The notes under the pieces are model-generated. The model had not been told where the DNA came from. It ran no database searches and saw only the letters and a program-made list of their open reading frames with translations. From Curvibacter sp. PAE-UM (GTDB lineage Bacteria; Pseudomonadota; Gammaproteobacteria; Burkholderiales; Burkholderiaceae_C), in contig NZ_KQ483358.1 in NCBI RefSeq assembly GCF_001432305.1, forward strand, positions 1,372,881 to 1,436,880: 64,000 bases of DNA. Direction: 5' to 3'. The position numbers were made by a program, and so were the translations under genes. This document shows positions 1 to 64,000 of this stretch, piece after piece; within the stretch, counting starts at the first letter, position 1, and each line of letters starts with the position of its first letter.

Positions 1-2
1 TG

Positions 3-2201
3 GTGCCAGCACAGGCACAACAGGACGGCGTCGTAGCCACCCTGAAGGAGATTGTGGTGAGCGGCTCGCGTGGTGAGCAGGCGCGTGAGGAGTTGGCGCT
101 GGTCACGGACGTGGTTGACGCGCCGGCCCTTGAAGCGAGGCAGATCAACGACATCAAGGACCTCGCGGCCGACATGCCCAATGTCTCGGTCCGCCATGCG
201 CCGGCCCGCTTTTCCGTGACCGGTGCGGGCAATCCGATCGGGCGTGATGGAAACGTGGGCTTCACCATCCGCGGCCTGGGCGGCAACCGGGTGCTCATGC
301 TGGTCGACGGCATCCGTCTGCCCCGCAGCTACGTCAATGGCAGCAATGCTTTCGGTCGCGACGCGCTGGCGCTGGACCTGATCAAGCGGGTGGAACTGGT
401 GCGGGGACCGAGTTCGGTGCTGTACGGATCGGACGGCCTGGCCGGCCTGGTCAACTTCATCACCCACGAACCCTCGGATTTTCTGCTCGCCGCGAATGGC
501 GAACCCAGGAACCTGGGGGGGCGCGTGGCGCTGGGCTGGAGTGGCGACGACGACACCTACAAGGCCACGGCGACGCTGGCCGGCCGGGCCAGCGACACCT
601 TGCAGTGGATGTTCACCGGCACCAGCTACACGGGCGAGGGCTTGAACAATATGGGTAGCAATGATGCGGCCAGCACCGACCGCACGCGTCCCAACCCGCA
701 GAACACCAGCGGGGACTCCGTATTGATGAAGCTGGTGGCCAGGCCTGACGGGCGCCAGAAGCACGTCCTCACGGCCGAGCACGTGGGCAAGCAGTCCGAT
801 GTCGAGCTGCTGTCCAGCCGGGCCAAGCCGCCCCTGGTGGCGTCTTCGGTCGTGGGTGAGAATGCGCGCCAGAATTTTTCGCGTGACCGCTTCACCTGGG
901 ACGCGCGCTACAACCTGAGCGAGGCCTGGGCCGATCTGCTGCAGACGGTGCTGAGCTTCCAGAATGCCGACGCACAGGACAACGGGCGCACCGTGCGCAA
1001 CGACGGCGGTGTGCGCCGGCGTGACACGCGCTACAGCGAGCGCACCTGGCAGCTGGGTGTGCAGGCCGGCAAGACCACGCCCGTGTCGTCCGATTGGACG
1101 CAGCGGCTCACCTATGGCGTGGACTACGTCAGCAGCGACGTGACCAGCTGGTTCGGCGGTTATGACCCGGCGCCCCTGACCGCCTACGTGCCGAAGAAGT
1201 ATTTTCCCGACACACGCGACACCAGCGTCGGTGTGTATGCGCAGAGTGAACTCGCCAGCGAGCGCTGGCGTGTCACACCCGGTCTGCGCTTTGAAAGTTT
1301 TGCGCTGGACGTGATTAGCCAGGCTGGTTATGCCCCGCCGGCCAGTGCGCCGGGCATCTCCCTCTCGGGAACGCATACCTCGCCCAAGCTCGGGGCCTTG
1401 TACCGCGTCGACGGCCAATGGTCGGTCTTTGGCAACTACGCCACCGGCTTCAAGGCGCCCAATGCCTGGCAGCTCAACGGCTATTTCGATCCGCAGCCCG
1501 GCATCAATGCGCGTTTGCTGCCCAACCCCAACCTCAAGCCCGAGACCAGCCAGCACTACGAGCTGGGCGTGCGCACGAGTTCCGAGCGCCTGACCACGGA
1601 GTTCGCCGTCTTCACCGGCAATTACAACCAGCTCATCGTGGACAAGAAGCTGCTCTCAGGCAGCGGCACCGCACTCGATCCCTATGTCTACCAGACGGTC
1701 AACATCGACAACGCCATCATCTGGGGCTTCGAGTTCCGCGGGCGCATGGACTGGGGACGGGTGGGGCCAGGGCGCGTGTCGACGCCCTTTGCGCTGGCCC
1801 ATGCACGCGGGCAGGACACCGGTACCGGACGTCCGCTGAACTCCATCGACCCTGCCATGTTCACCGCGGGCATGCACTACGACACGGCCCCGTGGACCGT
1901 TCGGCTGGACATGCAATACCGCTCCGCCAAGACGGCCGGCGACATCGATCCCACGGCGGGGGTCCGGGTCGGCGGCACCCAGGTCACCGACGTGCCCGCG
2001 GTCGCCACCTTTGATCTTTCCGGTCAGTGGCGTATCCGCAAGGACCTGCGTCTCAATGCCGGCATCTACAACCTGACCGATCGCAAATACTGGCTCTGGT
2101 CCGATCTGCAGGGCCTCACCACCACCAGCGCCACCACGCAGCTCGATGCCTACACCCAGCCCGGCCGCTACGCCAAGCTGTCGGTGGTGATGGACTTCTA
2201 G
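3..2201 (+). CDS. TonB-dependent outer-membrane receptor, haem/haemoglobin family (5' partial)
   Basis: Outer-membrane ligand-gated channel that uses TonB/ExbBD energy to import an iron-type ligand. The visible 732 codons start with a stretch that looks like the end of a signal peptide (PAQAQQ), so the true start is upstream of the window. An N-terminal plug follows (about residues 15-150, with FTIRGLGGNRVLMLVDGIR and VELVRGPSSVLYGSDGLAG). The beta barrel comes next and ends in a C-terminal Phe, as is usual for outer-membrane barrels. The FRAP-like motif (FKAP, about residue 483) and the NPNL motif (about residue 509) of haem receptors are present. I see no His between them, where classical haem receptors carry the haem ligand. 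The family assignment is good. The actual ligand (haem, haemoglobin or another iron compound) is inference. Confidence 0.85.
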   Translation: MPAQAQQDGVVATLKEIVVSGSRGEQAREELALVTDVVDAPALEARQINDIKDLAADMPNVSVRHAPARFSVTGAGNPIGRDGNVGFTIRGLGGNRVLMLVDGIRLPRSYVNGSNAFGRDALALDLIKRVELVRGPSSVLYGSDGLAGLVNFITHEPSDFLLAANGEPRNLGGRVALGWSGDDDTYKATATLAGRASDTLQWMFTGTSYTGEGLNNMGSNDAASTDRTRPNPQNTSGDSVLMKLVARPDGRQKHVLTAEHVGKQSDVELLSSRAKPPLVASSVVGENARQNFSRDRFTWDARYNLSEAWADLLQTVLSFQNADAQDNGRTVRNDGGVRRRDTRYSERTWQLGVQAGKTTPVSSDWTQRLTYGVDYVSSDVTSWFGGYDPAPLTAYVPKKYFPDTRDTSVGVYAQSELASERWRVTPGLRFESFALDVISQAGYAPPASAPGISLSGTHTSPKLGALYRVDGQWSVFGNYATGFKAPNAWQLNGYFDPQPGINARLLPNPNLKPETSQHYELGVRTSSERLTTEFAVFTGNYNQLIVDKKLLSGSGTALDPYVYQTVNIDNAIIWGFEFRGRMDWGRVGPGRVSTPFALAHARGQDTGTGRPLNSIDPAMFTAGMHYDTAPWTVRLDMQYRSAKTAGDIDPTAGVRVGGTQVTDVPAVATFDLSGQWRIRKDLRLNAGIYNLTDRKYWLWSDLQGLTTTSATTQLDAYTQPGRYAKLSVVMDF

Positions 2202-2260
2202 GCCGGCGCCTTGCGCCCGGCCGTCATGAAGCCGAAACACGCGGCGTGCACACTCGCCGC

Positions 2261-2596
2261 ATGCTTTCCTTTGCGACCAGTCTTCTCTCCACGCTTCAGG
2301 GCGCTTTTTCCGCCGACACCGTCACCAGCGATGTCGATGACCGGCTCGAGGCCATCCGGCAGGCCATGCTCGACAGCCTGGCGGGTACCGGCATGCCGTC
2401 CGCCCAGGTGACGCGTCGCATTCTGTTCGCCTGCGACGCCGAGTCGCTGTGGTACCTGCGGCCCGAGCTGCTGCGTGAGATCGCCGTCCTGCACGGAGAG
2501 ACGAGCGCCAGGCGTTGCATCGACCATGTCTCGGCCATGTTCGCCGGCCTTCTGCCCCGGGCCATGCAGGCCGGCCGGCCGGCACTTGCCGGCTAG
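2261..2596 (+). CDS. Small conserved-looking protein of unknown function downstream of the TonB receptor
   Basis: A 111-residue protein that I do not recognise. It begins 59 bases after the receptor stop codon. I chose the ATG at 2261. The reading frame stays open much further back, but there it overlaps the receptor gene, and GTG at 2246 is the only close alternative. The sequence is soluble-looking and mostly helical, with no signal peptide, membrane segment or metal motif. Notable stretches are WYLRPELLREIAVLHGE and RRCIDHVSAMFAGLLPR. Codon use matches neighbouring genes, with G/C at third positions. The spacing and strand suggest co-transcription with the receptor and perhaps a role in the same uptake or its control. 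That is inference from position only. Confidence 0.6.
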   Translation: MLSFATSLLSTLQGAFSADTVTSDVDDRLEAIRQAMLDSLAGTGMPSAQVTRRILFACDAESLWYLRPELLREIAVLHGETSARRCIDHVSAMFAGLLPRAMQAGRPALAG

Positions 2597-2631
2597 GGCT
2601 ACGCCGGGCCCTGGCGGCCCGGCACCCTTGC

Positions 2632-3618
2632 TTACTCCGCCTTGATCGCCCGATCCGCAATGATCTTGCCCAGCACCGCCGTATCGGACTTGATGCGCAG
2701 CGCCAGCGCTTCCGAGGAGCCGCCTGCCACCTGCCAGCCCTGCTGGAACAGGCGTTGCCGCACCTCGGGGCTGCGCGCGATCTCGCTGAAGAGTGCCGAG
2801 AGTCTGGCGACGACGGGCTTGGGCATGGAAGCCGGGCCGGCCACAGCGTTCCAGATCTCGAGCTGGAAGTTCTTCACGCCGGCTTCGGCCAGGCTGGGAA
2901 TTTCCGGTGTCAGCGTGCTGCGGCCGGCCGACGTGACGCCCAGCACGCGGACCTTGCCCGCACGTGCCTGTGCCAGGGCCAGGCCCGGCGGCAGCATGGA
3001 GAGCTGGATCTGTCCGCCCAGCATGGCCGTCACCACCTGCGGGTAGCCGGGGTAGGGCACGTGCACGGGGTTCATGTCCACGCGCGCCTTGAGCAGTTCC
3101 ATGCCGATATGGCCCACGGTGCCCACGCCGGGCGAGCCATAGCTCCACTTGTCGCCGCTGCTGCGTGCCGCGGCCAGGAATTCGGCGGTGGTCTTGCCGG
3201 GGGCGTCGACCGGTGCGGCCAGCACCAGCGGTGCGGTGCCGATCAGGCTGATGGGGGCCAGGTCCCTGGCCGGGTCATAGGGCGTCTTCGCGTTCAGCAA
3301 CTTGGCGATGGTCAGGTTGCCATTGATCATCACACCAATGGTGTGGCCGTCGGTGGCCTTGGCCACCATGTCGGCCGCGATATTGCCGCCCGCACCCGGC
3401 TTGTTCTCCACGATGACCGGCTGGCCCAGCGCCTTGCTCAGCGGTTCGGCCAGCGTGCGTGCCACCAGGTCGGGCGAGGTGCCGGCCGGAAAACCGACCA
3501 TGATTTTCAGCGGTTTGGTTGGCCAGGCCGCAGCCTGCTGGGCCTGGGCACCGACGGTCAAGGTCAGGAGGCCGAGCGCCAGCAGGGCGCGCCGCAGCGG
3601 GGAGGGTGTCAATCGCAT
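2632..3618 (-). CDS. Bug-family (TctC-like) periplasmic substrate-binding protein
   Basis: Periplasmic solute receptor of the tripartite tricarboxylate transporter (Bug) family, which is greatly expanded in Burkholderiales. The 328-residue product has a signal peptide (LTPSPLRRALLALGLLTLTV, cut near AQAQ). The family signature follows: WPTKPLKIMVGFPAGTSPDL, then VIVENKPGAGGNIAADMVAK. The ATG at 3618 is preferred because GGAG lies 6 bases upstream; a TTG four codons earlier sits inside that ribosome-binding site. No TctA/TctB membrane genes are nearby, so this is an orphan receptor whose ligand (probably a carboxylate) cannot be read from the sequence. Transcription arriving from rpoH should stop at the terminator at 3633-3664. 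Confidence 0.88.
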   Translation of the reverse strand: MRLTPSPLRRALLALGLLTLTVGAQAQQAAAWPTKPLKIMVGFPAGTSPDLVARTLAEPLSKALGQPVIVENKPGAGGNIAADMVAKATDGHTIGVMINGNLTIAKLLNAKTPYDPARDLAPISLIGTAPLVLAAPVDAPGKTTAEFLAAARSSGDKWSYGSPGVGTVGHIGMELLKARVDMNPVHVPYPGYPQVVTAMLGGQIQLSMLPPGLALAQARAGKVRVLGVTSAGRSTLTPEIPSLAEAGVKNFQLEIWNAVAGPASMPKPVVARLSALFSEIARSPEVRQRLFQQGWQVAGGSSEALALRIKSDTAVLGKIIADRAIKAE

Positions 3619-3632
3619 TCTTGTCTCCAAAG

Positions 3633-3664
3633 AAAAAGCCCCGGACTCATGGCAAGTCAGGGGC
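3633..3664 (-). terminator. Rho-independent terminator of rpoH
   Basis: Read on the minus strand, a GCCCC...GGGGC stem extended by a GACT/AGTC pairing across one mismatch is followed by TTTTTCTTT. It lies directly after rpoH and just upstream of the Bug-protein ribosome-binding site, so it separates the two genes. Confidence 0.75.
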
Positions 3665-3685
3665 CTGTTGAGGCGTGCGCCAGGA

Positions 3686-4627
3686 TCAGGCGTATTCTGC
3701 CAGTGCCGTCTTCATCTTCTTCATGGCGGCCACTTCGATCTGGCGGATGCGCTCAGCGCTCACGCCATACTCGGCCGCCAGTTCGTGCAGCGTCATGCCG
3801 CCCGAGCTGTCGTCGTTGACCTTGAGCCAGCGCTCTTCCACGATGCGCCGGCTGCGCGCATCCAGCACGTCCAGCGCCGCGGCGATGCCGTCGCTGGCCA
3901 GCACGTCGCGCTGGTGCGCCTCGATCATGGCGGTGGGCTCGTGGTTGGCATCGGCCAGGTAGGCAATGGGGCCGAAGCTGTCTTCGCCATCGTCGCCCGG
4001 GCCCGGGTCCAGCATGACGTCACCGCCCGACAGGCGGGTTTCCATCTCGATGACCTCTTCGCGCTTGACGTTGAGCTCCTTGGCCATCAGGTCGATTTCC
4101 TGCTCGCTCAGCGTCTCGCGGTGGGTGGCGGCGTCCGCGGCGGCGGCGTCGGCCTTGTAACCCTGCTTCTTGGAGCGCAGGTTGAAGAACAGCTTGCGCT
4201 GGGCCTTGGTTGTGGCAACCTTGACCATGCGCCAGTTCTTCAGGATGTATTCGTGGATCTCGGCCTTGATCCAGTGCAGGGCATAGCTGACCAGGCGCAC
4301 GCCCTGGTCCGGGTCGAAGCGCTTGACGGCCTTCATCAGGCCCACATTGCCTTCCTGGATCAGGTCGCCGTGGGGCAGGCCGTAGCCCAGGTACTGGCGG
4401 GAAACGGACACCACCAGACGAAGGTGAGAGAGCACCAACTTACCGGCGGCCTCAAGATCGTTCGAGTCGCGGAATTTGCGCGCGAACTCCTGCTCTTGCT
4501 CCAGCGTGAGCATGGGCAGGCGGTTGGCGGCAGAAATATAGGCGTCGAGATTACCCAGCGGGGGCACGAGCGCCCAGGGATTGGCGACGGTCAGCGCAGA
4601 AGCGGAAACTCCAGTGACAGCGGTCAT
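3686..4627 (-). CDS. rpoH: RNA polymerase heat-shock sigma factor sigma-32
   Basis: Directs RNA polymerase to heat-shock promoters. The 313-residue product has sigma-70 region 1.2/2 (LSHLRLVVSVSRQYLGYGLP, then DLIQEGNVGLMKAVKRFDP and VSYALHWIKAEIHEYILKNW). The RpoH-specific RpoH box lies in QRKLFFNLRSKKQ (about residues 145-157). Region 4 ends with a helix-turn-helix around LHELAAEYGVSAERIRQIEV. Length is somewhat above the 284 of E. coli RpoH because of an acidic, Ala-rich insert after the RpoH box. The promoter region carries a perfect CIRCE operator at 4660-4686, which implies HrcA repression of the sigma-factor gene. An AGGAGTT Shine-Dalgarno lies just before the ATG. Confidence 0.96.
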   Translation of the reverse strand: MTAVTGVSASALTVANPWALVPPLGNLDAYISAANRLPMLTLEQEQEFARKFRDSNDLEAAGKLVLSHLRLVVSVSRQYLGYGLPHGDLIQEGNVGLMKAVKRFDPDQGVRLVSYALHWIKAEIHEYILKNWRMVKVATTKAQRKLFFNLRSKKQGYKADAAAADAATHRETLSEQEIDLMAKELNVKREEVIEMETRLSGGDVMLDPGPGDDGEDSFGPIAYLADANHEPTAMIEAHQRDVLASDGIAAALDVLDARSRRIVEERWLKVNDDSSGGMTLHELAAEYGVSAERIRQIEVAAMKKMKTALAEYA

Positions 4628-4659
4628 GGCAGAACTCCTTTCGAGGTCATGTTTCTATA

Positions 4660-4686
4660 TTAGCACTCTCTATGATTGAGTGCTAA
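4660..4686. promoter_or_regulatory. CIRCE element (HrcA operator) upstream of rpoH
   Basis: TTAGCACTC, nine bases, then GAGTGCTAA. Both 9-base arms and the spacer length match the classical CIRCE consensus exactly. It lies 33 bases upstream of the rpoH start codon, where HrcA binding would be expected to overlap the transcription start. hrcA itself is not in this window. Confidence 0.93.
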
Positions 4687-4760
4687 ACCCAAAGTTCCTG
4701 GGGTTTTACACAGTTCCGTGGAGGGATATCCGCGTGGCGGGCAGGGGCGGCCGAAAACGT

Positions 4761-4793
4761 TTGGAAATTGTATTGCGAACCATTATCATTCGC
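4761..4793 (+). promoter_or_regulatory. bfd promoter overlapped by a Fur box
   Basis: TTGGAA (4761-4766), 17 bases, TATCAT (4784-4789) makes a good sigma-70 promoter pointing at bfd. Bases 4775-4793 (GCGAACCATTATCATTCGC) match the 19-base Fur consensus at about 13 positions and cover the -10 region. This predicts repression by Fe-Fur and induction on iron starvation, as is known for bfd genes elsewhere. Confidence 0.8.
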
Positions 4794-4821
4794 ATGACTA
4801 GCCGATCTACCCCCACCCGCC

Positions 4822-5049
4822 ATGATTGTTTGCGTCTGCCATCGCGTTTCCGACAAGACCATCGAGCGTGCCGCCCGTGCCGGCGCCGACTTCGACGAGA
4901 TCCAGCTCGAACTCGGCGTGGCCACCCAGTGCGGCAAGTGCGAGGGCTGCGCTCGCGCCCTCTGGTCCGAATGCCGGCCCAGCCACAAGATGGCGCACCT
5001 GGGCCAGGAACTCGGCCTGGGTCGTTCCATCCAGCTCGTGGCCGCCTGA
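4822..5049 (+). CDS. bfd: Bacterioferritin-associated ferredoxin
   Basis: Small [2Fe-2S] protein of the BFD-like family, which donates electrons to bacterioferritin to release stored Fe(III) as Fe(II). The 75-residue product shows the four cluster cysteines in the BFD pattern: CVC at residues 4 and 6, then QCGKC at about 37 and 40, with a further Cys just after. It is controlled by the Fur-box promoter just upstream. It faces bfr, its likely partner, with a shared terminator between the two genes, so iron release and iron storage are encoded side by side but transcribed separately. Confidence 0.9.
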   Translation: MIVCVCHRVSDKTIERAARAGADFDEIQLELGVATQCGKCEGCARALWSECRPSHKMAHLGQELGLGRSIQLVAA

Positions 5050-5069
5050 ATCTCTGCTGTCACCCCATG

Positions 5070-5100
5070 AAAAAGGGCTACGCACTGCGTAGCCCTTTTT
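5070..5100. terminator. Bidirectional terminator between bfd and bfr
   Basis: Stem GGGCTACGC / GCGTAGCCC (5075-5083 and 5087-5095) with loop ACT. It is flanked by AAAAA on the left and TTTTT on the right, so it can terminate both convergent genes. Confidence 0.92.
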
Positions 5101-5118
5101 GTTGGCGCAGGGACCGGC

Positions 5119-5595
5119 TCAGGAGAGCTCGCCCATCTGGCTCTGCAGGTAGTTCTGCAGGCCCACCTTCTCCAGCAGTTCGATCTGGGTTTCCAGGAAG
5201 TCGATGTGCTCCTCGGTGTCGTCCAGGATCTCCTGCAGCAGGTCGCGCGAGACGTAGTCGCGCACCTTCTCGCAGTGGGCGATGCCGTCCTTGATGGTGG
5301 CCTGCGCCCCCGTCTCCAGCGCCAGATCGCTGCGCAGGATCTCGGGCACGTCCTCACCGATGTTGAGCTTGCCCAGGTCCTGCAGATTGGGCAGGCCGTC
5401 CAGCATGAAGATGCGGTCCATGAGCTTGTCGGCGTGTTTCATCTCGCCGATCGACTCCTCGTATTCCTTCTTGGCCAGCTTGTCCAGGCCCCAGTGCTTG
5501 AGCATGCGGTAGTGCACGAAGTACTGGTTGATGGCCGTCAACTCGTTCTTGAGCTGGGCCTGCAGGTGGGAGATGGCTTGTGGGTCGCCTTTCAT
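5119..5595 (-). CDS. bfr: Bacterioferritin
   Basis: Haem-containing 24-subunit iron-storage protein with a di-iron ferroxidase centre. The 158-residue length is the standard Bfr length. Ferroxidase ligands are visible at E18 ([12 protein letters not shown]) and at E51 and H54. M52, the haem ligand, lies in [14 protein letters not shown], and the second pair lies in [11 protein letters not shown] near the C terminus. The ATG at 5595 is chosen because it gives the canonical MKGD start and has AGGAAGG upstream. The frame stays open 16 codons further back without a good start. It converges on bfd, which is needed for iron mobilisation. Confidence 0.95.
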
Positions 5596-5718
5596 GGGCC
5601 TTCCTGTTCGGTGGTGTGGGAGACAGCTTGCATTGTCATCCAAAGCACGTTGCTTGCAAGCCCATGGTCTTGAGGAATGGTGCTGAGAACCATGCCCAGT
5701 AGGGCTTGCAGCTGTATA

Positions 5719-5734
5719 CTGTAAATATGAACAG
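5719..5734. promoter_or_regulatory. LexA (SOS) box at umuD
   Basis: CTGT-N8-ACAG (CTGTAAATATGAACAG), a 16-base palindrome that fits the gammaproteobacterial-type LexA consensus closely. It overlaps the end of a likely -10 element (TATACT, 5715-5720) and includes the proposed umuD start codon at 5727. Confidence 0.87.
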
Positions 5735-6167
5735 TATTACATCGGGGGTGCCGGTACCTGTCGCTGAGGCCTCGGTGCACGCGCTGCAGCGGCTCGATAA
5801 CCGCGTGGCCGCAGGTTTCCCGTCCCCGGCCGAAGACCTGGGTGGACAGCGTGTGGACCTCACGCGTGAACTGGTCACGCATCCGCAGGCCACCTTCCTG
5901 TTGCGTGCGCGGGGCCACTCCATGGTGGGCGCGGGCATCCTGGATGACGACATCCTGGTGGTGAATCGCGCGCTCGTGCCGCGGCACCAGAGCGTGGTGG
6001 TGGCCGTGGTCGACGGCGAGTTCACCGTCAAGACGCTGTGGCAGCGCGCGGGTCGCGTCAAGCTCCAGCCTGCCAACCCGGCCTATCCCGAGATCGTTCC
6101 CACGGACGGCCAGACGCTGGAGATCTGGGGTGTGGTCACGGCCGCTATCCACCAGTATGTGCGCTGA
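5727..6167 (+). CDS. umuD: UmuD, DNA polymerase V accessory subunit (LexA-type self-cleaving peptidase)
   Basis: UmuD is cleaved under RecA stimulation to UmuD', which joins UmuC in translesion polymerase V. The 146-residue product has the expected Ala-Gly cleavage site ([12 protein letters not shown], about residues 27-38). The S24 catalytic Ser lies in [11 protein letters not shown] and the Lys in DGEFTVKTL. Start choice: the ATG at 5727 gives 29 residues before the cleavage site against 24 in E. coli. It lies inside the LexA box, so the message would have almost no leader; GTG at 5748 is an alternative. It is followed after 12 bases by umuC, and both should be SOS-induced. Confidence 0.88.
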
Positions 6168-6179
6168 GCGGAGGGCCCG

Positions 6180-7475
6180 GTGTACGCCCTGATCGACGGC
6201 AACAATTTCTATGTGAGCTGCGAACGCGTATTCCAGCCGCGGCTCGAAGGCCGGCCCGTGATCGTGCTCTCCAACAACGACGGCTGCGCCATCTCGCGCA
6301 GCAACGAGGCCAAGGACATCGGCATTCGCATGGGCGCGCCCTGGCACGAGATCCGGCACATGGAGCGCAGCCACGGCCTGGTGGCCCTCTCGGCCAACTT
6401 TGCGCTCTACGGCGATATGTCCGACCGCATGATGGAGGTGCTTGCGGACTTCGGCGCGCGCCAGGAGATCTATTCCATCGACGAGTGTTTCGTGGACCTC
6501 TCGGGCGTGCCGGGCGACCTGGCGGACAGCGGCCAAGCCATGCGCCAACGTGTGCTGCAGTGGCTGGGCCTGCCTTGCAGCATCGGCATCGGCCCGACCA
6601 AGACCCTGGCCAAGTTCGCCAACCACATCGCCAAGACCGCTGAGCGCAAACCCGAGCCGTATCCGGCGCGGCACGCGCGCGTCTGCAACCTGGCTGCGCT
6701 GGACCGCGCTGAGATCGACGCCCTGCTGGCCGCCACCGATGCCGGCGGGGTCTGGGGTGTGGGCTGGCGTCTGCGAGACCAGCTGCGCGATGCCGGCGTG
6801 CACACGGCGCTGGACCTGGCGTGCCTGGACCCGGTGCAGGTGCAACGTCGCTGGTCCGTGGTGCTCGAGCGCACCGTGCGTGAGTTGCAGGGCCGGCCCT
6901 GCGTGGGTCTGGAGGACGGCCCGCAGGACAGGCGCCACATCGCCGTCACACGTTCCTTCGGCCACAAGACCGGTGCGTTGGCTGATCTGCGCGAGGCCGT
7001 CACCGTCTTCGCCACGCGCGCGGCCGAGAAGCTGCGCCGCCAGCGTGGCGTGGCGGGGCAGGTTTATGTCTACATCCGCACCGGGCACTACGAACAGGCA
7101 CGCCCCCGCTCCAAGGGGCATTCCGTCGAGTTGCCGCAACCCACGAACGACACATCGCGTATCGTGCACGCGGCCCTCGCGGTGCTGGAAGGCATTTACA
7201 AGCAAGGCTACCCCTATGCCAAGGCCGGGGTCATCCTCATGCACCTGCAACGCGAAGGCCTGCGCCAGGGAGAGTTAGATCTGGGAGACGCCCCCGCGCC
7301 GCGTCCACGGCTGGTGCAGGTGCTGGACCAGCTTAACCAGCGTTACGGGCAGGACACGGTCTTTCTGGCCAGCGCCGGCCTGGGCGGCCGCGCGCGCCGC
7401 TGGAGCATGAAGCAGGAACACCGTACGCCGCGCTACACGACCAGCGTCGGGGAACTGCTGGAAGTGCAGGCTTGA
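6180..7475 (+). CDS. umuC: UmuC, catalytic subunit of translesion DNA polymerase V
   Basis: Y-family DNA polymerase that copies past lesions in the SOS response. The 431-residue product starts at GTG with GGAGG six bases upstream. Motif I (ALIDGNNFYVSCERVF) and motif III (IYSIDECFVDLSG) carry the Asp and Asp-Glu metal ligands. The helix-hairpin-helix thumb follows (GIGPTKTLAKFANHIAK) and then the little-finger region. Length is near the 422 of E. coli UmuC. It forms an operon with umuD and converges on prmC with a gap of only 23 bases. Confidence 0.94.
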   Translation: MYALIDGNNFYVSCERVFQPRLEGRPVIVLSNNDGCAISRSNEAKDIGIRMGAPWHEIRHMERSHGLVALSANFALYGDMSDRMMEVLADFGARQEIYSIDECFVDLSGVPGDLADSGQAMRQRVLQWLGLPCSIGIGPTKTLAKFANHIAKTAERKPEPYPARHARVCNLAALDRAEIDALLAATDAGGVWGVGWRLRDQLRDAGVHTALDLACLDPVQVQRRWSVVLERTVRELQGRPCVGLEDGPQDRRHIAVTRSFGHKTGALADLREAVTVFATRAAEKLRRQRGVAGQVYVYIRTGHYEQARPRSKGHSVELPQPTNDTSRIVHAALAVLEGIYKQGYPYAKAGVILMHLQREGLRQGELDLGDAPAPRPRLVQVLDQLNQRYGQDTVFLASAGLGGRARRWSMKQEHRTPRYTTSVGELLEVQA

Positions 7476-7498
7476 GACGGTTCAGGCGAGGCGGGGGT

Positions 7499-8320
7499 TC
7501 ACGTGGGCATCCAGCGTCCGCCGCTGCAACGTTCGATGCCGGCAAGATCCTGGCGTGACTGCACCTCGGTGTAGCCGGCCTGTGCGAGCAGTGCGCGCAC
7601 GGCCTGCGCCTGATCCCAGCCATGCTCCAGCAGGAGCCAGCCGCCGCGCTGCAGTCGGTCCGGCGCCTGGGCGACGATGGTGCGGATGGCATCCAGGCCG
7701 TCGTGTCCTGAACTCAGGGCCATCTGCGGTTCATGTCCCAGCTGGTCCAGATGCGGATCACCCTCGGCGATGTAGGGCGGGTTGGAGACGATCAGGTCGA
7801 ACTTCTGCTGCAGGCCTTGGAGCCAGTTGCCGGCGTGGAAAGCCACATCGAGCGTGAGGCGCTGCGCATTGGCCTGGGCCACGGCCAGGGCCTCAGGGCT
7901 GGTGTCCACGGCCTCGACGCGTGCTTGCGGCCTTTGGCTCTTGAGGGCGAGGGCGATGGCGCCGCTGCCCGTGCCCAGGTCCACCACCGATCCCTGGGGC
8001 GCCAGGTGTTCAAGCGCCCAGTCGACCAGGGTCTCGGTGTCGGGGCGCGGGTCGAGCACACGCGCATCGACCTGCAGCGTCAGGCCGTAGAACTCGCGCT
8101 GGCCGGTCAGGTAGGCCAGGGGCGTGCCGGCAGCGCGGCGGCGCGTGAGATTGATGTAGCGCATCTCCGCATCCGGGGCGAGCGGGTCGCTGTCGTGGGC
8201 GACCAGCCAGGCGCGGTCATTCTGCGGGCGGCCCAGGGCGTGCAGCAGCAGCAACTGTGCATCCAACCGCTCCAGCCCGAGGGCGGAGCAGGCCGCGGCG
8301 AGGGCTTGCTGGATCTGCAT
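7499..8320 (-). CDS. prmC: Release factor glutamine N5-methyltransferase
   Basis: Methylates the Gln of the GGQ motif in release factors RF1 and RF2 using S-adenosylmethionine, which raises termination efficiency. The 273-residue product has an N-terminal helical domain, the family motif AYLTGQREFYGL (about residue 70), the SAM-binding motif VVDLGTGSGAIALAL (about residue 112), and the catalytic NPPY (VSNPPYIAEGDP). It is the third gene of hemA-prfA-prmC, directly after prfA, its substrate gene. Confidence 0.95.
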   Translation of the reverse strand: MQIQQALAAACSALGLERLDAQLLLLHALGRPQNDRAWLVAHDSDPLAPDAEMRYINLTRRRAAGTPLAYLTGQREFYGLTLQVDARVLDPRPDTETLVDWALEHLAPQGSVVDLGTGSGAIALALKSQRPQARVEAVDTSPEALAVAQANAQRLTLDVAFHAGNWLQGLQQKFDLIVSNPPYIAEGDPHLDQLGHEPQMALSSGHDGLDAIRTIVAQAPDRLQRGGWLLLEHGWDQAQAVRALLAQAGYTEVQSRQDLAGIERCSGGRWMPT

Positions 8321-8383
8321 GGTGCTACGGAAAATGTAGCTGCATTCTAGGACGGGAAGCCGATTTCGGGCGGTTTTCCAGGA

Positions 8384-9469
8384 TCAGTTGTTGCCTACTT
8401 CCAACTCCGCCAGCTGCTCGGCCTCACGCGCGTGGCGCAGGGCGCTCACCACGTCGTCCAGCTCGCCCTCCACGATGCGGTCGAGCTTGTAGAGCGTGAG
8501 ATTGATGCGGTGGTCGGTCAGGCGGCCCTGCGGGAAGTTGTAGGTGCGGATGCGGTCGCTGCGGTCGCCGCTGCCGATCAGGCCCTTGCGCATGGCGGCG
8601 TCCTTGGCGGCGCGTTCGCTGCGGTCCTTTTCCTGGATGCGGGCCGAGAGCACCTGCAGGGCCTTGGCCTTGTTGCGGTGCTGGCTGCGGTCGTCCTGGC
8701 ATTCGGCCACGATGCCGGTGGGGATGTGGGTGATGCGCACGGCCGAGTCGGTCTTGTTGATGTGCTGGCCGCCGGCGCCGCTGGCGCGGTAGGTGTCGAT
8801 GCGCAGGTCGGCCGGGTTGATCTGCACGGCCTGGGTTTCGTCCGGCTCGGGCAGCACGGCCACGGTGCAGGCACTGGTGTGGATGCGGCCCTGGGTTTCG
8901 GTGGCCGGCACGCGCTGCACGCGGTGGCCGCCGGATTCGAAACGCAGGTCGCCATAGACGTGGTCACCGGCGATGCGCAGCACCACTTCCTTGTAGCCGC
9001 CGAGTTCGCTGGGCGACTCGCTGATGAGTTCGGTCTTCCAGCCGCGGCGCTCGCAGTACCGTGTGTACATGCGCAGCAGGTCGCCGGCGAACAGCGCCGA
9101 TTCGTCGCCGCCGGTGCCGGCCCGGATTTCCATGAAGGCGTTGCGCGTGTCGTCCGGGTCCTTGGGCAGCAGCAGGCGCTGCAGCTCTTCTTCCAGCTGG
9201 GTCAGCTCGGCCGTGGCCGCGGTGATTTCTTCCTGCGCCATCTCAGCCATGTCCGGGTCGGCCAGCATGCCCTGGGCACCGGCGAGGTCCGCCTCGCGCT
9301 GCTGGTAACGGGCGTAGCGGCCGGCCATCTGCGTGACCTCGTTGTGCTCGCGCGAGAGCGCGAGGAACTGGCCCATGTCGGCCATGATGTCCTCGCGCGA
9401 GAGCAGGAAGTTGAGTTCTTCCAGGCGCTGGGCGTAGCGTTCGAGTTGCTGGCGCAGAAAGGGTTTCAT
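8384..9469 (-). CDS. prfA: Peptide chain release factor 1
   Basis: Recognises UAA and UAG stop codons and triggers peptidyl-tRNA hydrolysis. The 361-residue product matches the usual RF1 length (about 360). The RF1 stop-recognition tripeptide is PAT ([20 protein letters not shown]), and the catalytic GGQ is in [16 protein letters not shown]. The ATG at 9469 (MKPFLRQQ) is chosen. Upstream in frame lies only translated repeat DNA that does not look like protein. The gene sits between hemA and prmC, a classic arrangement. Confidence 0.96.
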
Positions 9470-9498
9470 GGAGATCGAAGGGGAATTCTGTTCGGGTT

Positions 9499-9592
9499 CC
9501 CTCGCCCCTTTGGGGAGAGGGTGGGTGTGAGGGGCTGGGGCCATCGATGCCCTTACCCTGACCCTCTCCCAGCGGGAGAGGGAATACGAGGG
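9499..9592. repeat. Two inverted copies of a CCCTCTCCC-type intergenic palindromic repeat
   Basis: The gap between hemA and prfA (129 bases) is filled by two copies of one repeat in opposite orientation. The right copy is 9550-9592, with CCCTGACCCTCTCCC and a GGGAGAGGG arm. The left copy is 9499-9534 and reads the same on the minus strand (CCACCCTCTCCCC and GGGGCGAGGG). Each copy can fold alone, and the pair can fold together. This resembles a family of intergenic repeats scattered through proteobacterial genomes. The proposed effect on hemA-prfA mRNA is inference. Confidence 0.75.
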
Positions 9593-9598
9593 CCGCCG

Positions 9599-10858
9599 CT
9601 AACGCTCTTTGCGCAGGAAGAAGTGCTGGATGGCGGCGCTGGCGCGTTCGCGCGCGGCGGCGTCGCCGGCATGCAGCTCGGCCAGGGCGCCGTGCAGCAT
9701 CTTCTGCGTCAGGCCCCGGGACAGGGTCTGGAGTACCGCGTCCACGTCCTCGCCCCGGGCCAGGGCCTTGCGCGCGCGCGCGATCTCGGCGGCGCGCCAC
9801 TCGTCGGCCTGGGCGTTGAGCTGCTGGATCAGCGGCACGCTGCTGCGCTGGTCCATCCAGTGCATGAAACTCTGCACGCCGGCGTCGATGATGACTTCGG
9901 CCTGGGCCACGGCGGCCTGACGGTTGGCCTGGCCGGTCTGCACCACGACGGCCAGGTCGTCGACGGTGTAGAGGTAGACGTCGGACAGGCCCTTGACTTC
10001 GGGTTCGATGTCGCGCGGCACGGCCAGGTCCACCATGAACATGGGGCGGTGTTTGCGCAGTTTCAGCGCACGCTCCACCGCACCCAGGCCGATCAGCGGC
10101 AGGGTGCTGGCGGTGCAGCTGATGACGGCGTCGAATTCGTGCAGGCGCTCGGGCAGTTCGGCCAGGCGCATGGTTTCGGCGCCAAAACGACTGGCCAGTT
10201 TTTCGCCACGGTCCAGCGTGCGGTTGGCGATGACCATGGCCTTGGGATTGCGGGCCGCGAAGTGGGTGGCCGCCAGTTCGATCATCTCGCCGGCCCCGAC
10301 AAAGAGGATGCGCACCTGTTGCAGGTCTTCGAACAGGTTGCCGGCCAGGCGCACGGCAGCGGCCGCCATGCTGATGGAGTGCGCGCCGATCTCGGTGGAA
10401 GTGCGCACTTCCTTGGCCACGGCAAAGGAACGTTGGAACAGCTGGTTGAGCGTGGTGCCCAGGGCGCCGGCTTCTTCGGCCACGCGCACGGCGTCTTTCA
10501 TCTGGCCCAGGATCTGCGGCTCGCCCCGCACCATGGAATCGAGCCCGCTGGCCACGCGGAAGGCGTGGCGCGCGGCTTCATTGCCCTGCAGGGTGTAGGT
10601 GTGCGAACGCAGCTCTTCGGCCGAGACCCCGCCGCTTTTGGCCAGCCAGTCCAGCGTGGGGGCCAGCTCCAGCTGCTCGCTGGCGCAGTAGATCTCGGTG
10701 CGGTTGCAGGTGGAGAGGATGGCGGCCTCGGGCGGGCGCGGGAGCGCACCGCGCAGGCCGTGTAAGGTGGGGGGTAGCTGGTCGAGCGCAAAGGCAAACC
10801 GGCCGCGCAAATCGAGCGGCGCGGTCGTGTGATTGATGCCCAAAGCCCAGACTGCCAT
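9599..10858 (-). CDS. hemA: Glutamyl-tRNA reductase
   Basis: First committed step of tetrapyrrole synthesis by the C5 route: reduces Glu-tRNA(Glu) to glutamate-1-semialdehyde with NADPH. The 419-residue product has the N-terminal catalytic domain with [12 protein letters not shown] and the nucleophilic Cys in [11 protein letters not shown] (about residue 50). The Rossmann NADPH site is [19 protein letters not shown] (about residue 190), and a C-terminal dimerisation helix region follows. It is first gene of hemA-prfA-prmC. The DNA just upstream is AT-rich and holds TATAAT and TATAAA hexamers very close to the ATG. Confidence 0.96.
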
Positions 10859-10893
10859 GGCGTGATTATAAAATTTATAGATACATCAATGGT
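10859..10893. promoter_or_regulatory. AT-rich divergent promoter region between hemA and a small membrane gene
   Basis: A markedly AT-rich patch in a GC-rich window. On the minus strand it holds TATAAT (10870-10865) and TATAAA (10879-10874) immediately ahead of hemA; on the plus strand it faces the gene at 10927. No convincing -35 at the right spacing was found, so the exact promoter is uncertain. Confidence 0.4.
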
Positions 10894-10926
10894 TTGCGCC
10901 ATTTTTTACCGGCGCCGGCCTGTTCC

Positions 10927-11202
10927 ATGAACCTCCAAGACATCCTCTTACACCTGCTCAACTTCGTCGCCCCGGCCTTCGCGCTGGCCGTGCTGGTGCC
11001 CCTGCTGGCCTGGCCCCTGTTCAGGAAGCGGACCGCCATGCCCTGGTGGGGGCAGGTGCTGGTGAACTTCGCGGTGGGGGTGAGCGTCCTGCTGGCCAGC
11101 CTGTGGTGGCTGGGGCGCGACGGCAAGATGACGGCCTATGCGATGCTGGTGCTGGCCGTGGCCAGCTCGCAGTGGCTGCTGGCTCGGGGCTGGCGGCGCT
11201 AG
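10927..11202 (+). CDS. Small inner-membrane protein of unknown function
   Basis: A 91-residue protein with three predicted membrane segments: FVAPAFALAVLVPLLAWPLF, WGQVLVNFAVGVSVLLASLW, and YAMLVLAVASSQWLLA. A charged FRKRTAMPWW loop lies between the first two, and the C terminus is basic (RGWRR). The ATG at 10927 is chosen since it starts directly at the first helix. I do not recognise the family. It is a single gene transcribed away from hemA and closed by the terminator at 11215-11241. Confidence 0.7.
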   Translation: MNLQDILLHLLNFVAPAFALAVLVPLLAWPLFRKRTAMPWWGQVLVNFAVGVSVLLASLWWLGRDGKMTAYAMLVLAVASSQWLLARGWRR

Positions 11203-11214
11203 CCGCTGACATGC

Positions 11215-11241
11215 AAAAGCCGGGCAGGGCCCGGCTTTTTT
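11215..11241. terminator. Bidirectional terminator
   Basis: Stem GCCGGGC / GCCCGGC (11219-11225 and 11229-11235) with loop AGG, flanked by AAAA on the left and TTTTTT on the right. It ends the small membrane gene on the plus strand and the beta-barrel gene on the minus strand. Confidence 0.9.
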
Positions 11242-11254
11242 GCGGGGGCAACGC

Positions 11255-11776
11255 TCAGAAGTCGTAGGTGACACCGACGGACAGGCGTGTCATGTCGGCG
11301 CGACTGCTGGTGGACGGCACCTTGGTGCGACCCAGGCTTTCGTATTGCACGCGCATGCTGAACTCCCTGTCGAACCGGATCTGCGCGCCAAAGCCGTAGA
11401 TCAGGTCGTCGGGCAGGCCGTTCACCCCGCCGTCGTGCAGGCCCACGCCGGCTTTGCCGAACAGATGGATCTGGCTGTTGAGCGGCACCCTGCCCACGGC
11501 CACGGCGCTCAGGATGTTCTGGTTGATGCTCACGCGCCCCGTGCCGGGCACGTTGGCTGTGGCGCTGCCGATCAGCGTCAGGCCTGCTTCCAGGTCGAGG
11601 TTGGGGAGGTAGTGGTAGCCGCCGGAAAGTGTGAGTGCCCCGGGGCTGGAATAGGAGCCGGGGCCACTGAAGCTGACGATGCCGTAGTCGGCGGCGCCGT
11701 AATAGCGGGAGCTCTGGGCCAGTGCGGGGGTGAGGGCGGCGCTGCAGAGCAAGGCCGTGGCGAGGATTTTTTTCAT
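11255..11776 (-). CDS. Outer-membrane beta-barrel protein (paralogue 1)
   Basis: A 173-residue secreted protein with a signal peptide (MKKILATALLCSAALTPALA). An eight-stranded OmpA/OmpW-type barrel follows, with alternating residues and a C-terminal TYDF ending in Phe, as BAM recognition needs. The segment FGKAGVGLHDG and the final QYESLGRTK...SVGVTYDF strands are shared with the neighbour at 11942-12493. I chose the ATG at 11776 because it begins the signal peptide. The role (porin-like, adhesion or structural) cannot be told from sequence. Confidence 0.8.
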   Translation of the reverse strand: MKKILATALLCSAALTPALAQSSRYYGAADYGIVSFSGPGSYSSPGALTLSGGYHYLPNLDLEAGLTLIGSATANVPGTGRVSINQNILSAVAVGRVPLNSQIHLFGKAGVGLHDGGVNGLPDDLIYGFGAQIRFDREFSMRVQYESLGRTKVPSTSSRADMTRLSVGVTYDF

Positions 11777-11895
11777 GGCGTGAACCTGTCGTTGCAATGG
11801 AGGACCCGCCGGGTGGCGGGGACGCGGTCGGAATTATGGGAAAGCCGCGGCCACGCCTTGTAACGAGGTGTTATGCCCCTCTTCGCCCTGGGCGT

Positions 11896-11919
11896 AAAAA
11901 AGCCGGGCAGTGCCCGGCT
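11896..11919 (-). terminator. Terminator between the two beta-barrel genes
   Basis: Minus strand reads AGCCGGGC-ACT-GCCCGGCT followed by TTTTT. It ends the upstream barrel gene (12493 to 11942), so the two paralogues are separate transcription units. The stem is nearly the same as that of the terminator at 11215-11241. Confidence 0.85.
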
Positions 11920-11941
11920 TGCTGGAGCGGTTCGGGAGAAC

Positions 11942-12493
11942 TCAGAAATTCAGCACGCCGCCAATGGAAACGCGGCTGATGTCGGCACCCGGATCGGTCG
12001 GGCTGCTCTTGGACTTGCCCAGGGCTTCGTACTGCAGACGCAGGCCGAACCGGGAGTTGATGTTGAATTGGCCGCCGAAACCGATGATGGCATTGGTGGT
12101 GGTTTCCTTGCTGTAGGTACCGGCATAGGCGCCGGTACCCGTGATCTTTGCGGTGTGGAAGCCGATGCCGGCCTTGCCGAAGAGGTCGAAGCTCTGCGAC
12201 AGCGGCAGGATGCCGACCGCCAGGAAGCGGGCATCACCCTGTGCGGCGGTGGTGGTGCCGTTGTTGTAGACCAGGGTGGAGTCGCCGTAGCCGGTCAGGC
12301 CGCCTTCGAGCGCAAAGTTGCGGTTGAAGCGATAACCGCCCGAGACGGTGAGGGAGCCCGGGTTGGCGTAATTGGTGTTCTGCATCTTCAGCGTACCGGC
12401 ATCCAGCGCGAGATACCAGTGATTTTCCTTTTGCGCCAAGGCGGGCGTGGCGACGGCTGCGCAAAGCAGGGCGGCGGCGATGATCTTTTTCAT
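11942..12493 (-). CDS. Outer-membrane beta-barrel protein (paralogue 2)
   Basis: A 183-residue protein with signal peptide MKKIIAAALLCAAVATPALA and an eight-stranded barrel that ends in Phe (GGVLNF). It aligns along its whole length with the protein at 11255-11776: the same FGKAGIGFHTAKI strand, LQYEALGKSKSSPTDPGADISRVSIGG end, and GALTLSGGY/GSLTVSGGY turn. GGGAG lies five bases before the ATG at 12493. The sequence divergence suggests an old duplication with different surface loops. Function is unknown beyond an outer-membrane location. Confidence 0.82.
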   Translation of the reverse strand: MKKIIAAALLCAAVATPALAQKENHWYLALDAGTLKMQNTNYANPGSLTVSGGYRFNRNFALEGGLTGYGDSTLVYNNGTTTAAQGDARFLAVGILPLSQSFDLFGKAGIGFHTAKITGTGAYAGTYSKETTTNAIIGFGGQFNINSRFGLRLQYEALGKSKSSPTDPGADISRVSIGGVLNF

Positions 12494-12556
12494 GGGACTC
12501 CCGGAAAAGTTGAGACAAAAAAACGGTGCGTTCCCGCAAGGGAGCACGGGGTGATT

Positions 12557-13366
12557 CTAGGTGCCTCTTTTAACGTCAGGGGCTGCGTGCGGGTTGACGG
12601 CCACGCTGTCGGCTTGTGAGGGATCGAAGAAATCCACGCGGTCGGTGATCAGGCCGTCGAGGCCCAGCGCCAGCAGGTCTTGCGCAGCGCTGGCGTCGTT
12701 CACCGTGTAGCACAGGCAGCGCAGTCCGGCCGCGCGCGTGCGCGCCACCAGGGCGGCATCCCATAACGTGTACTTGCAGACCACGGCGACGCAGTCCAAT
12801 TTGTGCGCGGTGTCCAGCCAGCCCTCCCACAAGCTGTCCAGCAGCAGGGCGCGCGGCAGTGCCGGGGCCGTAGCCTGCGCGCCCGCCAGGGATTCGGGCT
12901 GGAAAGAACTGAGCAAGGGCGGCACCGCTGCTCCTTGCCACAGCTGCGCTGCGGCTTGTGCCACGACCTCGCCGGTCTGGCGCTCGGTGCCGGGGGTGGG
13001 CTTGATTTCGATATTGAGCAGGCTGTCGTGGTCCAGGCAGAAACGTGCAATGGTCTGCAGCGTCGGGATGGGCTCGCCGGCATAAGCGGGTGCCAGCCAG
13101 CTGCCCGCGTCCAGCCGGGCCAGCTCGGCCCATGGCCACTGGCCCGCCGTGCCCTGGCCCTTGGTGGTGCGTTCCAGGGTGGCGTCGTGCAAGAGAAAAG
13201 GCACGCCGTCGGCGCTGAGCTTCACATCGCATTCGAACATGCGCCAGCCGTGCGCGTGCCCAAGCCTGAAGGCGGCCAGGGTGTTCTCGGGGGCCAGCTT
13301 GCCGGCGCCGCGGTGTGCGACCCAGCGCGGGTAGGGCCAAGGCTGGGCGCCGGAGGCCGGGCTCAC
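12557..13366 (-). CDS. ugpQ: Glycerophosphodiester phosphodiesterase
   Basis: Hydrolyses glycerophosphodiesters to glycerol-3-phosphate and an alcohol in the cytoplasm. The 269-residue product has the GDPD signature: [16 protein letters not shown] (His-Arg, Glu-Asn) and [24 protein letters not shown] (Glu, Asp and the catalytic second His). It begins with GTG that overlaps the ugpC stop (GTGA), which shows translational coupling. It is last gene of ugpBAECQ and supplies the cell with G3P from diesters that the transporter brings in. Confidence 0.93.
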
Positions 13367-14382
13367 AGGCGTTTCCCCGTGGCCTCGTCGAAGCGGTGCA
13401 GGCGTTCAGCTTGCGGGAGCAGGTGCAGGGTGCTGTCGATGGCGGGGACCGTGCCCTGGCCTTCGTTGACGCGCACGATGATCTGCTCGCTGTCCATGCG
13501 CGTGTAGAGCAGGCGCTCGGCGCCCAGCATCTCGATGGCCTCGACCCGCACGCTCCAACCCTGAGCTGCTGGCTGCGGCACGATGTCCAGGTGCTCGGGG
13601 CGGATGCCCAGGATGGTGCCCGGCGCCACATGCGGCGCGCTGCTCAGCAGGTTCATGGGCGGCGCGCCGATGAAGCTGGCCACGAAGGTGGACGCCGGGC
13701 GGTGGTAGACCTCTTCCGGCGTGCCGAACTGTTCCATCACGCCGGCGTTCATCACGATCATGCGCTGCGCCAATGTCATGGCCTCGACCTGGTCGTGCGT
13801 GACGAAAAGCGAGGTGATGCCCAGTTCGCGGTGCAGTTTCTGGATCTCGATCCGGGTCTGGGCGCGCAATTTGGCGTCCAGGTTGGACAGCGGCTCATCG
13901 AAGAGGAAGACCTGGGGCTGGCGCACGATGGCACGGCCCATGGCCACGCGCTGGCGCTGGCCACCGGAGAGCTCACGCGGCTTGCGCTCCAGGAAGGGTT
14001 CCAGCTCCAGGATGCGCGCGGCCTTGTCCACGCGTGCGCGGATCTCGTCCTTGGGCACCTTGGCGATCTTCAGGCCGTAGGCCATGTTGTCGTACACGCT
14101 CATGTGCGGGTAGAGCGCGTAGTTCTGGAACACCATGGCGATGTCGCGCTCGGCGGGTTCCAGGTCGTTGACCACGCGCGGGCCGATGCGGATCTCGCCG
14201 CCGCTGATCTCTTCCAGCCCGGCCACCATGCGCAGCAGGGTGGATTTGCCGCAGCCCGAGGGGCCGACGATGACGATGAACTCGCCGTCGGCGACCTCGG
14301 CGTTGACGCCATGGATGACCTGGTTGGCCTTCGGGCCATGGCCGTAGCGCTTGATGACGTTGGAGAGGGTCAGGGATGCCAT
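13363..14382 (-). CDS. ugpC: Glycerol-3-phosphate ABC transporter, ATPase subunit
   Basis: Cytoplasmic ATPase that powers uptake through UgpAE. The 339-residue product has Walker [10 protein letters not shown] (about residue 39), Q-loop, ABC signature [19 protein letters not shown], Walker [13 protein letters not shown], and H-loop FVTHDQ. A C-terminal TOBE/MalK-like regulatory domain contains IRPEHLDI. Length and domain order fit the MalK/UgpC group. It lies 12 bases after ugpE and overlaps ugpQ by four bases. Confidence 0.95.
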
Positions 14383-14394
14383 AACTTGGGTCTC

Positions 14395-15246
14395 TTATTT
14401 TTCCGTGTCCACCAGGCCCTTGACGAACCACTTCTGCATGAGCATGACCACCAGCGCCGGCGGGATCATGGCCAGGATGGCGGTGGCCATCACGATGTTC
14501 CAGTCGTTGGCGGCGTCGCCGCCCGAGATCATGCGCTTGATGCCCATCACCACCGGGTACATGTCCTCGCTGCTGGTCACCAGCAGCGGCCACAGGTACT
14601 GGTTCCAGCCGTAGATGAACTGGATCACGAAGAGCGCGGCGATGCTGGTGGTGGACAGGGGCAGCAGCACGTCCTTGAAGAAACGCAGCGGCCCGGCCCC
14701 GTCCACCCGGGCTGCTTCCACCAGTTCGTCCGGGACGGTCAGGAAGAACTGGCGGAACAGGAAGGTGGCCGTGGCCGAGGCGATCAGCGGCACGGTGAGG
14801 CCGGCGTAGCTGTTGAGCATGCCCAGATCACTGACGACCTGGTAGGTGGGGCCGATGCGCACCTCCACCGGCAGCATCAGCGTGACGAAGATGGCCCAGA
14901 AGAAGAACTGGCGACCGGGGAAGCGGAAGTAGACGATGGCAAAGGCCGACAGCAGCGAGATCGCGATCTTGCCCAGCGCGATGACCAGTGCCATCACGAG
15001 GCTGACGGTCATCATGCGCCCGACCGGGGCCGTGGAGGCCGCGCTGCCGCTGGTGCCGAAGATGGCGGCCTTGTAGTTCTCCACCAGGTGGGGGCCCGGC
15101 AGCATGGGCATGGGCACCTGCACGATGTCCTGTGCCGTATGGGTGGAGGCGACGAAGGTGATGTAGAGCGGGAACGCGACGATGATCACCCCCAGGATCA
15201 GCACCAGGTGGGAGATGGCGGTGGCAAGCGGGCGGCGTTCAACCAT
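14395..15246 (-). CDS. ugpE: Glycerol-3-phosphate ABC transporter, permease subunit UgpE
   Basis: Inner-membrane permease of the MalG type. The 283-residue product has six hydrophobic segments, beginning with LVLILGVIIVAFPLYITFVAS. The EAA loop that docks on UgpC is EAARVDGAGPLRFFKDVLLPLS, with the conserved Glu-Ala-Ala and Gly. Nine bases separate it from ugpA. With UgpA it forms the channel that takes G3P or glycerophosphodiesters from UgpB. Confidence 0.94.
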   Translation of the reverse strand: MVERRPLATAISHLVLILGVIIVAFPLYITFVASTHTAQDIVQVPMPMLPGPHLVENYKAAIFGTSGSAASTAPVGRMMTVSLVMALVIALGKIAISLLSAFAIVYFRFPGRQFFFWAIFVTLMLPVEVRIGPTYQVVSDLGMLNSYAGLTVPLIASATATFLFRQFFLTVPDELVEAARVDGAGPLRFFKDVLLPLSTTSIAALFVIQFIYGWNQYLWPLLVTSSEDMYPVVMGIKRMISGGDAANDWNIVMATAILAMIPPALVVMLMQKWFVKGLVDTEK

Positions 15247-15255
15247 GGTGCGCGA

Positions 15256-16137
15256 TCAGTAGTTGACTTTCTTTTCCACGAAACGGAACTGCACCACCGT
15301 CAGGGCGATGACGATGACCATCAGCACCACCGACTGCGCGGCGGAACCTCCCAGGTCCAGCGCCTTGAAGCCGTCGTAATACACCTTGTAGACCAGGATG
15401 GCGGTGTCCTTGCCCGGGCCGCCTTCGGTCGCCGCGTCGATGATGGCGAAGGTGTCGAAGAAGGCGTAGACCACGTTGATGACCAGCAGGAAGAAGGTGG
15501 TGGGCGAGAGCAGGGGGAAGATGATGGACCAGAAGCGCCGCCAGGGCCCGGCGCCGTCGATGGCGGCGGCTTCGATCAGGCTCTTCGGGATGGACTGCAG
15601 GCCGGCCAGGAAAAACAGGAAGTTGTAGGAGATCTGCTTCCACACGGCGGCAAAAACGATCAGCGTCATGGCCTGGTTGCTGTTGAGCAGGTGATTCCAC
15701 TCGATGCCCATGCTGCGCAGCGCGTAGCTCACCACGCCGATGGAGGGCGCGAACATGAAGAGCCACAGCACGCCGGCTACGGCCGGCGCGACCGCATAGG
15801 GCCAGATCAGCAGGGTCTTGTACAGGGACGCACCACGCAGCACCCGGTCGGCGAAGACGGCCAGGGCCAGAGCCAGCGTCAGGCCCAGTACGGCGACCAG
15901 CAGCGAGAAAACGGCCGTGGTCTTGAAGGAGGCCAGGTAACTCTCGTCATTCCACAGCCGCTGGAAGTTCTCCAGCCCGACCCATTCGATCGAGGTGCCG
16001 AAGGCGTCCTGCTGCTGCAGGGATTGCACCAGCGCCTGGGCTGCCGGCCAGAAAAAGAACACGGCGATGACCAGCACCTGGGGTGCCAGCAGAACCCAGG
16101 GCAGCCACCAGCTCTTGAAACGGACCCGTTTTTCCAT
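15256..16137 (-). CDS. ugpA: Glycerol-3-phosphate ABC transporter, permease subunit UgpA
   Basis: Inner-membrane permease of the MalF type, 293 residues (E. coli UgpA is 295). The first helix is [20 protein letters not shown]. The EAA loop is [23 protein letters not shown] chose the ATG at 16137 (MEKRVRFK); a frame extension upstream lies in the repeat-rich spacer after ugpB and is unlikely to be translated. Two hairpin-forming sequences separate it from ugpB, which fits the usual excess of binding protein over permease. Confidence 0.94.
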
Positions 16138-16166
16138 GGTGTGTGATTCTGCACTTCCCAAAGACA

Positions 16167-16202
16167 CCCTCCCCGCCGGGCGGGGAGGGACGGGGAGGGG
16201 TG
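16167..16202. repeat. GC-rich palindromic intergenic repeat between ugpB and ugpA
   Basis: CCCTCCCCGC / GCGGGGAGGG forms a 10-bp perfect stem with loop CGG, followed by ACGGGGAGGGG. It has the look of a dispersed Burkholderiales intergenic repeat and is related in style to the CCCTCTCCC repeats at 9499-9592. Lying in the ugpB-ugpA gap, it probably affects mRNA stability or termination. Confidence 0.65.
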
Positions 16203-16217
16203 CCGACTTTCAGCGCC

Positions 16218-16247
16218 AGCTAACAAGTCCCTCAGGACTTGTTAGCT
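16218..16247. promoter_or_regulatory. Perfect 13-bp stem-loop spanning the ugpB stop codon
   Basis: AGCTAACAAGTCC and its exact reverse complement (16218-16230 and 16235-16247) are separated by CTCA. On the minus strand the four-base loop contains most of the ugpB TGA stop, so the last codons (Ala-Asn-Lys-Ser) form one arm. There is no U-tract, so this is more likely an mRNA-processing or attenuation hairpin than a terminator. Confidence 0.75.
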
Positions 16248-17542
16248 TTCTCGAAACGCTCCAGCTGTTCGTTGCCGCGTTTGACGGCGGTGTCCAGTGC
16301 CTCCTGGGCAGACTTCTTGCCGGCCCAGACCTGCTCCAGTTCCTCTTCCATGATGGCGCGGATCTGCACGAAGTTGCCCAGGCGGATGCCGCGCGACTTG
16401 TCGGTGGTCTTGCGGATCATCTGGTTGACGGCGGTGTCCGTGCCCGGGTTCTCCTTGTAGAAACCGGACTTCTCGGTCATCTGGAAGGATGCCAGTGTGA
16501 TCGGCAGGTAGCCGGTGCGCTGGTGGCTCTTGGCCTGGATCTCGGCGCTGGTCAGGTGGTTGAAGAAGGCGGCCACGCCCTTGTATTCAGCCGCTTTCTT
16601 GCCCGACATCACCCACAGCGAGGCGCCACCAATCACGGTGTTTTGCGGCGTGCCAGCCACATCCGGGTAGTAGGGCAGGGGCGCAATGCCGAAATCGAAC
16701 TTGGCGTTCTTTTTGATGGTGGCATAGGTGGACGAGCTGGCCGTGGCCATGGCGCACTCACCCGAATAGAAAGGCGCATCGCCCTTGTTGCCGCGGCCGC
16801 GGTAGTGGAACAGGCCCTGCTTGGACATGTTGGCCAGGTTCTCGATGTGGCGCACGTGCAGCGGGCTGTTGAAGGCCAGGCGGGCCGACGTGCCGCCGAA
16901 GCCATTGTTCTGGGTGGCGAACAGGGTGTTGTGCCAGGTGGAGAAGCTCTCCAGCTGTGTCCAGGTCTGCCAGCTGGTGGTGAAGGGGCAACTCACGCCC
17001 GAGGCCTTGAGTTTGGCGGCGGCCAGCACCAGTTCCGGCCAGGTCTGCGGCGGCTTGTTGGGGTCCAGGCCGGCTTTGCGGAACATGTCCTTGTTGTAGT
17101 TCAGCACGGTGGTCGAGCTGTTGAGCGGGTAGCTCAGCATCTGGCCGTTGGGCGCCGTGTAAAAGCCCACCACGGCGGGGATGTAGGCCTTGGCGTCGAA
17201 TTTGTAGCCGGCGTCGCTCAGCACCTTGCCGACGGGCACGATGGCGCCCTTGGCCGCCATCATGGTGGCCGTGCCCACCTCGAACACCTGCAGGATGTGC
17301 GGGGCATTGCCGGCGCGGAAGGCGGCGATGGACGCGGTCATCGATTCGTCATACGTGCCCTTGTAGGTGGGGATCACCTTGAATTCCTTCTGGCTGGCGT
17401 TGAAGTCGTTGGCCAGGTCGATGACCCAGTCGTTCAGGCCGGCGGTCATCGAGTGCCACCACTGGATCTCGGTCTGGGCCTGAACGGGGGCGAGCAGCAG
17501 GGCCGAGAGGGCGGCGACGCTCAGTTTCGTGGAAAGTTTCAT
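16232..17542 (-). CDS. ugpB: Glycerol-3-phosphate ABC transporter, periplasmic binding protein
   Basis: Periplasmic receptor for sn-glycerol-3-phosphate and glycerophosphodiesters. The 436-residue product (E. coli 438) has a signal peptide (MKLSTKLSVAALSALLLAPV, cut near VQAQ) and the typical mature start TEIQWWHSM. A later ligand-site region includes NSSTTVLNYNKDMFRKAGLDP. GGAG lies six bases before the ATG. It is first gene of ugpBAECQ; the upstream gap holds a 17-base dyad at 17583-17599. Confidence 0.95.
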   Translation of the reverse strand: MKLSTKLSVAALSALLLAPVQAQTEIQWWHSMTAGLNDWVIDLANDFNASQKEFKVIPTYKGTYDESMTASIAAFRAGNAPHILQVFEVGTATMMAAKGAIVPVGKVLSDAGYKFDAKAYIPAVVGFYTAPNGQMLSYPLNSSTTVLNYNKDMFRKAGLDPNKPPQTWPELVLAAAKLKASGVSCPFTTSWQTWTQLESFSTWHNTLFATQNNGFGGTSARLAFNSPLHVRHIENLANMSKQGLFHYRGRGNKGDAPFYSGECAMATASSSTYATIKKNAKFDFGIAPLPYYPDVAGTPQNTVIGGASLWVMSGKKAAEYKGVAAFFNHLTSAEIQAKSHQRTGYLPITLASFQMTEKSGFYKENPGTDTAVNQMIRKTTDKSRGIRLGNFVQIRAIMEEELEQVWAGKKSAQEALDTAVKRGNEQLERFEKANKS

Positions 17543-17582
17543 GGGGGGCTCCTTGTGGACAAGCTCGCCAGCCTAGGCGGGG

Positions 17583-17599
17583 AATGTGACAGACACATT
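17583..17599. promoter_or_regulatory. Dyad-symmetric operator candidate upstream of ugpB
   Basis: AATGTG-N5-CACATT, a 17-base inverted repeat about 40 bases ahead of the ugpB start. The minus strand also contains CTGTCAC, one perfect half of a Pho box, but I see no good second half at the right distance. The regulator is therefore open: PhoB, a CRP-like protein or a local repressor. Confidence 0.35.
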
Positions 17600-17744
17600 A
17601 AGCCCCGGTTACGCTCATCTCCGGATTCGGGGTTTCCATGATGCGGACATGGCCCCCATGCACTGGCCGGGGGTTCTTTGTTGCACTGCGGTAACATCTC
17701 GCCTCAGCCGGTGGCTCCGTTCTGGCTGAAATTCCGGATCTCCC

Positions 17745-20700
17745 ATGAACGCACCGACTCCGCTAGATCAATTCGTGGATGCAGCCGGCCATGCGCCGCA
17801 CGGCCACGAGCGCATCCGCGAAATTCCCTACAACTACACCTCCTTCTCCGACCGCGAGATCGTCATCCGCCTGCTCGGCGCCCGTGCCTGGGAGGTGCTC
17901 AACCAGCTGCGCGAGGAGCGCCGCACCGGCCGTTCGGCCCGCATGCTCTACGAGGTGCTGGGCGACATCTGGGTGGTGCAGCGCAATCCCTACCTGCAGG
18001 ACGACCTGCTGGACAACCCCAAACGCCGGGTGCTGCTGGTCGAGGCCCTGCACCATCGCCTGGGCGAGGTGCAGAAGCGCCGCACGCCGCAGGCCGACCC
18101 GCAGCGCGACGCGCTGGTGGGCGAATTGCTGGAAGCGGCCAGCCGCGCCGTCGAGGCCTTTGATGCCTCTTTCCAGAAAATTGCCGCCCTGCGCCGCAAG
18201 GCCCAGCGCACGCTCAGCCGATTGACGGCCAAGGACAACGTCAAGTTCGACGGCCTGTCGCGGGTTTCGCATGTGACCGACGCGACCGACTGGCGCGTCG
18301 AATACCCCTTTGTGGTGCTGACGCCTGACAGCGAAGCCGAGATGGCGCGACTGGTCAAGGGTTGTATCGAGCTGGGCCTGACCATCATCCCGCGCGGGGG
18401 TGGCACGGGCTACACGGGCGGCGCCATTCCGCTGAGCTGGAAGAGTGCGGTGATCAACACCGAGAAGCTCGAGGCCATGACCGAGGTGGAGATGCTGCAG
18501 CTGCCCGGCCTGGACCGGGCCGTGCCCACCATCTGGACCGAGGCCGGTGTGGTGACGCAGCGCGTGGCCGATGCGGCCGAGCGCGCGGGCTTTGTGTTTG
18601 CGGTCGATCCGACCTCGGCCGAGGCTTCCTGCGTGGGCGGCAACATCGCCATGAATGCCGGTGGCAAGAAGGCCGTGCTCTGGGGTACGGCGCTGGACAA
18701 CCTGGCGAGCTGGCGCATGGTCACGCCCGACGCGGGCTGGCTGGAAGTCACACGTGTGGGCCACAACCTGGGCAAGATCCACGACGCCGACGTCGCCAGC
18801 TTCGAACTCAAGTATTTCGAGGCCGACGGCAAGAAGCTGGTGAAGACCGAGCGCCTGGACATCCCGGGCCCGAGTTTCCGCAAGGAAGGCCTGGGCAAGG
18901 ACGTGACCGACAAGTTCCTCTCCGGCCTGCCCGGCGTGCAGAAGGAGGGCTGTGACGGCCTGATCACCAGCGCGCGCTGGGTGGTGCACCGCATGCCGGC
19001 GCACACCCGCACGGTCTGCCTGGAGTTCTTCGGCCACGCGCGTGACGCGGTGCCCAGCATCGTCGAGATCAAGGACTTCATGTTTGCCGAGCAGAAGCGC
19101 AGTGGCGTGCTGCTCGCGGGCCTGGAGCACCTGGACGACCGCTACCTCAAGGCCGTGGGTTACGCCACCAAGAGCAAACGCGGCGGCCTGCCCAAGATGG
19201 TGCTGATCGGCGACATCGTGGGTGACGACACCGACGCCGTGGCCCGCGCCACCAGCGAGGTGGTACGCATCGCCAATTCGCGCAGCGGCGAGGGCTTTGT
19301 TGCCATCAGCGCCGAAGCGCGCAAGAAATTCTGGCTGGACCGCAAGCGCACGGCCGCCATCAGCAAGCACACCAACGCCTTCAAGATCAACGAGGACGTG
19401 GTGATCCCGCTGCCGCGCATGGCCGAGTACACCGACGGCATCGAGCGCATCAACATCGAGCTCTCGCTGCGCAACAAGATCAAGCTGGCCGACGAGCTGG
19501 AGGTTTTCTTCGGCGAGGGCAGCCTCACCCATTTGCTGACGATCGGCAAGCCGGATGACGCCAACGAGGCGCCGTCGGCCGAGCTCATGGAAGAACGTGT
19601 GGCGCAGGCTCGCGAGCTGGTGCGTACGGTACGCGCCCAGTGGCAGGACTGGCTGGACCGGGTGGATGAGTTGTTCCCCCAGCTGCAGGACCATTCCTTG
19701 CGCGCGAGCTGGAAGACCCAGATCCGCACGCCGCTGCAGGACATCTTCACCGGCCGCGCCTTCGAGCCCATGCTGGCCGAATGCAATGCCATCCAGCAGC
19801 GTGTGCTCAAGGGCCGGGTCTGGGTGGCGCTGCACATGCACGCGGGTGACGGCAATGTGCACACCAACATTCCCGTCAACAGCGATGACTACGAGATGCT
19901 GCAGGCCGCGCACGGCGCGGTCAAGCGCATCATGGCGCTGGCGCGCTCACTCGACGGCGTGATTTCGGGCGAACACGGCATCGGCATCACCAAGCTCGAA
20001 TTCCTGAGCGACGCCGAGCTCCAGCCTTTTGCGGATTACAAACAACGCATCGACCCCGAGGGGCGCTTCAACCGCGGCAAGCTGCTGCGCGAGAGCGCCC
20101 ATCCCGCCGACCTGACCAACGCCTACACGCCCAGCTTCGGCCTGATGGGGCATGAGTCGCTGATCATGCAGCAGAGCGACATCGGCGCCATTGCCGACAG
20201 CGTCAAGGACTGCCTGCGCTGCGGCAAGTGCAAACCCGTGTGCTCCACCCACGTGCCGCGCGCCAACCTGCTGTACAGCCCGCGCAACAAGATCCTGGCG
20301 ACCTCGCTGCTGGTGGAGGCCTTCCTCTACGAGGAGCAGACTCGCCGCGGCATCTCGATCCGCCACTGGCAGGAGTTCGAGGACGTGGCCGACCACTGCA
20401 CGGTCTGCCACAAGTGCCTCTCGCCCTGCCCGGTGAAGATCGACTTTGGCGACGTCTCGATGAACATGCGCAACCTGCTGCGCAAGATGGGGCAGAAGAC
20501 CTGGCGCCCGGGCAATGCGGCGGCCATGTTCTTCCTCAACGCGACCAACCCCGAGACCATCAAGCTGATGCGTACGGCCATGGTCGGCGTGGGCTTCAAG
20601 GCCCAGCGTCTGGCCAACCAGCTGTTGCGTGTGGTGGCGAAGAAGCAGACCGCCCGGCCGCCGGCCACGGTGGGCCCCGCGGCCATCAAGGAACAGGTGA

Positions 20701-21638
20701 TCCACTTCATCAACAAGAAGATGCCCGGTGGCCTGCCCAAGAAGACGGCGCGTGCCCTGCTGGACATCGAGGATGCCGACTACGTCCCCATCATCCGCGA
20801 CCCGCAGGCCACCACGGCCGAGACCGAGGCGGTGTTCTATTTCCCGGGTTGCGGTTCGGAGCGTCTGTTCAGCCAGGTCGGCCTGGCCACCCAGGCCATG
20901 CTCTGGCACGCAGGCGTGCAGACCGTGCTGCCGCCGGGTTATCTGTGTTGTGGTTATCCGCAGCGCGGCAGCGGCCAGTTCGACAAGGCGGAGAAGATGA
21001 TCACGGACAACCGGGTGCTTTTCCACCGCGTGGCCAACACGCTGAACTACCTGGACATCAAGACCGTGGTGGTGAGTTGCGGTACCTGTTACGACCAGCT
21101 GCAGGGTTACAAGTTCGAGGAGATCTTCCCGGGCTGCCGCATCATCGACATCCACGAGTTCCTGCTCGAAAAAGGCATCAAGCTCAGCGGCGCCCAGGGG
21201 GGCTATCTTTACCACGAGCCCTGCCACAACCCCATGAAGCTGGGCGACTCGATGAAGACGGTGCGCACGCTGCTGGCCGGGGACTCGAAGGACAACGTGC
21301 TCAAGAGCGACCGTTGCTGCGGCGAATCCGGCACCCTGGGCGTGACCCGGCCCGATGTGTCCACCCAGGTGCGCTTCCGCAAGGAAGAGGAAATCCGCAA
21401 GGGTGAAACCGAACTGCGCGAGGCCGGACTGGTGGGCGCGAAGGACAACGTCAAGATCCTGACCAGCTGCCCCAGCTGCCTGCAGGGCCTGACCCGCTAC
21501 GGCAACGACCTGCAGAACGGCCTGCTGGAGGCCGACTACATCGTGGTCGAGATGGCTCGCCAGATCCTGGGCGAGGGCTGGATGCCGCAGTACGTTGCCT
21601 TGGCCAACGCCGGCGGTATCGAGCGTGTCCTGGTATGA
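17745..21638 (+). CDS. Fused DUF3683 / FAD-linked oxidase / Fe-S (CCG) oxidoreductase
   Basis: A 1297-residue fusion. Residues 1 to about 160 match what I know as DUF3683 ([20 protein letters not shown]). Next comes a PCMH-type FAD domain (about 185-400, with [15 protein letters not shown] and [20 protein letters not shown]) and its FAD-oxidase C-terminal half ([24 protein letters not shown]). Two 4Fe-4S clusters follow, at [11 protein letters not shown] (about 822) and [14 protein letters not shown] (about 884). Last are two CCG domains with [10 protein letters not shown] (about 1067) and CCGESG (about 1190). The layout is GlcD plus GlcF in one chain, so D-lactate or another 2-hydroxyacid is the likely substrate and the quinone pool the likely acceptor. 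That is inference. Confidence 0.88.
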
Positions 21639-21701
21639 CCCTGCTGGCGGCTTGGCCGCCAGTCTGGGGATAATCCGCTTTCAACAGACGAGGTGACTCT
21701 C

Positions 21702-22115
21702 ATGGCAGGTTTGCAGTCCGGCGCACCGACGCCGCAGGATCTCACGGTGCACAGCAAGTCGCGGGTGCTGGAAATAGCCTTTTCCGATGGCAAGACCTTC
21801 CGCATCCCTTTCGAGCTGATGCGCGTGTATTCGCCCTCGGCCGAGGTGCAGGGCCACGGTCCGGGCCAGGAGGTGCTGCAGACCGGCAAACGCGAGGTGG
21901 AACTGGCGGGGCTGGAGCCGGTGGGCAATTACGCTGTCCAGCCGACCTTCTCCGACGGCCACGACAGCGGCATCTTTTCCTGGGATTACCTCTATTTCCT
22001 GGGCTCGCAGCAGGACCAGCTCTGGGCCGACTATGAATCCCGCCTTAAAGCAGCCGGCGTGGACCGCGACGCGCCCATGCCCGAAAAAGCCGGCCACGCC
22101 TGCGGCAGTCATTGA
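21702..22115 (+). CDS. DUF971 (gamma-butyrobetaine hydroxylase-like N-terminal domain) protein
   Basis: A 137-residue single-domain protein of the DUF971/GBBH-like family. The core is [20 protein letters not shown] and [17 protein letters not shown], and a conserved [11 protein letters not shown] lies near the C terminus. AGGTGA lies five bases before the ATG at 21702. The stop codon is two bases from the ubiE start, so it is co-translated with ubiE. The biochemical role of free-standing DUF971 proteins is not settled. The steady association with ubiE in this lineage hints at a link to quinone synthesis or Fe-S chemistry (inference). Confidence 0.85.
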
Positions 22116-22117
22116 TC

Positions 22118-22849
22118 ATGAGCAGCACCCATTTCGGATTCGAGACGGTCGACGAGGCCGAGAAGGCCCGCCGCGTGCGTGGTGTGTTCGATTCGGTGGC
22201 GTCGAAATACGATGTCATGAACGACCTCATGTCCGCCGGCCTGCATCGTGTCTGGAAGGCCTGTACCGTTACCGTCGCCAACCTGAAGGAGGGCGACCGC
22301 GCGCTGGACATCGCCGGCGGCACCGGTGACCTGGCCCTGGCTTTTTCCAAAAAGGTCGGCAAGACCGGCCAGGTGGTGCACACCGACATCAACGAAGCCA
22401 TGCTGCGCGTGGGGCGTGATCGCCTGATCGACGCCGGCGTGGTCCTGCCCACCGTGGTCTGCGACGCCGAGAAGCTGCCTTTCCCGGATCGCCATTTCGA
22501 CCTGGTCAGCGTGGCCTTCGGCCTGCGCAACATGACCCACAAGGACCAGGCCCTGGCCGAAATGTGCCGGGTGCTCAAGCCCGGCGGCAAACTGCTGGTG
22601 CTGGAATTCTCGAAAGTGGCGCCGCCGCTGGCCAAGGCCTACGACTGGTATTCCTTCAAGATCCTGCCCCAGCTGGGCAAGCTGGTGGCCGGCGACGCCG
22701 ACAGCTATCGCTACCTGGCGGAGTCCATCCGCATGCACCCGGGCCAGGAGGAACTCAAGGCCATGATGAAAAAAGCCGGATTCGGTCATGTGGATTTTCA
22801 CAACATGGCTGGCGGTGTGGTGGCACTTCATGTTGGAATCAAGTGCTGA
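22118..22849 (+). CDS. ubiE: Ubiquinone/menaquinone C-methyltransferase
   Basis: SAM-dependent methyltransferase for the C-methylation step in ubiquinone (and, where present, menaquinone) synthesis. The 243-residue product has the UbiE signatures [17 protein letters not shown] and [21 protein letters not shown], with SAM motif [14 protein letters not shown] (about residue 66). I chose the ATG at 22118; a TTG two codons earlier overlaps the upstream stop. It leads the run ubiE, Tim44-like, ubiJ, ubiB. Confidence 0.95.
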
Positions 22850-22909
22850 CGTACCGGATTTGAGTTAAGTTCGGCATACACAGGCATGTACGGTATTTTT
22901 GGAGCAAGC

Positions 22910-23872
22910 ATGAAACTCTGGTCTTTGGCACTCTCTCTGATCCTGGCGCTGGGCGCCGTGGACGTCGAGGCCAAGCGCCTTGGCGGCGGCAAATCGGTTG
23001 GCAAGCAGTCGAGCAATGTGACGCAGCGTGAGGCTGCGCCTGCCGCCCCTGGGGCCCCGGCACAGAATGCGGCGGCGGCCAAACCCGCTGCGCCGGCGGC
23101 GGCACCTGCAGCCGCACCGAAGAAGCCCTGGGGCGCCATGCTGGGTGGCCTGGCCGCCGGTCTGGGTCTGGCATGGCTGGCCAGCTCGCTGGGCCTGGGC
23201 GAGGCCTTCGGCCAGTTCATCCTGATTGCCCTGGTGGTGCTGCTGGCCATGATGGCTTTCGGCTGGTTCATGCGCAGCCGACGCGCTGGCGCCGCGGACC
23301 GCAGCCCCTACGCTTTCCAGGGGGCCGGTGCCGGTGAGGTCCCCACAGCCAAGCCCGCCTATCGCCCGGAGAACGTTGGCAACGACGCCTCGGCCCGTCC
23401 CTGGGAGCGCAGCCAGACGGCTTTTGACGGCTCCGGCGGCACCTCCGGCATCGTGATCGGCTCTGGCCTGGCCAGCAGCTGGAGCGTTCCCGCCGGTTTT
23501 GACGCCGACGGCTTCCTCAAGGCCGCCAAGAGCAATTTCATCCTGCTGCAGGCCGCCTGGGACCAGGCTGACATGGGCACCCTGCGCTCCATGATGACGG
23601 ACGACATGCTGACCGAGATCAGCGCCCAGCTGGCCGAGCGCGAGGCCCACACGGGCGGCGCCGTGAACCTGACCGAGGTGCAGATGCTGCAGGCCCAGTT
23701 GCTGGGCATCGAGGAACTGGGCGACGGTTATATGGCCAGCGTCGAGTTCTCCGGCATGATCCGCGAGACGCCGCAGGCCGGCCCCAGCCCCTTCCGCGAG
23801 GTCTGGAACATGGTCAAACCCAGGGACGGCAGCCGCGGCTGGCTCGTGGCCGGAGTGCAGGCCCTGCAATAA
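22910..23872 (+). CDS. Tim44-like domain membrane protein
   Basis: A 320-residue protein with a signal peptide or first helix (MKLWSLALSLILALG), then a low-complexity Ala/Pro linker (about residues 45-80). Two hydrophobic segments come next, around LGGLAAGLGLAWLASSLGLG and FILIALVVLLAMMAFGWFM. The C-terminal half has the Tim44/MRPL45 fold signature (FLKAAKSNFILLQAAWDQAD, DMLTEISAQLAERE). Bacterial Tim44-like proteins are membrane-associated and of unclear function. GGAG lies five bases before the ATG at 22910. Its place between ubiE and ubiJ suggests it belongs to the same membrane-bound quinone neighbourhood. Confidence 0.82.
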   Translation: MKLWSLALSLILALGAVDVEAKRLGGGKSVGKQSSNVTQREAAPAAPGAPAQNAAAAKPAAPAAAPAAAPKKPWGAMLGGLAAGLGLAWLASSLGLGEAFGQFILIALVVLLAMMAFGWFMRSRRAGAADRSPYAFQGAGAGEVPTAKPAYRPENVGNDASARPWERSQTAFDGSGGTSGIVIGSGLASSWSVPAGFDADGFLKAAKSNFILLQAAWDQADMGTLRSMMTDDMLTEISAQLAEREAHTGGAVNLTEVQMLQAQLLGIEELGDGYMASVEFSGMIRETPQAGPSPFREVWNMVKPRDGSRGWLVAGVQALQ

Positions 23873-23904
23873 ATCAGCCTGCTTCTAATCAATAATCGGG
23901 GACT

Positions 23905-24438
23905 ATGGCAACACAGTCCCCTTTTTCATTGCTGGAAGACGTTTTCCAGAAGCTCGGCACGACCCTGCAGCCACCCGAGTGGGCCGTGCAGGAAACGCAG
24001 CGGCGTATCGTGCTGCTGCTCAACCATGTGCTGATGCAGGAGCCCGAGGCCATGAACCGGATGGCGCGGCAAAAGGGGCGGGTGGTGCTGTTCCATTGGC
24101 GCGAGTTCCAGTTCAAGCTGCAGCTCACGCCGGCCGGTCTGCTGGACCTGGCGGCCGCCGATACCCCGTCCGACCTGACGCTCTCCGTGACCGAGGCTTC
24201 CCCGGTGGCCCTGATGCAGGCGGCGCTGGCGGGTGACAAGCCGGCGGTGCGCATCGAGGGCGACGTTCAGCTGGCGGCCGAGATCAACTGGCTGGTCGAC
24301 CATGTGCGCTGGGACATCGAGGAAGACCTGGCGCGCATCATCGGCGATGCACCGGCCCATGGCCTGGCCCAGGCCGCGCGGCGAGCCCTGGACACTTTGC
24401 GCCAGTGGCTGACGCCCAAGCGCGGAGGCCAGGCATGA
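23905..24438 (+). CDS. ubiJ: Ubiquinone biosynthesis accessory factor UbiJ (SCP2 domain)
   Basis: Lipid-binding SCP2-type protein that, with UbiK, helps organise the soluble ubiquinone-synthesis complex. The 177-residue product has the SCP2 core ([40 protein letters not shown]) and the conserved C-terminal helix [17 protein letters not shown]. Its stop overlaps the ubiB start by four bases (ATGA), which supports a shared role with ubiB. Assignment rests on fold motifs plus position next to ubiE and ubiB. Confidence 0.88.
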
Positions 24439-26000
24439 CCCGTCTGCTACGCGGCACCTACATCGTCTGGATCGTGCTGCGATATGGTCTGGATGGGCTG
24501 GTCCTGACCAGTTTCCAGAAGCCCTGGCTGCGTGTGATTGCACGCATCGTCTCGATCGGCCGCAATCTGGACGCGCCGCGTGGCCAGCGCCTGCGTGAGG
24601 CGCTCGAACGCCTGGGCCCGATCTTCGTCAAGTTCGGCCAGGTGCTCTCGACCCGGCGTGACCTGCTGCCGGCCGACATGGCCGACGAGCTGGCCAAGCT
24701 GCAGGACCGCGTGCCGCCTTTCCCCTCCGAGGTGGCGGTGGCCACGATCGAGCGGGCCTTTCGCAAGCCGGTGGACCAGATCTTCAGCGAATTCGAGCGT
24801 GAGCCGGTCGCCAGCGCCTCCATTGCGCAGGTGCATTTCGCCAAGCTCAGGGACCGTGATGGCCATGAGCGCGAGGTGGCCGTCAAGGTGCTGCGCCCCG
24901 GCATGCTGCCGGCCATCGAGAAGGACCTGAGCCTGATGCGCCTGATGGCCGGCTGGATCGAGGGCTTGTCGTCCGATGGCAAGCGCCTCAAGCCGCGAGA
25001 GGTGGTGGCCGAGTTCGACAAATACCTGCACGACGAACTCGACCTGGTGCGCGAGGCCGCCAGTGCCGCCCAGTTGCGCCGCAACATGGAAGGCCTGGAC
25101 CTGGTGCTGATCCCCGAGATGTTCTGGGACTACTGCCAGAGCGAGGTGATCGTGATGGAGCGCATGAAGGGTATCCCCATCAGCCAGACCGCACGCCTGC
25201 GCGAGGCGGGCGTGGACATGAAGAAGCTGGCCCGCGACGGCGTCACCATCTTCTTCACCCAGGTGTTCCGCGACGGCTTCTTCCACGCCGACATGCACCC
25301 GGGCAACATCTTCATCAGCACCGACCCGGCCACCTTCGGGCGCTACATCTCGCTGGACTTCGGCATCGTGGGCACGCTGACCGAGTACGACAAGGAATAC
25401 CTGGCGCAGAACTTCACGGCCTTCTTCCGGCGCGACTACAAGCGTGTGGCCGAGCTGCACATCGAGTCCGGCTGGGTGCCGCCGCGCACCCGCGTGGACG
25501 AGCTGGAATCCGCCATCCGCGCCGTGTGCGAACCGTATTTCGACCGCCCGCTCAAGGAAATCTCGCTGGGCATGGTGCTGATGCGCCTGTTCCAGACCTC
25601 GCGCCGTTTCCAGGTCGAGATCCAGCCGCAGCTGGTGCTGCTGCAGAAGACCCTGCTCAACATCGAAGGCCTGGGCCGCGAGCTCGACCCCGATCTGGAC
25701 CTCTGGAGCACGGCCAAGCCCTTCCTGGAGAAGTGGATGGCCGACCAGATCGGCCCGCGCAGGCTGCTGGAGGAGCTGAAGAACCAGGCGCCGCGCTACG
25801 CCAAGATGCTGCCGGACCTGCCGCGCCTGCTGCACGACTACCTGAAACACAACGCCGTCGGGAACCGCCGCGAGCTGGAAGAACTGCTGGCCGAGCAGCG
25901 CCGCACCAATCGCCTGCTGCAGGCGCTGATCTACGCAGGCATCGGTTTTGCTTTGGGATTGATCGTCGTCCAGATGGTGATCCGCTTCCAGTTGTTTTAG
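24435..26000 (+). CDS. ubiB: Ubiquinone biosynthesis regulatory protein kinase UbiB
   Basis: Atypical protein-kinase-like ATPase (ADCK/Coq8 family) that supports ubiquinone synthesis, probably by extracting precursors from the membrane. The 521-residue product has the KxGQ motif ([11 protein letters not shown], about residue 68), the Ala-rich nucleotide loop [22 protein letters not shown] with the catalytic Lys, and [10 protein letters not shown] plus LDFGIVG as catalytic loop and DFG. C-terminal helices ([20 protein letters not shown]) anchor it in the inner membrane. Start ATGA overlaps ubiJ. Confidence 0.95.
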
Positions 26001-26050
26001 GGAATAGGTTCTGGGGATAATCCGGGCCCAATGAATCAAGGAGATACACG

Positions 26051-27496
26051 GTGCTGCTGACCCTCGTCATTGTTTACCTGCTGGTGACCATTGCCATCGG
26101 CCTGTACGCTGCCAAACGCGTCAAGAACTCGGCGGACTTCGCCATCGCCGGGCGCCGGTTGCCGCTGGTCATGATCGTCACCACCACTTTCGCCACCTGG
26201 TTCGGCTCGGAGGTGGTGCTGGGCATTCCGGCCAAGTTCGTCGGCGGTGGCCTGGGTAGCGTGGTCGAAGACCCCTTCGGGGCCGGTACCTGCCTGATCC
26301 TGGTCGGCATCTTCTTCGCCGCCAAGCTCTACCGCATGACCCTGCTGACCATCAGCGACTTCTTCCGCGAGCGTTATGGTCGCAGCGTCGAAGTCGTCTG
26401 CTCGCTCATCATCATGCTGAGCTATCTGGGCTGGGTGTCGGCCCAGGTCACGGCCCTGGGCCTGGTGTTCAACCTGCTGTCAGGCGGCGCCATCAGCATC
26501 CCCGTGGGCATGGTGATTGGCGTGGTATCCGTTCTGGCCTACACGCTGTTCGGGGGCATGTGGTCGGTGGCGCTGACCGACTTCATCCAGATGATCATCC
26601 TGGTAGCCGGCCTGAGCATCCTGGCCGTGTTTGCCGGCCATATGGCCGGCGGCGCCGACAAGGTCGTGGCGCTGGCGGTCAGCCGCGACATGTTCAACTT
26701 CCTGCCCGAGCCCAGCTTCAAGGACGTGGTGTTTTTCATCGCCGCGGCTATCACCATGATGCTGGGGTCCATCCCGCAACAGGACGTGTTTCAGCGCGTG
26801 ATGTCGGCCGACAGTGCCAAGTCGGCCTCCCGGGGGGCCGTGATTGGCGGGATGCTTTACATCCTGTTCGCCTTCGTGCCGATGTTCCTGGTCGTCAGCG
26901 CCCTGATCATCATGCCCGAGCGCGCCAATGCCCTGTTGCAGGAAGACCCGCAGAAAGTGCTGCCCACCCTGGTGATGGAACAGATGCCCTTCATCATGCA
27001 GGTGCTGTTTTTCGGCGCGCTGCTCTCAGCCATCAAGTCCTGCGCCTCGGCCACCTTGCTGGCGCCCAGCGTGACCTTCGTGGAGAACATCTGGCGCCAG
27101 TTCAACCCGCACATGAGCGACAAGCAGGAGTTGAAGACCATGCGCATCACCGTGCTGCTCTTCAGCGCCCTGGTGCTGCTGTATGCGATCAAGATGCAGG
27201 GCACCTCGATCTATGAAATGGTGTCCGGCGCCTACCAGGTGACCCTGGTGGGGGCCTTCATTCCGCTGGTCTTCGGTCTGTACTGGCAGCGTGCCACCAC
27301 GCAGGGCGCACTTTTCTCCATCGTGCTGGGTCTGCTGACCTGGGGGCTTTTCCTGGCCACCCCGGCAGGCGAGGAGTTCCCGGCCCAGCTGGCCGGCGTG
27401 CTGGCTGCGCTGGCGGGCATGTTGCTGGGTTCGCTCGGGCCCCAGACCATCGTCAACCGGCATGCCGGCCACCACAAGCTGGCGGGCGTGGAGTAA
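26051..27496 (+). CDS. Sodium:solute symporter family transporter
   Basis: An inner-membrane transporter of the SSS family (LeuT fold), 481 residues with about 13 hydrophobic segments. Family-typical parts are FAIAGRRLPLVMIVTTTFATWFG (first core helix region), ALTDFIQMIILVAG, and DVFQRVMSADSAKSASRGA. It starts at GTG with AAGGAG upstream. The substrate is not evident; close relatives are annotated only as sodium:solute symporters. It is separated from ubiB by 50 bases and may be read through from that cluster. Confidence 0.88.
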   Translation: MLLTLVIVYLLVTIAIGLYAAKRVKNSADFAIAGRRLPLVMIVTTTFATWFGSEVVLGIPAKFVGGGLGSVVEDPFGAGTCLILVGIFFAAKLYRMTLLTISDFFRERYGRSVEVVCSLIIMLSYLGWVSAQVTALGLVFNLLSGGAISIPVGMVIGVVSVLAYTLFGGMWSVALTDFIQMIILVAGLSILAVFAGHMAGGADKVVALAVSRDMFNFLPEPSFKDVVFFIAAAITMMLGSIPQQDVFQRVMSADSAKSASRGAVIGGMLYILFAFVPMFLVVSALIIMPERANALLQEDPQKVLPTLVMEQMPFIMQVLFFGALLSAIKSCASATLLAPSVTFVENIWRQFNPHMSDKQELKTMRITVLLFSALVLLYAIKMQGTSIYEMVSGAYQVTLVGAFIPLVFGLYWQRATTQGALFSIVLGLLTWGLFLATPAGEEFPAQLAGVLAALAGMLLGSLGPQTIVNRHAGHHKLAGVE

Positions 27497-27546
27497 GACG
27501 CCCCGGCCCCGGGGTGGGCATCGGCCTTGATTCCGGGGTGGCCGCC

Positions 27547-27552
27547 TATAAT
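27547..27552 (+). promoter_or_regulatory. -10 element upstream of fmdB-DUF502-aspS
   Basis: A perfect TATAAT hexamer lies in the 143-base gap between the symporter and fmdB genes. The nearest TTGATT (27527) is only 14 bases away, which is too close for a standard -35, so the -35 is undefined. This probably drives the fmdB-DUF502-aspS transcript. Confidence 0.45.
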
Positions 27553-27639
27553 TGAGGGTTTCCTGCCGGTTCCCCTGTCACAGGACGGGGTGCGTGCAGG
27601 GCTTTCGTCTGATTTGACCCCTTCCACCTCCTTCGAGCC

Positions 27640-27936
27640 ATGCCAATTTACGCCTACAAATGTGAATCCTGCGGTGCTGCCAAGGATGTGCTGCAGAAGA
27701 TCTCCGACCCGACCCTGAGCGACTGCCCGGCCTGCGGCAAACCCACTTTCCGCAAGCAGGTGACGGCCGCCGGCTTCCAGCTCAAGGGCAGCGGCTGGTA
27801 CGCCACCGATTTCCGCGGGGGTGCCACCCCTGCCGCCGCTACCACTGCCACGGCCGCTACAGCCGCGACCAGCGAGGCGCCGGCTGCCGCTGCGCCGGCC
27901 AGCCACAGTTGCGGCACAGGCTGCGGTTGCGCTTGA
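27640..27936 (+). CDS. FmdB-type zinc-ribbon protein
   Basis: A 98-residue protein with the FmdB/CxxC_CxxC zinc ribbon: MPIYAYKCESCGAAKDVLQK followed by CPACGKPTFRKQVTAAGF. A conserved GSGWYATDF is followed by an Ala/Thr-rich tail that ends in a Cys-rich CGTGCGCA. The family is often called a putative regulator, but its biochemical job is not known. It starts the run fmdB, DUF502, aspS, an arrangement common in Burkholderiales. Confidence 0.88.
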   Translation: MPIYAYKCESCGAAKDVLQKISDPTLSDCPACGKPTFRKQVTAAGFQLKGSGWYATDFRGGATPAAATTATAATAATSEAPAAAAPASHSCGTGCGCA

Positions 27937-27941
27937 AACCC

Positions 27942-28592
27942 ATGGCCAAATTCCGCAAATGGCTGTTCGCGGGCCTGCTGGTGCTGGCCCCGCTGGGCAT
28001 AACCGTCTGGGTGCTGGAATGGGTGGTGTCCACGCTGGACCAGACCCTGCGCATCCTGCCCGAGGCCTGGCAACCGGACCGCTGGCTGGGTCTGCACATC
28101 CCCGGCCTGGGCGTGGTGTTCGCCCTGGCTGTGGTGCTGGCCATCGGCGCCCTGGCCTCCAACATCATCGGTAACCAGCTGGTCGGCTGGTGGCACGCGC
28201 TGCTGCACCGCATCCCGGTGGTGCGCTCCATCTATTCAGGCGTCAAGCAGGTCTCGGACACTCTGTTTTCCGAGAAGGGCAACGCCTTTCGCCAGGCCGT
28301 GCTGGTGCAGTGGCCGCGTGAGGGCATGTGGACCATCGGTTTCGTGACCGGCACGCCCGGTGGCGACCTGGTCAACCATCTGCCAGGTGAGTACCTGAGC
28401 GTCTATGTGCCGACCACGCCCAATCCGACCGGTGGCTATTTCGTGATGATCAAGACGAGCGACTGCATCGTCCTCGACATGAACGTCGACGAGGCACTGA
28501 CCTATGTGATTTCCATGGGGGTGATCGTTCCTGGCGCTGCCAAGCACTCCCCGCTGCAGCCGGCCGAACCCGGCCAGCAACCCCATCCCTGA
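27942..28592 (+). CDS. DUF502 family membrane protein
   Basis: A 216-residue inner-membrane protein of the DUF502 family. An N-terminal helix is followed by LAPLGITVWVLEWVVSTLD, then a second helical stretch VVFALAVVLAIGALASNIIG. The soluble part carries the conserved IPVVRSIYSGVKQV and VPTTPNPTGGYFVMI. Its function is unknown. The ATG at 27942 is only five bases after the fmdB stop, and the stop is 21 bases before aspS. Confidence 0.88.
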   Translation: MAKFRKWLFAGLLVLAPLGITVWVLEWVVSTLDQTLRILPEAWQPDRWLGLHIPGLGVVFALAVVLAIGALASNIIGNQLVGWWHALLHRIPVVRSIYSGVKQVSDTLFSEKGNAFRQAVLVQWPREGMWTIGFVTGTPGGDLVNHLPGEYLSVYVPTTPNPTGGYFVMIKTSDCIVLDMNVDEALTYVISMGVIVPGAAKHSPLQPAEPGQQPHP

Positions 28593-28613
28593 GTTTCTGA
28601 AAGAGTAAGCCAA

Positions 28614-30428
28614 ATGGCCATGCGTTCCCACTACTGCGGTCTCGTGACCGAGGCCCTGCTGGGTCAAACCGTCACCCTGTGCGGCTGGGTCAACCGTCGG
28701 CGCGACCACGGTGGCGTGATCTTCGTCGACCTGCGCGACCGCGAAGGTTATGTGCAGGTGGTCTGCGACCCGGACCGTGCGGAGATGTTCAAGACCGCCG
28801 AAGGCCTGCGCAACGAGTTCTGCATCCAGGTCAAGGGCCTGGTGCGCTCGCGCCCCGAAGGCACCACCAACGACAGCCTCAAGAGCGGCAAGATCGAGGT
28901 GCTGTGCCATGAGCTGAACGTGCTCAACCCCTCCGTCACGCCGCCCTTCCAGCTTGACGAGGACAACCTGTCCGAGACCACGCGCCTGACGCACCGCGTG
29001 CTGGACCTGCGCCGCCCCTACATGCAGAACAACCTGATGCTGCGTTACAAGGTGGCCATGGAGGTGCGCAAGTTCCTCGACGCCAATGGCTTCGTGGACA
29101 TCGAGACGCCCATGCTGACCAAGAGCACGCCCGAGGGCGCGCGCGACTACCTGGTGCCCAGCCGCGTGCACGACGGCCAGTTCTTCGCGTTGCCGCAGTC
29201 GCCCCAGCTCTTCAAGCAGTTGCTGATGGTGGCCGGCTTCGACCGTTATTACCAGATCACCAAGTGTTTCCGCGACGAAGACCTGCGCGCCGACCGCCAG
29301 CCCGAGTTCACGCAGATCGATATCGAGACCAGCTTCCTGAGCGAGCAGGACATCCGCGACATGTTCCAGGGCATGATCACCACGGTGTTCAAGAACACCA
29401 TCGGGGTGGACCTGGGCGAATTCCCGGTCATGACCTACCAGGATGCCATGTACCTGTACGGCTCGGACAAGCCCGATTTGCGCGTGAAGCTGCAGTTCAC
29501 CGAAGTGACCGAGCTCATGAAGGACGTGGACTTCAAGGTGTTCTCGGGTGCCGCCAATATGGTGGGTGGCCGTGTCGTGGCGCTGCGCGTGCCTGGTGGT
29601 TCGGTCGAAGGCGGCGGCATCAGCCGTGGCGAGATCGACGCCTATACCGAGTTCGTCAAGATCTACGGCGCCAAGGGCCTGGCCTATATCCGCGTCAACG
29701 AAGTAGCGAAGGGTCGCGATGGCCTGCAGTCACCCATCGTCAAGAACATCCATGACGCCGCGCTGACTGAAGTGCTCAAGCGCACGGGTGCGCAAGACGG
29801 CGACCTGATCTTCTTCGGTGCCGACAAGGCCAAGATCGTCAATGACGCCATCGGTGCGCTGCGCATCAAGATCGGCCACAGCGAATTCGGCAAGAAGAAC
29901 GGCCTGTTCGAGGCCCGCTGGGCGCCGATGTGGGTGGTGGACTTCCCCATGTTCGAGTTCGACGAGGAAAACCAGCGCTACACCGCCGTGCACCACCCCT
30001 TCACCGCGCCCAAGGCCGGCCATGAAGACTGGATGGTCACCGCGCCCGAGAAGTGCATCTCCCAGGGCTACGACATGGTGCTCAACGGCTGGGAAATGGG
30101 GGGCGGCTCGGTCCGTATCCACCGCGCCGACGTGCAGCAGAAGGTGTTCGACGCCCTGAAGATCACACCTGAAGAGGCCCAGATGAAATTCGGTTTCCTG
30201 CTGGATGCGCTGCAGTATGGCGCGCCGCCGCACGGCGGCCTGGCCTTCGGCCTGGACCGCATCGTGACGCTGATGACCGGTGCCGAGTCCATCCGCGATG
30301 TGATCGCCTTCCCCAAGACCCAGCGCGCCCAGTGCCTGCTGACCCAGGCCCCGAGCCCGGTGGACGAGAAGCAATTGCGCGAGCTGCACATCCGCCTGCG
30401 CAACCCGGACGGCGTCAAGGCGGCCTGA
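28614..30428 (+). CDS. aspS: Aspartyl-tRNA synthetase (probably non-discriminating)
   Basis: Class II synthetase, 604 residues of the long bacterial type: N-terminal OB-fold anticodon domain, the GAD insertion (about 290-420), then catalytic motifs 2 ([16 protein letters not shown]) and 3 ([15 protein letters not shown]). Residues RRRDHGG (His32) and RPEG (Gly83) match the His31/Gly83 signature known from non-discriminating AspRS of Pseudomonas aeruginosa. This predicts that it also charges tRNA(Asn) with Asp for repair by GatCAB. It is followed by a terminator at 30448-30474. Confidence 0.95.
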
Positions 30429-30447
30429 GGGGTCTTGGTGCAGAATC

Positions 30448-30474
30448 AAAGGGCGCTCTGGTAGCGCCCTTTTT
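30448..30474 (+). terminator. Terminator after aspS
   Basis: Stem AAAGGGCGCT / AGCGCCCTTT (30448-30457 and 30463-30472) with loop CTGGT and a short T-run. It separates aspS from the nudB run. Confidence 0.85.
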
Positions 30475-30502
30475 GCGCTCCCGGACCGCCCTTTTTCCAT
30501 TC

Positions 30503-30979
30503 ATGGACCCGATCTACAAAATCCCTCAGTCCGTGCTGGTGGTGATCCATACGCCCGACCTCGAGGTGCTGCTCATCAAGCGCGCCGACGCCGAGGACTA
30601 CTGGCAGTCGGTCACCGGCGCCAAGGACCACCTCGACGAATCCTTCGAGACCACGGCCATGCGCGAGGTCGCCGAGGAGACCGGCATCGATGCCCGCGCC
30701 CGTGGCCATGCGCTGCTGGACTGGGGGCTGGAAAACGTCTACGAGATCTATCCGCGCTGGCGTCACCGTTACGCGCCGGGAGTGATACGCAACACCGAGC
30801 ATCTGTTCGGCCTGCTGGTGCCGGCGACCACGGCCGTGACCTTGAGTCCGCGCGAGCACACCGACTATCAATGGCTGCCCTGGCGCGATGCGGCCGAGGC
30901 CTGTGCCTCGCCCAGCAATGCCGAGGCCTGCCTGATGTTGCCGCGTTTTGCCAGGACGTCGTCCGTCCTGCCAGAATGA
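30503..30979 (+). CDS. nudB: Dihydroneopterin triphosphate diphosphatase (Nudix hydrolase)
   Basis: Removes pyrophosphate from dihydroneopterin triphosphate in folate synthesis, the step after FolE, whose gene lies 2.1 kb downstream. The 158-residue product has a Nudix box, GAKDHLDESFETTAMREVAEETG. Its Gly-to-first-Glu spacing is one residue longer than the strict consensus, while REVAEETG is canonical. The substrate is assigned from NudB-like features at the start (YKIPQSVLVVIHTPDLEVLLI and YWQSVTG) and near the end (HTDYQWLPWRDA). The stop overlaps the next gene (ATGA). Confidence 0.82.
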   Translation: MDPIYKIPQSVLVVIHTPDLEVLLIKRADAEDYWQSVTGAKDHLDESFETTAMREVAEETGIDARARGHALLDWGLENVYEIYPRWRHRYAPGVIRNTEHLFGLLVPATTAVTLSPREHTDYQWLPWRDAAEACASPSNAEACLMLPRFARTSSVLPE

Positions 30980-31719
30980 TGACCATGAAGACCCTGCGCG
31001 TCGCCACCTACAACATCCACAAGGGCGTGCAAGGCCTGGGCCCGCGCCGGCGCCTGGAGATCCACAACCTGGGGCTGGCCGTGGAGCAGCTCGACGCCGA
31101 CATCGTCTGCCTGCAGGAGGTGCGCAAGGTGCACCGGCGCGAGGAGCAGTACTTCAGCCGTTGGCCCGAGATGCCGCAGGCCGATTTCCTGGCGCCTGAG
31201 GGTTACGAGGCGGTCTACCGCACCAATGCCTATACCCGGCACGGCGAGCATGGCAACGCCATGCTGTCACGCTGGCCGGTGGTGTCGCACCAGCATGAGG
31301 ACATCTCGGACCATCGGTTCGAGCAGCGCGGCTTGCTGCACAGCGAGGTCATGGTGAACGAGCGACCGGTGCATGTGGTGGTGGTGCATCTGGGCCTGAT
31401 CCGTGCCAGCCGCGTGCGCCAGGTGGATCAGCTGAGCCGTTATATCGAGCGCGAGGTGCCGGCCGGTGCCCCGCTGATCGTGGCAGGCGACTTCAACGAC
31501 TGGGGTGACCGCGTGCGTCTCATGCTCGAAGGCATGCAGATGCAGACCTGGCACCCGGGTCGCAACCCCACCTTTCCGGCCCGTCTGCCCCTGGTGCAGC
31601 TGGACTACGTCTATGCGCGCGGCCTGCAGCCGCTGCATGTGGACGTGCCGCGCGGGCGCGCCTGGTGGCGCATGTCCGACCATCTGCCGCTGATTGCGGA
31701 ATTCAGTCTGCCAGCATGA
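30976..31719 (+). CDS. Endonuclease/exonuclease/phosphatase family protein
   Basis: A 247-residue EEP-fold metal-dependent phosphoesterase. Catalytic signatures: ATYNIHKG (Asn), CLQEVRK (Glu), HGNAMLSR, AGDFNDW (Asp-Asn) and the final SDHLPL (Asp-His). It is coupled by ATGA overlaps to nudB upstream and to clsB downstream. In this position EEP proteins are often linked to cardiolipin synthase, so a membrane-phospholipid or phosphodiester substrate is possible (inference). ATG at 30979 and 30985 are alternative starts. Confidence 0.85.
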   Translation: MMTMKTLRVATYNIHKGVQGLGPRRRLEIHNLGLAVEQLDADIVCLQEVRKVHRREEQYFSRWPEMPQADFLAPEGYEAVYRTNAYTRHGEHGNAMLSRWPVVSHQHEDISDHRFEQRGLLHSEVMVNERPVHVVVVHLGLIRASRVRQVDQLSRYIEREVPAGAPLIVAGDFNDWGDRVRLMLEGMQMQTWHPGRNPTFPARLPLVQLDYVYARGLQPLHVDVPRGRAWWRMSDHLPLIAEFSLPA

Positions 31720-32954
31720 CGGACCGTCACCTCCCCACCTTGCGTGCTGCGCATCACGTGCAACTGCTGCAGGGCGGGCAGGAACTGTTCCCCGCCATGG
31801 TGCGGGCGATCGACCGGGCGCTGCACGAAGTGCGCATCGAGACCTACATCTTCCATCCGGACGCCGCTGGCGAGCAGGTGGCTGCGGCCTTGGTGCGGGC
31901 GGCGCAGCGCGGGGTGGAGGTGTACCTGGTGATGGATGGCGTGGGCACGCCCACGCTGCCGGCAGAATGGTCCGGTCGCTTCGACGCGGCCGGCGTGCAG
32001 TGGCGGATCTTTCTCCCCCTGGGGCGGCTTGGGCTGCTGATCCCCAGCCGCTGGCGCCGGCTGCATCGCAAGCTGTGCGTGGTCGATGGCCGGGTGGCTT
32101 TCTGCGGTGGCATCAATGTCCTGGATGACAGGAACGATCCCAACCATGGCCCTCTTGAGGCGCCGCGCCTCGATTTTGCGGTGCGTGTCACAGGACCTCT
32201 GGTGCGTGCCGTGCACGAGGTGACGGTCCAGTTCTGGTGGCGAGTACAGGCGGGTAGCAAGGTCCGGGAAGTCGATCTGCCGGCGGCTTGGCATCACTTG
32301 GAAGAAGCGGTCAGACAGGCGCTGCAGGAGGGCGCAGCCGACAGCGCCGAGTTGGACACTGTGCTTCGTGGCGGCGCGGGGACGCGCGCGGCCCTGCTGC
32401 TGCGCGACAATTTGCGGCACCGCAGCCGCATCGAGCGCGCCTATCGCAAAGCGATCGCCGAAGCGCGCGAAGAGATCATCATTGCCAACGCCTATTTCGC
32501 ACCGGGACGCAAATTGAGACAGTCGCTGATGCACGCCAGGCAGCGCGGTGTGCGGGTGCGCCTGCTGCTGCAGGGGCGCTACGAGTATTTCATGCAATTT
32601 CACGCCGTCCGTATGGTGTACGGCGTCCTGTTGGGGGCCGGCATGGAAATCCATGAGTACTCGCCCAGCTTCCTGCATGCCAAGGTGGCGGTGATCGATG
32701 GCCACTGGGCCACCGTCGGATCCTCCAACCTCGATCCCCTGAGCCTCCTGCTGGCGCGGGAGGCCAATGTGGTGGTGGACGATGCCGGTTTTGCGCGGGA
32801 TCTGCGCGCCCGCCTGGTCCATGCCATGGAGCATGAAGGGCGTCGTGTGGACCCGACCCGTTATGCCAACCGGCCCTGGCATCAGCGCCTGCTGGATCGC
32901 ATGGCCTTCAGCCTGATGCGGGTGGGCGTGTTCCTGACCGGCAATCGCTACTGA
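31716..32954 (+). CDS. clsB: Cardiolipin synthase B-type phospholipase D family protein
   Basis: Inner-membrane phosphatidyltransferase of the PLD superfamily. The 412-residue product has two HKD motifs, HRKLCVVDGRVAFCGG (about residue 116) and HAKVAVIDGHWATVGSSN (about residue 318). There is no N-terminal membrane helix, and the length matches ClsB (413 in E. coli) rather than ClsA. E. coli clsB is likewise beside an EEP-family gene (ybhP), which supports the name. Start codon overlaps the upstream stop (ATGA). Confidence 0.9.
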   Translation: MTDRHLPTLRAAHHVQLLQGGQELFPAMVRAIDRALHEVRIETYIFHPDAAGEQVAAALVRAAQRGVEVYLVMDGVGTPTLPAEWSGRFDAAGVQWRIFLPLGRLGLLIPSRWRRLHRKLCVVDGRVAFCGGINVLDDRNDPNHGPLEAPRLDFAVRVTGPLVRAVHEVTVQFWWRVQAGSKVREVDLPAAWHHLEEAVRQALQEGAADSAELDTVLRGGAGTRAALLLRDNLRHRSRIERAYRKAIAEAREEIIIANAYFAPGRKLRQSLMHARQRGVRVRLLLQGRYEYFMQFHAVRMVYGVLLGAGMEIHEYSPSFLHAKVAVIDGHWATVGSSNLDPLSLLLAREANVVVDDAGFARDLRARLVHAMEHEGRRVDPTRYANRPWHQRLLDRMAFSLMRVGVFLTGNRY

Positions 32955-32971
32955 ATTGATAGCTTCATCTG

Positions 32972-33000
32972 TTGCTGTCAAAGGTTGTTTCGCCGATAAC
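32972..33000 (+). promoter_or_regulatory. Candidate promoter of folE
   Basis: TTGCTG (32972-32977), 17 bases, GATAAC (32995-33000). The spacing is right but the hexamers are only moderate. It lies in the AT-richer 101-base gap between clsB and folE. Confidence 0.45.
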
Positions 33001-33055
33001 CCTGATGGTGAATCGCTGTTACCATAACGGCATGCTGAAGAAAAGCCAGAGTCCC

Positions 33056-33760
33056 ATGAACCCGACAGACGCTGCCAACGAGGGCACCCCGGTGTCCGTG
33101 AAGATTCGCGAACGCCTGCTGGCGGCGCGCAAGCGCTTCTACGCGAACGACAACATCGCCCCCTACATTGAGCCTGGCGAGCTGGAGCAGTTGCTCGACG
33201 AGGTCGAGCACAAGATGCAGCACGTGCTCGACAGCCTGGTGATCGATACCGAGAACGACCACAACACCGACAACACGGCGCGGCGCGTGGCCAAGATGTA
33301 CGTCAACGAGGTGTTTCGCGGGCGTTATGTGCAGGCGCCGACCATCACGGAATTCCCCAATGCCGAGCACCTCAACGAGCTGATGATCGTCGGTCCGATT
33401 ACGGTGCGCAGTGCCTGTTCGCACCATTTCTGCCCGGTCATCGGCAAGATCTGGATCGGTGTCATGCCCAACGAGCACACCAATGTCATCGGCCTGTCCA
33501 AGTACGCGCGTCTGGCCGAGTGGATCATGGGCCGGCCGCAGATCCAGGAAGAGGCCGTCGTGCAGCTGGCCGACCTGATCCAGGAAAAGACCCAGCCCGA
33601 TGGCCTGGCCATCGTCATGGAAGCCAGCCACTACTGCATGGCCTGGCGCGGGGTGAAGGACATGGACAGCAAGATGATCAACTCGGTCATGCGCGGCGTG
33701 TTCCTGAAGGATCCCAACCTGCGCCGCGAATTCCTGTCACTGATTCCCCGGAGGAGCTGA
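33056..33760 (+). CDS. folE: GTP cyclohydrolase I
   Basis: Converts GTP to dihydroneopterin triphosphate, the first step of folate synthesis; nudB nearby encodes the next step. The 234-residue product has the zinc-site and catalytic motifs VRSACSHHFCPVIGKIWIG (Cys, His) and ASHYCMAWRGVKD (second Cys), plus NVIGLSKYARLAEW. I chose the ATG at 33056 (MNPTDAAN). An ATG at 33032 would add eight residues; neither has a strong ribosome-binding site. Two bases separate it from the BLUF gene. Confidence 0.94.
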   Translation: MNPTDAANEGTPVSVKIRERLLAARKRFYANDNIAPYIEPGELEQLLDEVEHKMQHVLDSLVIDTENDHNTDNTARRVAKMYVNEVFRGRYVQAPTITEFPNAEHLNELMIVGPITVRSACSHHFCPVIGKIWIGVMPNEHTNVIGLSKYARLAEWIMGRPQIQEEAVVQLADLIQEKTQPDGLAIVMEASHYCMAWRGVKDMDSKMINSVMRGVFLKDPNLRREFLSLIPRRS

Positions 33761-33762
33761 AC

Positions 33763-34185
33763 ATGCTGGTCCGCCTGCTTTACGCCAGCCGCGCCATTGA
33801 TACGAGCCCGGAAGCCATCGAGAACATCCTCGCGCACTCGCGCCAGTACAACCCGAGCTGTGGCGTCACCGGCATCCTGTGTTACGGCGGCGGCATCTTC
33901 CTGCAAGCCATCGAGGGTGGACGCAATGCGGTCAGCGACCTTTATGGCCACATCCAGCGCGATGTGCGCCACAAGGACGTGGTGCTGTTGCACTACGAGG
34001 AAATCACCGAACGGCGCTTTGGCGGCTGGACCATGGGGCAGGTCAACCTCTCGCGCATCAACACCTCGATCCTGCTGAAGTATTCCGAGAAGCCGGAGCT
34101 GGATCCTTACTCGGTGTCAGGCCGCGTTTCGCTGGCCCTGCTCGAAGAGCTGATGGCGACGGCGTCCATCATCGGCCGCAGCTAA
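33763..34185 (+). CDS. BLUF-domain blue-light photoreceptor
   Basis: A 140-residue short BLUF protein that binds FAD and senses blue light. The key flavin-site residues are present: Tyr7 (RLLYAS), Asn30 (QYNPSCGVTGIL) and Gln48 (FLQAIEG), plus Trp88 and Met90 (GGWTMG) of the signalling strand. About 40 residues of C-terminal helix follow, but there is no fused output domain, so it must act through a partner. It starts two bases after folE with GGAGGAG inside the folE end, so it is translated from the same message. Confidence 0.9.
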   Translation: MLVRLLYASRAIDTSPEAIENILAHSRQYNPSCGVTGILCYGGGIFLQAIEGGRNAVSDLYGHIQRDVRHKDVVLLHYEEITERRFGGWTMGQVNLSRINTSILLKYSEKPELDPYSVSGRVSLALLEELMATASIIGRS

Positions 34186-34390
34186 AAACTGGCGAATAAA
34201 TCTACTGCGCTTGCCCGTCGCGGCGTTGGGCGGTGTTGGCTTCGGCCGCTGCGCTTAACTTTCGCTTTGCGAAAGTAAGCCTGCGCCGCAACTTCGTTGT
34301 CGAAATCCTCACGTACTTGAAGTACGTTCCGGTTCCTGCGCTCCGTCCGCCTTGCGCTCGGGCTGCTCGCTACGATTTCTTCGCCAGTTT
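34186..34390. repeat. MITE-like palindromic intergenic element, 205 bp
   Basis: Bounded by 16-base terminal inverted repeats, AAACTGGCGAATAAAT at 34186-34201 and ATTTCTTCGCCAGTTT at 34375-34390, matching at 15 of 16 positions. Inside are two perfect palindromes: ACTTTCGC-TTT-GCGAAAGT (34258-34276) and ACGTACTT-G-AAGTACGT (34311-34327). No believable protein is encoded. The left end directly abuts the TAA of the BLUF gene. No clear target-site duplication was seen. It looks like a non-autonomous mobile or REP-type repeat. Confidence 0.7.
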
Positions 34391-34411
34391 GGGCGTAGCA
34401 AGGCGTGAGCC

Positions 34412-35245
34412 TCAGCTGTTCTTGGGGATGACCGTGTCTTCGATCTTGCCTGCCAGCTGGACCAGGGCCAGTCCGGCCGGGCAGCCCGGTGTGACCTGCA
34501 TGAGCAACTGGCGGCGCATGATGGCCTGACGCACAGAGGGGTCGACCGGGATGTCGCCCAGGTGCACCAGCTTGACCGGTTTGCCCGGCTCGCCAGGAAC
34601 GAAGCGGTCCACCACCTGCTGCAACTGGACCGTGATGGCCCGGCCGTCACCCGGACGGGCGGTCTGGTTGACGATCATGCGGATGGTCTGGCGCTTCTGC
34701 TGGCCGACCAGCACCTTGATGGTGGCGTAGGCATCGGTCAGCGAGGTCGGCTCAGGCGTGACCACCAGCAGCACCTCGGAGGCCAGGGAGACGGCGAACA
34801 GGACCACGTCGGAGATGCCGGCGCCGGTGTCGAGCAGCACCACATCAAAACGCGGCACCAGGCTCTCCATCACGCGCAGGAATTCGTCACGCACTTCGGG
34901 GGTCAGGCGTGAGTATTCGACCATGCCGGAGCCAGCCAGCAGCACCGAAAAACCGCCCGGTGCCTTGATGATGGCCTCATCCAGCTTGGCCTTGCCGGTG
35001 AAGACGTCGTGCAGCGTGGTCTTGGGATAGAGATTGAGCACCACGTCCAGGTTGGCCAGGCCGAGGTCGGCATCCAGCACCAGCACACGCAGGCCGCGCC
35101 GCGCCAGCGCGGCGGCCAGGTTGGCCGAGACGAAGGTCTTGCCCACGCCGCCCTTGCCGCTGGTGATGGCCAGCACCTTGCCCAGGGGTTTGAGGGGCAC
35201 GGGTGGCGCCGGCTTGTCCTTGTCGGTATTCACTTCATCACTCAT
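34412..35245 (-). CDS. MinD/ParA-family P-loop ATPase
   Basis: A 277-residue deviant-Walker ATPase. Walker A is ITSGKGGVGKTFVSANLA with both lysines (about residues 26-43). The switch regions are VLDADLGLANLDVVL and LLDTGAGISDVV. It most resembles FlhG/YlxH-type MinD proteins (TPEPTSLTDAYATIKVL, MIVNQ) but there are no flagellar or min genes nearby. A long disordered Pro-rich N terminus (about 22 residues) precedes the domain. The start overlaps the stop of the diguanylate cyclase gene by one base, which implies a joint function, such as polar placement of the cyclase (inference). Confidence 0.82.
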   Translation of the reverse strand: MSDEVNTDKDKPAPPVPLKPLGKVLAITSGKGGVGKTFVSANLAAALARRGLRVLVLDADLGLANLDVVLNLYPKTTLHDVFTGKAKLDEAIIKAPGGFSVLLAGSGMVEYSRLTPEVRDEFLRVMESLVPRFDVVLLDTGAGISDVVLFAVSLASEVLLVVTPEPTSLTDAYATIKVLVGQQKRQTIRMIVNQTARPGDGRAITVQLQQVVDRFVPGEPGKPVKLVHLGDIPVDPSVRQAIMRRQLLMQVTPGCPAGLALVQLAGKIEDTVIPKNS

Positions 35246-36006
35246 CAGCTGAACCTCTGCGTGCTGCTGTCGGTCAGGTCACCCCAGGCGGAGTCGGCCA
35301 GGGCCAGGTTGCCGAACAGCAGGCTTTTCTCTTCCGGACTGACGGAAATGACTTGTTGGTGATCGATGCACACCCGGTTGCGCCCCTGGGCCTTGGCCAG
35401 GTAGAGCTGGGTGTCGGCACGCTCGATCCACAGATCGGCGGTGGAGCGCACCCAGACCGGGGCGAAGGCGCCGCCCACGCTGGTAGTGATCTCCAGGTTG
35501 ATCACTGGACTGGCCGGTATGGACAATGCGGCGACCGACTGGCGCACGCGCTCGGCGACGGTCTCGCCATAGGCTGCCTGGCAGTCGGGCATGACGATGG
35601 CAAATTCCTCGCCACCGTAGCGGGCCACGGTATCCTGCGGGCGCACGCAGCTGGCGATGCAGCGCGCCACGGCCTGCAAGACCTTGTCACCGGCCAGGTG
35701 GCCATGGGTGTCGTTGATTTTCTTGAAGTGGTCGATGTCCAGCATCAGCAGCAGGGCCGAGTTGCCGGAGCGGGCCACGATTTCTATCTCACGCGAGAGT
35801 ACCGCCCTGAAATGGCGTCGGTTGGCCAGACCCGTCAGCGGGTCGCGCAGGGAGAGTTCGCACAGCCCGTCGATGATGCGCTGCAGGTAGGCGGTGGGCC
35901 CGTCAGCCGGCGCCGGCAGCTCGGTGCCGTCGTGCTCGAGCAGCGCGCGCGCGTCGTCCAGACGCAGCGCATGCACGTCAACCGGGGGAGTGGCAGCTGA
36001 ACTCAC
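35245..36006 (-). CDS. GGDEF-domain diguanylate cyclase
   Basis: Makes cyclic di-GMP from GTP. The 253-residue product has the full GGDEF domain: DPLTGLANRRHF start, MLDIDHFKKINDTHGH metal and substrate site, and catalytic ARYGGEEF. RPQD lies five residues before GGEEF and forms an I-site, so product inhibition is expected. There is no membrane or known sensor domain; the first 60 residues may form a helix for dimerisation. It is translationally coupled to the downstream MinD-like ATPase. Confidence 0.92.
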   Translation of the reverse strand: MSSAATPPVDVHALRLDDARALLEHDGTELPAPADGPTAYLQRIIDGLCELSLRDPLTGLANRRHFRAVLSREIEIVARSGNSALLLMLDIDHFKKINDTHGHLAGDKVLQAVARCIASCVRPQDTVARYGGEEFAIVMPDCQAAYGETVAERVRQSVAALSIPASPVINLEITTSVGGAFAPVWVRSTADLWIERADTQLYLAKAQGRNRVCIDHQQVISVSPEEKSLLFGNLALADSAWGDLTDSSTQRFS

Positions 36007-36142
36007 AGAGGATGTCCATCATTTACCATCAAAGTCTAACAGGAGCCCTGCGGGGCAAGGAGCCAAATTTGACCGGCTTCTTCCTTTAAATCACGGCTTC
36101 GAGCGACTGGGCATGGAAACAGGGAATGAGAAAGTGCGGGAT

Positions 36143-36634
36143 ATGAAGTGGGCCTGCGGGTTGCTGTTGCTGCTGAGTCTGTTGGCCCCAGCGGCTGCGC
36201 GGACGTCGATTTCGAGCTGGGCGGGCACTGTGACCCATGTCAGCGATGGCGACACGCTGTGGGTGCGGCCGCAGCGCGGTGGTGCGCCCCGTCCGGTACG
36301 CATCGACGGTATCGATGCGCCCGAACTCTGCCAGATCCATGGTGAGACGGCGCGGGCCGCCCTGGTGGGCCGGGTGCTGGGTCAGGCGGTGCAGGTCCGC
36401 GTGCGCCGGCATGACGATTACGGCCGGGCCCTGGCGCGGGTCAGTCTGCGCGGGCAGGACCTGGGGGCCTGGCTGGTCAGCCAGGGCCACGCCTGGTCCT
36501 ACCGCTACCGCGGGCAAAGCGGGCCGTATGCGCAGCAGGAAGGCCAGGCACGGGCGCGCCAGCTGGGACTGTTCCGCCAGGGACGCGCTGAGTTACCGCG
36601 TGAGTTTCGCCGCCGCCACGGTCCCTGCCACTGA
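36143..36634 (+). CDS. Secreted thermonuclease-like (SNase) nuclease
   Basis: A 163-residue nuclease with a signal peptide (MKWACGLLLLLSLLAPAAA). The staphylococcal-nuclease-fold residues are in THVSDGDTLWV (Asp), VRIDGIDAPEL (Arg, Asp, Glu) and DDYGRALARV (second Arg). It probably degrades DNA or RNA in the periplasm or outside the cell. I chose the ATG at 36143 for the clean signal peptide; an ATG at 36113 would add ten residues. It is a single gene converging on the MoeB-like gene with a 12-base gap. Confidence 0.85.
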   Translation: MKWACGLLLLLSLLAPAAARTSISSWAGTVTHVSDGDTLWVRPQRGGAPRPVRIDGIDAPELCQIHGETARAALVGRVLGQAVQVRVRRHDDYGRALARVSLRGQDLGAWLVSQGHAWSYRYRGQSGPYAQQEGQARARQLGLFRQGRAELPREFRRRHGPCH

Positions 36635-36646
36635 GGCGGGCTTGTT

Positions 36647-37402
36647 TCAGTGGGCAGCCTGGCCGCACACCGGGCAGGCCGGGTTGCGCGGTATCTGGAT
36701 CTCGCTGAAGGCCATGTGCCGGCCGTCCAGCATGAGCAGGCGGCCAGCCAGCGGCGTGCCAGCACCGCTGAGCAGCTTGAGGGCCTCGGCCGCCTGCAGG
36801 GTGCCGATGATGCCCACCAGTGGCGCGAACACGCCCAGGGTGGCACAGCGGGTTTCCTCGAAATCGTCCTGCGGGGGAAAGACGCAGGCGTAGCAGGGGG
36901 AGTCGGCCGTGCGCGGGTCATAGACCGCGAGCTGACCGTCAAAACGGATGGCCGCGCCTGAGACCAGGGGTTTGCGCAGGCGTACGCAGGCCGCGTTGAC
37001 GGCCTGGCGGGTGGCGAAGTTGTCACTGCAGTCCAGCACCACATCGGCACGGGCCACCAACTCATCGAGCAGGGCGGCATCCGCACGTTGCGCGACGGTG
37101 TGGACCTGCACGTCGGGATTCAGGGCGGCCACGGCCTGGCGGATGGATTCGACCTTCGGCGCGCCCACACGCGCCATGCTGTGGGCGATCTGGCGCTGCA
37201 GGTTGGTGACATCGACCGTGTCGTGGTCGACCACGGTGAGCTGGCCGACACCGGCCGAGCCGAGGTAGAGCGCGACCGGTGATCCCAGGCCGCCGGCACC
37301 GATGATCAGGGCGTGGCTGTCGAGGAGGCGCTGCTGGCCTTCGATGCCGATTTCCTCGAGCAGGATATGGCGCGAATAACGCAGCAGCTGATCGTCGGTC
37401 AT
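36647..37402 (-). CDS. HesA/MoeB/ThiF family adenylyltransferase
   Basis: E1-like enzyme that adenylates the C terminus of a ubiquitin-like sulfur carrier (MoaD or ThiS). The 251-residue product has the nucleotide motif IIGAGGLGSPVALYLGSAG (about residue 33), the conserved DHDTVDVTNLQRQ, DCSDNFATR, a Cys in TRCATLGVFAP, and two zinc CxxC pairs (CYAC and CPVC). No sulfurtransferase domain is attached. MoeB and ThiF cannot be separated by sequence alone. It lies 47 bases after ctpA, so a shared message is likely. Confidence 0.9.
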   Translation of the reverse strand: MTDDQLLRYSRHILLEEIGIEGQQRLLDSHALIIGAGGLGSPVALYLGSAGVGQLTVVDHDTVDVTNLQRQIAHSMARVGAPKVESIRQAVAALNPDVQVHTVAQRADAALLDELVARADVVLDCSDNFATRQAVNAACVRLRKPLVSGAAIRFDGQLAVYDPRTADSPCYACVFPPQDDFEETRCATLGVFAPLVGIIGTLQAAEALKLLSGAGTPLAGRLLMLDGRHMAFSEIQIPRNPACPVCGQAAH

Positions 37403-37449
37403 CGTCTGCTCAGAGAGGGCTGGCGTCTCGACGGACGCCGCCGCCCAAC

Positions 37450-38886
37450 TCAGTTTTCCTTGGGTTCTTCCTTGCGCTCGGTCTGGGTCTTGCTGACCAG
37501 AACCGGCAGGCCCTTGAGCTGGTTGAGCGCCTGCATCAACTGGAAATCCTTGTCGGTGCCGAATTCAGGCAGCTTGCGTTCGGCCGCCGGCTTCTTGGCC
37601 TCGTCTTCCAGCTTCTTGAGGGCTGCATCACGAGCCTTCTCGCGAGCCTCGTCCTTCTTCTCGGCGCCCTGGCCGTTGCTCAGGTGCTTGTCGAGGTCCG
37701 CTTCGCGCGTGCGCAGCACCGAGAAGACATTGCCTTCGGCGGTCTCGTCCACCATGACATCGGGCAGGATGCCCTTGGCCTGGATGGAACGGCCCGACGG
37801 CGTGTAGTAGCGTGCCGTGGTGATCTTCAGGCCGGTGTCGGGGCCCAGCGGGCGCACGGTTTGCACCGAGCCCTTGCCGAAGGTCTGGCTGCCCATGATG
37901 GTGGCGCGCTTGTGGTCCTGCAGGGCGCCGGCCACGATCTCGCTGGCCGAGGCCGAGCCTTCGTTGACCAGGACCACGAGGGGAACCTTCTTGAGGCTGG
38001 CGGGCAGGCGCTTGAGCGGGTCGCTGTTGCCGCGGCGCTGGTAGAACTCGGGCGAAGCCTTGAAGGTGAACTTGCTTTCGGCGAGCTGGCCGTTGGTCGA
38101 GACCACGGTCACGTTCTCCGGCAGGAAAGCGGCCGAGATGGCCACGGCGGCATCGAGCAGACCGCCCGGGTCGTTGCGCAGGTCCAGCACCAGGCCCTTG
38201 AGTCCGGACTCCTGCTTGTAGATCTCTTCGATCTTGCGGGCGAAGTCGTCCACCGTGCGTTCCTGGAACTGGCTCAGGCGGACCCAGGCGTAACCGGGCT
38301 CGATCACCTTGGCCTTGACCGACTGGGTCTTGATTTCCTCGCGCGTGATGGTGACGGGGAAGGAGCGGTTCTCGTCCTTGCGGAAGATGGTCAGCATGAC
38401 CTTGGTGTTGGGCTCGCCGCGCATGCGCTTGACGGCTTCATTGAGCGTCAGGCCCTTGACGGCGGTGTCGTCGATGCGGGTGATCAGGTCATTGGTCTTG
38501 AGACCGGCGCGGTGGGCGGGCGAGCCCTCGATGGGCGAGACGACCTTGACCAAGCCGTCCTCCTGCGTGATCTCGATGCCCACGCCGACGAAACGCCCGG
38601 CCGTGCCTTCGCGGAATTCCTTGTAGGACTTCTTGTCGAAGTACTGCGAGTGCGGGTCCAGGCTGGAGACCATGCCGGAGATGGCATCGGTGATGAGCTT
38701 CTTCTCGTCGACCGGCTCGACATAGTCGGTCTTGATCATGCCGAAGACGGCGGCGAGCTGCTGCAACTCCTCCAGCGGCAGCGGCGCTACGGCATTGCGT
38801 GCCACGGTTTGCAGGGAAACGGTGGTGAGCGCGCCGGCAAGCACGCCCAGCGAAACCCAGCCGGCGATTTTCAGTTTCTGACCCAT
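37450..38886 (-). CDS. ctpA: Carboxy-terminal processing peptidase (S41 family)
   Basis: Periplasmic protease with a Ser-Lys dyad. The 478-residue product has an N-terminal membrane anchor or signal (LKIAGWVSLGVLAGALTTVS), a PDZ domain (about 90-180, with RFVGVGIEI and SPAHRAGLKTNDLITRID), then the catalytic Ser in EGSASASEIVAG and Lys in FGKGSVQTV. A charged Lys/Glu-rich tail follows. Substrates in this lineage are unknown; the family trims C termini of envelope proteins and cell-wall hydrolases. It lies between gpmA and a moeB-like gene on the same strand. Confidence 0.92.
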   Translation of the reverse strand: MGQKLKIAGWVSLGVLAGALTTVSLQTVARNAVAPLPLEELQQLAAVFGMIKTDYVEPVDEKKLITDAISGMVSSLDPHSQYFDKKSYKEFREGTAGRFVGVGIEITQEDGLVKVVSPIEGSPAHRAGLKTNDLITRIDDTAVKGLTLNEAVKRMRGEPNTKVMLTIFRKDENRSFPVTITREEIKTQSVKAKVIEPGYAWVRLSQFQERTVDDFARKIEEIYKQESGLKGLVLDLRNDPGGLLDAAVAISAAFLPENVTVVSTNGQLAESKFTFKASPEFYQRRGNSDPLKRLPASLKKVPLVVLVNEGSASASEIVAGALQDHKRATIMGSQTFGKGSVQTVRPLGPDTGLKITTARYYTPSGRSIQAKGILPDVMVDETAEGNVFSVLRTREADLDKHLSNGQGAEKKDEAREKARDAALKKLEDEAKKPAAERKLPEFGTDKDFQLMQALNQLKGLPVLVSKTQTERKEEPKEN

Positions 38887-38930
38887 GGATAGACCCTCGT
38901 CGCTTCAATATACACGTTTGGAAGCGAAAA

Positions 38931-38951
38931 CACCGCCGGGGTTCCGGCGGT
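38931..38951 (-). terminator. Possible terminator after gpmA
   Basis: Stem ACCGCCGG / CCGGCGGT with a four-base loop, followed on the minus strand by GTTTTC. The T-run is short, so termination between gpmA and ctpA may be partial. Confidence 0.45.
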
Positions 38952-39026
38952 CGGTGACAAATTGTTTGCCGGGCATGACCGGTCCTTCCCACTTGGGGAC
39001 GAACCGGCCTGGTGCAAGGCTCGGTT

Positions 39027-39770
39027 TCAGGCCTTGCCTTGCGTGGCGACCGCTGCCGCCGCCCGGGCGGCCGCCTCGGCGTCGCCCAGGTAGTAGTGGC
39101 GGATGGGCTTGAGGCTGGCGTCGAGTTCGTAGACCAGCGGGATGCCGTTGGGGATGTTCAGGCCCACGATATCCTGGTCGGAGATGCCGTCCAGGTACTT
39201 GACCAGGGCGCGGATCGAGTTGCCATGGGCGGAAACCACCACCCGCTGGCCGGACCGGATGGCCGGGGCCAGGGATTCGTTCCAGAAGGGCAGCACGCGT
39301 GCCACGGTGTCCTTCAGGCATTCGGTCAGCGGCACCTGATCGGCAGGCAGGCCGGCATAACGGCGGTCGCCCCGTTCGCTGCGCGGGTCGGTCGGCTCCA
39401 GGGCCGGTGGCGGGGTGTCGTAGCTGCGGCGCCAGACCAGCACCTGCTGCTCACCGTATTGTTTGGCCATGTCGGCCTTGTTCAGGCCTTGCAGGGCGCC
39501 ATAGTGGCGCTCGTTCAGGCGCCAGTCCTTGACCACCGGCAGCCAGCTGCGGTCCATCTCGTCCAGGCAATACCACAGGGTGTGGATGGCGCGCTTGAGC
39601 ACGCTGGTGTAGGCCACGTCGAAATCGTAGCCCTCGGCCTTGAGCAGCTTGCCGGCCGACATGGCCTGGGAGACGCCAGTGGGGGTGAGATCGACGTCGG
39701 TCCAGCCGGTGAAGCGGTTTTCCAGGTTCCAGGTCGATTCGCCGTGGCGGATGAGCACGAGTTTGTACAT
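39027..39770 (-). CDS. gpmA: 2,3-bisphosphoglycerate-dependent phosphoglycerate mutase
   Basis: Interconverts 3- and 2-phosphoglycerate in glycolysis. The 247-residue product matches the dPGM length (250 in E. coli). The catalytic His9 is in [10 protein letters not shown], and [33 protein letters not shown] (Glu) and [19 protein letters not shown] (second His) are all present. It is divergent from the rhodanese gene. Confidence 0.96.
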
Positions 39771-39895
39771 GGTGGTGGGGCGGTTACGGAACGGTTACGG
39801 GGGCAGGGCAGGGGCAAACCGCCCGGTTTCTGCAGCAATCAAGCCGTCATTTTAAAATCAGCCTTTTGCACTTACCGTCTCCAACAAGGAATATT

Positions 39896-40303
39896 GTGAA
39901 ATTCATCCTCGACAACTGGTCGCTGATCCTGGTTTGCCTGACCTCCGGCCTGCTGCTGGCCTGGCCGGCCATCAAGGGCGCCGCCGGCGGATCCCTGACG
40001 CCGGTCGCCGCCGTGCAGCTGATCAACCGTGAAAAAGCCGTGGTGATCGACGTTTGCGAGGCCAGCGAATATGCCGCCGGCCACGTCAGCGGCGCCAAGC
40101 ACATCCCCCTGTCCCAGCTGGCCAAGCAGCTGCCGGCCGTGGTGAAGAACAAGGAATTGCCCGTGATCTTCGTCTGCCAGAGCGGGGCGCGCTCCAGCAG
40201 CGCCGCCCGCATCGCCAAGGGCCTGGGCTACACCCAGCCCCTGTCCCTGGGCGGCGGCCTGTCCAGCTGGCGCGCCGCCAGCATGCCGGTCGAGAAAGGT
40301 TGA
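39896..40303 (+). CDS. Membrane-anchored rhodanese-domain protein
   Basis: A 135-residue single-rhodanese protein with one N-terminal membrane helix (WSLILVCLTSGLLLAWPAI). The active-site loop is VCQSGARSSSAARI with the persulfide-forming Cys. It starts at GTG with AAGGA upstream. It probably transfers sulfane sulfur at the inner membrane. It is first in the run rhodanese, grxC, secB, gpsA, which is common in Beta- and Gammaproteobacteria. Confidence 0.88.
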   Translation: MKFILDNWSLILVCLTSGLLLAWPAIKGAAGGSLTPVAAVQLINREKAVVIDVCEASEYAAGHVSGAKHIPLSQLAKQLPAVVKNKELPVIFVCQSGARSSSAARIAKGLGYTQPLSLGGGLSSWRAASMPVEKG

Positions 40304-40307
40304 ACCC

Positions 40308-40568
40308 ATGCAAGCAGTGAAGATGTACACCACGGCCGTTTGCCCCTATTGCACGCGTGCCAAGCAGTTGCTCAAGTCCAAGGGCGTCGAGCAGATCGAG
40401 GAAGTCCGCATTGACACCGATCCCCAGGCGCGCGAGCACATGATGACCATCACCGGCCGGCGCACCGTGCCGCAGATCTTCATCGGCAGTACCCATGTGG
40501 GCGGCTGCGACGACCTGATGGCGCTGGATGCCCAGGGGGGGCTGGTTTCCCTGCTTCAGGCGGCCTGA
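40308..40568 (+). CDS. grxC: Glutaredoxin 3
   Basis: Glutathione-dependent dithiol oxidoreductase. The 86-residue product has the active site AVCPYCTRAK at residues 11-20, the cis-Pro motif RTVPQIFIG and the glutathione-binding GGCDDLMAL. It starts four bases after the rhodanese stop. A terminator-like hairpin follows at 40594-40632. Confidence 0.94.
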   Translation: MQAVKMYTTAVCPYCTRAKQLLKSKGVEQIEEVRIDTDPQAREHMMTITGRRTVPQIFIGSTHVGGCDDLMALDAQGGLVSLLQAA

Positions 40569-40593
40569 GATAATCGGCGCCAATCCGATCGTG

Positions 40594-40632
40594 AGCCCGC
40601 TCGGTATCTGCCGGGCGGGCTTTCATTTTTTG
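40594..40632 (+). terminator. Terminator-like hairpin after grxC
   Basis: Stem AGCCCGC / GCGGGCT (40594-40600 and 40615-40621), with an inner CGG/CCG pairing in the loop, followed by TTCATTTTTT. It lies 38 bases before secB, so secB may have its own promoter or depend on read-through. Confidence 0.65.
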
Positions 40633-40660
40633 ACACCTGTCCATCTCACAAGGCAAGTCC

Positions 40661-41104
40661 ATGGCCGACCAGCAAGAACCCGTTTTCCAGATCCAGCGCG
40701 TCTACCTCAAGGAGGCTTCGCTGGAGCAGCCCAATTCGCCCGGCATCCTGCTGCAGGGCGAGCAGCCTTCGGTCGACATCCAGATCGGCGTCGAGGCCCA
40801 GCCGGTGGCTGAGGGGGTCTACGAGGTGTGCGTGACGGCCACCGTGCACACCCAGATCGCCGACAAGACCGTGTTCCTGGTCGAGGCCAAGCAGGCCGGT
40901 ATTTTCGAGATCCGCAACCTGGCGGAAGACCAGATGGGCCCCATCGTCGGCGTGGTCTGCCCGCAGATCGTCTTTCCCTACCTGCGTGGCAACGTGGCCG
41001 ACATCGTGCAGCGCGCCGGCTTCCCGCCCGTGCACCTGGCAGAGATCAATTTCCAGGCCACGTACGAGCAGCAGCAACAGGGTAACGGGCTCAAGGTCCA
41101 GTAA
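40661..41104 (+). CDS. secB: Protein-export chaperone SecB
   Basis: Cytoplasmic tetrameric chaperone that keeps preproteins unfolded and hands them to SecA. The 147-residue product has the family core [33 protein letters not shown], and [32 protein letters not shown]. Length is near the usual 155. It lies 39 bases before gpsA. Confidence 0.96.
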
Positions 41105-41143
41105 GGCCGGGCCCGTTTCCCCTTACCGCTGTCTTCCCAGACC

Positions 41144-42160
41144 ATGAAAATCCTCGTGCTTGGCGCCGGTGCCTGGGGTACGGCGCTGGCCATGAGCGCC
41201 AGCCAGAACCCGCAGACACGCCACGACGTCACCTTGTGGGCGCGGGACGGGGTGCAGGCGGGGGCCATGCGGGCCGAGCGTGTCAACGCGCGTTATCTGC
41301 CCGGGCTGGCTTTGCCCGAATCCCTGCGGGTGATCGACGGGCCGGCCGATGGGCTGGCCGGTCTGGTGCTGGGCCAGGACCTGGTGGTGATCGGCACCCC
41401 GATGTCCGGTTTGCGCGGCGTGCTACGGCAGATCCAGGCTTGCGACCAGCCCGTGGCCTGGCTGTGCAAGGGCTTCGAGCCGGCCGAACCGGGCTCCCAG
41501 GGGCTGCTGGCGCACGAAATCCAGGCCGAGGTGGCGCCCGGCCTGCAGGCCGGCGTGCTCAGCGGCCCGAGTTTTGCGCTGGAGGTGGCACGTGGCCAGC
41601 CCACGGCGCTGGTGGCCGCCAGCCGCCACGCGGTGGTGCGCGAGCGTCTGGTCGCCGCCTTCCACAGCCCGACGCTGCGCATCTATGACAACGAGGACAT
41701 CGTGGGTGTCGAGGTGGGCGGGGCCGTCAAGAACGTGCTGGCTATCGCCACCGGCCTGTGCGACGGCCTGAACCTGGGCCTGAATGCCCGTGCCGCGCTG
41801 ATCACCCGTGGCCTGGCCGAGATGACGCGCCTGGGGCTGGCCCTGGGCGCGCGGGCCGAGACCTTCATGGGTCTGTCGGGGCTGGGCGACCTGGTGCTGA
41901 CTGCCACCGGCGATCTCAGTCGCAACCGCAAGGTGGGCCTGCTGCTGGCCCAGGGGCAGACGCTGGCGCAGGCCGTGGCTTCGCTGGGCCATGTGGCCGA
42001 GGGCGTCTACTGTGCCCGCACTGTGGTGCAGCGGGCGCAAAGCCTGGGCGTGGACATGCCCATCGCCCAGTGTGTGGTGGCCCTGCTGGATGGCCGCATG
42101 CAGCCGGCCCAGGCCGTGGCGGCCCTGATGGGCCGCACGCCCGGTTCCGAAGCGAAATAA
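41144..42160 (+). CDS. gpsA: Glycerol-3-phosphate dehydrogenase [NAD(P)+]
   Basis: Makes sn-glycerol-3-phosphate from dihydroxyacetone phosphate for phospholipid synthesis. The 338-residue product has the Rossmann motif [18 protein letters not shown] (residues 3-20), [42 protein letters not shown] with the catalytic Lys, and [23 protein letters not shown]. It converges on cphA1 with only 24 bases between. Confidence 0.96.
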
Positions 42161-42184
42161 GACCGGGCCCGGACCGGCCTGCCG

Positions 42185-44764
42185 TCAGGCGCCGTCGCGG
42201 GCGATGCGCGCGCTGATGTGGGCAATGGCTTCTTCCACCTGGTCCACCAGGATCAGGCACAGGTCTCCCTCGCCCAGGCGGTCCATGGCCGTGTCGATGG
42301 CCAGGAACTCGCCGCGGATCTCGTTCACGTCACGCGCGCGCTTGGCCTCGGCCAGGCCTGAGCGCAGCAGGGCCAGCACCTCGCCGTCAGCGCGGCCGCG
42401 CTGGCAGGCGTCCTCAAACAGCACGATCTGGTCGAAGGCATCGCCCAGGATGCGGGTCTGTTCGCGGATGTCCTCGTCGCGCCGGTCGCCGGCGCCGCTG
42501 ATGACCACCGAGCGGCGCTGGGCCGGCATGGCCCCCACGGCCTGCACCAGGGCCAGCATGGCGTCCGGGTTGTGGCCGTAGTCGGCGATCACCGTGGCAC
42601 CCCGGTAGCGGAACAGGTTGAAGCGGCCCTGCGCGTTGTTGGCGTCGTTGTCGAACGTGGCCAGACCCTGGCGGATCAGCGCCCAGTCCAGGCCCAGCGC
42701 CCAGGCGGCCCCCACGGAGGCCATGACGTTCTCGACCTGGAAGCCGATGGCGCCGCCCAGGGTGAGCGGCACACCAGCCAGCGGCAGCCGGTGCTGGACC
42801 TTGCCTTCGGCCGCCACGAGATGACCGTCCTCCACATAGACCGCGCGTTTGCCCTGGGCCAGGTGCGTGGCCATGACCGGGTTGTGGCGGTCGGCGGCGA
42901 AGTAGGTGACCAGGCCGCTGCGGCATTGGCTGGCCATGGCCGCGACGATGGGGTCGGTCGCGTTCAGCACGGCGGTGCCCTTGTCGGAGATGTTCTGCAC
43001 GATCACGCGCTTGAGCACGGCCAGGTCTTCCACCGTGGTGATGAAGTTCAGGCCCAGGTGGTCGCCGGCCCCGACGTTGGTGACCACCGCCACGTCGCAG
43101 CGGTCGAAGGCCAGGCCTTCGCGCAGCATGCCGCCGCGTGCGGTTTCCAGCACGGCGGCGTCCACGTCGGGGTGCTGCAGCACATTGCGCGCGCTCTTGG
43201 GGCCGCTGCAGTCGCCGGTGTCGATGCGCTCGCCGGCAATAAAAACGCCATCGGTGCTGGTCATGCCCACGCGCAGATTGTTCTGCGTGAGCAGGTGGGC
43301 GATCAGGCGCACGGTGGTGGTCTTGCCGTTGGTGCCGGTCACGGCCACCAGCGGGATGCGGCCATTCTCATGTTCCGCGAACATGGTGGAGATGATGGCC
43401 TCGCCCACCGCACGGCCCTTGCCATAGGAGGGTGAGAGGTGCATGCGCAGGCCGGGTGCGGCGTTCACTTCGACGACGCCGCCACCGGTTTCCTCCAGCG
43501 GCTGCAGGATGTTGTCGCAAACCATGTCCACGCCACAGATGTCCAGCCCGACCATCTTGGCGGCAATGATGGCGCGGTGCGCCACCTCGGGGTGCACGTC
43601 GTCGGTGACGTCGGTGGCGCTGCCGCCGGTCGAAAGATTGGCGTTGTGGCGCAGCGAGACGCGCCGGCCGCGCGCCGGCACCGAATCGGCGTTCAGGCCC
43701 TGGCCGGCCAGGCAGGCCAGCGCGATGTCGTCGAAGCGGATCTTGGTCAGCGAGGTCGAATGGCCGCTGCCGCGGCGCGGGTCCAGGTTGACCTGGTCGA
43801 CCAGCTGGCGCACGCTGTGCTCGCCGTCGCCCACCACCGTGGGCGGGTCGCGGCGGGCTGCGGCGACGAGCTTGTTGCCCACCACCAGCAGGCGGAAATC
43901 GTTGCCGGGCAGGAAACGCTCGACCAGGATCTCGTTGTCGAACTCGGAGGCGGCCGCATAGGCCTTGAGCAATTGCTCGCGTGTGGTGATGTTGACGGTG
44001 ACGCCCTTGCCCTGGTTGCCGTTCTTGGGCTTGATCACCACGGGCAGACCGATCTCGCCGGCAGCGGCCCAGGCCTCTTCGGCTGACGTGATCTCACGTC
44101 CCAGCGGCACCGGCACGCCGGCGCTGGCCAGCAGCTTCTTGGTCAGTTCCTTGTCCTGGGCGATCGATTCGGAGATCGCGCTGGTCACGTCCATCTCGGC
44201 GGCCTGGATGCGGCGCTGCTTGCTGCCCCAGCCGAACTGGATCATGCTGCCCGAGGTCATGCGGCGATAGGGGATGCCACGGGCCGTGGCCGCGTCGGCG
44301 ATGCAGCCGGTGCTCGGGCCCAGGCGCACGTCCTCGTCGAGTTCGCGCAGCTGGCCCAGCGCGGCGGCCAGGTCAAACGGTGTGTCTTCCAGGGCGGCGC
44401 GGCACAGGTTCTGGGCCATTTCCAGGGCCATGCGGCCGACAGCCTCTTCGGAATATTCGACCACCACCTGGTAGACGCCGGGTTCGACCGTGGGCGTGGT
44501 GCGGCTGAAGGTCACCGGGCAACCGGCTTGCGCCTGCAGGCCCAGCGTGGCCAGTTCCAGCACATGGGCCAGGGGCACGGTGTCGTCATGACCGGTCGGG
44601 TTCAGCGGCAGGATCTGCGGGAAGCGCGTGCGCAGGCGCAGACCGAAGTTCTGGCGCGCGCTGAGCTCGCATTCCGCTGGCGTGCAGTGGACGACAGCCT
44701 CGATGGCAGTGTGGTGGCTCCACAGATTGGGGCCGCGCAGGGCGCGTATGCGTTTGACTTCCAT
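42185..44764 (-). CDS. cphA: Cyanophycin synthetase CphA1
   Basis: ATP-dependent, template-free polymerase of cyanophycin, a poly-Asp backbone with Arg on each side chain. The 859-residue product has an N-terminal domain (LRGPNLWSHHTAIEA), an ATP-grasp G domain (about 220-470, with GVPVPLGREITSAEEAW and VIKPKNGNQGKGVTVNI), and a Mur-ligase-like M domain with an intact P-loop VTGTNGKTTTVRL (about residue 478) plus a C-terminal Mur domain. Both ligation activities should work: G adds Asp, M adds Arg. It starts two bases after the upstream paralogue's stop. Confidence 0.93.
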   Translation of the reverse strand: MEVKRIRALRGPNLWSHHTAIEAVVHCTPAECELSARQNFGLRLRTRFPQILPLNPTGHDDTVPLAHVLELATLGLQAQAGCPVTFSRTTPTVEPGVYQVVVEYSEEAVGRMALEMAQNLCRAALEDTPFDLAAALGQLRELDEDVRLGPSTGCIADAATARGIPYRRMTSGSMIQFGWGSKQRRIQAAEMDVTSAISESIAQDKELTKKLLASAGVPVPLGREITSAEEAWAAAGEIGLPVVIKPKNGNQGKGVTVNITTREQLLKAYAAASEFDNEILVERFLPGNDFRLLVVGNKLVAAARRDPPTVVGDGEHSVRQLVDQVNLDPRRGSGHSTSLTKIRFDDIALACLAGQGLNADSVPARGRRVSLRHNANLSTGGSATDVTDDVHPEVAHRAIIAAKMVGLDICGVDMVCDNILQPLEETGGGVVEVNAAPGLRMHLSPSYGKGRAVGEAIISTMFAEHENGRIPLVAVTGTNGKTTTVRLIAHLLTQNNLRVGMTSTDGVFIAGERIDTGDCSGPKSARNVLQHPDVDAAVLETARGGMLREGLAFDRCDVAVVTNVGAGDHLGLNFITTVEDLAVLKRVIVQNISDKGTAVLNATDPIVAAMASQCRSGLVTYFAADRHNPVMATHLAQGKRAVYVEDGHLVAAEGKVQHRLPLAGVPLTLGGAIGFQVENVMASVGAAWALGLDWALIRQGLATFDNDANNAQGRFNLFRYRGATVIADYGHNPDAMLALVQAVGAMPAQRRSVVISGAGDRRDEDIREQTRILGDAFDQIVLFEDACQRGRADGEVLALLRSGLAEAKRARDVNEIRGEFLAIDTAMDRLGEGDLCLILVDQVEEAIAHISARIARDGA

Positions 44765-44765
44765 A

Positions 44766-46931
44766 TCAGTGGTCGTTGGTGAGGTTGGCCTTGAAGGTGC
44801 GCAGGCCGGCGCCGATCAGTTCGGGTTTGACGTCCAGCGCCCAGGCGGTGGCCACGGCGGCCATCACCATGTCGGGCTTGGCGGCCTTGGTCGGGTTGAG
44901 CGAGTCCAGCGGCACTTCGCTGACCTCGTCCATCCCCAGGGCCAGCACGATGTGGCGGTCGCGCAGGAACACGGTGCGCTCGCCCTGCTGGCGATGCTGT
45001 GCGATGGCCGGCAGCTGGGCGTCGGAGCCGTAGAAGATGACCTTGCCGTCGCACAGCGCGGCCATCTCGACCACGCGCGGATCGGCGGCGTTGAGCACCG
45101 CCGTGCCGCTGGGCAGGATCACGTCGACCTGGGTGCGCACCACGTTGTAGAGCTTGTCGGCGTCGTCGATGTAGAACTCGGCCAGGTCCTCCAGGCCGTC
45201 CAGATCGGTCACCACGCCGACTGTGCAGCGGTCATAGGCCAGGCCCTCGGACAGGATGGCGCGATGGGTGTGCTCGAACACGGCCGCTTCCAGCGAGCGG
45301 TTGATCAGCAGGCGCTGGCCGGTTTCCCAGTCTGAACCGTCACGGGATTCGACCTGGCGGGGGCCCAGGAAGAAGCCGTCTCGGCAGGCCAGGCCGACCT
45401 GGGTGCCGTTGATGTGCAGCAGCCAGTTCACCATGCGCGCGATGCGGGTGGTGTTGCGCGTGCCGGTGATGCCGACGATGGGGATGCGGCCCTGGTCTTC
45501 GCCGGGGAAGAGGTGGGCCACGATGGCCTGGCCGACGTTGCGCGGCTGGCCTTCGGCGGGCTTGAGATGCATGAGCAGGCCGGGGCCGGCGTTGACCTCG
45601 ATGATGGCGCCGCCCTGCTCGGCCAGCGGGCGCGAGATGTCGGGTGTGACCAGGTCGATGCCGGCGATGTCCAGTCCGACCACCCGCGCGGCCAGCGCGG
45701 CGGCGGCGGCGACCTGGGGGTGCACCTGGTCGGTCACGTCGTAGGCCAGGTCGCCGTGGCGACGGATCAGCACCACCTGGCCGGGCGGCGGAACGGAGGC
45801 GCCGTTGTAGCCCTGGCGCGAGAGTTCGAGCTGGGCGATCGGCTCCTTGTCCAGGACCAGCGGCTCCAGGGGGAATTCCTCCTCCTCGCCGCAGCGCGGG
45901 TCGCTGTTGATCTGGCTGTCGATCAGCTGCAGGATGGTGGAGCGGCCGTCGCCGGTGACGACCTGCTTCTTGCCGCGCGTGGCGGCCACCACCTGCCGGC
46001 CCACGACCAGCAGGCGATGGGCCTCGCCCTCGATGTACTTTTCCACCAGCACGCCGCTGCCTTCGGCATCGGCGGCATGCCAGGCTTTCTCGACGTCCTC
46101 GCGCGTGTGCAGGTCGGTGAACACGCCGCGGCCGTGATTGGCGTCGGTCGGTTTGACGGTGATCGGCACGCCGATGTCCTGTGCCACGCTCCAGGCCTGT
46201 TCGGGGCTGTCGACCTCTTCGCCTTCGGGGACCGGCACGCCGCAGGACTGCAGCAGCTCCTTGGTGAGTTGCTTGTCGCTGGCGATGCTCTCGGCGATGG
46301 CGCTGGTCTGGTCGGTCTCGGCGGTCCAGATGCGGTGCTGGCGTGCGCCATAGCCCAGCTGTACCAGATTGCCGTCGTTCAGGCGGATGTGCGGAATGCG
46401 GCGGTCGGTGGCGGCTTCGACGATGTGCGCCGTGCTCGGGCCCAGGAAGAGCCGGTCGCACAGCTCGCGCAGGCGGGCGACGGTGGTGGACACGTCATAG
46501 GGCCGGTCCTCGATGGCAGCCAGCAGCAGTTCGCGCCCGGCTTCCAGCGCCGCTCGGCCGACTTCTTCCTGCCGGGTACGGAAGGCCATCTTGTAGACAC
46601 CATGTTTGGAGGTCATGCGTGTCTTGCCAAAGCCGGTCTGCATGCCGGCCTGGGTTTGCAACTCCAGCACCACGTGCTCCAGGATGTGGCCGGCCCAGGT
46701 GCCGTCACGCAGCCGCTCCAGGAAGCCGCCGGGCTCGCCCACCCCGCAACGGTGCTGGGCCAGGCCGGGGAGCATGCCGGTCAAACGCTCGTAAAATCCG
46801 GGGATGACATTGGAAGGCCGGTCTTCCAGTTCCCCCAGGTCCAGCCAGGTCTCGATGACCGGGCGATAGGTCCAGATGTTGGGACCGCGCAGATGGCTGA
46901 CCCGCAGAATTTGAAGGTTTTTCTTAGTCAT
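44766..46931 (-). CDS. CphA2-like cyanophycin synthetase with degenerate Mur-ligase site
   Basis: A paralogue of CphA1, 721 residues, about 138 shorter at the C terminus. The N-terminal domain (LRGPNIWTYRPVIETW) and ATP-grasp domain (TVKPTDANHGRGVFTDL) are conserved. The M-domain P-loop reads GITGTRNTTRIAR (about residue 488): the GKT core is lost, and the last Mur domain is missing. This matches the reported CphA2 type, which joins ready-made beta-Asp-Arg dipeptides with one ATP site. It corresponds in position to the second synthetase gene beside cphA in other Burkholderiales. It is first gene of the pair, divergent from the ABC gene. Confidence 0.88.
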   Translation of the reverse strand: MTKKNLQILRVSHLRGPNIWTYRPVIETWLDLGELEDRPSNVIPGFYERLTGMLPGLAQHRCGVGEPGGFLERLRDGTWAGHILEHVVLELQTQAGMQTGFGKTRMTSKHGVYKMAFRTRQEEVGRAALEAGRELLLAAIEDRPYDVSTTVARLRELCDRLFLGPSTAHIVEAATDRRIPHIRLNDGNLVQLGYGARQHRIWTAETDQTSAIAESIASDKQLTKELLQSCGVPVPEGEEVDSPEQAWSVAQDIGVPITVKPTDANHGRGVFTDLHTREDVEKAWHAADAEGSGVLVEKYIEGEAHRLLVVGRQVVAATRGKKQVVTGDGRSTILQLIDSQINSDPRCGEEEEFPLEPLVLDKEPIAQLELSRQGYNGASVPPPGQVVLIRRHGDLAYDVTDQVHPQVAAAAALAARVVGLDIAGIDLVTPDISRPLAEQGGAIIEVNAGPGLLMHLKPAEGQPRNVGQAIVAHLFPGEDQGRIPIVGITGTRNTTRIARMVNWLLHINGTQVGLACRDGFFLGPRQVESRDGSDWETGQRLLINRSLEAAVFEHTHRAILSEGLAYDRCTVGVVTDLDGLEDLAEFYIDDADKLYNVVRTQVDVILPSGTAVLNAADPRVVEMAALCDGKVIFYGSDAQLPAIAQHRQQGERTVFLRDRHIVLALGMDEVSEVPLDSLNPTKAAKPDMVMAAVATAWALDVKPELIGAGLRTFKANLTNDH

Positions 46932-47081
46932 GAAGCTGGGCAGGGTGAACTAGCGGTCCCTGCGGTGGTCTTGCTCGCTGGCAGGGCCAGAGCGGGCGAT
47001 GGCTGCGGTATGTCTCCAAGGTGCCGTGCATAAAACGGGGACAATCGACATCAGCAAATCCTTACCCAGGTTCCGGACTCC
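46932..47081. promoter_or_regulatory. Divergent intergenic region of the cyanophycin locus
   Basis: 150 bases between the cphA2-like start and the ABC-transporter start, which must hold both promoters. I could not define a convincing -35/-10 pair or an operator by eye. The stretch next to the cphA2-like start is A/T-richer than its surroundings. Confidence 0.35.
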
Positions 47082-49385
47082 ATGACTCGCTCTACCCCGT
47101 CAGCAGCTCTATTATCTTTCAGCGACGTTCCGGCGGAATGGCTGGCTGAAATACGCACACAACTGCACCCTGATGAGAACGTCCAGGCGGTGCTGGAGGT
47201 TGACCTCGACACCCGCCTGCAGTTCGGCCGCGGCCTGCTGGTGGCCACCGAACGACGCCTGCTGGCCCGGGCGCCAGGCCAGTCTGCCTGGCAGGCCTGG
47301 GCGTACCACCCCACCCTGAAACTGAATCAGCACGACCACGCCGGTGTCGGCCATCTGGAGCTGCTGGACGGCCAGGGCCGGCTGGCGCACTGGTGTTACA
47401 CCTTGGGACAAAATCTGCAGGCCGTGCGTCTGGCCGAGCAGGTGGGTCACCAGTTGAACAGCCTGAGCACCGGCCAGCCGGTGCCCGTCCCGGTCGGCCA
47501 TGAATGCCCGATCTGCAAGGCGTCCCTGGATCCCGGCCAGGACGAGTGCCCGATCTGCGCCAAGGTCATCCACACCCCGCCGTCGACCTGGACCCTGCTG
47601 CGCCTGTGGCGCTTCGCCAAACCCTACAAAGGCCAGCTGCTGCTGGGTTTCGTGCTCACCTTGCTGGGCACGGCCGCCAGCCTGGTGCCGCCCTACCTGA
47701 CCATGCCGCTGATGGACGAGGTGCTGGTGCCGCTGGAGGCGGGCAAGCAGGTGGACCCCATGCTGGTCGTGCTCTACCTCAGTGGCCTGCTGGGGGCGGC
47801 TGTGGTGGCCTGGGGCCTGACCTGGGCCAAGACCTATATCCTGGCCCTGGTGTCCGAACGCATCGGCGCCGACCTGCGAACCACCACCTACGACCACCTG
47901 ATGCGCCTCTCGCTCGAATACTTCGGCGGCAAGCGCACCGGTGACCTGATGGCACGCATCGGCAGCGAGACCGACCGCATCTGCGTCTTCCTCTCGCTGC
48001 ACCTGCTGGACTTCTTCACCGACCTCATCATGCTGCTGATGACGGCGGCCATCCTGTTCTCCATCAATCCCTGGCTGGCCCTGGCCACGCTGATCCCGCT
48101 GCCCATCATCATGTGGATGATCCACGCGGTGCGGCATCGCCTCAAGACCGGCTTCGAGAAGATCGATCGCGTCTGGTCCGAGGTGACCAGCGTGCTGGCC
48201 GACACCATCCCCGGCATCCGCGTGGTCAAGGCCTTTGCCCAGGAAAATCGCGAGTCGGCCCGTTTCCACGAGGCCAACCGCCAGAACCTGCAGGTCAACG
48301 ACCGCATCAACAAGATCTGGGCGCTGTTTGCGCCCAGCATCTCCTTCCTGACCGAGGTTGGCCTGCTGGTGGTCTGGGGCGTGGGCGTCTGGCTGATCGC
48401 AAAAGGCGAGACCTCGGTGGGCGTGCTGACGGCCTTCATCGCCTATATCAGCCGCTTCTATGGGCGCCTGGACTCCATGAGCCGTATCGTCTCCTGGACC
48501 GAGCACTCGGCCTCGGCGACCAAACGCATCTTCGACATCCTGGATCACGTGTCCAGCGTGCCGGAACCGGCGCAGCCGGTGCATCTGAAGCAGGTGCAGG
48601 GCCGCATCGAGGTGCGCGACGTGGGTTTCCGTTATGGCAACCGCGAGGTCAACCGCGGCATCAACGTCACCATCGAGCCGGGCCAGATGGTGGGTCTGGT
48701 GGGCCACAGCGGCTCGGGCAAGAGCACCCTGGTCAACCTGATCTGCCGCTTTTACGACGTGACCGAGGGTTCGATCCGCATCGACGGCGTCGACATCCGC
48801 TCCCTGCCCGTGGCCGAGTACCGCCGCAACATCGGCCTGGTGCTGCAGGAACCCTTCCTCTTCTTCGGCACCATTGCCGAAAACATTGCCTACGGCAAAC
48901 CCGACGCCACGCGCGAGCAGATCGTGGCGGCCGCCCGTGCCGCCCACGCGCACGAGTTCATCCTGCGCCTGCCGCAGGGTTATGACTCCATCGTGGGCGA
49001 ACGCGGCCAGGGCCTGTCGGGTGGCGAGCGCCAGCGCATCTCGATCGCGCGCGCGCTGCTGATCGACCCGCGCATCCTGATCCTGGACGAGGCCACGGCC
49101 TCGGTGGACTCCGAGACCGAGAAGGAGATCCAGAAGGCGCTGGACAACCTGGTGCAGGGCCGCACGACCATCGCGATTGCCCACCGCCTGTCCACCCTGC
49201 AACGCGCCGACCGCCTGATCGTGCTGGACCGCGGCCAGGTGGTGGAGGAGGGCACGCACGACGAGCTCATGGCACGCCAGGGCGCCTACTACAACCTTTA
49301 CCAGGCGCAAGCGCGCAACGTGGATACCGACATGGATGACGCCGAGGCGGAAGTGAATCCCGAACGCAAGGACGACGCCAAATGA
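47082..49385 (+). CDS. Cyanophycin-locus ABC transporter (fused permease-ATPase with zinc ribbon)
   Basis: A 767-residue half-transporter. The N-terminal soluble domain (1-140) is followed by a zinc ribbon, CPICKASLDPGQDECPIC (about 142-159). A six-helix exporter-type membrane domain (about 175-480) comes next. The nucleotide-binding domain has VGLVGHSGSGKSTLV, LSGGERQRISIARALL and LILDEATASVDSE. MsbA-type layout suggests export or flipping. Annotation pipelines label this family as cyanophycin-metabolism-associated because it sits beside cphA genes, as here; the cargo is not known to me. The stop overlaps the DUF1854 start (ATGA). Confidence 0.87.
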   Translation: MTRSTPSAALLSFSDVPAEWLAEIRTQLHPDENVQAVLEVDLDTRLQFGRGLLVATERRLLARAPGQSAWQAWAYHPTLKLNQHDHAGVGHLELLDGQGRLAHWCYTLGQNLQAVRLAEQVGHQLNSLSTGQPVPVPVGHECPICKASLDPGQDECPICAKVIHTPPSTWTLLRLWRFAKPYKGQLLLGFVLTLLGTAASLVPPYLTMPLMDEVLVPLEAGKQVDPMLVVLYLSGLLGAAVVAWGLTWAKTYILALVSERIGADLRTTTYDHLMRLSLEYFGGKRTGDLMARIGSETDRICVFLSLHLLDFFTDLIMLLMTAAILFSINPWLALATLIPLPIIMWMIHAVRHRLKTGFEKIDRVWSEVTSVLADTIPGIRVVKAFAQENRESARFHEANRQNLQVNDRINKIWALFAPSISFLTEVGLLVVWGVGVWLIAKGETSVGVLTAFIAYISRFYGRLDSMSRIVSWTEHSASATKRIFDILDHVSSVPEPAQPVHLKQVQGRIEVRDVGFRYGNREVNRGINVTIEPGQMVGLVGHSGSGKSTLVNLICRFYDVTEGSIRIDGVDIRSLPVAEYRRNIGLVLQEPFLFFGTIAENIAYGKPDATREQIVAAARAAHAHEFILRLPQGYDSIVGERGQGLSGGERQRISIARALLIDPRILILDEATASVDSETEKEIQKALDNLVQGRTTIAIAHRLSTLQRADRLIVLDRGQVVEEGTHDELMARQGAYYNLYQAQARNVDTDMDDAEAEVNPERKDDAK

Positions 49386-49876
49386 ACTCGCGCCCCATCC
49401 TGAACCAGATGCAGGTTGCCGCGGCCCTGTCGCGCAATGCCTACGACAAGCTGGCGCTGACCCTGGCCGATGGCCAGATACGTACCGGCGTGGTGCCGGT
49501 CCGCGCCTTTCCCATCCAGGCGCCTGAGCGCGACATCTCCCTGCTCGATGCCGACGGCCACGAGGTGGCCTGGATCGAGGAGCTGGCGCGCGTGCCCGAG
49601 CCGGCCCAGGGCCTGATCCGTGCCGCGCTGTCCGAGCGTGAGTTCATGCCCGAGATCCGCGCCATCCGGGGCGTGAGCAGCTTTTCCACGCCCAGCACCT
49701 GGCAGGTCCGCACCGACCGCGGCGACACGGCCTTCGTGCTCAAGGGCGACGAGGACATCCGCCGGCTGGCGGGCAACACCCTGCTGGTGACCGACTCGCA
49801 TGGCATCCAGTTCCTGATCCGCGACATGACGGCGCTCGACCGCGAGAGTCGCCGCCTGCTCGACCGCTTCAAGTGA
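49382..49876 (+). CDS. DUF1854 protein of the cyanophycin locus
   Basis: A 164-residue soluble protein of the DUF1854 family. Marked features are VPVRAFPIQAPERDISLLDADGHEVAWIEEL, FMPEIRAIRGVSSFSTPSTW, and VLKGDEDIRRLAGNTLLVTDSHGIQFLIRD, with a basic end. There is no signal peptide or membrane segment. It is translated from the same message as the ABC transporter through a four-base overlap, so it probably works with that transporter. Its molecular activity is unknown. Confidence 0.85.
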   Translation: MNSRPILNQMQVAAALSRNAYDKLALTLADGQIRTGVVPVRAFPIQAPERDISLLDADGHEVAWIEELARVPEPAQGLIRAALSEREFMPEIRAIRGVSSFSTPSTWQVRTDRGDTAFVLKGDEDIRRLAGNTLLVTDSHGIQFLIRDMTALDRESRRLLDRFK

Positions 49877-49903
49877 ACCCGGCTTCGCCGGGCTGATTCG
49901 CAC

Positions 49904-50776
49904 ATGAACTCTGTTTCCGACTATTCCGAGACCTTCCTGCAGCAGCTGGCGCAGGCCGATGTGGCCCGGGCCCTGCGGGAAGACGTGGGCAGCGGCGACC
50001 TGACCGCCGGCCTGATCGATCCGGCGCGCCGGGCGCATGCGCGTATCCTGGCCCGCGAGAGCGCCGTGATCTGCGGTGCGGCCTGGGTGCAGGCCACCTT
50101 GCAGCAGGTGGTGCCTCAGGCCAGCGTCACATGGCACGTGCGTGACGGCCAGCGCTGCGAGGCCGACCAGGTGGTGCTGGAAATGACCGGGCCGGCGCGC
50201 GGCCTGCTGACGGCCGAACGCACCATGCTCAACTTCCTGCAACTGCTCAGCGCCGTGGCCACGCACACTGCCACCTATGTGCAGGCGGTGCAGGGTGTGC
50301 CGGGCAACCGCGCACGCATCGTCGACACGCGCAAGACCCTGCCCGGCCTGCGCCTGGCGCAGAAGTACGCGGTGCACTGCGGCGGTGGGACCAACCACCG
50401 CATCGGCCTGTACGACGCCGTGCTGATCAAGGAAAACCACATCGCTGCCGCTGGCGGCGTGACGGCCGTTCTGCAACGCGCCGCAACCGTGGCGCCCACG
50501 GCCGAGTTCGTCGAAATCGAGGTCGAGACCCTGGCCCAGCTCCAAGAGGCCCTACTGGCCGGTGCCCGCATGGTGCTGCTGGACAATATGAGCCTTGAAA
50601 CGCTGCGCGAGGCCGTGCGCCTGAACGCCGGGCGCGCCATCCTGGAGGTCTCGGGTGGGGTGAACATGGGCACGGTACGCGAGATCGCCGCCACCGGCGT
50701 CGACCGCATCTCGATCGGCGCCCTGACCAAGGATGTGAAGGCCGTTGATTTCTCCATGCGGTTTACGGAGCTCTGA
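49904..50776 (+). CDS. nadC: Quinolinate phosphoribosyltransferase
   Basis: Forms nicotinate mononucleotide from quinolinate and PRPP in NAD synthesis. The 290-residue product has the family motifs [72 protein letters not shown] and [23 protein letters not shown]. The stop overlaps nadA by one base (TGATG). A GC hairpin without a T-run lies just upstream. Confidence 0.95.
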
Positions 50777-51906
50777 TGAATACCGGAACCCACGTCATCG
50801 ACGTTGAATACGAGCAGCCCGAGACAGCGCAGGGTGAGGGCGCGGCCTGTTCCACGCATCACGCCTGGGCGCGCGTGCCGGTGGAGCCCGGCCCGGCCGA
50901 GCGTGCTGCGCTCAAGGACAAGATCCGTCGCCTGCTCAAGGAAAAGAACGCGGTGATGGTCTCGCACTACTACGTGCACCCGGACCTGCAGGACCTGGCC
51001 GAGGAAACCGGCGGCATCGTCAGCGATTCGCTCGAGATGGCACGCTTCGGTCGCGACCACGCGGCCCAGACCCTGGTGGTCTCGGGTGTGCGCTTCATGG
51101 GCGAAACCTCCAAGATCCTCTCGCCGCACAAGCGCGTGCTCATGCCCGACCTGGACGCGACCTGCTCGCTGGACCTGGGCTGTCCCATCGACGAGTTCTC
51201 GGCCTTCTGCGATGCCCATCCTGATCGCACCGTGGTGGTCTATGCCAACACCAGCGCCGCCGTGAAGGCGCGCGCCGACTGGCTGGTCACCTCCAGCTGC
51301 GCGCTGGACATCGTGCGCGCCCTGAAAGAGCAGGGCCACAAGATCCTGTGGGCGCCGGACCGCCACCTGGGTGGCTACATCCAGCGCGAGACCGGGGCCG
51401 ACATGCTCATGTGGAACGGCTCCTGCATCGTGCACGACGAGTTCAAGAGCTTCGAACTGGAAGAACTCAAGAAGGAGCACCCAAAGGCCAAGGTGCTGGT
51501 GCACCCGGAGTCGCCCGCCGCCGTGGTGGCCTTGGCAGACGCGGTGGGCTCCACCTCGGGCATCCTCAAGGCCGCGCAGGAAATGGACGCGCCGGAGTTC
51601 ATCGTGGCCACCGACAAGGGCATGATGCACAAGCTGCGCACCCTCAACCCCGGCAAGACCTTCATCGAGGCGCCCACCGCCGGCAACAGCGCCACCTGCA
51701 AGAGCTGCGCGCACTGCCCCTGGATGGCCATGAACGGGCTGGCCGGGGTGGCCCAGGTGCTGGAGAGCGGGGGCAACGAGATCCACGTGGACCCGGCGCT
51801 TATTCCGCGTGCGCGGGTGCCGATTGACCGCATGCTGGCCTTCACGGCAGCGCTCAAGGCCGGCCAGCCGGTCTCCGGCCTGGTGCCCCATATCGGGGCG
51901 GCATAA
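50776..51906 (+). CDS. nadA: Quinolinate synthase
   Basis: [4Fe-4S] enzyme that condenses iminoaspartate with dihydroxyacetone phosphate to quinolinate. The 376-residue product has [83 protein letters not shown], and [16 protein letters not shown]. Three cluster Cys are expected across these regions. Translational coupling to nadC keeps the two consecutive steps together; nadB is not in the window. Confidence 0.95.
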
Positions 51907-51929
51907 TCGCGCGAACAAGGAGTTGATCC

Positions 51930-52430
51930 ATGTCCCGCAAAGTGCTCGCCGTCTATCCCGGAACCTTTGATCCCATGACCCTGGGCCATTCCGACGTCAT
52001 ACGCCGGGCGGCCCAGCTGTTTGATCAGGTCATTGTGGGCGTCGCGGCAGCTCATCACAAGAAGACCATGTTCACCCTCGATGAGCGTATCGGCATGGTG
52101 CGCGAGGTCATGCACGACCAGCCCAATGTGGTGGTCGAGAGTTTCTCGGGCCTGCTGCGTGACTTTGTCGTGGGGCGCGGTGCCAAGGTCGTCATCCGCG
52201 GCCTGCGCGCGGTGACCGATTTCGATTACGAGTTCCAGCTGGCCGGCATGAACCGCAGCCTCATGCCCGAGGTCGAGACGGTTTTTCTCACGCCCAGCAC
52301 GAGTTACCAGTTCATCTCCAGCACCCTGGTGCGCGAGATCGCCACCTTGGGCGGCGAGGCCGAGAAGTTTGTCGACCCCTTGGTGGCGCAGCGTCTGGCC
52401 GAAAAGGTGCGCAGCCTGGGGCGTGCGTAG
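51930..52430 (+). CDS. coaD: Phosphopantetheine adenylyltransferase
   Basis: Fourth step of coenzyme A synthesis. The 166-residue product has the nucleotidyltransferase motif YPGTFDPMTLGHSDVIRRA (TxGH-type), VVIRGLRAVTDFDYEFQLAGMNR and STSYQFISSTLVREIATLGG. AAGGAG lies eight bases before the ATG. It lies 24 bases after nadA, so cofactor genes are grouped here. Confidence 0.95.
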   Translation: MSRKVLAVYPGTFDPMTLGHSDVIRRAAQLFDQVIVGVAAAHHKKTMFTLDERIGMVREVMHDQPNVVVESFSGLLRDFVVGRGAKVVIRGLRAVTDFDYEFQLAGMNRSLMPEVETVFLTPSTSYQFISSTLVREIATLGGEAEKFVDPLVAQRLAEKVRSLGRA

Positions 52431-52537
52431 CGCCTCGCCTCCCATGTCCGGGGGCAAGCCGCCCGCGCCGGCCCGGGGTCGTGTTTCAAGGTGAAACCGC
52501 CACATCGTGTGCCACACACGCGTCGCATAATTGACGC

Positions 52538-53242
52538 ATGACCGAACTCATCCTGATCCGTCACGGCGAGACCGACTGGAACCGCGAACTGCGTTTCCAG
52601 GGTCAGCTCGATGTGCCGCTCAACGCCACCGGCCTGGAGCAGGCCCAGCGGGTGGCCGCTCGCCTGGCCCAGGAATCCATGCAGCAGTTGGTCAGCAGCG
52701 ATCTGCAGCGCGCCCTGCAAACCGCCCAGGCCGTGGCCGGGCGTTGTGCGCAGCCGCTGGATCCAGTCCTGGACGCTGCGCTGCGCGAGCAGCATTTCGG
52801 AGTGGTGGAGGGCTTGCGTGTGCCTGACATCCAGCAGCAGCACCCGCAGGCCTGGGATCAGTGGGTGCGTTTCGAGGCCGACTTTGCCTTCGAGGGCGGT
52901 GAGAGCACGCGTGCCTTCCATGCCCGCGTGCTGGCGGCCCTGCGCGCCCTGGCACGACGCCATCCGGAGCAGACCCTGGCGGTGGTGACGCATGGCGGGG
53001 TGCTGGACATGGTCTACCGCAGTGCCCTGGGCCTGGCGCTCTCCGGTCCACGGGTCAGCGACATTCCCAATGCCGGCATCAACCGCGTGCGCCTGCTGGG
53101 CGAAGCGGTCGAGATCATCGACTGGGCCGACACGCGGCACCTGGCCGACTTGCCCCCGCAGCCGGTCTACGACCAGCAGCGCCTGGCACGTGAGCGCGCT
53201 GAGGCCGCGCGGGTCGTGGCCCCGGAGGCTGATCCGGCCTGA
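52538..53242 (+). CDS. Histidine phosphatase family protein
   Basis: A 234-residue phosphatase of the histidine (phosphoglycerate-mutase-like) superfamily. The phospho-His site is LIRHGETDWNRELRFQG and the second His lies in VVTHGGVLDMVYRSALG. It resembles broad-specificity GpmB/CobC-type phosphatases rather than true mutase (compare gpmA at 39027-39770). The substrate is unknown. The 107 bases upstream show no clear terminator; a CATAAT hexamer lies close to the ATG. Confidence 0.85.
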   Translation: MTELILIRHGETDWNRELRFQGQLDVPLNATGLEQAQRVAARLAQESMQQLVSSDLQRALQTAQAVAGRCAQPLDPVLDAALREQHFGVVEGLRVPDIQQQHPQAWDQWVRFEADFAFEGGESTRAFHARVLAALRALARRHPEQTLAVVTHGGVLDMVYRSALGLALSGPRVSDIPNAGINRVRLLGEAVEIIDWADTRHLADLPPQPVYDQQRLARERAEAARVVAPEADPA

Positions 53243-53268
53243 TCGCATCGGGGTTATGGGGCTGCTGA

Positions 53269-53568
<300 letters not shown>

Positions 53569-53578
53569 GCCCCCGGGC

Positions 53579-53950
53579 TTACTTGGGCGTGGCAGGCACG
53601 CGGTAGGCCGGCAGTTTTTCCTTGGTACTGCTCTTCCTGGCGGCTGCCTTCTGTGCTGCCTTGTCGGCATCACGCTGGGCCTTGCCGGCCTTTTCAGCAG
53701 CACGTTGTGCGGCCGCCTCTTCCTTCAGTCGGGTCTTCTCCAGCGTGTCGCCGGCACGTTTTTCATGTTTCACGCTGGCTTCGTGCGCTTTGCGTTGCTC
53801 GGGTGTTCGGCTATCGGCTGCGTCGATGGTATTGCCGCCGGGGCAGGGCGTCTGGCTGTAGCTGCTGCCACAGCGGTAGACGGTCTGTGCCGACAGTCCG
53901 GTGCACAGCGGCATGGCAGCGATCGCGAGTATGAGTGACACGGTCTTCAT
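53579..53950 (-). CDS. DUF4124-like secreted protein
   Basis: A 123-residue protein with a signal peptide ([20 protein letters not shown], cut near SAQT). A short DUF4124-like segment, [16 protein letters not shown], has two Cys likely to form a disulfide. A long highly charged Ala/Lys/Glu helix follows (about residues 50-110). It is translationally coupled to pth through an ATGA overlap. Its function is unknown. Confidence 0.78.
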
Positions 53951-54579
53951 GCGGGCTCTCCTTCCTTGGGGGGCAGATCGGCTGGGCGCGGCGGCTTGGG
54001 CCGGGGCGGCTTGCTGGTGTGGATCAGCATGGTGGCCTTTTCCATCTCGCCGGCCAGAAGATCGGGCAGGGCCTTGACGGAGCGTGCAATGCAGTCCTCG
54101 ATGGCGATCCGGTGTTCGGGTGAGGGTTTCTTGAGCACCCAGTTCACCACTTCGGCCTTCACGCCCGGATGGCCGACGCCGATGCGCAGGCGCCAGTAGT
54201 CGTCGGTGCCCAGCCTGGCATGGATGTCGCGCAGGCCATTGTGGCCGGCGTGGCTGCCGCCGAACTTGAGCTTGACCTGGCCTGGCACGATATCGAGTTC
54301 GTCGTGCGCGACGAGGATTTCCTCTGGCTGGATCTTGAAGAAGCGCGCCAGCGCCGCCACCGATTTGCCCGATTCATTCATCCAGGTCTGCGGCTCCAGC
54401 AGCCAGATCGTCTGGCCCCGGGCGGTGGTGCGTGCCACGAGGCCGTGGTAGCTCCTGTCCATGACCGGGTTGACCTTGAGCTCACGCGCCACGGCGTCGA
54501 TCCACCAGAAGCCGGCGTTGTGCCGGGTGGCCTCGTATTCGGGGCCGGGGTTGCCCAGGCCGACAAACAGTTTGATCAT
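53947..54579 (-). CDS. pth: Peptidyl-tRNA hydrolase
   Basis: Recycles peptidyl-tRNA released from stalled ribosomes. The 210-residue product has the motifs [21 protein letters not shown] (catalytic His, Asn), [16 protein letters not shown] and [28 protein letters not shown] (Asp, Asn). A basic Pro-rich tail ([15 protein letters not shown]) extends beyond the usual length of about 190. It lies downstream of prs and rplY on the same strand, behind a terminator. Confidence 0.95.
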
Positions 54580-54627
54580 GCGCGGATTATCAGTGCATCG
54601 TGGGGGGAGCCCGGCGGGTCGGGTCCC

Positions 54628-54657
54628 AAAAAAAACGGCCCACCGAAGTGGGCCGTT
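54628..54657 (-). terminator. Terminator after rplY
   Basis: On the minus strand, AACGGCCCAC and GTGGGCCGTT flank a UUCG-type tetraloop and are followed by a run of T. It is a strong rho-independent terminator that separates rplY from pth. Confidence 0.92.
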
Positions 54658-54675
54658 GACGCAAAGCCAGAAGGC

Positions 54676-55362
54676 TTATTTCTTGGCGGCGGGCGCCTTG
54701 GCAGCCGGAGTCTTGGCAGCCGGAGCGGCGGCCTTGCCGGCAGCCGGGGCCGCAGCGGGAGCAGCACCTTCGGCGGCGGGAGCTGCTTCGGCGGTGTCCG
54801 CGCCGGCAACCATCACCACGGACACCACGACCGGGTTGGCCTTGCCGTGGGTCACGGCAGTCACGCCCTTGGGCAGCTTGATGTCGGACAGGTGCAGCGA
54901 GGCACCCTTCTTCAGGCCGCTCAGGTCCACGGCGATGAACTCGGGCAGATCGGCCGGCAGGCAGAGCACTTCGATTTCGGTCAGCACGTGGTTGGCGATG
55001 CAGCCGTCGGCCTTGACCGCGGGCGAATTCTCGTCACCGCTGAAGTGGAAAGGCACCTTCATGTGCAGCTTGGTGTTGGCGTCCACGCGCTGGAAGTCGA
55101 TGTGCAGCACCAGGGGCTTGAAGGGGTGCATCTGCACGTCGCGCAGCAGCACCTTGTTGCTCTTGCCGTTCACTTCCATCTCGAGGATGGACGAGTGGAA
55201 GGCTTCCTTCTTCAGGGCATGCCACAGCGCGTTGTGGTCGAGCTCGACCAGCTGCGGCTCAACCGTGCCACCGTAGACGATACCGGGCGTGCGGCCCGTG
55301 TTGCGGAGACGGCGGCTCGCACCCGTGCCCTGCTTGGCGCGCTCAAAAGCGACGAATTTCAT
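54676..55362 (-). CDS. rplY: 50S ribosomal protein L25 (general stress protein Ctc type)
   Basis: 5S rRNA-binding protein of the long Ctc form: an L25 domain (about 1-95, with [17 protein letters not shown] and [15 protein letters not shown]) and a TL5/Ctc C-terminal beta domain (about 100-180). A low-complexity Ala/Pro/Lys tail of about 40 residues ends in KAPAAKK. The 228-residue length is that of the Ctc form, unlike the 94-residue E. coli L25. It is downstream of prs, as in many proteobacteria. Confidence 0.94.
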
Positions 55363-55414
55363 AGTTCACTCCAGAAAGAGCCCACCGCGACCAGTGAGAC
55401 TCCGTTTCAACAAA

Positions 55415-55440
55415 GGCCTGCGGCGGTATGCGTGCAGGCC
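55415..55440 (-). terminator. Hairpin between prs and rplY (possible attenuator)
   Basis: GGCCTGC / GCAGGCC (55415-55421 and 55434-55440) with a 12-base loop, followed on the minus strand by TTTGTTG. It is weak as a terminator and may set the ratio of prs to rplY expression. Confidence 0.4.
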
Positions 55441-55455
55441 GGCTTTTTGCCCGGA

Positions 55456-56433
55456 TCAGAACAGATCGTCCTGGTCCGAGAACAAACTCATGACCGACTC
55501 GCCCTTGGCGATGCGGTGGATGGTTTCCGCAATCAGCGGCGCCACGTTCACCTGCCGGATCTTGGCGCAGCCGGTGGCGGCGGGACTCAGCGGGATGGTG
55601 TTGGTCACCACCACCTCGTCCAGGGCCGTGCCCTTGGACAGGCGCTCGATCGCCGGACCCGAGAAGATCGGGTGCGTGCAATAGGCGTAGACCTTCTTGG
55701 CGCCGCGCTCCTTGAGCACCTCGGCCGCTTTCACCAGCGTGCCGGCGGTGTCGATCATGTCGTCCATGATCACGCAGTTGCGGCCTTCGATCTCGCCGAT
55801 CACGTGCATCACTTCGCTCACGTTGGCACGCGGGCGGCGCTTGTCGATGATGGCCAGGTCGCAGCCGAGCTGCTTGGCCAGCGCGCGGGCGCGCACCACG
55901 CCGCCCACGTCGGGCGAGACCACGATCAGGTCTTCGTACTTCTTCAGGCGCAGGTCACCCAGCAGCACCGGCGAAGCGTAGATGTTGTCCACCGGGATGT
56001 CGAAGAACCCCTGGATCTGGTCGGCATGCAGGTCCATGGTCAGCACGCGAGCCACGCCCACGGTCTGCAGCATGTTGGCCACCACCTTGGCCGTGATCGG
56101 CACGCGCGTCGAGCGCGGGCGGCGGTCCTGGCGGGCATAGCCGAAATAGGGGATCACGGCGCTGATGCGCTCGGCCGAGGCGCGCTTGAGCGCGTCGACC
56201 ATGATGAGCAGTTCCATCAGCGAATCGTTGGTCGGCGCGCAGGTCGACTGCACGACGAAGACGTCGCGGGCGCGCACGTTCTGATTGATCTCGACGGTCA
56301 CCTCGCCGTCGGAAAAACGGCCGACCGTGGCGGCACCCAGCGAGATGCCGAGGTGCTTGGCAATGTCGGCGGCCAATGCCGGATTGGCATTGCCCGTGAA
56401 GAGCATGAAATCGGGGGGCGGAGCGACCTGCAT
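55456..56433 (-). CDS. prs: Ribose-phosphate pyrophosphokinase
   Basis: Makes PRPP from ribose-5-phosphate and ATP, the precursor for nucleotides, His, Trp and NAD (see nadC in this window). The 325-residue product has the class I motifs [39 protein letters not shown] (flexible loop), [17 protein letters not shown], and [19 protein letters not shown] (PRPP-binding loop). The gene just upstream on the same strand is tRNA-Gln. Confidence 0.96.
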
Positions 56434-56473
56434 GAACGATCCAGCGATGAGTGACTATTGACCCAGAAAAATT

Positions 56474-56550
56474 TGGCAGGGGAGAAAGGATTCGAACCTT
56501 TGCATGCTGGAATCAAAATCCAGTGCCTTAACCAACTTGGCGACTCCCCT
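56474..56550 (-). tRNA. tRNA-Gln (UUG)
   Basis: A 77-base cloverleaf with encoded CCA. The acceptor stem is AGGGGAG / CTCCCCT, and the anticodon stem CTGGA / TCCAG carries loop TTTTGAT, giving anticodon UUG. The T arm is GGTTCGAATCC, extended by AAA/TTT-type pairs. The discriminator base is G, as expected for tRNA-Gln, and the first pair is A-U. It lies between ispE and prs and is read in the same direction. Confidence 0.95.
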
Positions 56551-56585
56551 ACACAGGTCAACAGCTGAGTACAGCTGCCCACCGA

Positions 56586-57443
56586 CTAACTCTTTTCGCT
56601 GGCCGCCCAACCGCTAAGCGGGTGCGCCTCCAGGCTGCAACACAACCGGGCCTGCAATGTATCCGGCGCCTTCGGAACACGCAGGTCGGGCGGTGCCCAC
56701 GCAAACACGGCACTTCCTGAGCCTGTCATTCGTCCCGCAAGACCCAGGGTGGCGAGCCATTCCAGAGCTTGCGTGACACCCGGGCAGAGCCGCTGGGCGA
56801 CAGGCTGCAGGTCGTTGCGAGCTTCCATCAGAAAAGCTTGCGGGTCTGCAGCAAAGCCTGAAATTGTAGCAGGAATACTGTCGCGCTTCAAAGCCGGGTC
56901 TGAAAAAATCGCACGCGTCTCCAGCCCGGCCTGTGGCTTGACCACCAGCACGTGGCGGCGCGGCAGTTCGACCGGGGTGATGGATTCGCCGATGCCCTCG
57001 ACCCAGGCGTTGTGTCCGCGCAGGAAGAAGGGCACATCCGCGCCCAGCTGCAGACCGATGACGCACAGCTGCTCCAGGCTGAGCCCGAGCTGCCAGAGGC
57101 GGTTGAGTGCCAACAGCGTCGAGGCGGCATCCGAGGAGCCGCCGCCCAAACCGGCCTGGGCCGGCAGGCGTTTCTCGACGGCGATGTGCGCGCCGTGGGG
57201 CGTGCCGGTGGCGGCCTGCAAGGCCCGTGCGGCCTGCAGGATCAGGTCATCTGCCGGCAGCGGTGCCAACAGGTCCTCACGGCTGAGACGGCCCTGGTCG
57301 CGTCGCTCGACATGCAGGGTGTCGGCCCAGTCGATCAGCATGAAGACCGACTGCAGCAGGTGGTAGCCGTCAGTGCGCCGGCCCGTGATGTGCAGGAAAA
57401 GGTTGAGCTTGGCCGGGGCCGGGATGTCGTGGAGCGACTGCAT
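56586..57443 (-). CDS. ispE: 4-diphosphocytidyl-2-C-methyl-D-erythritol kinase
   Basis: GHMP-family kinase of the MEP isoprenoid pathway. The 285-residue product has APAKLNLFLHITGRRTDGYH at the start, the ATP-binding PAQAGLGGGSSDAASTLL (about residue 95), and motif 3 LAGRMTGSGSAVFAW near the C terminus. It lies 16 bases after lolB on the same strand and is followed by tRNA-Gln and prs, the standard betaproteobacterial order. Confidence 0.95.
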   Translation of the reverse strand: MQSLHDIPAPAKLNLFLHITGRRTDGYHLLQSVFMLIDWADTLHVERRDQGRLSREDLLAPLPADDLILQAARALQAATGTPHGAHIAVEKRLPAQAGLGGGSSDAASTLLALNRLWQLGLSLEQLCVIGLQLGADVPFFLRGHNAWVEGIGESITPVELPRRHVLVVKPQAGLETRAIFSDPALKRDSIPATISGFAADPQAFLMEARNDLQPVAQRLCPGVTQALEWLATLGLAGRMTGSGSAVFAWAPPDLRVPKAPDTLQARLCCSLEAHPLSGWAASEKS

Positions 57444-57459
57444 GCCCGGGATTATCGAC

Positions 57460-57969
57460 TCAGGGCTCGATGATGAGCCGCAGTTCGGCGGCTGGCGCGG
57501 GCTGGCTGCGCCGGGCCACCAGGCGGCCGGCTTGCAGTTGCGTCAGGTCGGCCAACCAGCCATCGGCGGCGGCCGGGCGGCCTTGCAGCCACTCGAACAG
57601 GGCCGCGATCGGGATGGCGGTGCCGGTGGCTTCGGTGGCCAGGGCGTCCAGCGAATCGAAGGCGCGGGTCTGGCCATTGTTGCGCAGCAGGGCCTGTTGC
57701 GGGCTCCAGCGCAGCTGGGCCAACGTGGTGCCCAGAGGTGTGGACAGCATCAGTTCGCCGGCGCGAGGCTGGCCGCTGAGTTCGAAACTGGCGAAAAAGG
57801 ACGTCGGCTCCGGGCTGTTGTCCACCTTGAGTGCCAGGCGGCCACGCCAGTAGGCCTGCGCCTGGCCATCGGGGGGCGGGGGGCGTACCTCAGGCTGGGC
57901 ACAGCCGGACAGCACGGCGGCCAGGGCGCAGAGCAGACCGGCCGCGAGGATGTGCAGCGGGGATTTCAC
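57460..57969 (-). CDS. lolB: Outer-membrane lipoprotein-insertion protein LolB
   Basis: Receives lipoproteins from LolA and inserts them into the outer membrane. The 169-residue product is itself a lipoprotein, with a lipobox LSGC that places the lipidated Cys at residue 23. The LolB fold shows in YWRGRLALKVD, FFASFELSGQPRAGELMLSTPLGTTLAQL, and WLQGRP. It starts at GTG that overlaps the upstream TPR stop (GTGA). Confidence 0.88.
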   Translation of the reverse strand: MKSPLHILAAGLLCALAAVLSGCAQPEVRPPPPDGQAQAYWRGRLALKVDNSPEPTSFFASFELSGQPRAGELMLSTPLGTTLAQLRWSPQQALLRNNGQTRAFDSLDALATEATGTAIPIAALFEWLQGRPAAADGWLADLTQLQAGRLVARRSQPAPAAELRLIIEP

Positions 57970-59699
57970 GGCTTGACGCGCAGGCGCTTGAGCGTCTCGA
58001 CCAGCGTTTCGTTCTCTGCGTTGAGTTGCAGACCCTCGCGCCAGACGCTCAGGGCCTGTTCGCGCTGGCCCATGCTCCAGAGCACCTCGCCCAGGTGGGC
58101 GGCGATCTCGGCGTCGGGGCGCGCACGGTAGGCCTTCTGCAGAACGCGCAAGGCCTCGGCCTTGTTGCCTTCGCGAAACTCGACCCAGCCCAGGCTGTCG
58201 CTGATGAAGGGATCGTCGGGTGCGAATTCGAGCGCCTTGAGAATGAGCTGGCGCGCCTCGCCCAGGCGTACGCTGCGATCGGCGAAGGAATACCCCAGCG
58301 CGTTGTAGGCGTGGTGGTATTGCGGCTTTTCGGCAATGATCCGGCGCAGCAGGCGTTCCATCTCCTCGGGCCGTCCCAGCTTCTCGGCCAGCGTGGCCTG
58401 GTCATAGACCAGGTCGTAGTCTTTCGGATCGCGTTGTGTGGCCTCGGCCAGCAGTTCGTAGGCCTGCGCATAGAGCCTGTTGTCGCGCAGCAGCTGGATC
58501 TCGCTGGAGAGCTTGACGCGCGCGTCGGCTGGTGAGCGTTCGGGCAGGTTGCGGATCAGTTCGCGCGCTTCGTCGATCTTGCCCTGGCGCGCCAGGATGC
58601 CGGCGCGCCGACTCTGGGATCGCACCAGGTCTTCCGGGCTGCTGATCCTGGCCAGCCAGGCCTCGGCTTGTTTGTAGTCCTTGCGCTGTTCGGCGATCTG
58701 GGCCAGCGACAGGTAGGCCTGGGCCAGCGCGCGGCTGGGCTCATCCACACCGTTGCCGCGACGCGTCTGCATCAACTCCAGGAACTGCTTGAGCGAGCGC
58801 TCGGCGGGGTCGAGCCGGTTGTCCTGCAACTCCAGTGTGCCGCGGATCAGCCACGCTTCAGCGTAGTCTGGCTTTTCAGTGGTGACGATCTGGACCTGGC
58901 TGCCTGCTTCGGCATAACGCTGGGCATCCAGCAGCGCGCGCGCATAAGCCAGGCGCACCTCCACGAGGGGCCGGCCCTCCAGGTATTTGCGCACGATGGC
59001 TTCGGCCCCGGGTTGCTGGGGCGACATCAGTGCCAGGGCGAGCAGCACGGGCCCTTCGGCGCGCGCATCCTGTGACTGGCCGCGCCGTGCGGCCTCCAGC
59101 GCACCCGCGTTGTCTCCGCTCTCCATGCGCATGCGGCCCACGGCACTCCAGGCGGCCGCGCCTGTGCTGCCGTTGCCCAGGTACTCGGCCAGGGCCTGCT
59201 CCAGCATCTCGGTGGCGAGCTTCTTGTCGCTGCTGCGTGCGAAGTAACGCGGCAGGGTGAGGATGGTGAGGGCGCGTTCCTTGGCCTCGGCCAGGGCGAT
59301 TTCGCGCTTGAGCGGCTCCACCGTTTCGTTCAGACGGTTCAGTCCGATCAGGATCTGCAGCACGTAGCGGTTGGCATCGCGCGAGTTGGGCTGGGCCTGC
59401 TTCCAGGCGCGTGCGGCCTGCAGCGCGGAATCGCCGGCGCGCGCCTGCAGCGAGATGTCGATGGCGCGCTGGTACAGCCGGGCGTCGTTGGTCTTGCGCG
59501 CGGCATCAAGGATCAGGGAGTAGCCGACACCGGCTTCGCCGCGTTGCGTGCTGAACTCGCCCACCAGCAACTGGTAGAAGAGCTCACCATCAAGTGCCGA
59601 ACTGGCAGGCGGGTTGGTGGGGACCGGGCCCGGCTGTTGCGCATGGACCGCCAGGGCGGCCATCAACAGCAGGGGGAGTAGACGTAGGCGTGGGAACAT
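57966..59699 (-). CDS. Secreted tetratricopeptide-repeat protein
   Basis: A 577-residue protein with a signal peptide ([20 protein letters not shown]) and TPR or TPR-like repeats along most of its length; the clearest are near the C terminus ([39 protein letters not shown]). I chose the ATG at 59699, which starts the signal peptide. It is probably a periplasmic or outer-membrane-attached scaffold. Its coupling to lolB is conserved in this lineage and hints at a role in envelope assembly (inference). Confidence 0.87.
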
Positions 59700-59746
59700 C
59701 GAACCATAATAATCCAAGCCAGCTATTCCCCTGCCTGCCCACTGCC

Positions 59747-60562
59747 ATGCCTGAATTGCCCGAAGTCGAAGCCACGCGCCTGAGTTTTGCCGACCGCATC
59801 ACCGGGGCCGGCATCGTCGCGGCCTGGTGCGGCAAGCCCCTGCGCTGGCCGCTCGGATTGCCCGTGGCCCGGCTCGCCGGGCGCACCGTACGGGGGGTGC
59901 GCCGGCGCGGCAAGTATTTGCTGGTCGATCTGGACACCGGCCTGCTGCTCCTGCACCTGGGCATGTCGGGCAGCCTGAGTTTTGGCGCCGGCCTGCCGCC
60001 ACGCGGTGCACACGACCACTTCGAGCTCACCACCACCCATGGCACCCTGCGCCTGAACGACCCGCGCCGCTTTGGCGCGGTGGTCTGGGTGCCGGACGAG
60101 GACGCGCCCTTGGCGCGCAAGCTGCTGGGAGGATTGGGCGTGGAGCCGCTGTCGGAGGATTTTGATGCGGCGGGTTTCCACGCCGCCCTCAAGACGCGCA
60201 AGGCCGCGATCAAGCAGGTGCTGCTGGCCGGTGACGTGGTGGTGGGTGTGGGCAATATCTATGCTTCGGAGGCGCTGTTCCTGGCCGGCATCCGTCCCAC
60301 CCTGAGTGCGATGCGCCTGAGCCGGCCGCGTGCGGAGCGCCTGCGCGCGGCCATCCGCGACGTGCTGAGCCGTGCTCTGGCGGCGGGGGGCACCACGCTG
60401 AGGAACTACTCCAACGCCGTCGGCGAGCGAGGCAACTTCCAGTTTGAAGCCAAGGTCTATGGACGGGACGGCCAGCCCTGCCGGGTTTGCGGCGCGGCGA
60501 TCAAGGCCATCCGGCAGGGCCAGCGGGCGACGTTTTTCTGCCCCAACTGTCAGAAAACATGA
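59747..60562 (+). CDS. mutM: Formamidopyrimidine-DNA glycosylase
   Basis: Removes 8-oxoguanine and FaPy lesions from DNA. The 271-residue product begins [14 protein letters not shown]: after Met removal, Pro is the catalytic nucleophile and Glu follows. The void-filling and H2TH region includes [18 protein letters not shown]. The C-terminal zinc finger is [25 protein letters not shown] in two Cys pairs. It is divergent from the TPR gene. The partner enzyme MutY is encoded 2 kb downstream. Confidence 0.95.
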
Positions 60563-60633
60563 GGCTAATCAATGAGATAGATGCTATATTGACCGTTTTG
60601 CAGAATGACCTGAAGTGCGTCTAGGGGGCAGAT

Positions 60634-62604
60634 TTGGCTACATCTTTCAACGATCAGTTTGATCAGCACGGCACGTGGCGGCGTGAGTTCGCCCTGCGCC
60701 TGAAGCTGCTGGGCGAATGGATGAAAGACCATGACCTGCTCGACGCCGCCGTCGAGGAGCGTCTGCACCGGCTGGAAATGCAGGTCCGTGCGGACAAGGT
60801 CATGGTGGCCTTCGTCGCCGAGTTTTCGCGCGGCAAGTCCGAGCTGATCAACGCCATCTTCTTCGCCGGCTATGGCCGGCGCATCATGCCGGCCAGCGCC
60901 GGGCGCACCACCATGTGCCCGACCGAGATGGGCTACGACGCCGAAGTGCCGCCCTGCCTGCGCCTGCTGCCCATCGAGACCCGCCTGCAGCCCCAGTCCC
61001 TGATGGAATGGCGCATGGTCCCCGAGAAATGGACCCGCGTCGACCTCGATGTCAACGACCCGCAGCAGCTGGCCATGGCGCTGGAGAAGGTTTCCGAGAC
61101 CCGCCGCGTGACGCTGGAAGAAGCGCGCGCCCTGGGGTTCTGGAGCAGCCAGTCCCCGAACGACAGCCCGCTCATGGACGCTCAGGGCAAGGTCGAGGTG
61201 CCCAAGTGGCGCCACGCCCTCATCAACATCGCCCACCCCCTGCTCAAGCAGGGTCTGGTCATCCTGGACACCCCGGGCCTCAACGCCATCGGTGCCGAAC
61301 CCGAGTTGACGGTCAGTCTGGTGCCGCAGGCGCATGCCGTGGTCTTCATCCTGGGTGCCGACACCGGTGTCACCAAGTCCGACCTCGAGATCTGGCGTGA
61401 ACACCTCATCACCGAATCCGCGGCCGGGACCGACACCCGCCTGGTCGTGCTCAACAAGATCGACTCGCTCTGGGACGCGCTGAGTTCGCCGGCCCAGATC
61501 CAGATGCAGATCGACCGCCAGCGCGCCACCACGGCCGAAATCCTCGGCCTGTCGCGCGAGCAGGTGCTGCCCGTCTCGGCCCAGAAGGGCCTGGTCGCCA
61601 AGGTCACCGACGACGCCAAGCTGTTGCAGGCCAGCTGCCTGCCCGCGCTGGAAGAGGCGCTGGCACAGCGCATCATGGGCCAGCGTCAGCGCATCCTGGG
61701 CGCGGCCGTGGCGGTCGGTATCTCCGATCTGCAGCTCGAAGTGGGGCGGGTGCTCAACATCCGCCGTCGCGACCTCAACGAGCAGATGCTGGAGCTCAAG
61801 GGCCTGCAGGGCAAGAACGCCGCCGTCATCAAGCACATGCGCCTGCGCATCTCGCAGGAGCAGGCCGAGTTCGACCGCGCCGGCGCCAAGATCCATGCCG
61901 TGCGCTCGGTGCATCTCAAGCTGCTGCGCGACGTGTTTGCGCTGCTGAGCACCAAGAGCCTGCGCGCCGAGATGAACCAGCTGATGCAGTCGCTGCTGCA
62001 GACCGGCCTCAAGCTCGGCGTCAAGAAATCCTACGGCGACACCTTCGATCGCCTGCGCGAAAACCTGCGCCGTGTGCAGTCGCTGATGGGCGAGATCCAG
62101 ATCATGCTGGCCACCTCCTTCAAGCAGCTCAATGCCGAGCAGGGCTTCTCGCTGCAGCCGCCGGCCGAGCCCTCGCTGCAAGCCTATATCGACAACCTCG
62201 ACCAGGTCGAGCGTGGCCATCTGCAGTACCTGGGCCTGGGCAATGCCTTCCGCCTGGCCCAGCCCGAGTTTGCCGACCGTCTGGTGCGCGCCCTGGCCAC
62301 GCGCCTGCGCAGCGTCTACCAGTCAGCCCTCGGTGACGTGGAGTTGTGGAGCAAGTCGGCCGCGGCCCAGCTCGACGCCCAGCTGCGCGAGCGCCGTCGC
62401 AACTTCAGCCGTCGGCTCGAGGCCATCGACCGCATCCAGCAGGCGGCGGGCGGTCTCGACGAGCGCATCGCAGAAATCAACGAGCAGTTCCGCGCGCTGG
62501 CCCAGCTCGATTCCAAGCTGCTTGAGCTCACGGCCTACCTGATCCGGGCGCAGGACGTCACCAAGCCCAAGGACACGGTGGCGGCCGAACTGCTGGCTTC
62601 GTGA
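60634..62604 (+). CDS. Dynamin-like GTPase
   Basis: A 656-residue large GTPase of the bacterial dynamin family. G1 is VAEFSRGKSELINAI (about residues 57-71), G2 Thr lies in GRTTMCPTEM, G3 is LDTPGLNAIG, and G4 is LNKID. A long helical stalk with coiled-coil character follows (about 340-640), ending near LLELTAYLIRAQDV. It starts at TTG with AGGGGG six bases upstream, which may keep its level low. The stop overlaps mutY by four bases (GTGA). The role is unknown; membrane remodelling or repair is typical of the family. Confidence 0.85.
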   Translation: MATSFNDQFDQHGTWRREFALRLKLLGEWMKDHDLLDAAVEERLHRLEMQVRADKVMVAFVAEFSRGKSELINAIFFAGYGRRIMPASAGRTTMCPTEMGYDAEVPPCLRLLPIETRLQPQSLMEWRMVPEKWTRVDLDVNDPQQLAMALEKVSETRRVTLEEARALGFWSSQSPNDSPLMDAQGKVEVPKWRHALINIAHPLLKQGLVILDTPGLNAIGAEPELTVSLVPQAHAVVFILGADTGVTKSDLEIWREHLITESAAGTDTRLVVLNKIDSLWDALSSPAQIQMQIDRQRATTAEILGLSREQVLPVSAQKGLVAKVTDDAKLLQASCLPALEEALAQRIMGQRQRILGAAVAVGISDLQLEVGRVLNIRRRDLNEQMLELKGLQGKNAAVIKHMRLRISQEQAEFDRAGAKIHAVRSVHLKLLRDVFALLSTKSLRAEMNQLMQSLLQTGLKLGVKKSYGDTFDRLRENLRRVQSLMGEIQIMLATSFKQLNAEQGFSLQPPAEPSLQAYIDNLDQVERGHLQYLGLGNAFRLAQPEFADRLVRALATRLRSVYQSALGDVELWSKSAAAQLDAQLRERRRNFSRRLEAIDRIQQAAGGLDERIAEINEQFRALAQLDSKLLELTAYLIRAQDVTKPKDTVAAELLAS

Positions 62605-63674
62605 GCCGGCCTCCGCGCCTACCCGCTCCCCCTCCCTCGGGCATGCCAGCCGACTGGGCCAGCCGCGTGCTGCGCTGGCAGGCTGTGCACGGCCGCAAGG
62701 ACCTGCCCTGGCAGGGCACGCAGGATCCCTACCGGGTCTGGCTCTCCGAGATCATGCTCCAGCAGACCCAGGTGGTCACGGTGCGCGACTACTACGCGCG
62801 TTTCCTTCAGCGTTTCCCCGATGTGCGTGCCCTGGCGGGCGCCACCCTCGACGACGTGCTGGCCCTGTGGAGTGGTCTGGGGTATTACAGCCGAGCGCGT
62901 AACCTGCATGCCTGTGCTGCTCAGGTGGTGCAGGTCCATGGCGGCGCCTTTCCCCGAACGGCGGCCTTGCTCCAGACCTTGCCAGGCATCGGCCCGTCCA
63001 CGGCCGCGGCGATCGCTTCCATCTGCTTCGGTGAACGTGTGGCCATCCTGGATGGCAACGTGAAGCGCGTGCTCACGCGCGCCCTGGGCTTTGGTGCCGA
63101 CCTGGCCGCGGGCGCCAACGAACGCGCCCTCTGGGCCCTGGCCACAGAACTGCTGCCGCAGCGTGACCTGGCGCATGCCATGCCGCGCTACACCCAGGCC
63201 GTGATGGACCTGGGCGCTACCGTCTGCCTGGCGCGTAAACCGTTGTGTGCTGCCTGCCCGTTGGCGGAGGTCTGCGTGGCGCGGCGCGAAGGCCGGCCCG
63301 AAAGCTACCCGGTCAAGACGCGCAAGCTCAAGCGCAGCGCGCAGTCGCTCTGGCTCCTGTGGGCGCAGACGCGCGATGAGGCGGTCTGGCTGCGCCAGCG
63401 GCCCACGCCCGGCGTCTGGGCTGGTCTGTATTGCATGGAACTGTTCGACAGTTTTGCGGACCTGCAGGCGGCGGTGCCACTGGCTTACCGGGACCGGTTA
63501 CAGGAATTGGACATGTTCACCCATGTGCTCACGCACAAGGACCTGCACCTGCATCCGGTGTGCGTGCAGTTGCCGGCCCGCACGAAGCTGTCGCCAGAGG
63601 GCGGTTGGCAGGCGGCGGATGTCTGGCCCAGGCTGGGGCTGCCGGCACCGGTGCGCAAACTGCTACAGGGCTGA
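62601..63674 (+). CDS. mutY: A/G-specific adenine glycosylase
   Basis: Removes adenine mispaired with 8-oxoguanine and so completes the GO repair system with MutM. The 357-residue product has the catalytic regions SEIMLQQTQVVTV (Glu) and LPGIGPSTAAAIASICFG (HhH-GPD; Asp in AILDGNVKRV), the Fe-S loop CLARKPLCAACPLAEVC, and a C-terminal MutT-like domain. It starts at GTG inside the stop region of the dynamin-like gene. Confidence 0.95.
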   Translation: MSRPPRLPAPPPSGMPADWASRVLRWQAVHGRKDLPWQGTQDPYRVWLSEIMLQQTQVVTVRDYYARFLQRFPDVRALAGATLDDVLALWSGLGYYSRARNLHACAAQVVQVHGGAFPRTAALLQTLPGIGPSTAAAIASICFGERVAILDGNVKRVLTRALGFGADLAAGANERALWALATELLPQRDLAHAMPRYTQAVMDLGATVCLARKPLCAACPLAEVCVARREGRPESYPVKTRKLKRSAQSLWLLWAQTRDEAVWLRQRPTPGVWAGLYCMELFDSFADLQAAVPLAYRDRLQELDMFTHVLTHKDLHLHPVCVQLPARTKLSPEGGWQAADVWPRLGLPAPVRKLLQG

Positions 63675-63683
63675 GGCCGGGGT

Positions 63684-64000
63684 TCAGCCGCCGATTTCGC
63701 GGTGGCGGCGCAGCGTGGCCCAGCGCGTGGCAAAACGGCGCGCCAGTTCTTCCACCAGATAGACCGAGCGGTGCTGGCCGCCCGTGCAGCCGATGGCCAC
63801 CGTGACGTAGCTGCGGTGGTTCTGCGACATGGCGTCGAGCCAGTGCGTGAGAAAAGCCTCGATGTGTTCCAGCATGCGGCCGGCCTCGGGCTGGGCGCGC
63901 AGGAAAGTCGCCACCGGCTCGTCGCGGCCGGTCAGCGGGCGCAACTCGGGTTCGTAGTGCGGGTTGGGCAACATGCGCACGTCGAACACATAGTCGGCGT
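63684..64000 (-). CDS. rapZ: RNase adapter protein RapZ, C-terminal part (cut by window end)
   Basis: Only the last 105 codons are in the window; the start lies beyond position 64000. The visible part has [19 protein letters not shown] and the conserved [17 protein letters not shown] of the RapZ/YvcJ C-terminal domain, which in E. coli binds small RNA GlmZ and glucosamine-6-phosphate. The N-terminal P-loop domain cannot be seen. It converges on mutY with a nine-base gap. Confidence 0.93.

Follow-up and report, generated by a model that had tools for sequence, protein, structure and literature searches.

The tandem cphA genes of Curvibacter sp. PAE-UM are best explained as one cyanophycin synthetase which, following a tandem duplication long ago, was split over two polypeptides, a reading to which a probability of roughly 0.65 is given on the evidence of the residues each protein has kept. 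Such a duplication would have turned CphA1 into two proteins, one a synthetase in need of primers and the other a cutter that makes them. The former, a full-length CphA (here called the partner), would add Asp with its ATP-grasp (G) domain and Arg with its Mur-ligase (M) domain; it would be unable to cut the polymer and should therefore, by analogy with TmCphA1, depend on primers. The latter, a truncated paralogue, would cut cyanophycin with the endo-cyanophycinase of its N domain into short (beta-Asp-Arg)n pieces for the partner to extend, and would serve it in trans or within a mixed oligomer. At the level of sequence the catalytic residues are divided between the two proteins, the gene order is fixed, each protein forms a single clade, and the N-domain site outlasts the M site and even the G site.

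The four-gene locus and the sequences counted

The window, the whole stretch of 64,000 nucleotides that was analysed, holds four ORFs which a sequence-only reading had assigned to two cyanophycin synthetases, an ABC exporter and a DUF1854 protein; all four are real genes that lie where it had placed them, and the family matches confirm the assignments. The minus strand carries the paralogue (721 aa, 44766..46931) as the first and the partner (859 aa, 42185..44764) as the second gene of the pair, with a single base (44765) between the stop of the one and the start of the other. A divergent intergenic region of 150 bases (46932..47081) separates the pair from the plus-strand gene of a half-size ABC exporter (767 aa, 47082..49385), which overlaps the gene of the DUF1854 protein (164 aa, 49382..49876) by 4 bases. 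No sigma-70-type or terminator-like match was found in the divergent region and no Rfam match at the gathering score within 41000-51000.

The paralogue lies upstream of the partner on the same strand in all 112 loci that hold both, at a median distance of 46 bases (111 loci, by the start-codon rule); these counts cover only the two locus sets surveyed first and named. Among 130 genomes of the window's order the ABC and DUF1854 genes are present in the same 45, each of which also has a synthetase match. The four genes thus form one conserved locus, as had been supposed, and an ABC/DUF1854 pair occurring mostly without cphA was not seen in these 130 genomes.

Left out of the residue counts were five short paralogue fragments of the named set (190-611 aa), ORFs below 400 aa of the first set including a 157-aa partner fragment in L022, the two halves of a split partner in L017, L179 and L180, which repeat L157 and L158, the fragment L204, and, from the classical loci, four ORFs that either resemble Mur ligases or have no N and G parts of a synthetase; the shorter L157 paralogue (660 aa) was kept. 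Relatedness among the counted rows and overlap between the sets have to be borne in mind; L026 and L067, from contigs of equal length, look like one genome. Two apparent giant ORFs (ABC, 1510 aa in L026; DUF1854, 1856 aa in L044) run across other genes; they are regarded as open frames stretched upstream by the first-start rule and not as fusions.

Distribution of the active sites over the two proteins

The N-domain motif C-x19-HxxEH of CphA1 belongs to an endo-cyanophycinase, a third active site which makes primers; at 70% non-redundancy, 83% of CphA1 have it (PMC9262961). This third site had been overlooked in the sequence-only reading. The window paralogue has the complete motif at residues 62-86 (46674..46748, minus strand). 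An alignment-free motif count finds it in 133 of 134 paralogues vs none of 123 partners, and in the alignment all eight N-site residues are present in 133/134 paralogues; in the paralogue of L143, C59 and most of the site are gone. Of the 154 columns of the N domain, 31 are conserved to at least 99% in 114 paralogues, and all eight residues lie in these (hypergeometric P 1.2e-6); the mean pairwise identity of the domain is 67% in the same set. In the partners C59 is kept in 0/123 and H83 in 2/123. Their N site is nevertheless not wholly erased, to judge from the alignment, because H79 (92/111) and E82 (81/111) are often retained. The window partner, too, lacks the motif, and its degenerate site (44552..44605, minus strand) has lost the Zn ligands C59 and H83 and kept H79 and E82. 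The missing motif does not define a protein as lying outside CphA1, because TmCphA1 is also without it.

The residues for synthesis are distributed the other way round. The Asp-binding residues R323, S396 and R458 are all kept in 123/123 partners, and none of the three is found in any of the 134 paralogues; the trio K499/D585/H586 for Arg ligation in the M domain is complete in 123/123 partners and 25/134 paralogues. Five further G-domain residues (K220, K261, R309, D431 and E450) are common to 123/123 partners and 132/134 paralogues. The window partner has these five, the Asp-binding R323, N394, S396 and R458, and an intact M site from K499 through D585 to H586 (43058..43324, minus strand, CphA1 numbering). 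The window paralogue (G residues K220 to L453 in its own numbering, 45573..46274, minus strand; roles from PMC9427784) has retained its residues for ATP, Mg and the polymer end (K220, K260, H266, R306, D426 and E445), and shows G, a deletion and L at the positions of R323, S396 and R458. Its D394 is aligned with N394, a position at the edge of the deletion which is N in 105/115 paralogues. Its M site is lost (T at 499, E-D at 585-586) together with the C-terminal lid, although 110/115 paralogues retain E558, the Mg ligand of the M domain. The earlier claim that this protein keeps only the ATP-grasp site is hence right about the loss of the Mur-ligase ATP site and wrong in that a complete metallopeptidase-like site is also present in the N domain. 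A further candidate rule, that the M domain of the paralogue is always dead, was rejected on the 25 paralogues with the full trio, among them rows from Cupriavidus, Ralstonia, Pandoraea and Achromobacter.

That the full-length enzyme possesses both ATP sites was borne out, though with Q in place of the P-loop residue H267 of the G domain. The partners have Q here in 118 and H in 5 of 123 cases, whereas all five CphA1 sequences compared have H, and an Ala mutant of H267 inactivates the G domain of SuCphA1. The exchange was rejected as proof of a dead G site: two G052 synthetases outside the clades of the pair (L032) likewise have Q, and, because the G199 paralogue has lost its G residues while its partner has Q, this residue may still work.

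History of the pair and known systems

In a tree of 71 rows, calculated without the trait columns and without CphA2 sequences, the paralogues form one clade (SH-aLRT 99), the partners another (97), and the two clades join at 98. The M state of the 30 paralogues in this tree needs at least five changes, and the M site was probably lost several times. One gammaproteobacterial family, f119, goes further: its paralogues have an intact N site in 12/12 and have lost H267 in 12/12 cases, and the Mg-ligand residues are gone in G199 and G299, so that by its residues the ATP-grasp site appears to be decaying in this family as the N site is retained. Both the repeated M losses and the decayed G site would suit a paralogue left over from the duplication in a structural or regulatory role, without catalysis. 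Such a role is very improbable for a protein whose eight N-site residues persist in all but one of 134 sequences despite 67% mean identity of the domain, whose five G-site residues persist in 132 and which precedes the partner in every locus with both. Outside f119 the paralogue probably has a ligase role as well, because retention of the five G residues goes beyond the need of a pure cutter.

What this ligase might join leads to the view of the sequence-only reading, in which the paralogue was CphA2-like and re-joined beta-Asp-Arg released by cyanophycinase, the other enzyme making the polymer. In its present form the paralogue would be a convergent CphA2 whose ATP-grasp site links beta-Asp-Arg dipeptides or longer pieces, not Asp, to polymer ends. 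The loss of R323, S396 and R458 in 134/134 paralogues beside the five kept residues does resemble a working ligase that uses a different acceptor, and most paralogues share the loss of M site and lid with CphA2, which is without M P-loop and lid (PMC9427784). However, the N-site motif, kept in the paralogue, is reported absent from CphA2 (PMC9262961). The M trio survives in 25/134 paralogues, the ATP-grasp site decays in f119, and 41 of the 45 genomes with the ABC and DUF1854 genes lack a cyanophycinase over the family cut-off which could supply dipeptides. Furthermore, in the tree described above, which held no CphA2, the paralogue is the sister of the partner, and its score is 457 bits with CphA1 (7lg5) vs 184 with 8fxh and 181 with 7ta5. 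The latter two entries, which carry the search labels "RimK domain-containing protein ATP-grasp" and "Glutathione synthase", are presumably CphA2 structures. Neither the N site nor similarity lends support to the CphA2-like assignment, the division of labour built on it is weakened by the motif, the sister relation, the 41 genomes and f119, and a convergent CphA2, demoted from main explanation to rival by motif, scores and f119, is considered unlikely. The ATP-grasp site of the window paralogue may still take a non-Asp acceptor, beta-Asp-Arg included.

The proposed split synthetase can be compared with CphA1 itself. SuCphA1 (7lg5) has the same domain order and three active sites on one chain; here they are divided over two genes, with the Asp- and Arg-adding residues intact in the partner and the cutting site in the paralogue. 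TmCphA1 resembles the partner in lacking the N-domain motif and having the G and M residues. The entries 7wac and 7lgn are taken to be TeCphA1 and TmCphA1, respectively. TmCphA1 was published as working alone with a primer, whereas the partner has a paralogue with the cutting motif directly upstream. By analogy, a test of the same principle is already published: when SuCphA1 with inactivated G and M sites was present in trans, the otherwise primer-dependent TmCphA1 no longer needed a primer (PMC9262961). Not every N-dead CphA requires a second, cutting protein, because standalone N-dead synthetases exist (TmCphA1, by PMC9262961; L032 and L167).

A cluster of two cphA copies and an ABC transporter without cyanophycinase is already in print: the "Group 1" cluster of activated-sludge bacteria has this content, with no cphB, as here, and is very likely the same kind of locus (PMC10687191). 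The account, in the part drawn on, reports flanking insertion sequences and leaves active sites and DUF1854 aside. Sideroxydans has an adjacent pair, called CphA1 and CphA2 (PMC5178258), and Herminiimonas two cphA copies (PMC5670224); no cyanophycinase was found in either, and the portions used of the two reports mention no splitting of active sites.

The ABC exporter, DUF1854 and the missing cyanophycinase

The link of the other two genes to cyanophycin is already contained in NCBIfam names. With 1391.6 bits the ABC protein passes the cut-off of 880 for NF052233 ("cyanophycin metabolism-associated ABC transporter"), and with 223.3 bits the DUF1854 protein passes that of 150 for NF052234 ("cyanophycin metabolism-associated DUF1854 family protein"); the names give an association and no function. 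The zinc ribbon seen by the sequence-only reading is real (C142, C145, C156 and C159; 47505..47558, plus strand), each Cys being present in 90% or more of the 37 ABC sequences aligned, window included, among which L083, L092 and L106 are without it. It lies between the membrane domain and an additional N-terminal domain missing from that reading (residues 18-130, 47133..47471, plus strand), for which a PH-like fold is predicted. A structure search of the PDB with the DUF1854 model (pLDDT 85.2, pTM 0.54) found nothing at E 0.001 or better, so that no fold is assigned to this protein. Genome G276 has a related ABC protein with zinc ribbon and a DUF1854 protein, and no synthetase was found in it at E 1e-100, so the idea of a cyanophycin-only pair was rejected.

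These proteins could be the outlet of a locus that makes short beta-Asp-Arg oligomers for export, built by the partner, cut by the paralogue and exported by ABC/DUF1854. Building and cutting on separate genes, an exporter-type ABC gene that shares its 45 genomes with DUF1854 and a synthetase match, and the scarcity of cyanophycinase would all agree with this; but G276 indicates a module that is not specific for cyanophycin, the family names say only "associated", and export as the purpose of the locus appears rather improbable. As a guess, ABC/DUF1854 serves a function of its own, linked to the synthetase pair but separate from it, and might transport beta-Asp-Arg oligomers.

The lack of a cyanophycinase gene in the window, noticed before, extends to the whole assembly (G000), in which no match was found to TIGR02069 at E 1e-10 or to PF03575 and PF01112 at E 0.001, and TIGR01975 gave only a 19.7-bit match against a cut-off of 331. 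Cyanophycinase was rarely found in betaproteobacterial genomes with CphA1 (2.8% of 903), a near absence called "unanticipated", for which unknown isozymes were suggested (Sharon and Schmeing 2023; PMC10206079). Where the enzyme is missing, a cell with a split synthetase could also mobilise its polymer through the paralogue. More tentatively, the paralogue might be the missing cyanophycinase of the betaproteobacteria, one N-domain endo-cyanophycinase both making primers and mobilising polymer and the PH/zinc-ribbon ABC and DUF1854 proteins handling the leftover oligomers. Cutting on its own polypeptide could then be controlled apart from synthesis, and the 2.8% would be explained.

If the split is true, it is a natural example of gene duplication separating the opposed activities of an enzyme that both builds and cuts. 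It predicts that the full-length cphA of such bacteria, expressed alone, is primer-limited, which is relevant to polymer production. The two CphA proteins of Ralstonia eutropha H16 reportedly gave no isolable cyanophycin in E. coli (Adames 2013), and given this result the natural product may differ. With a cutting site that is always kept while the other sites decay, the paralogue is a direct candidate for the absent cyanophycinase, and thereby for how many soil and water bacteria may manage without the usual cyanophycin-degrading enzyme.

Family assignment and gene order of the four proteins

The sequence-only reading had placed four open reading frames in the locus, and their places and strands were found as stated. 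Both minus-strand proteins, a full-length CphA of 859 aa (42185–44764, the partner) and a truncated CphA of 721 aa (44766–46931, the paralogue), belong to the NCBIfam cyanophycin synthetase model NF010623 (1240.5 and 1016.8 bits, cut-off 877). The stricter equivalog TIGR02068 (cut-off 850) is passed by the partner (984.7) and failed by the paralogue (706.1). On the plus strand the half-size ABC exporter (47082–49385) matches NF052233, 'cyanophycin metabolism-associated ABC transporter' (1391.6 bits, cut-off 880), and the DUF1854 protein (49382–49876, overlapping by 4 bases) matches NF052234, 'cyanophycin metabolism-associated DUF1854 family protein' (223.3 bits, cut-off 150). The link of both to cyanophycin is therefore already known in the public model library; neither 'DUF1854' nor 'cyanophycin metabolism-associated' was found by a text search of open-access papers. 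The paralogue precedes the partner, with both on one strand, in all 112 two-gene loci of the order and named-record sets, and the gap in the window is one base.

Related arrangements appear in earlier papers: a cluster of two cphA copies and an ABC gene without cphB in activated sludge (PMC10687191), a CphA1/CphA2 pair without cyanophycinase in Sideroxydans (PMC5178258) and two cphA copies without cyanophycinase in Herminiimonas (PMC5670224). A description of active sites divided between two CphA proteins was not found in the open-access literature searched.

Division of active sites between paralogue and partner

Besides the ATP-grasp (Asp-adding) and Mur-ligase (Arg-adding) sites, CphA1 is described as having a third, cryptic site, a metallopeptidase-like endo-cyanophycinase with the N-domain motif C-x19-HxxEH, which makes primers (PMC9262961). 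The sequence-only reading held that the paralogue keeps only the ATP-grasp site; this has to be corrected, since the motif is also present (residues 62–86). The window partner lacks it.

Altogether 134 paralogues and 123 partners were counted, from 45 loci of the order (that of the window among them), 70 named records, 12 loci of a gammaproteobacterial family outside the order (f119) and 7 of a phylum draw. The following counts are not independent, because the rows share ancestry and the sets overlap, with L026 and L067 apparently the same genome. The motif occurs in 133/134 paralogues versus 0/123 partners; in the one exception, L143 (4843–7056), HxxEH is kept, and C59 is missing together with the greater part of the N site. 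Among 114 paralogues, 31 of 154 aligned N-domain columns are conserved at ≥99 %, all eight site residues among them (P 1.2e-6); among 111 partners none of the eight is. Partners have lost C59 in 123/123 and keep H83 in 2/123 only, with further remnants at H79 (92/111) and E82 (81/111). The single synthetases of a class-wide draw align all eight residues in 8/9 cases, L167 being the exception, and the exact x19 spacing is found in 3/9 of them and in 3/12 classical (single-synthetase) rows.

For the other two domains, residue roles were taken from PMC9427784. Partners carry the full Asp-binding trio R323/S396/R458 in 123/123 cases, and each of the three is absent from 134/134 paralogues; at the fourth Asp-binding residue, N394, an N is aligned in 105/115 paralogues, bordering a five-residue deletion. 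Five residues for ATP, Mg and the polymer end are kept in 123/123 partners and 132/134 paralogues, the Mur-ligase trio in 123/123 and 25/134. Position 267 is H in 120/134 paralogues and Q in 118/123 partners; this combination occurs within 114 loci, and L034 (G059) has H in both. In L017 (G010, 7267–9850) the partner reads as two overlapping frames, a frameshift or an assembly error. Reportedly, Adames in 2013 described CphA' of R. eutropha H16 as lacking much of a 'J-loop'; this loss may correspond to the deletion seen here near position 396.

In f119 a paralogue is present in 12/36 genomes searched. Each of the 12 retains the full set of eight N-site residues, and none has H267, which is replaced by R in 10 and by L in 1 and is deleted in 1; the G299 paralogue also lacks E450, and that of G199 lacks K220, D431 and E450. 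As judged from these residues, the surviving site of the decaying f119 paralogues is the N site. Four of five f119 partners read carry H at 267, the reverse of the usual pattern.

A tree of 71 rows was built by a quick method from ATP-grasp columns minus 267, 323, 388–400 and 458, with SH-aLRT values, no bootstrap and no CphA2 row. Paralogues form one clade (99) and partners another (97), and the two are joined (98) to the exclusion of 13 classical synthetases. One old duplication would explain both clades. The state of the Mur-ligase trio changes at least five times among the 30 paralogues of the tree, so repeated loss of this domain since the duplication is probable.

Distribution of the pair, the ABC/DUF1854 genes and degradative enzymes

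A survey of co-occurrence, proposed by the sequence-only reading, was run on 130 genomes of the order, the window genome included; named relatives point to Burkholderiales as this order. DUF1854 and the ABC gene are found in the same 45 genomes, all with a synthetase; at E 1e-100 synthetases match in 50, the other five being G015 (below cut-off), G040, G079, G102 and G113. Cyanophycinase (TIGR02069, to E 1e-10) is present in 11/130, nine above cut-off: four of the 45 (G020, G052, G064, G091) have it above cut-off and G101 below, and it occurs in four of the other five synthetase genomes (G040, G079, G102, G113) and in G112, which has no synthetase match. The best cyanophycinase match of G052 adjoins a second synthetase locus (L032, 2193–9347), where two convergent CphA proteins, both without N site and with Q267, lie beside a cyanophycinase and an Asparaginase_2 gene. 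The order-wide counts thus separate two kinds of locus, a single synthetase with cyanophycinase versus a pair with ABC/DUF1854, mostly without cyanophycinase. In single-synthetase loci (L060, L063, L064, L159, L160, L161, L163, L164) a separate Mur-ligase-like protein of about 560–590 aa often directly follows CphA1.

The window genome has no match to TIGR02069 (1e-10), PF03575 or PF01112, and TIGR01975 reaches 19.7 bits only. PF03575 matches in 4 and PF01112 in 6 of 15 pair genomes searched, and each in 4/4 classical genomes; TIGR01975 is above cut-off in 0/19 of these. Sharon and Schmeing found cyanophycinase in 2.8 % of 903 betaproteobacterial CphA1 genomes, which they term unanticipated (PMC10206079). 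Extracellular cyanophycinases from Nitrosomonas, Ralstonia and others, listed in a review (PMC8560796), count against a general absence.

In the class-wide draw (232 genomes) DUF1854 occurs in seven: the window genome, two of its family, G163, G199, G276 and G299. Synthetases occur in 14, nine of them without DUF1854 and outside the order. The complete locus is present in G199 and G299; G276 (ABC and DUF1854) and G163 (partial DUF1854) have no synthetase at 1e-100. A phylum-wide draw gave DUF1854 in 18/299 genomes, and seven of eight new ones inspected have the pair alongside, G619 (27 bits) being the exception.

The ABC protein combines a predicted PH-like N-terminal domain, a zinc ribbon and an exporter, for which MsbA is the next-best NCBIfam model. 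The N-terminal model block has pLDDT ≥94 over residues 21–130; the PDB entries that match it best mostly bear titles of PH, PTB or PH-like domains (Foldseek, probability mostly 0.98–1.00, best E 1.3e-3, none at ≤0.001). A related zinc-ribbon ABC protein (588.5 bits, below cut-off) adjoins a DUF1854 gene in G276 (L156, 5980–8718), so that the module is older or wider than cyanophycin. About 3 kb upstream lies a frame with weak similarity to QhpE, a subtilisin-like protease (45 bits against a cut-off of 165); an Acetyltransf_6 protein is encoded about 2 kb downstream. In G163, of the same genus, a short DUF1854 match (L155, about 8034–8249, 72 positions), near which no ABC gene was found, is possibly a remnant. 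The archaeal control genome, Sulfolobus acidocaldarius, has DUF1854 (PF08909) above cut-off and no synthetase match at 1e-100.

Proposed roles of the two proteins

Most likely, as far as residue patterns indicate, the partner acts as the synthetase and the paralogue as a cutter that would renew primer ends. SuCphA1 with inactivated ATP-grasp and Mur-ligase sites made the primer-dependent TmCphA1 primer-independent in trans, according to PMC9262961, and this rescue is the arrangement proposed here for partner and paralogue. The ATP-grasp site of the paralogue is conserved yet lacks R323, S396 and R458, which hints at an additional role in most lineages, possibly the ligation of a different acceptor. 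Because cutting would now sit on a separate gene, the paralogue may also mobilise stored polymer.
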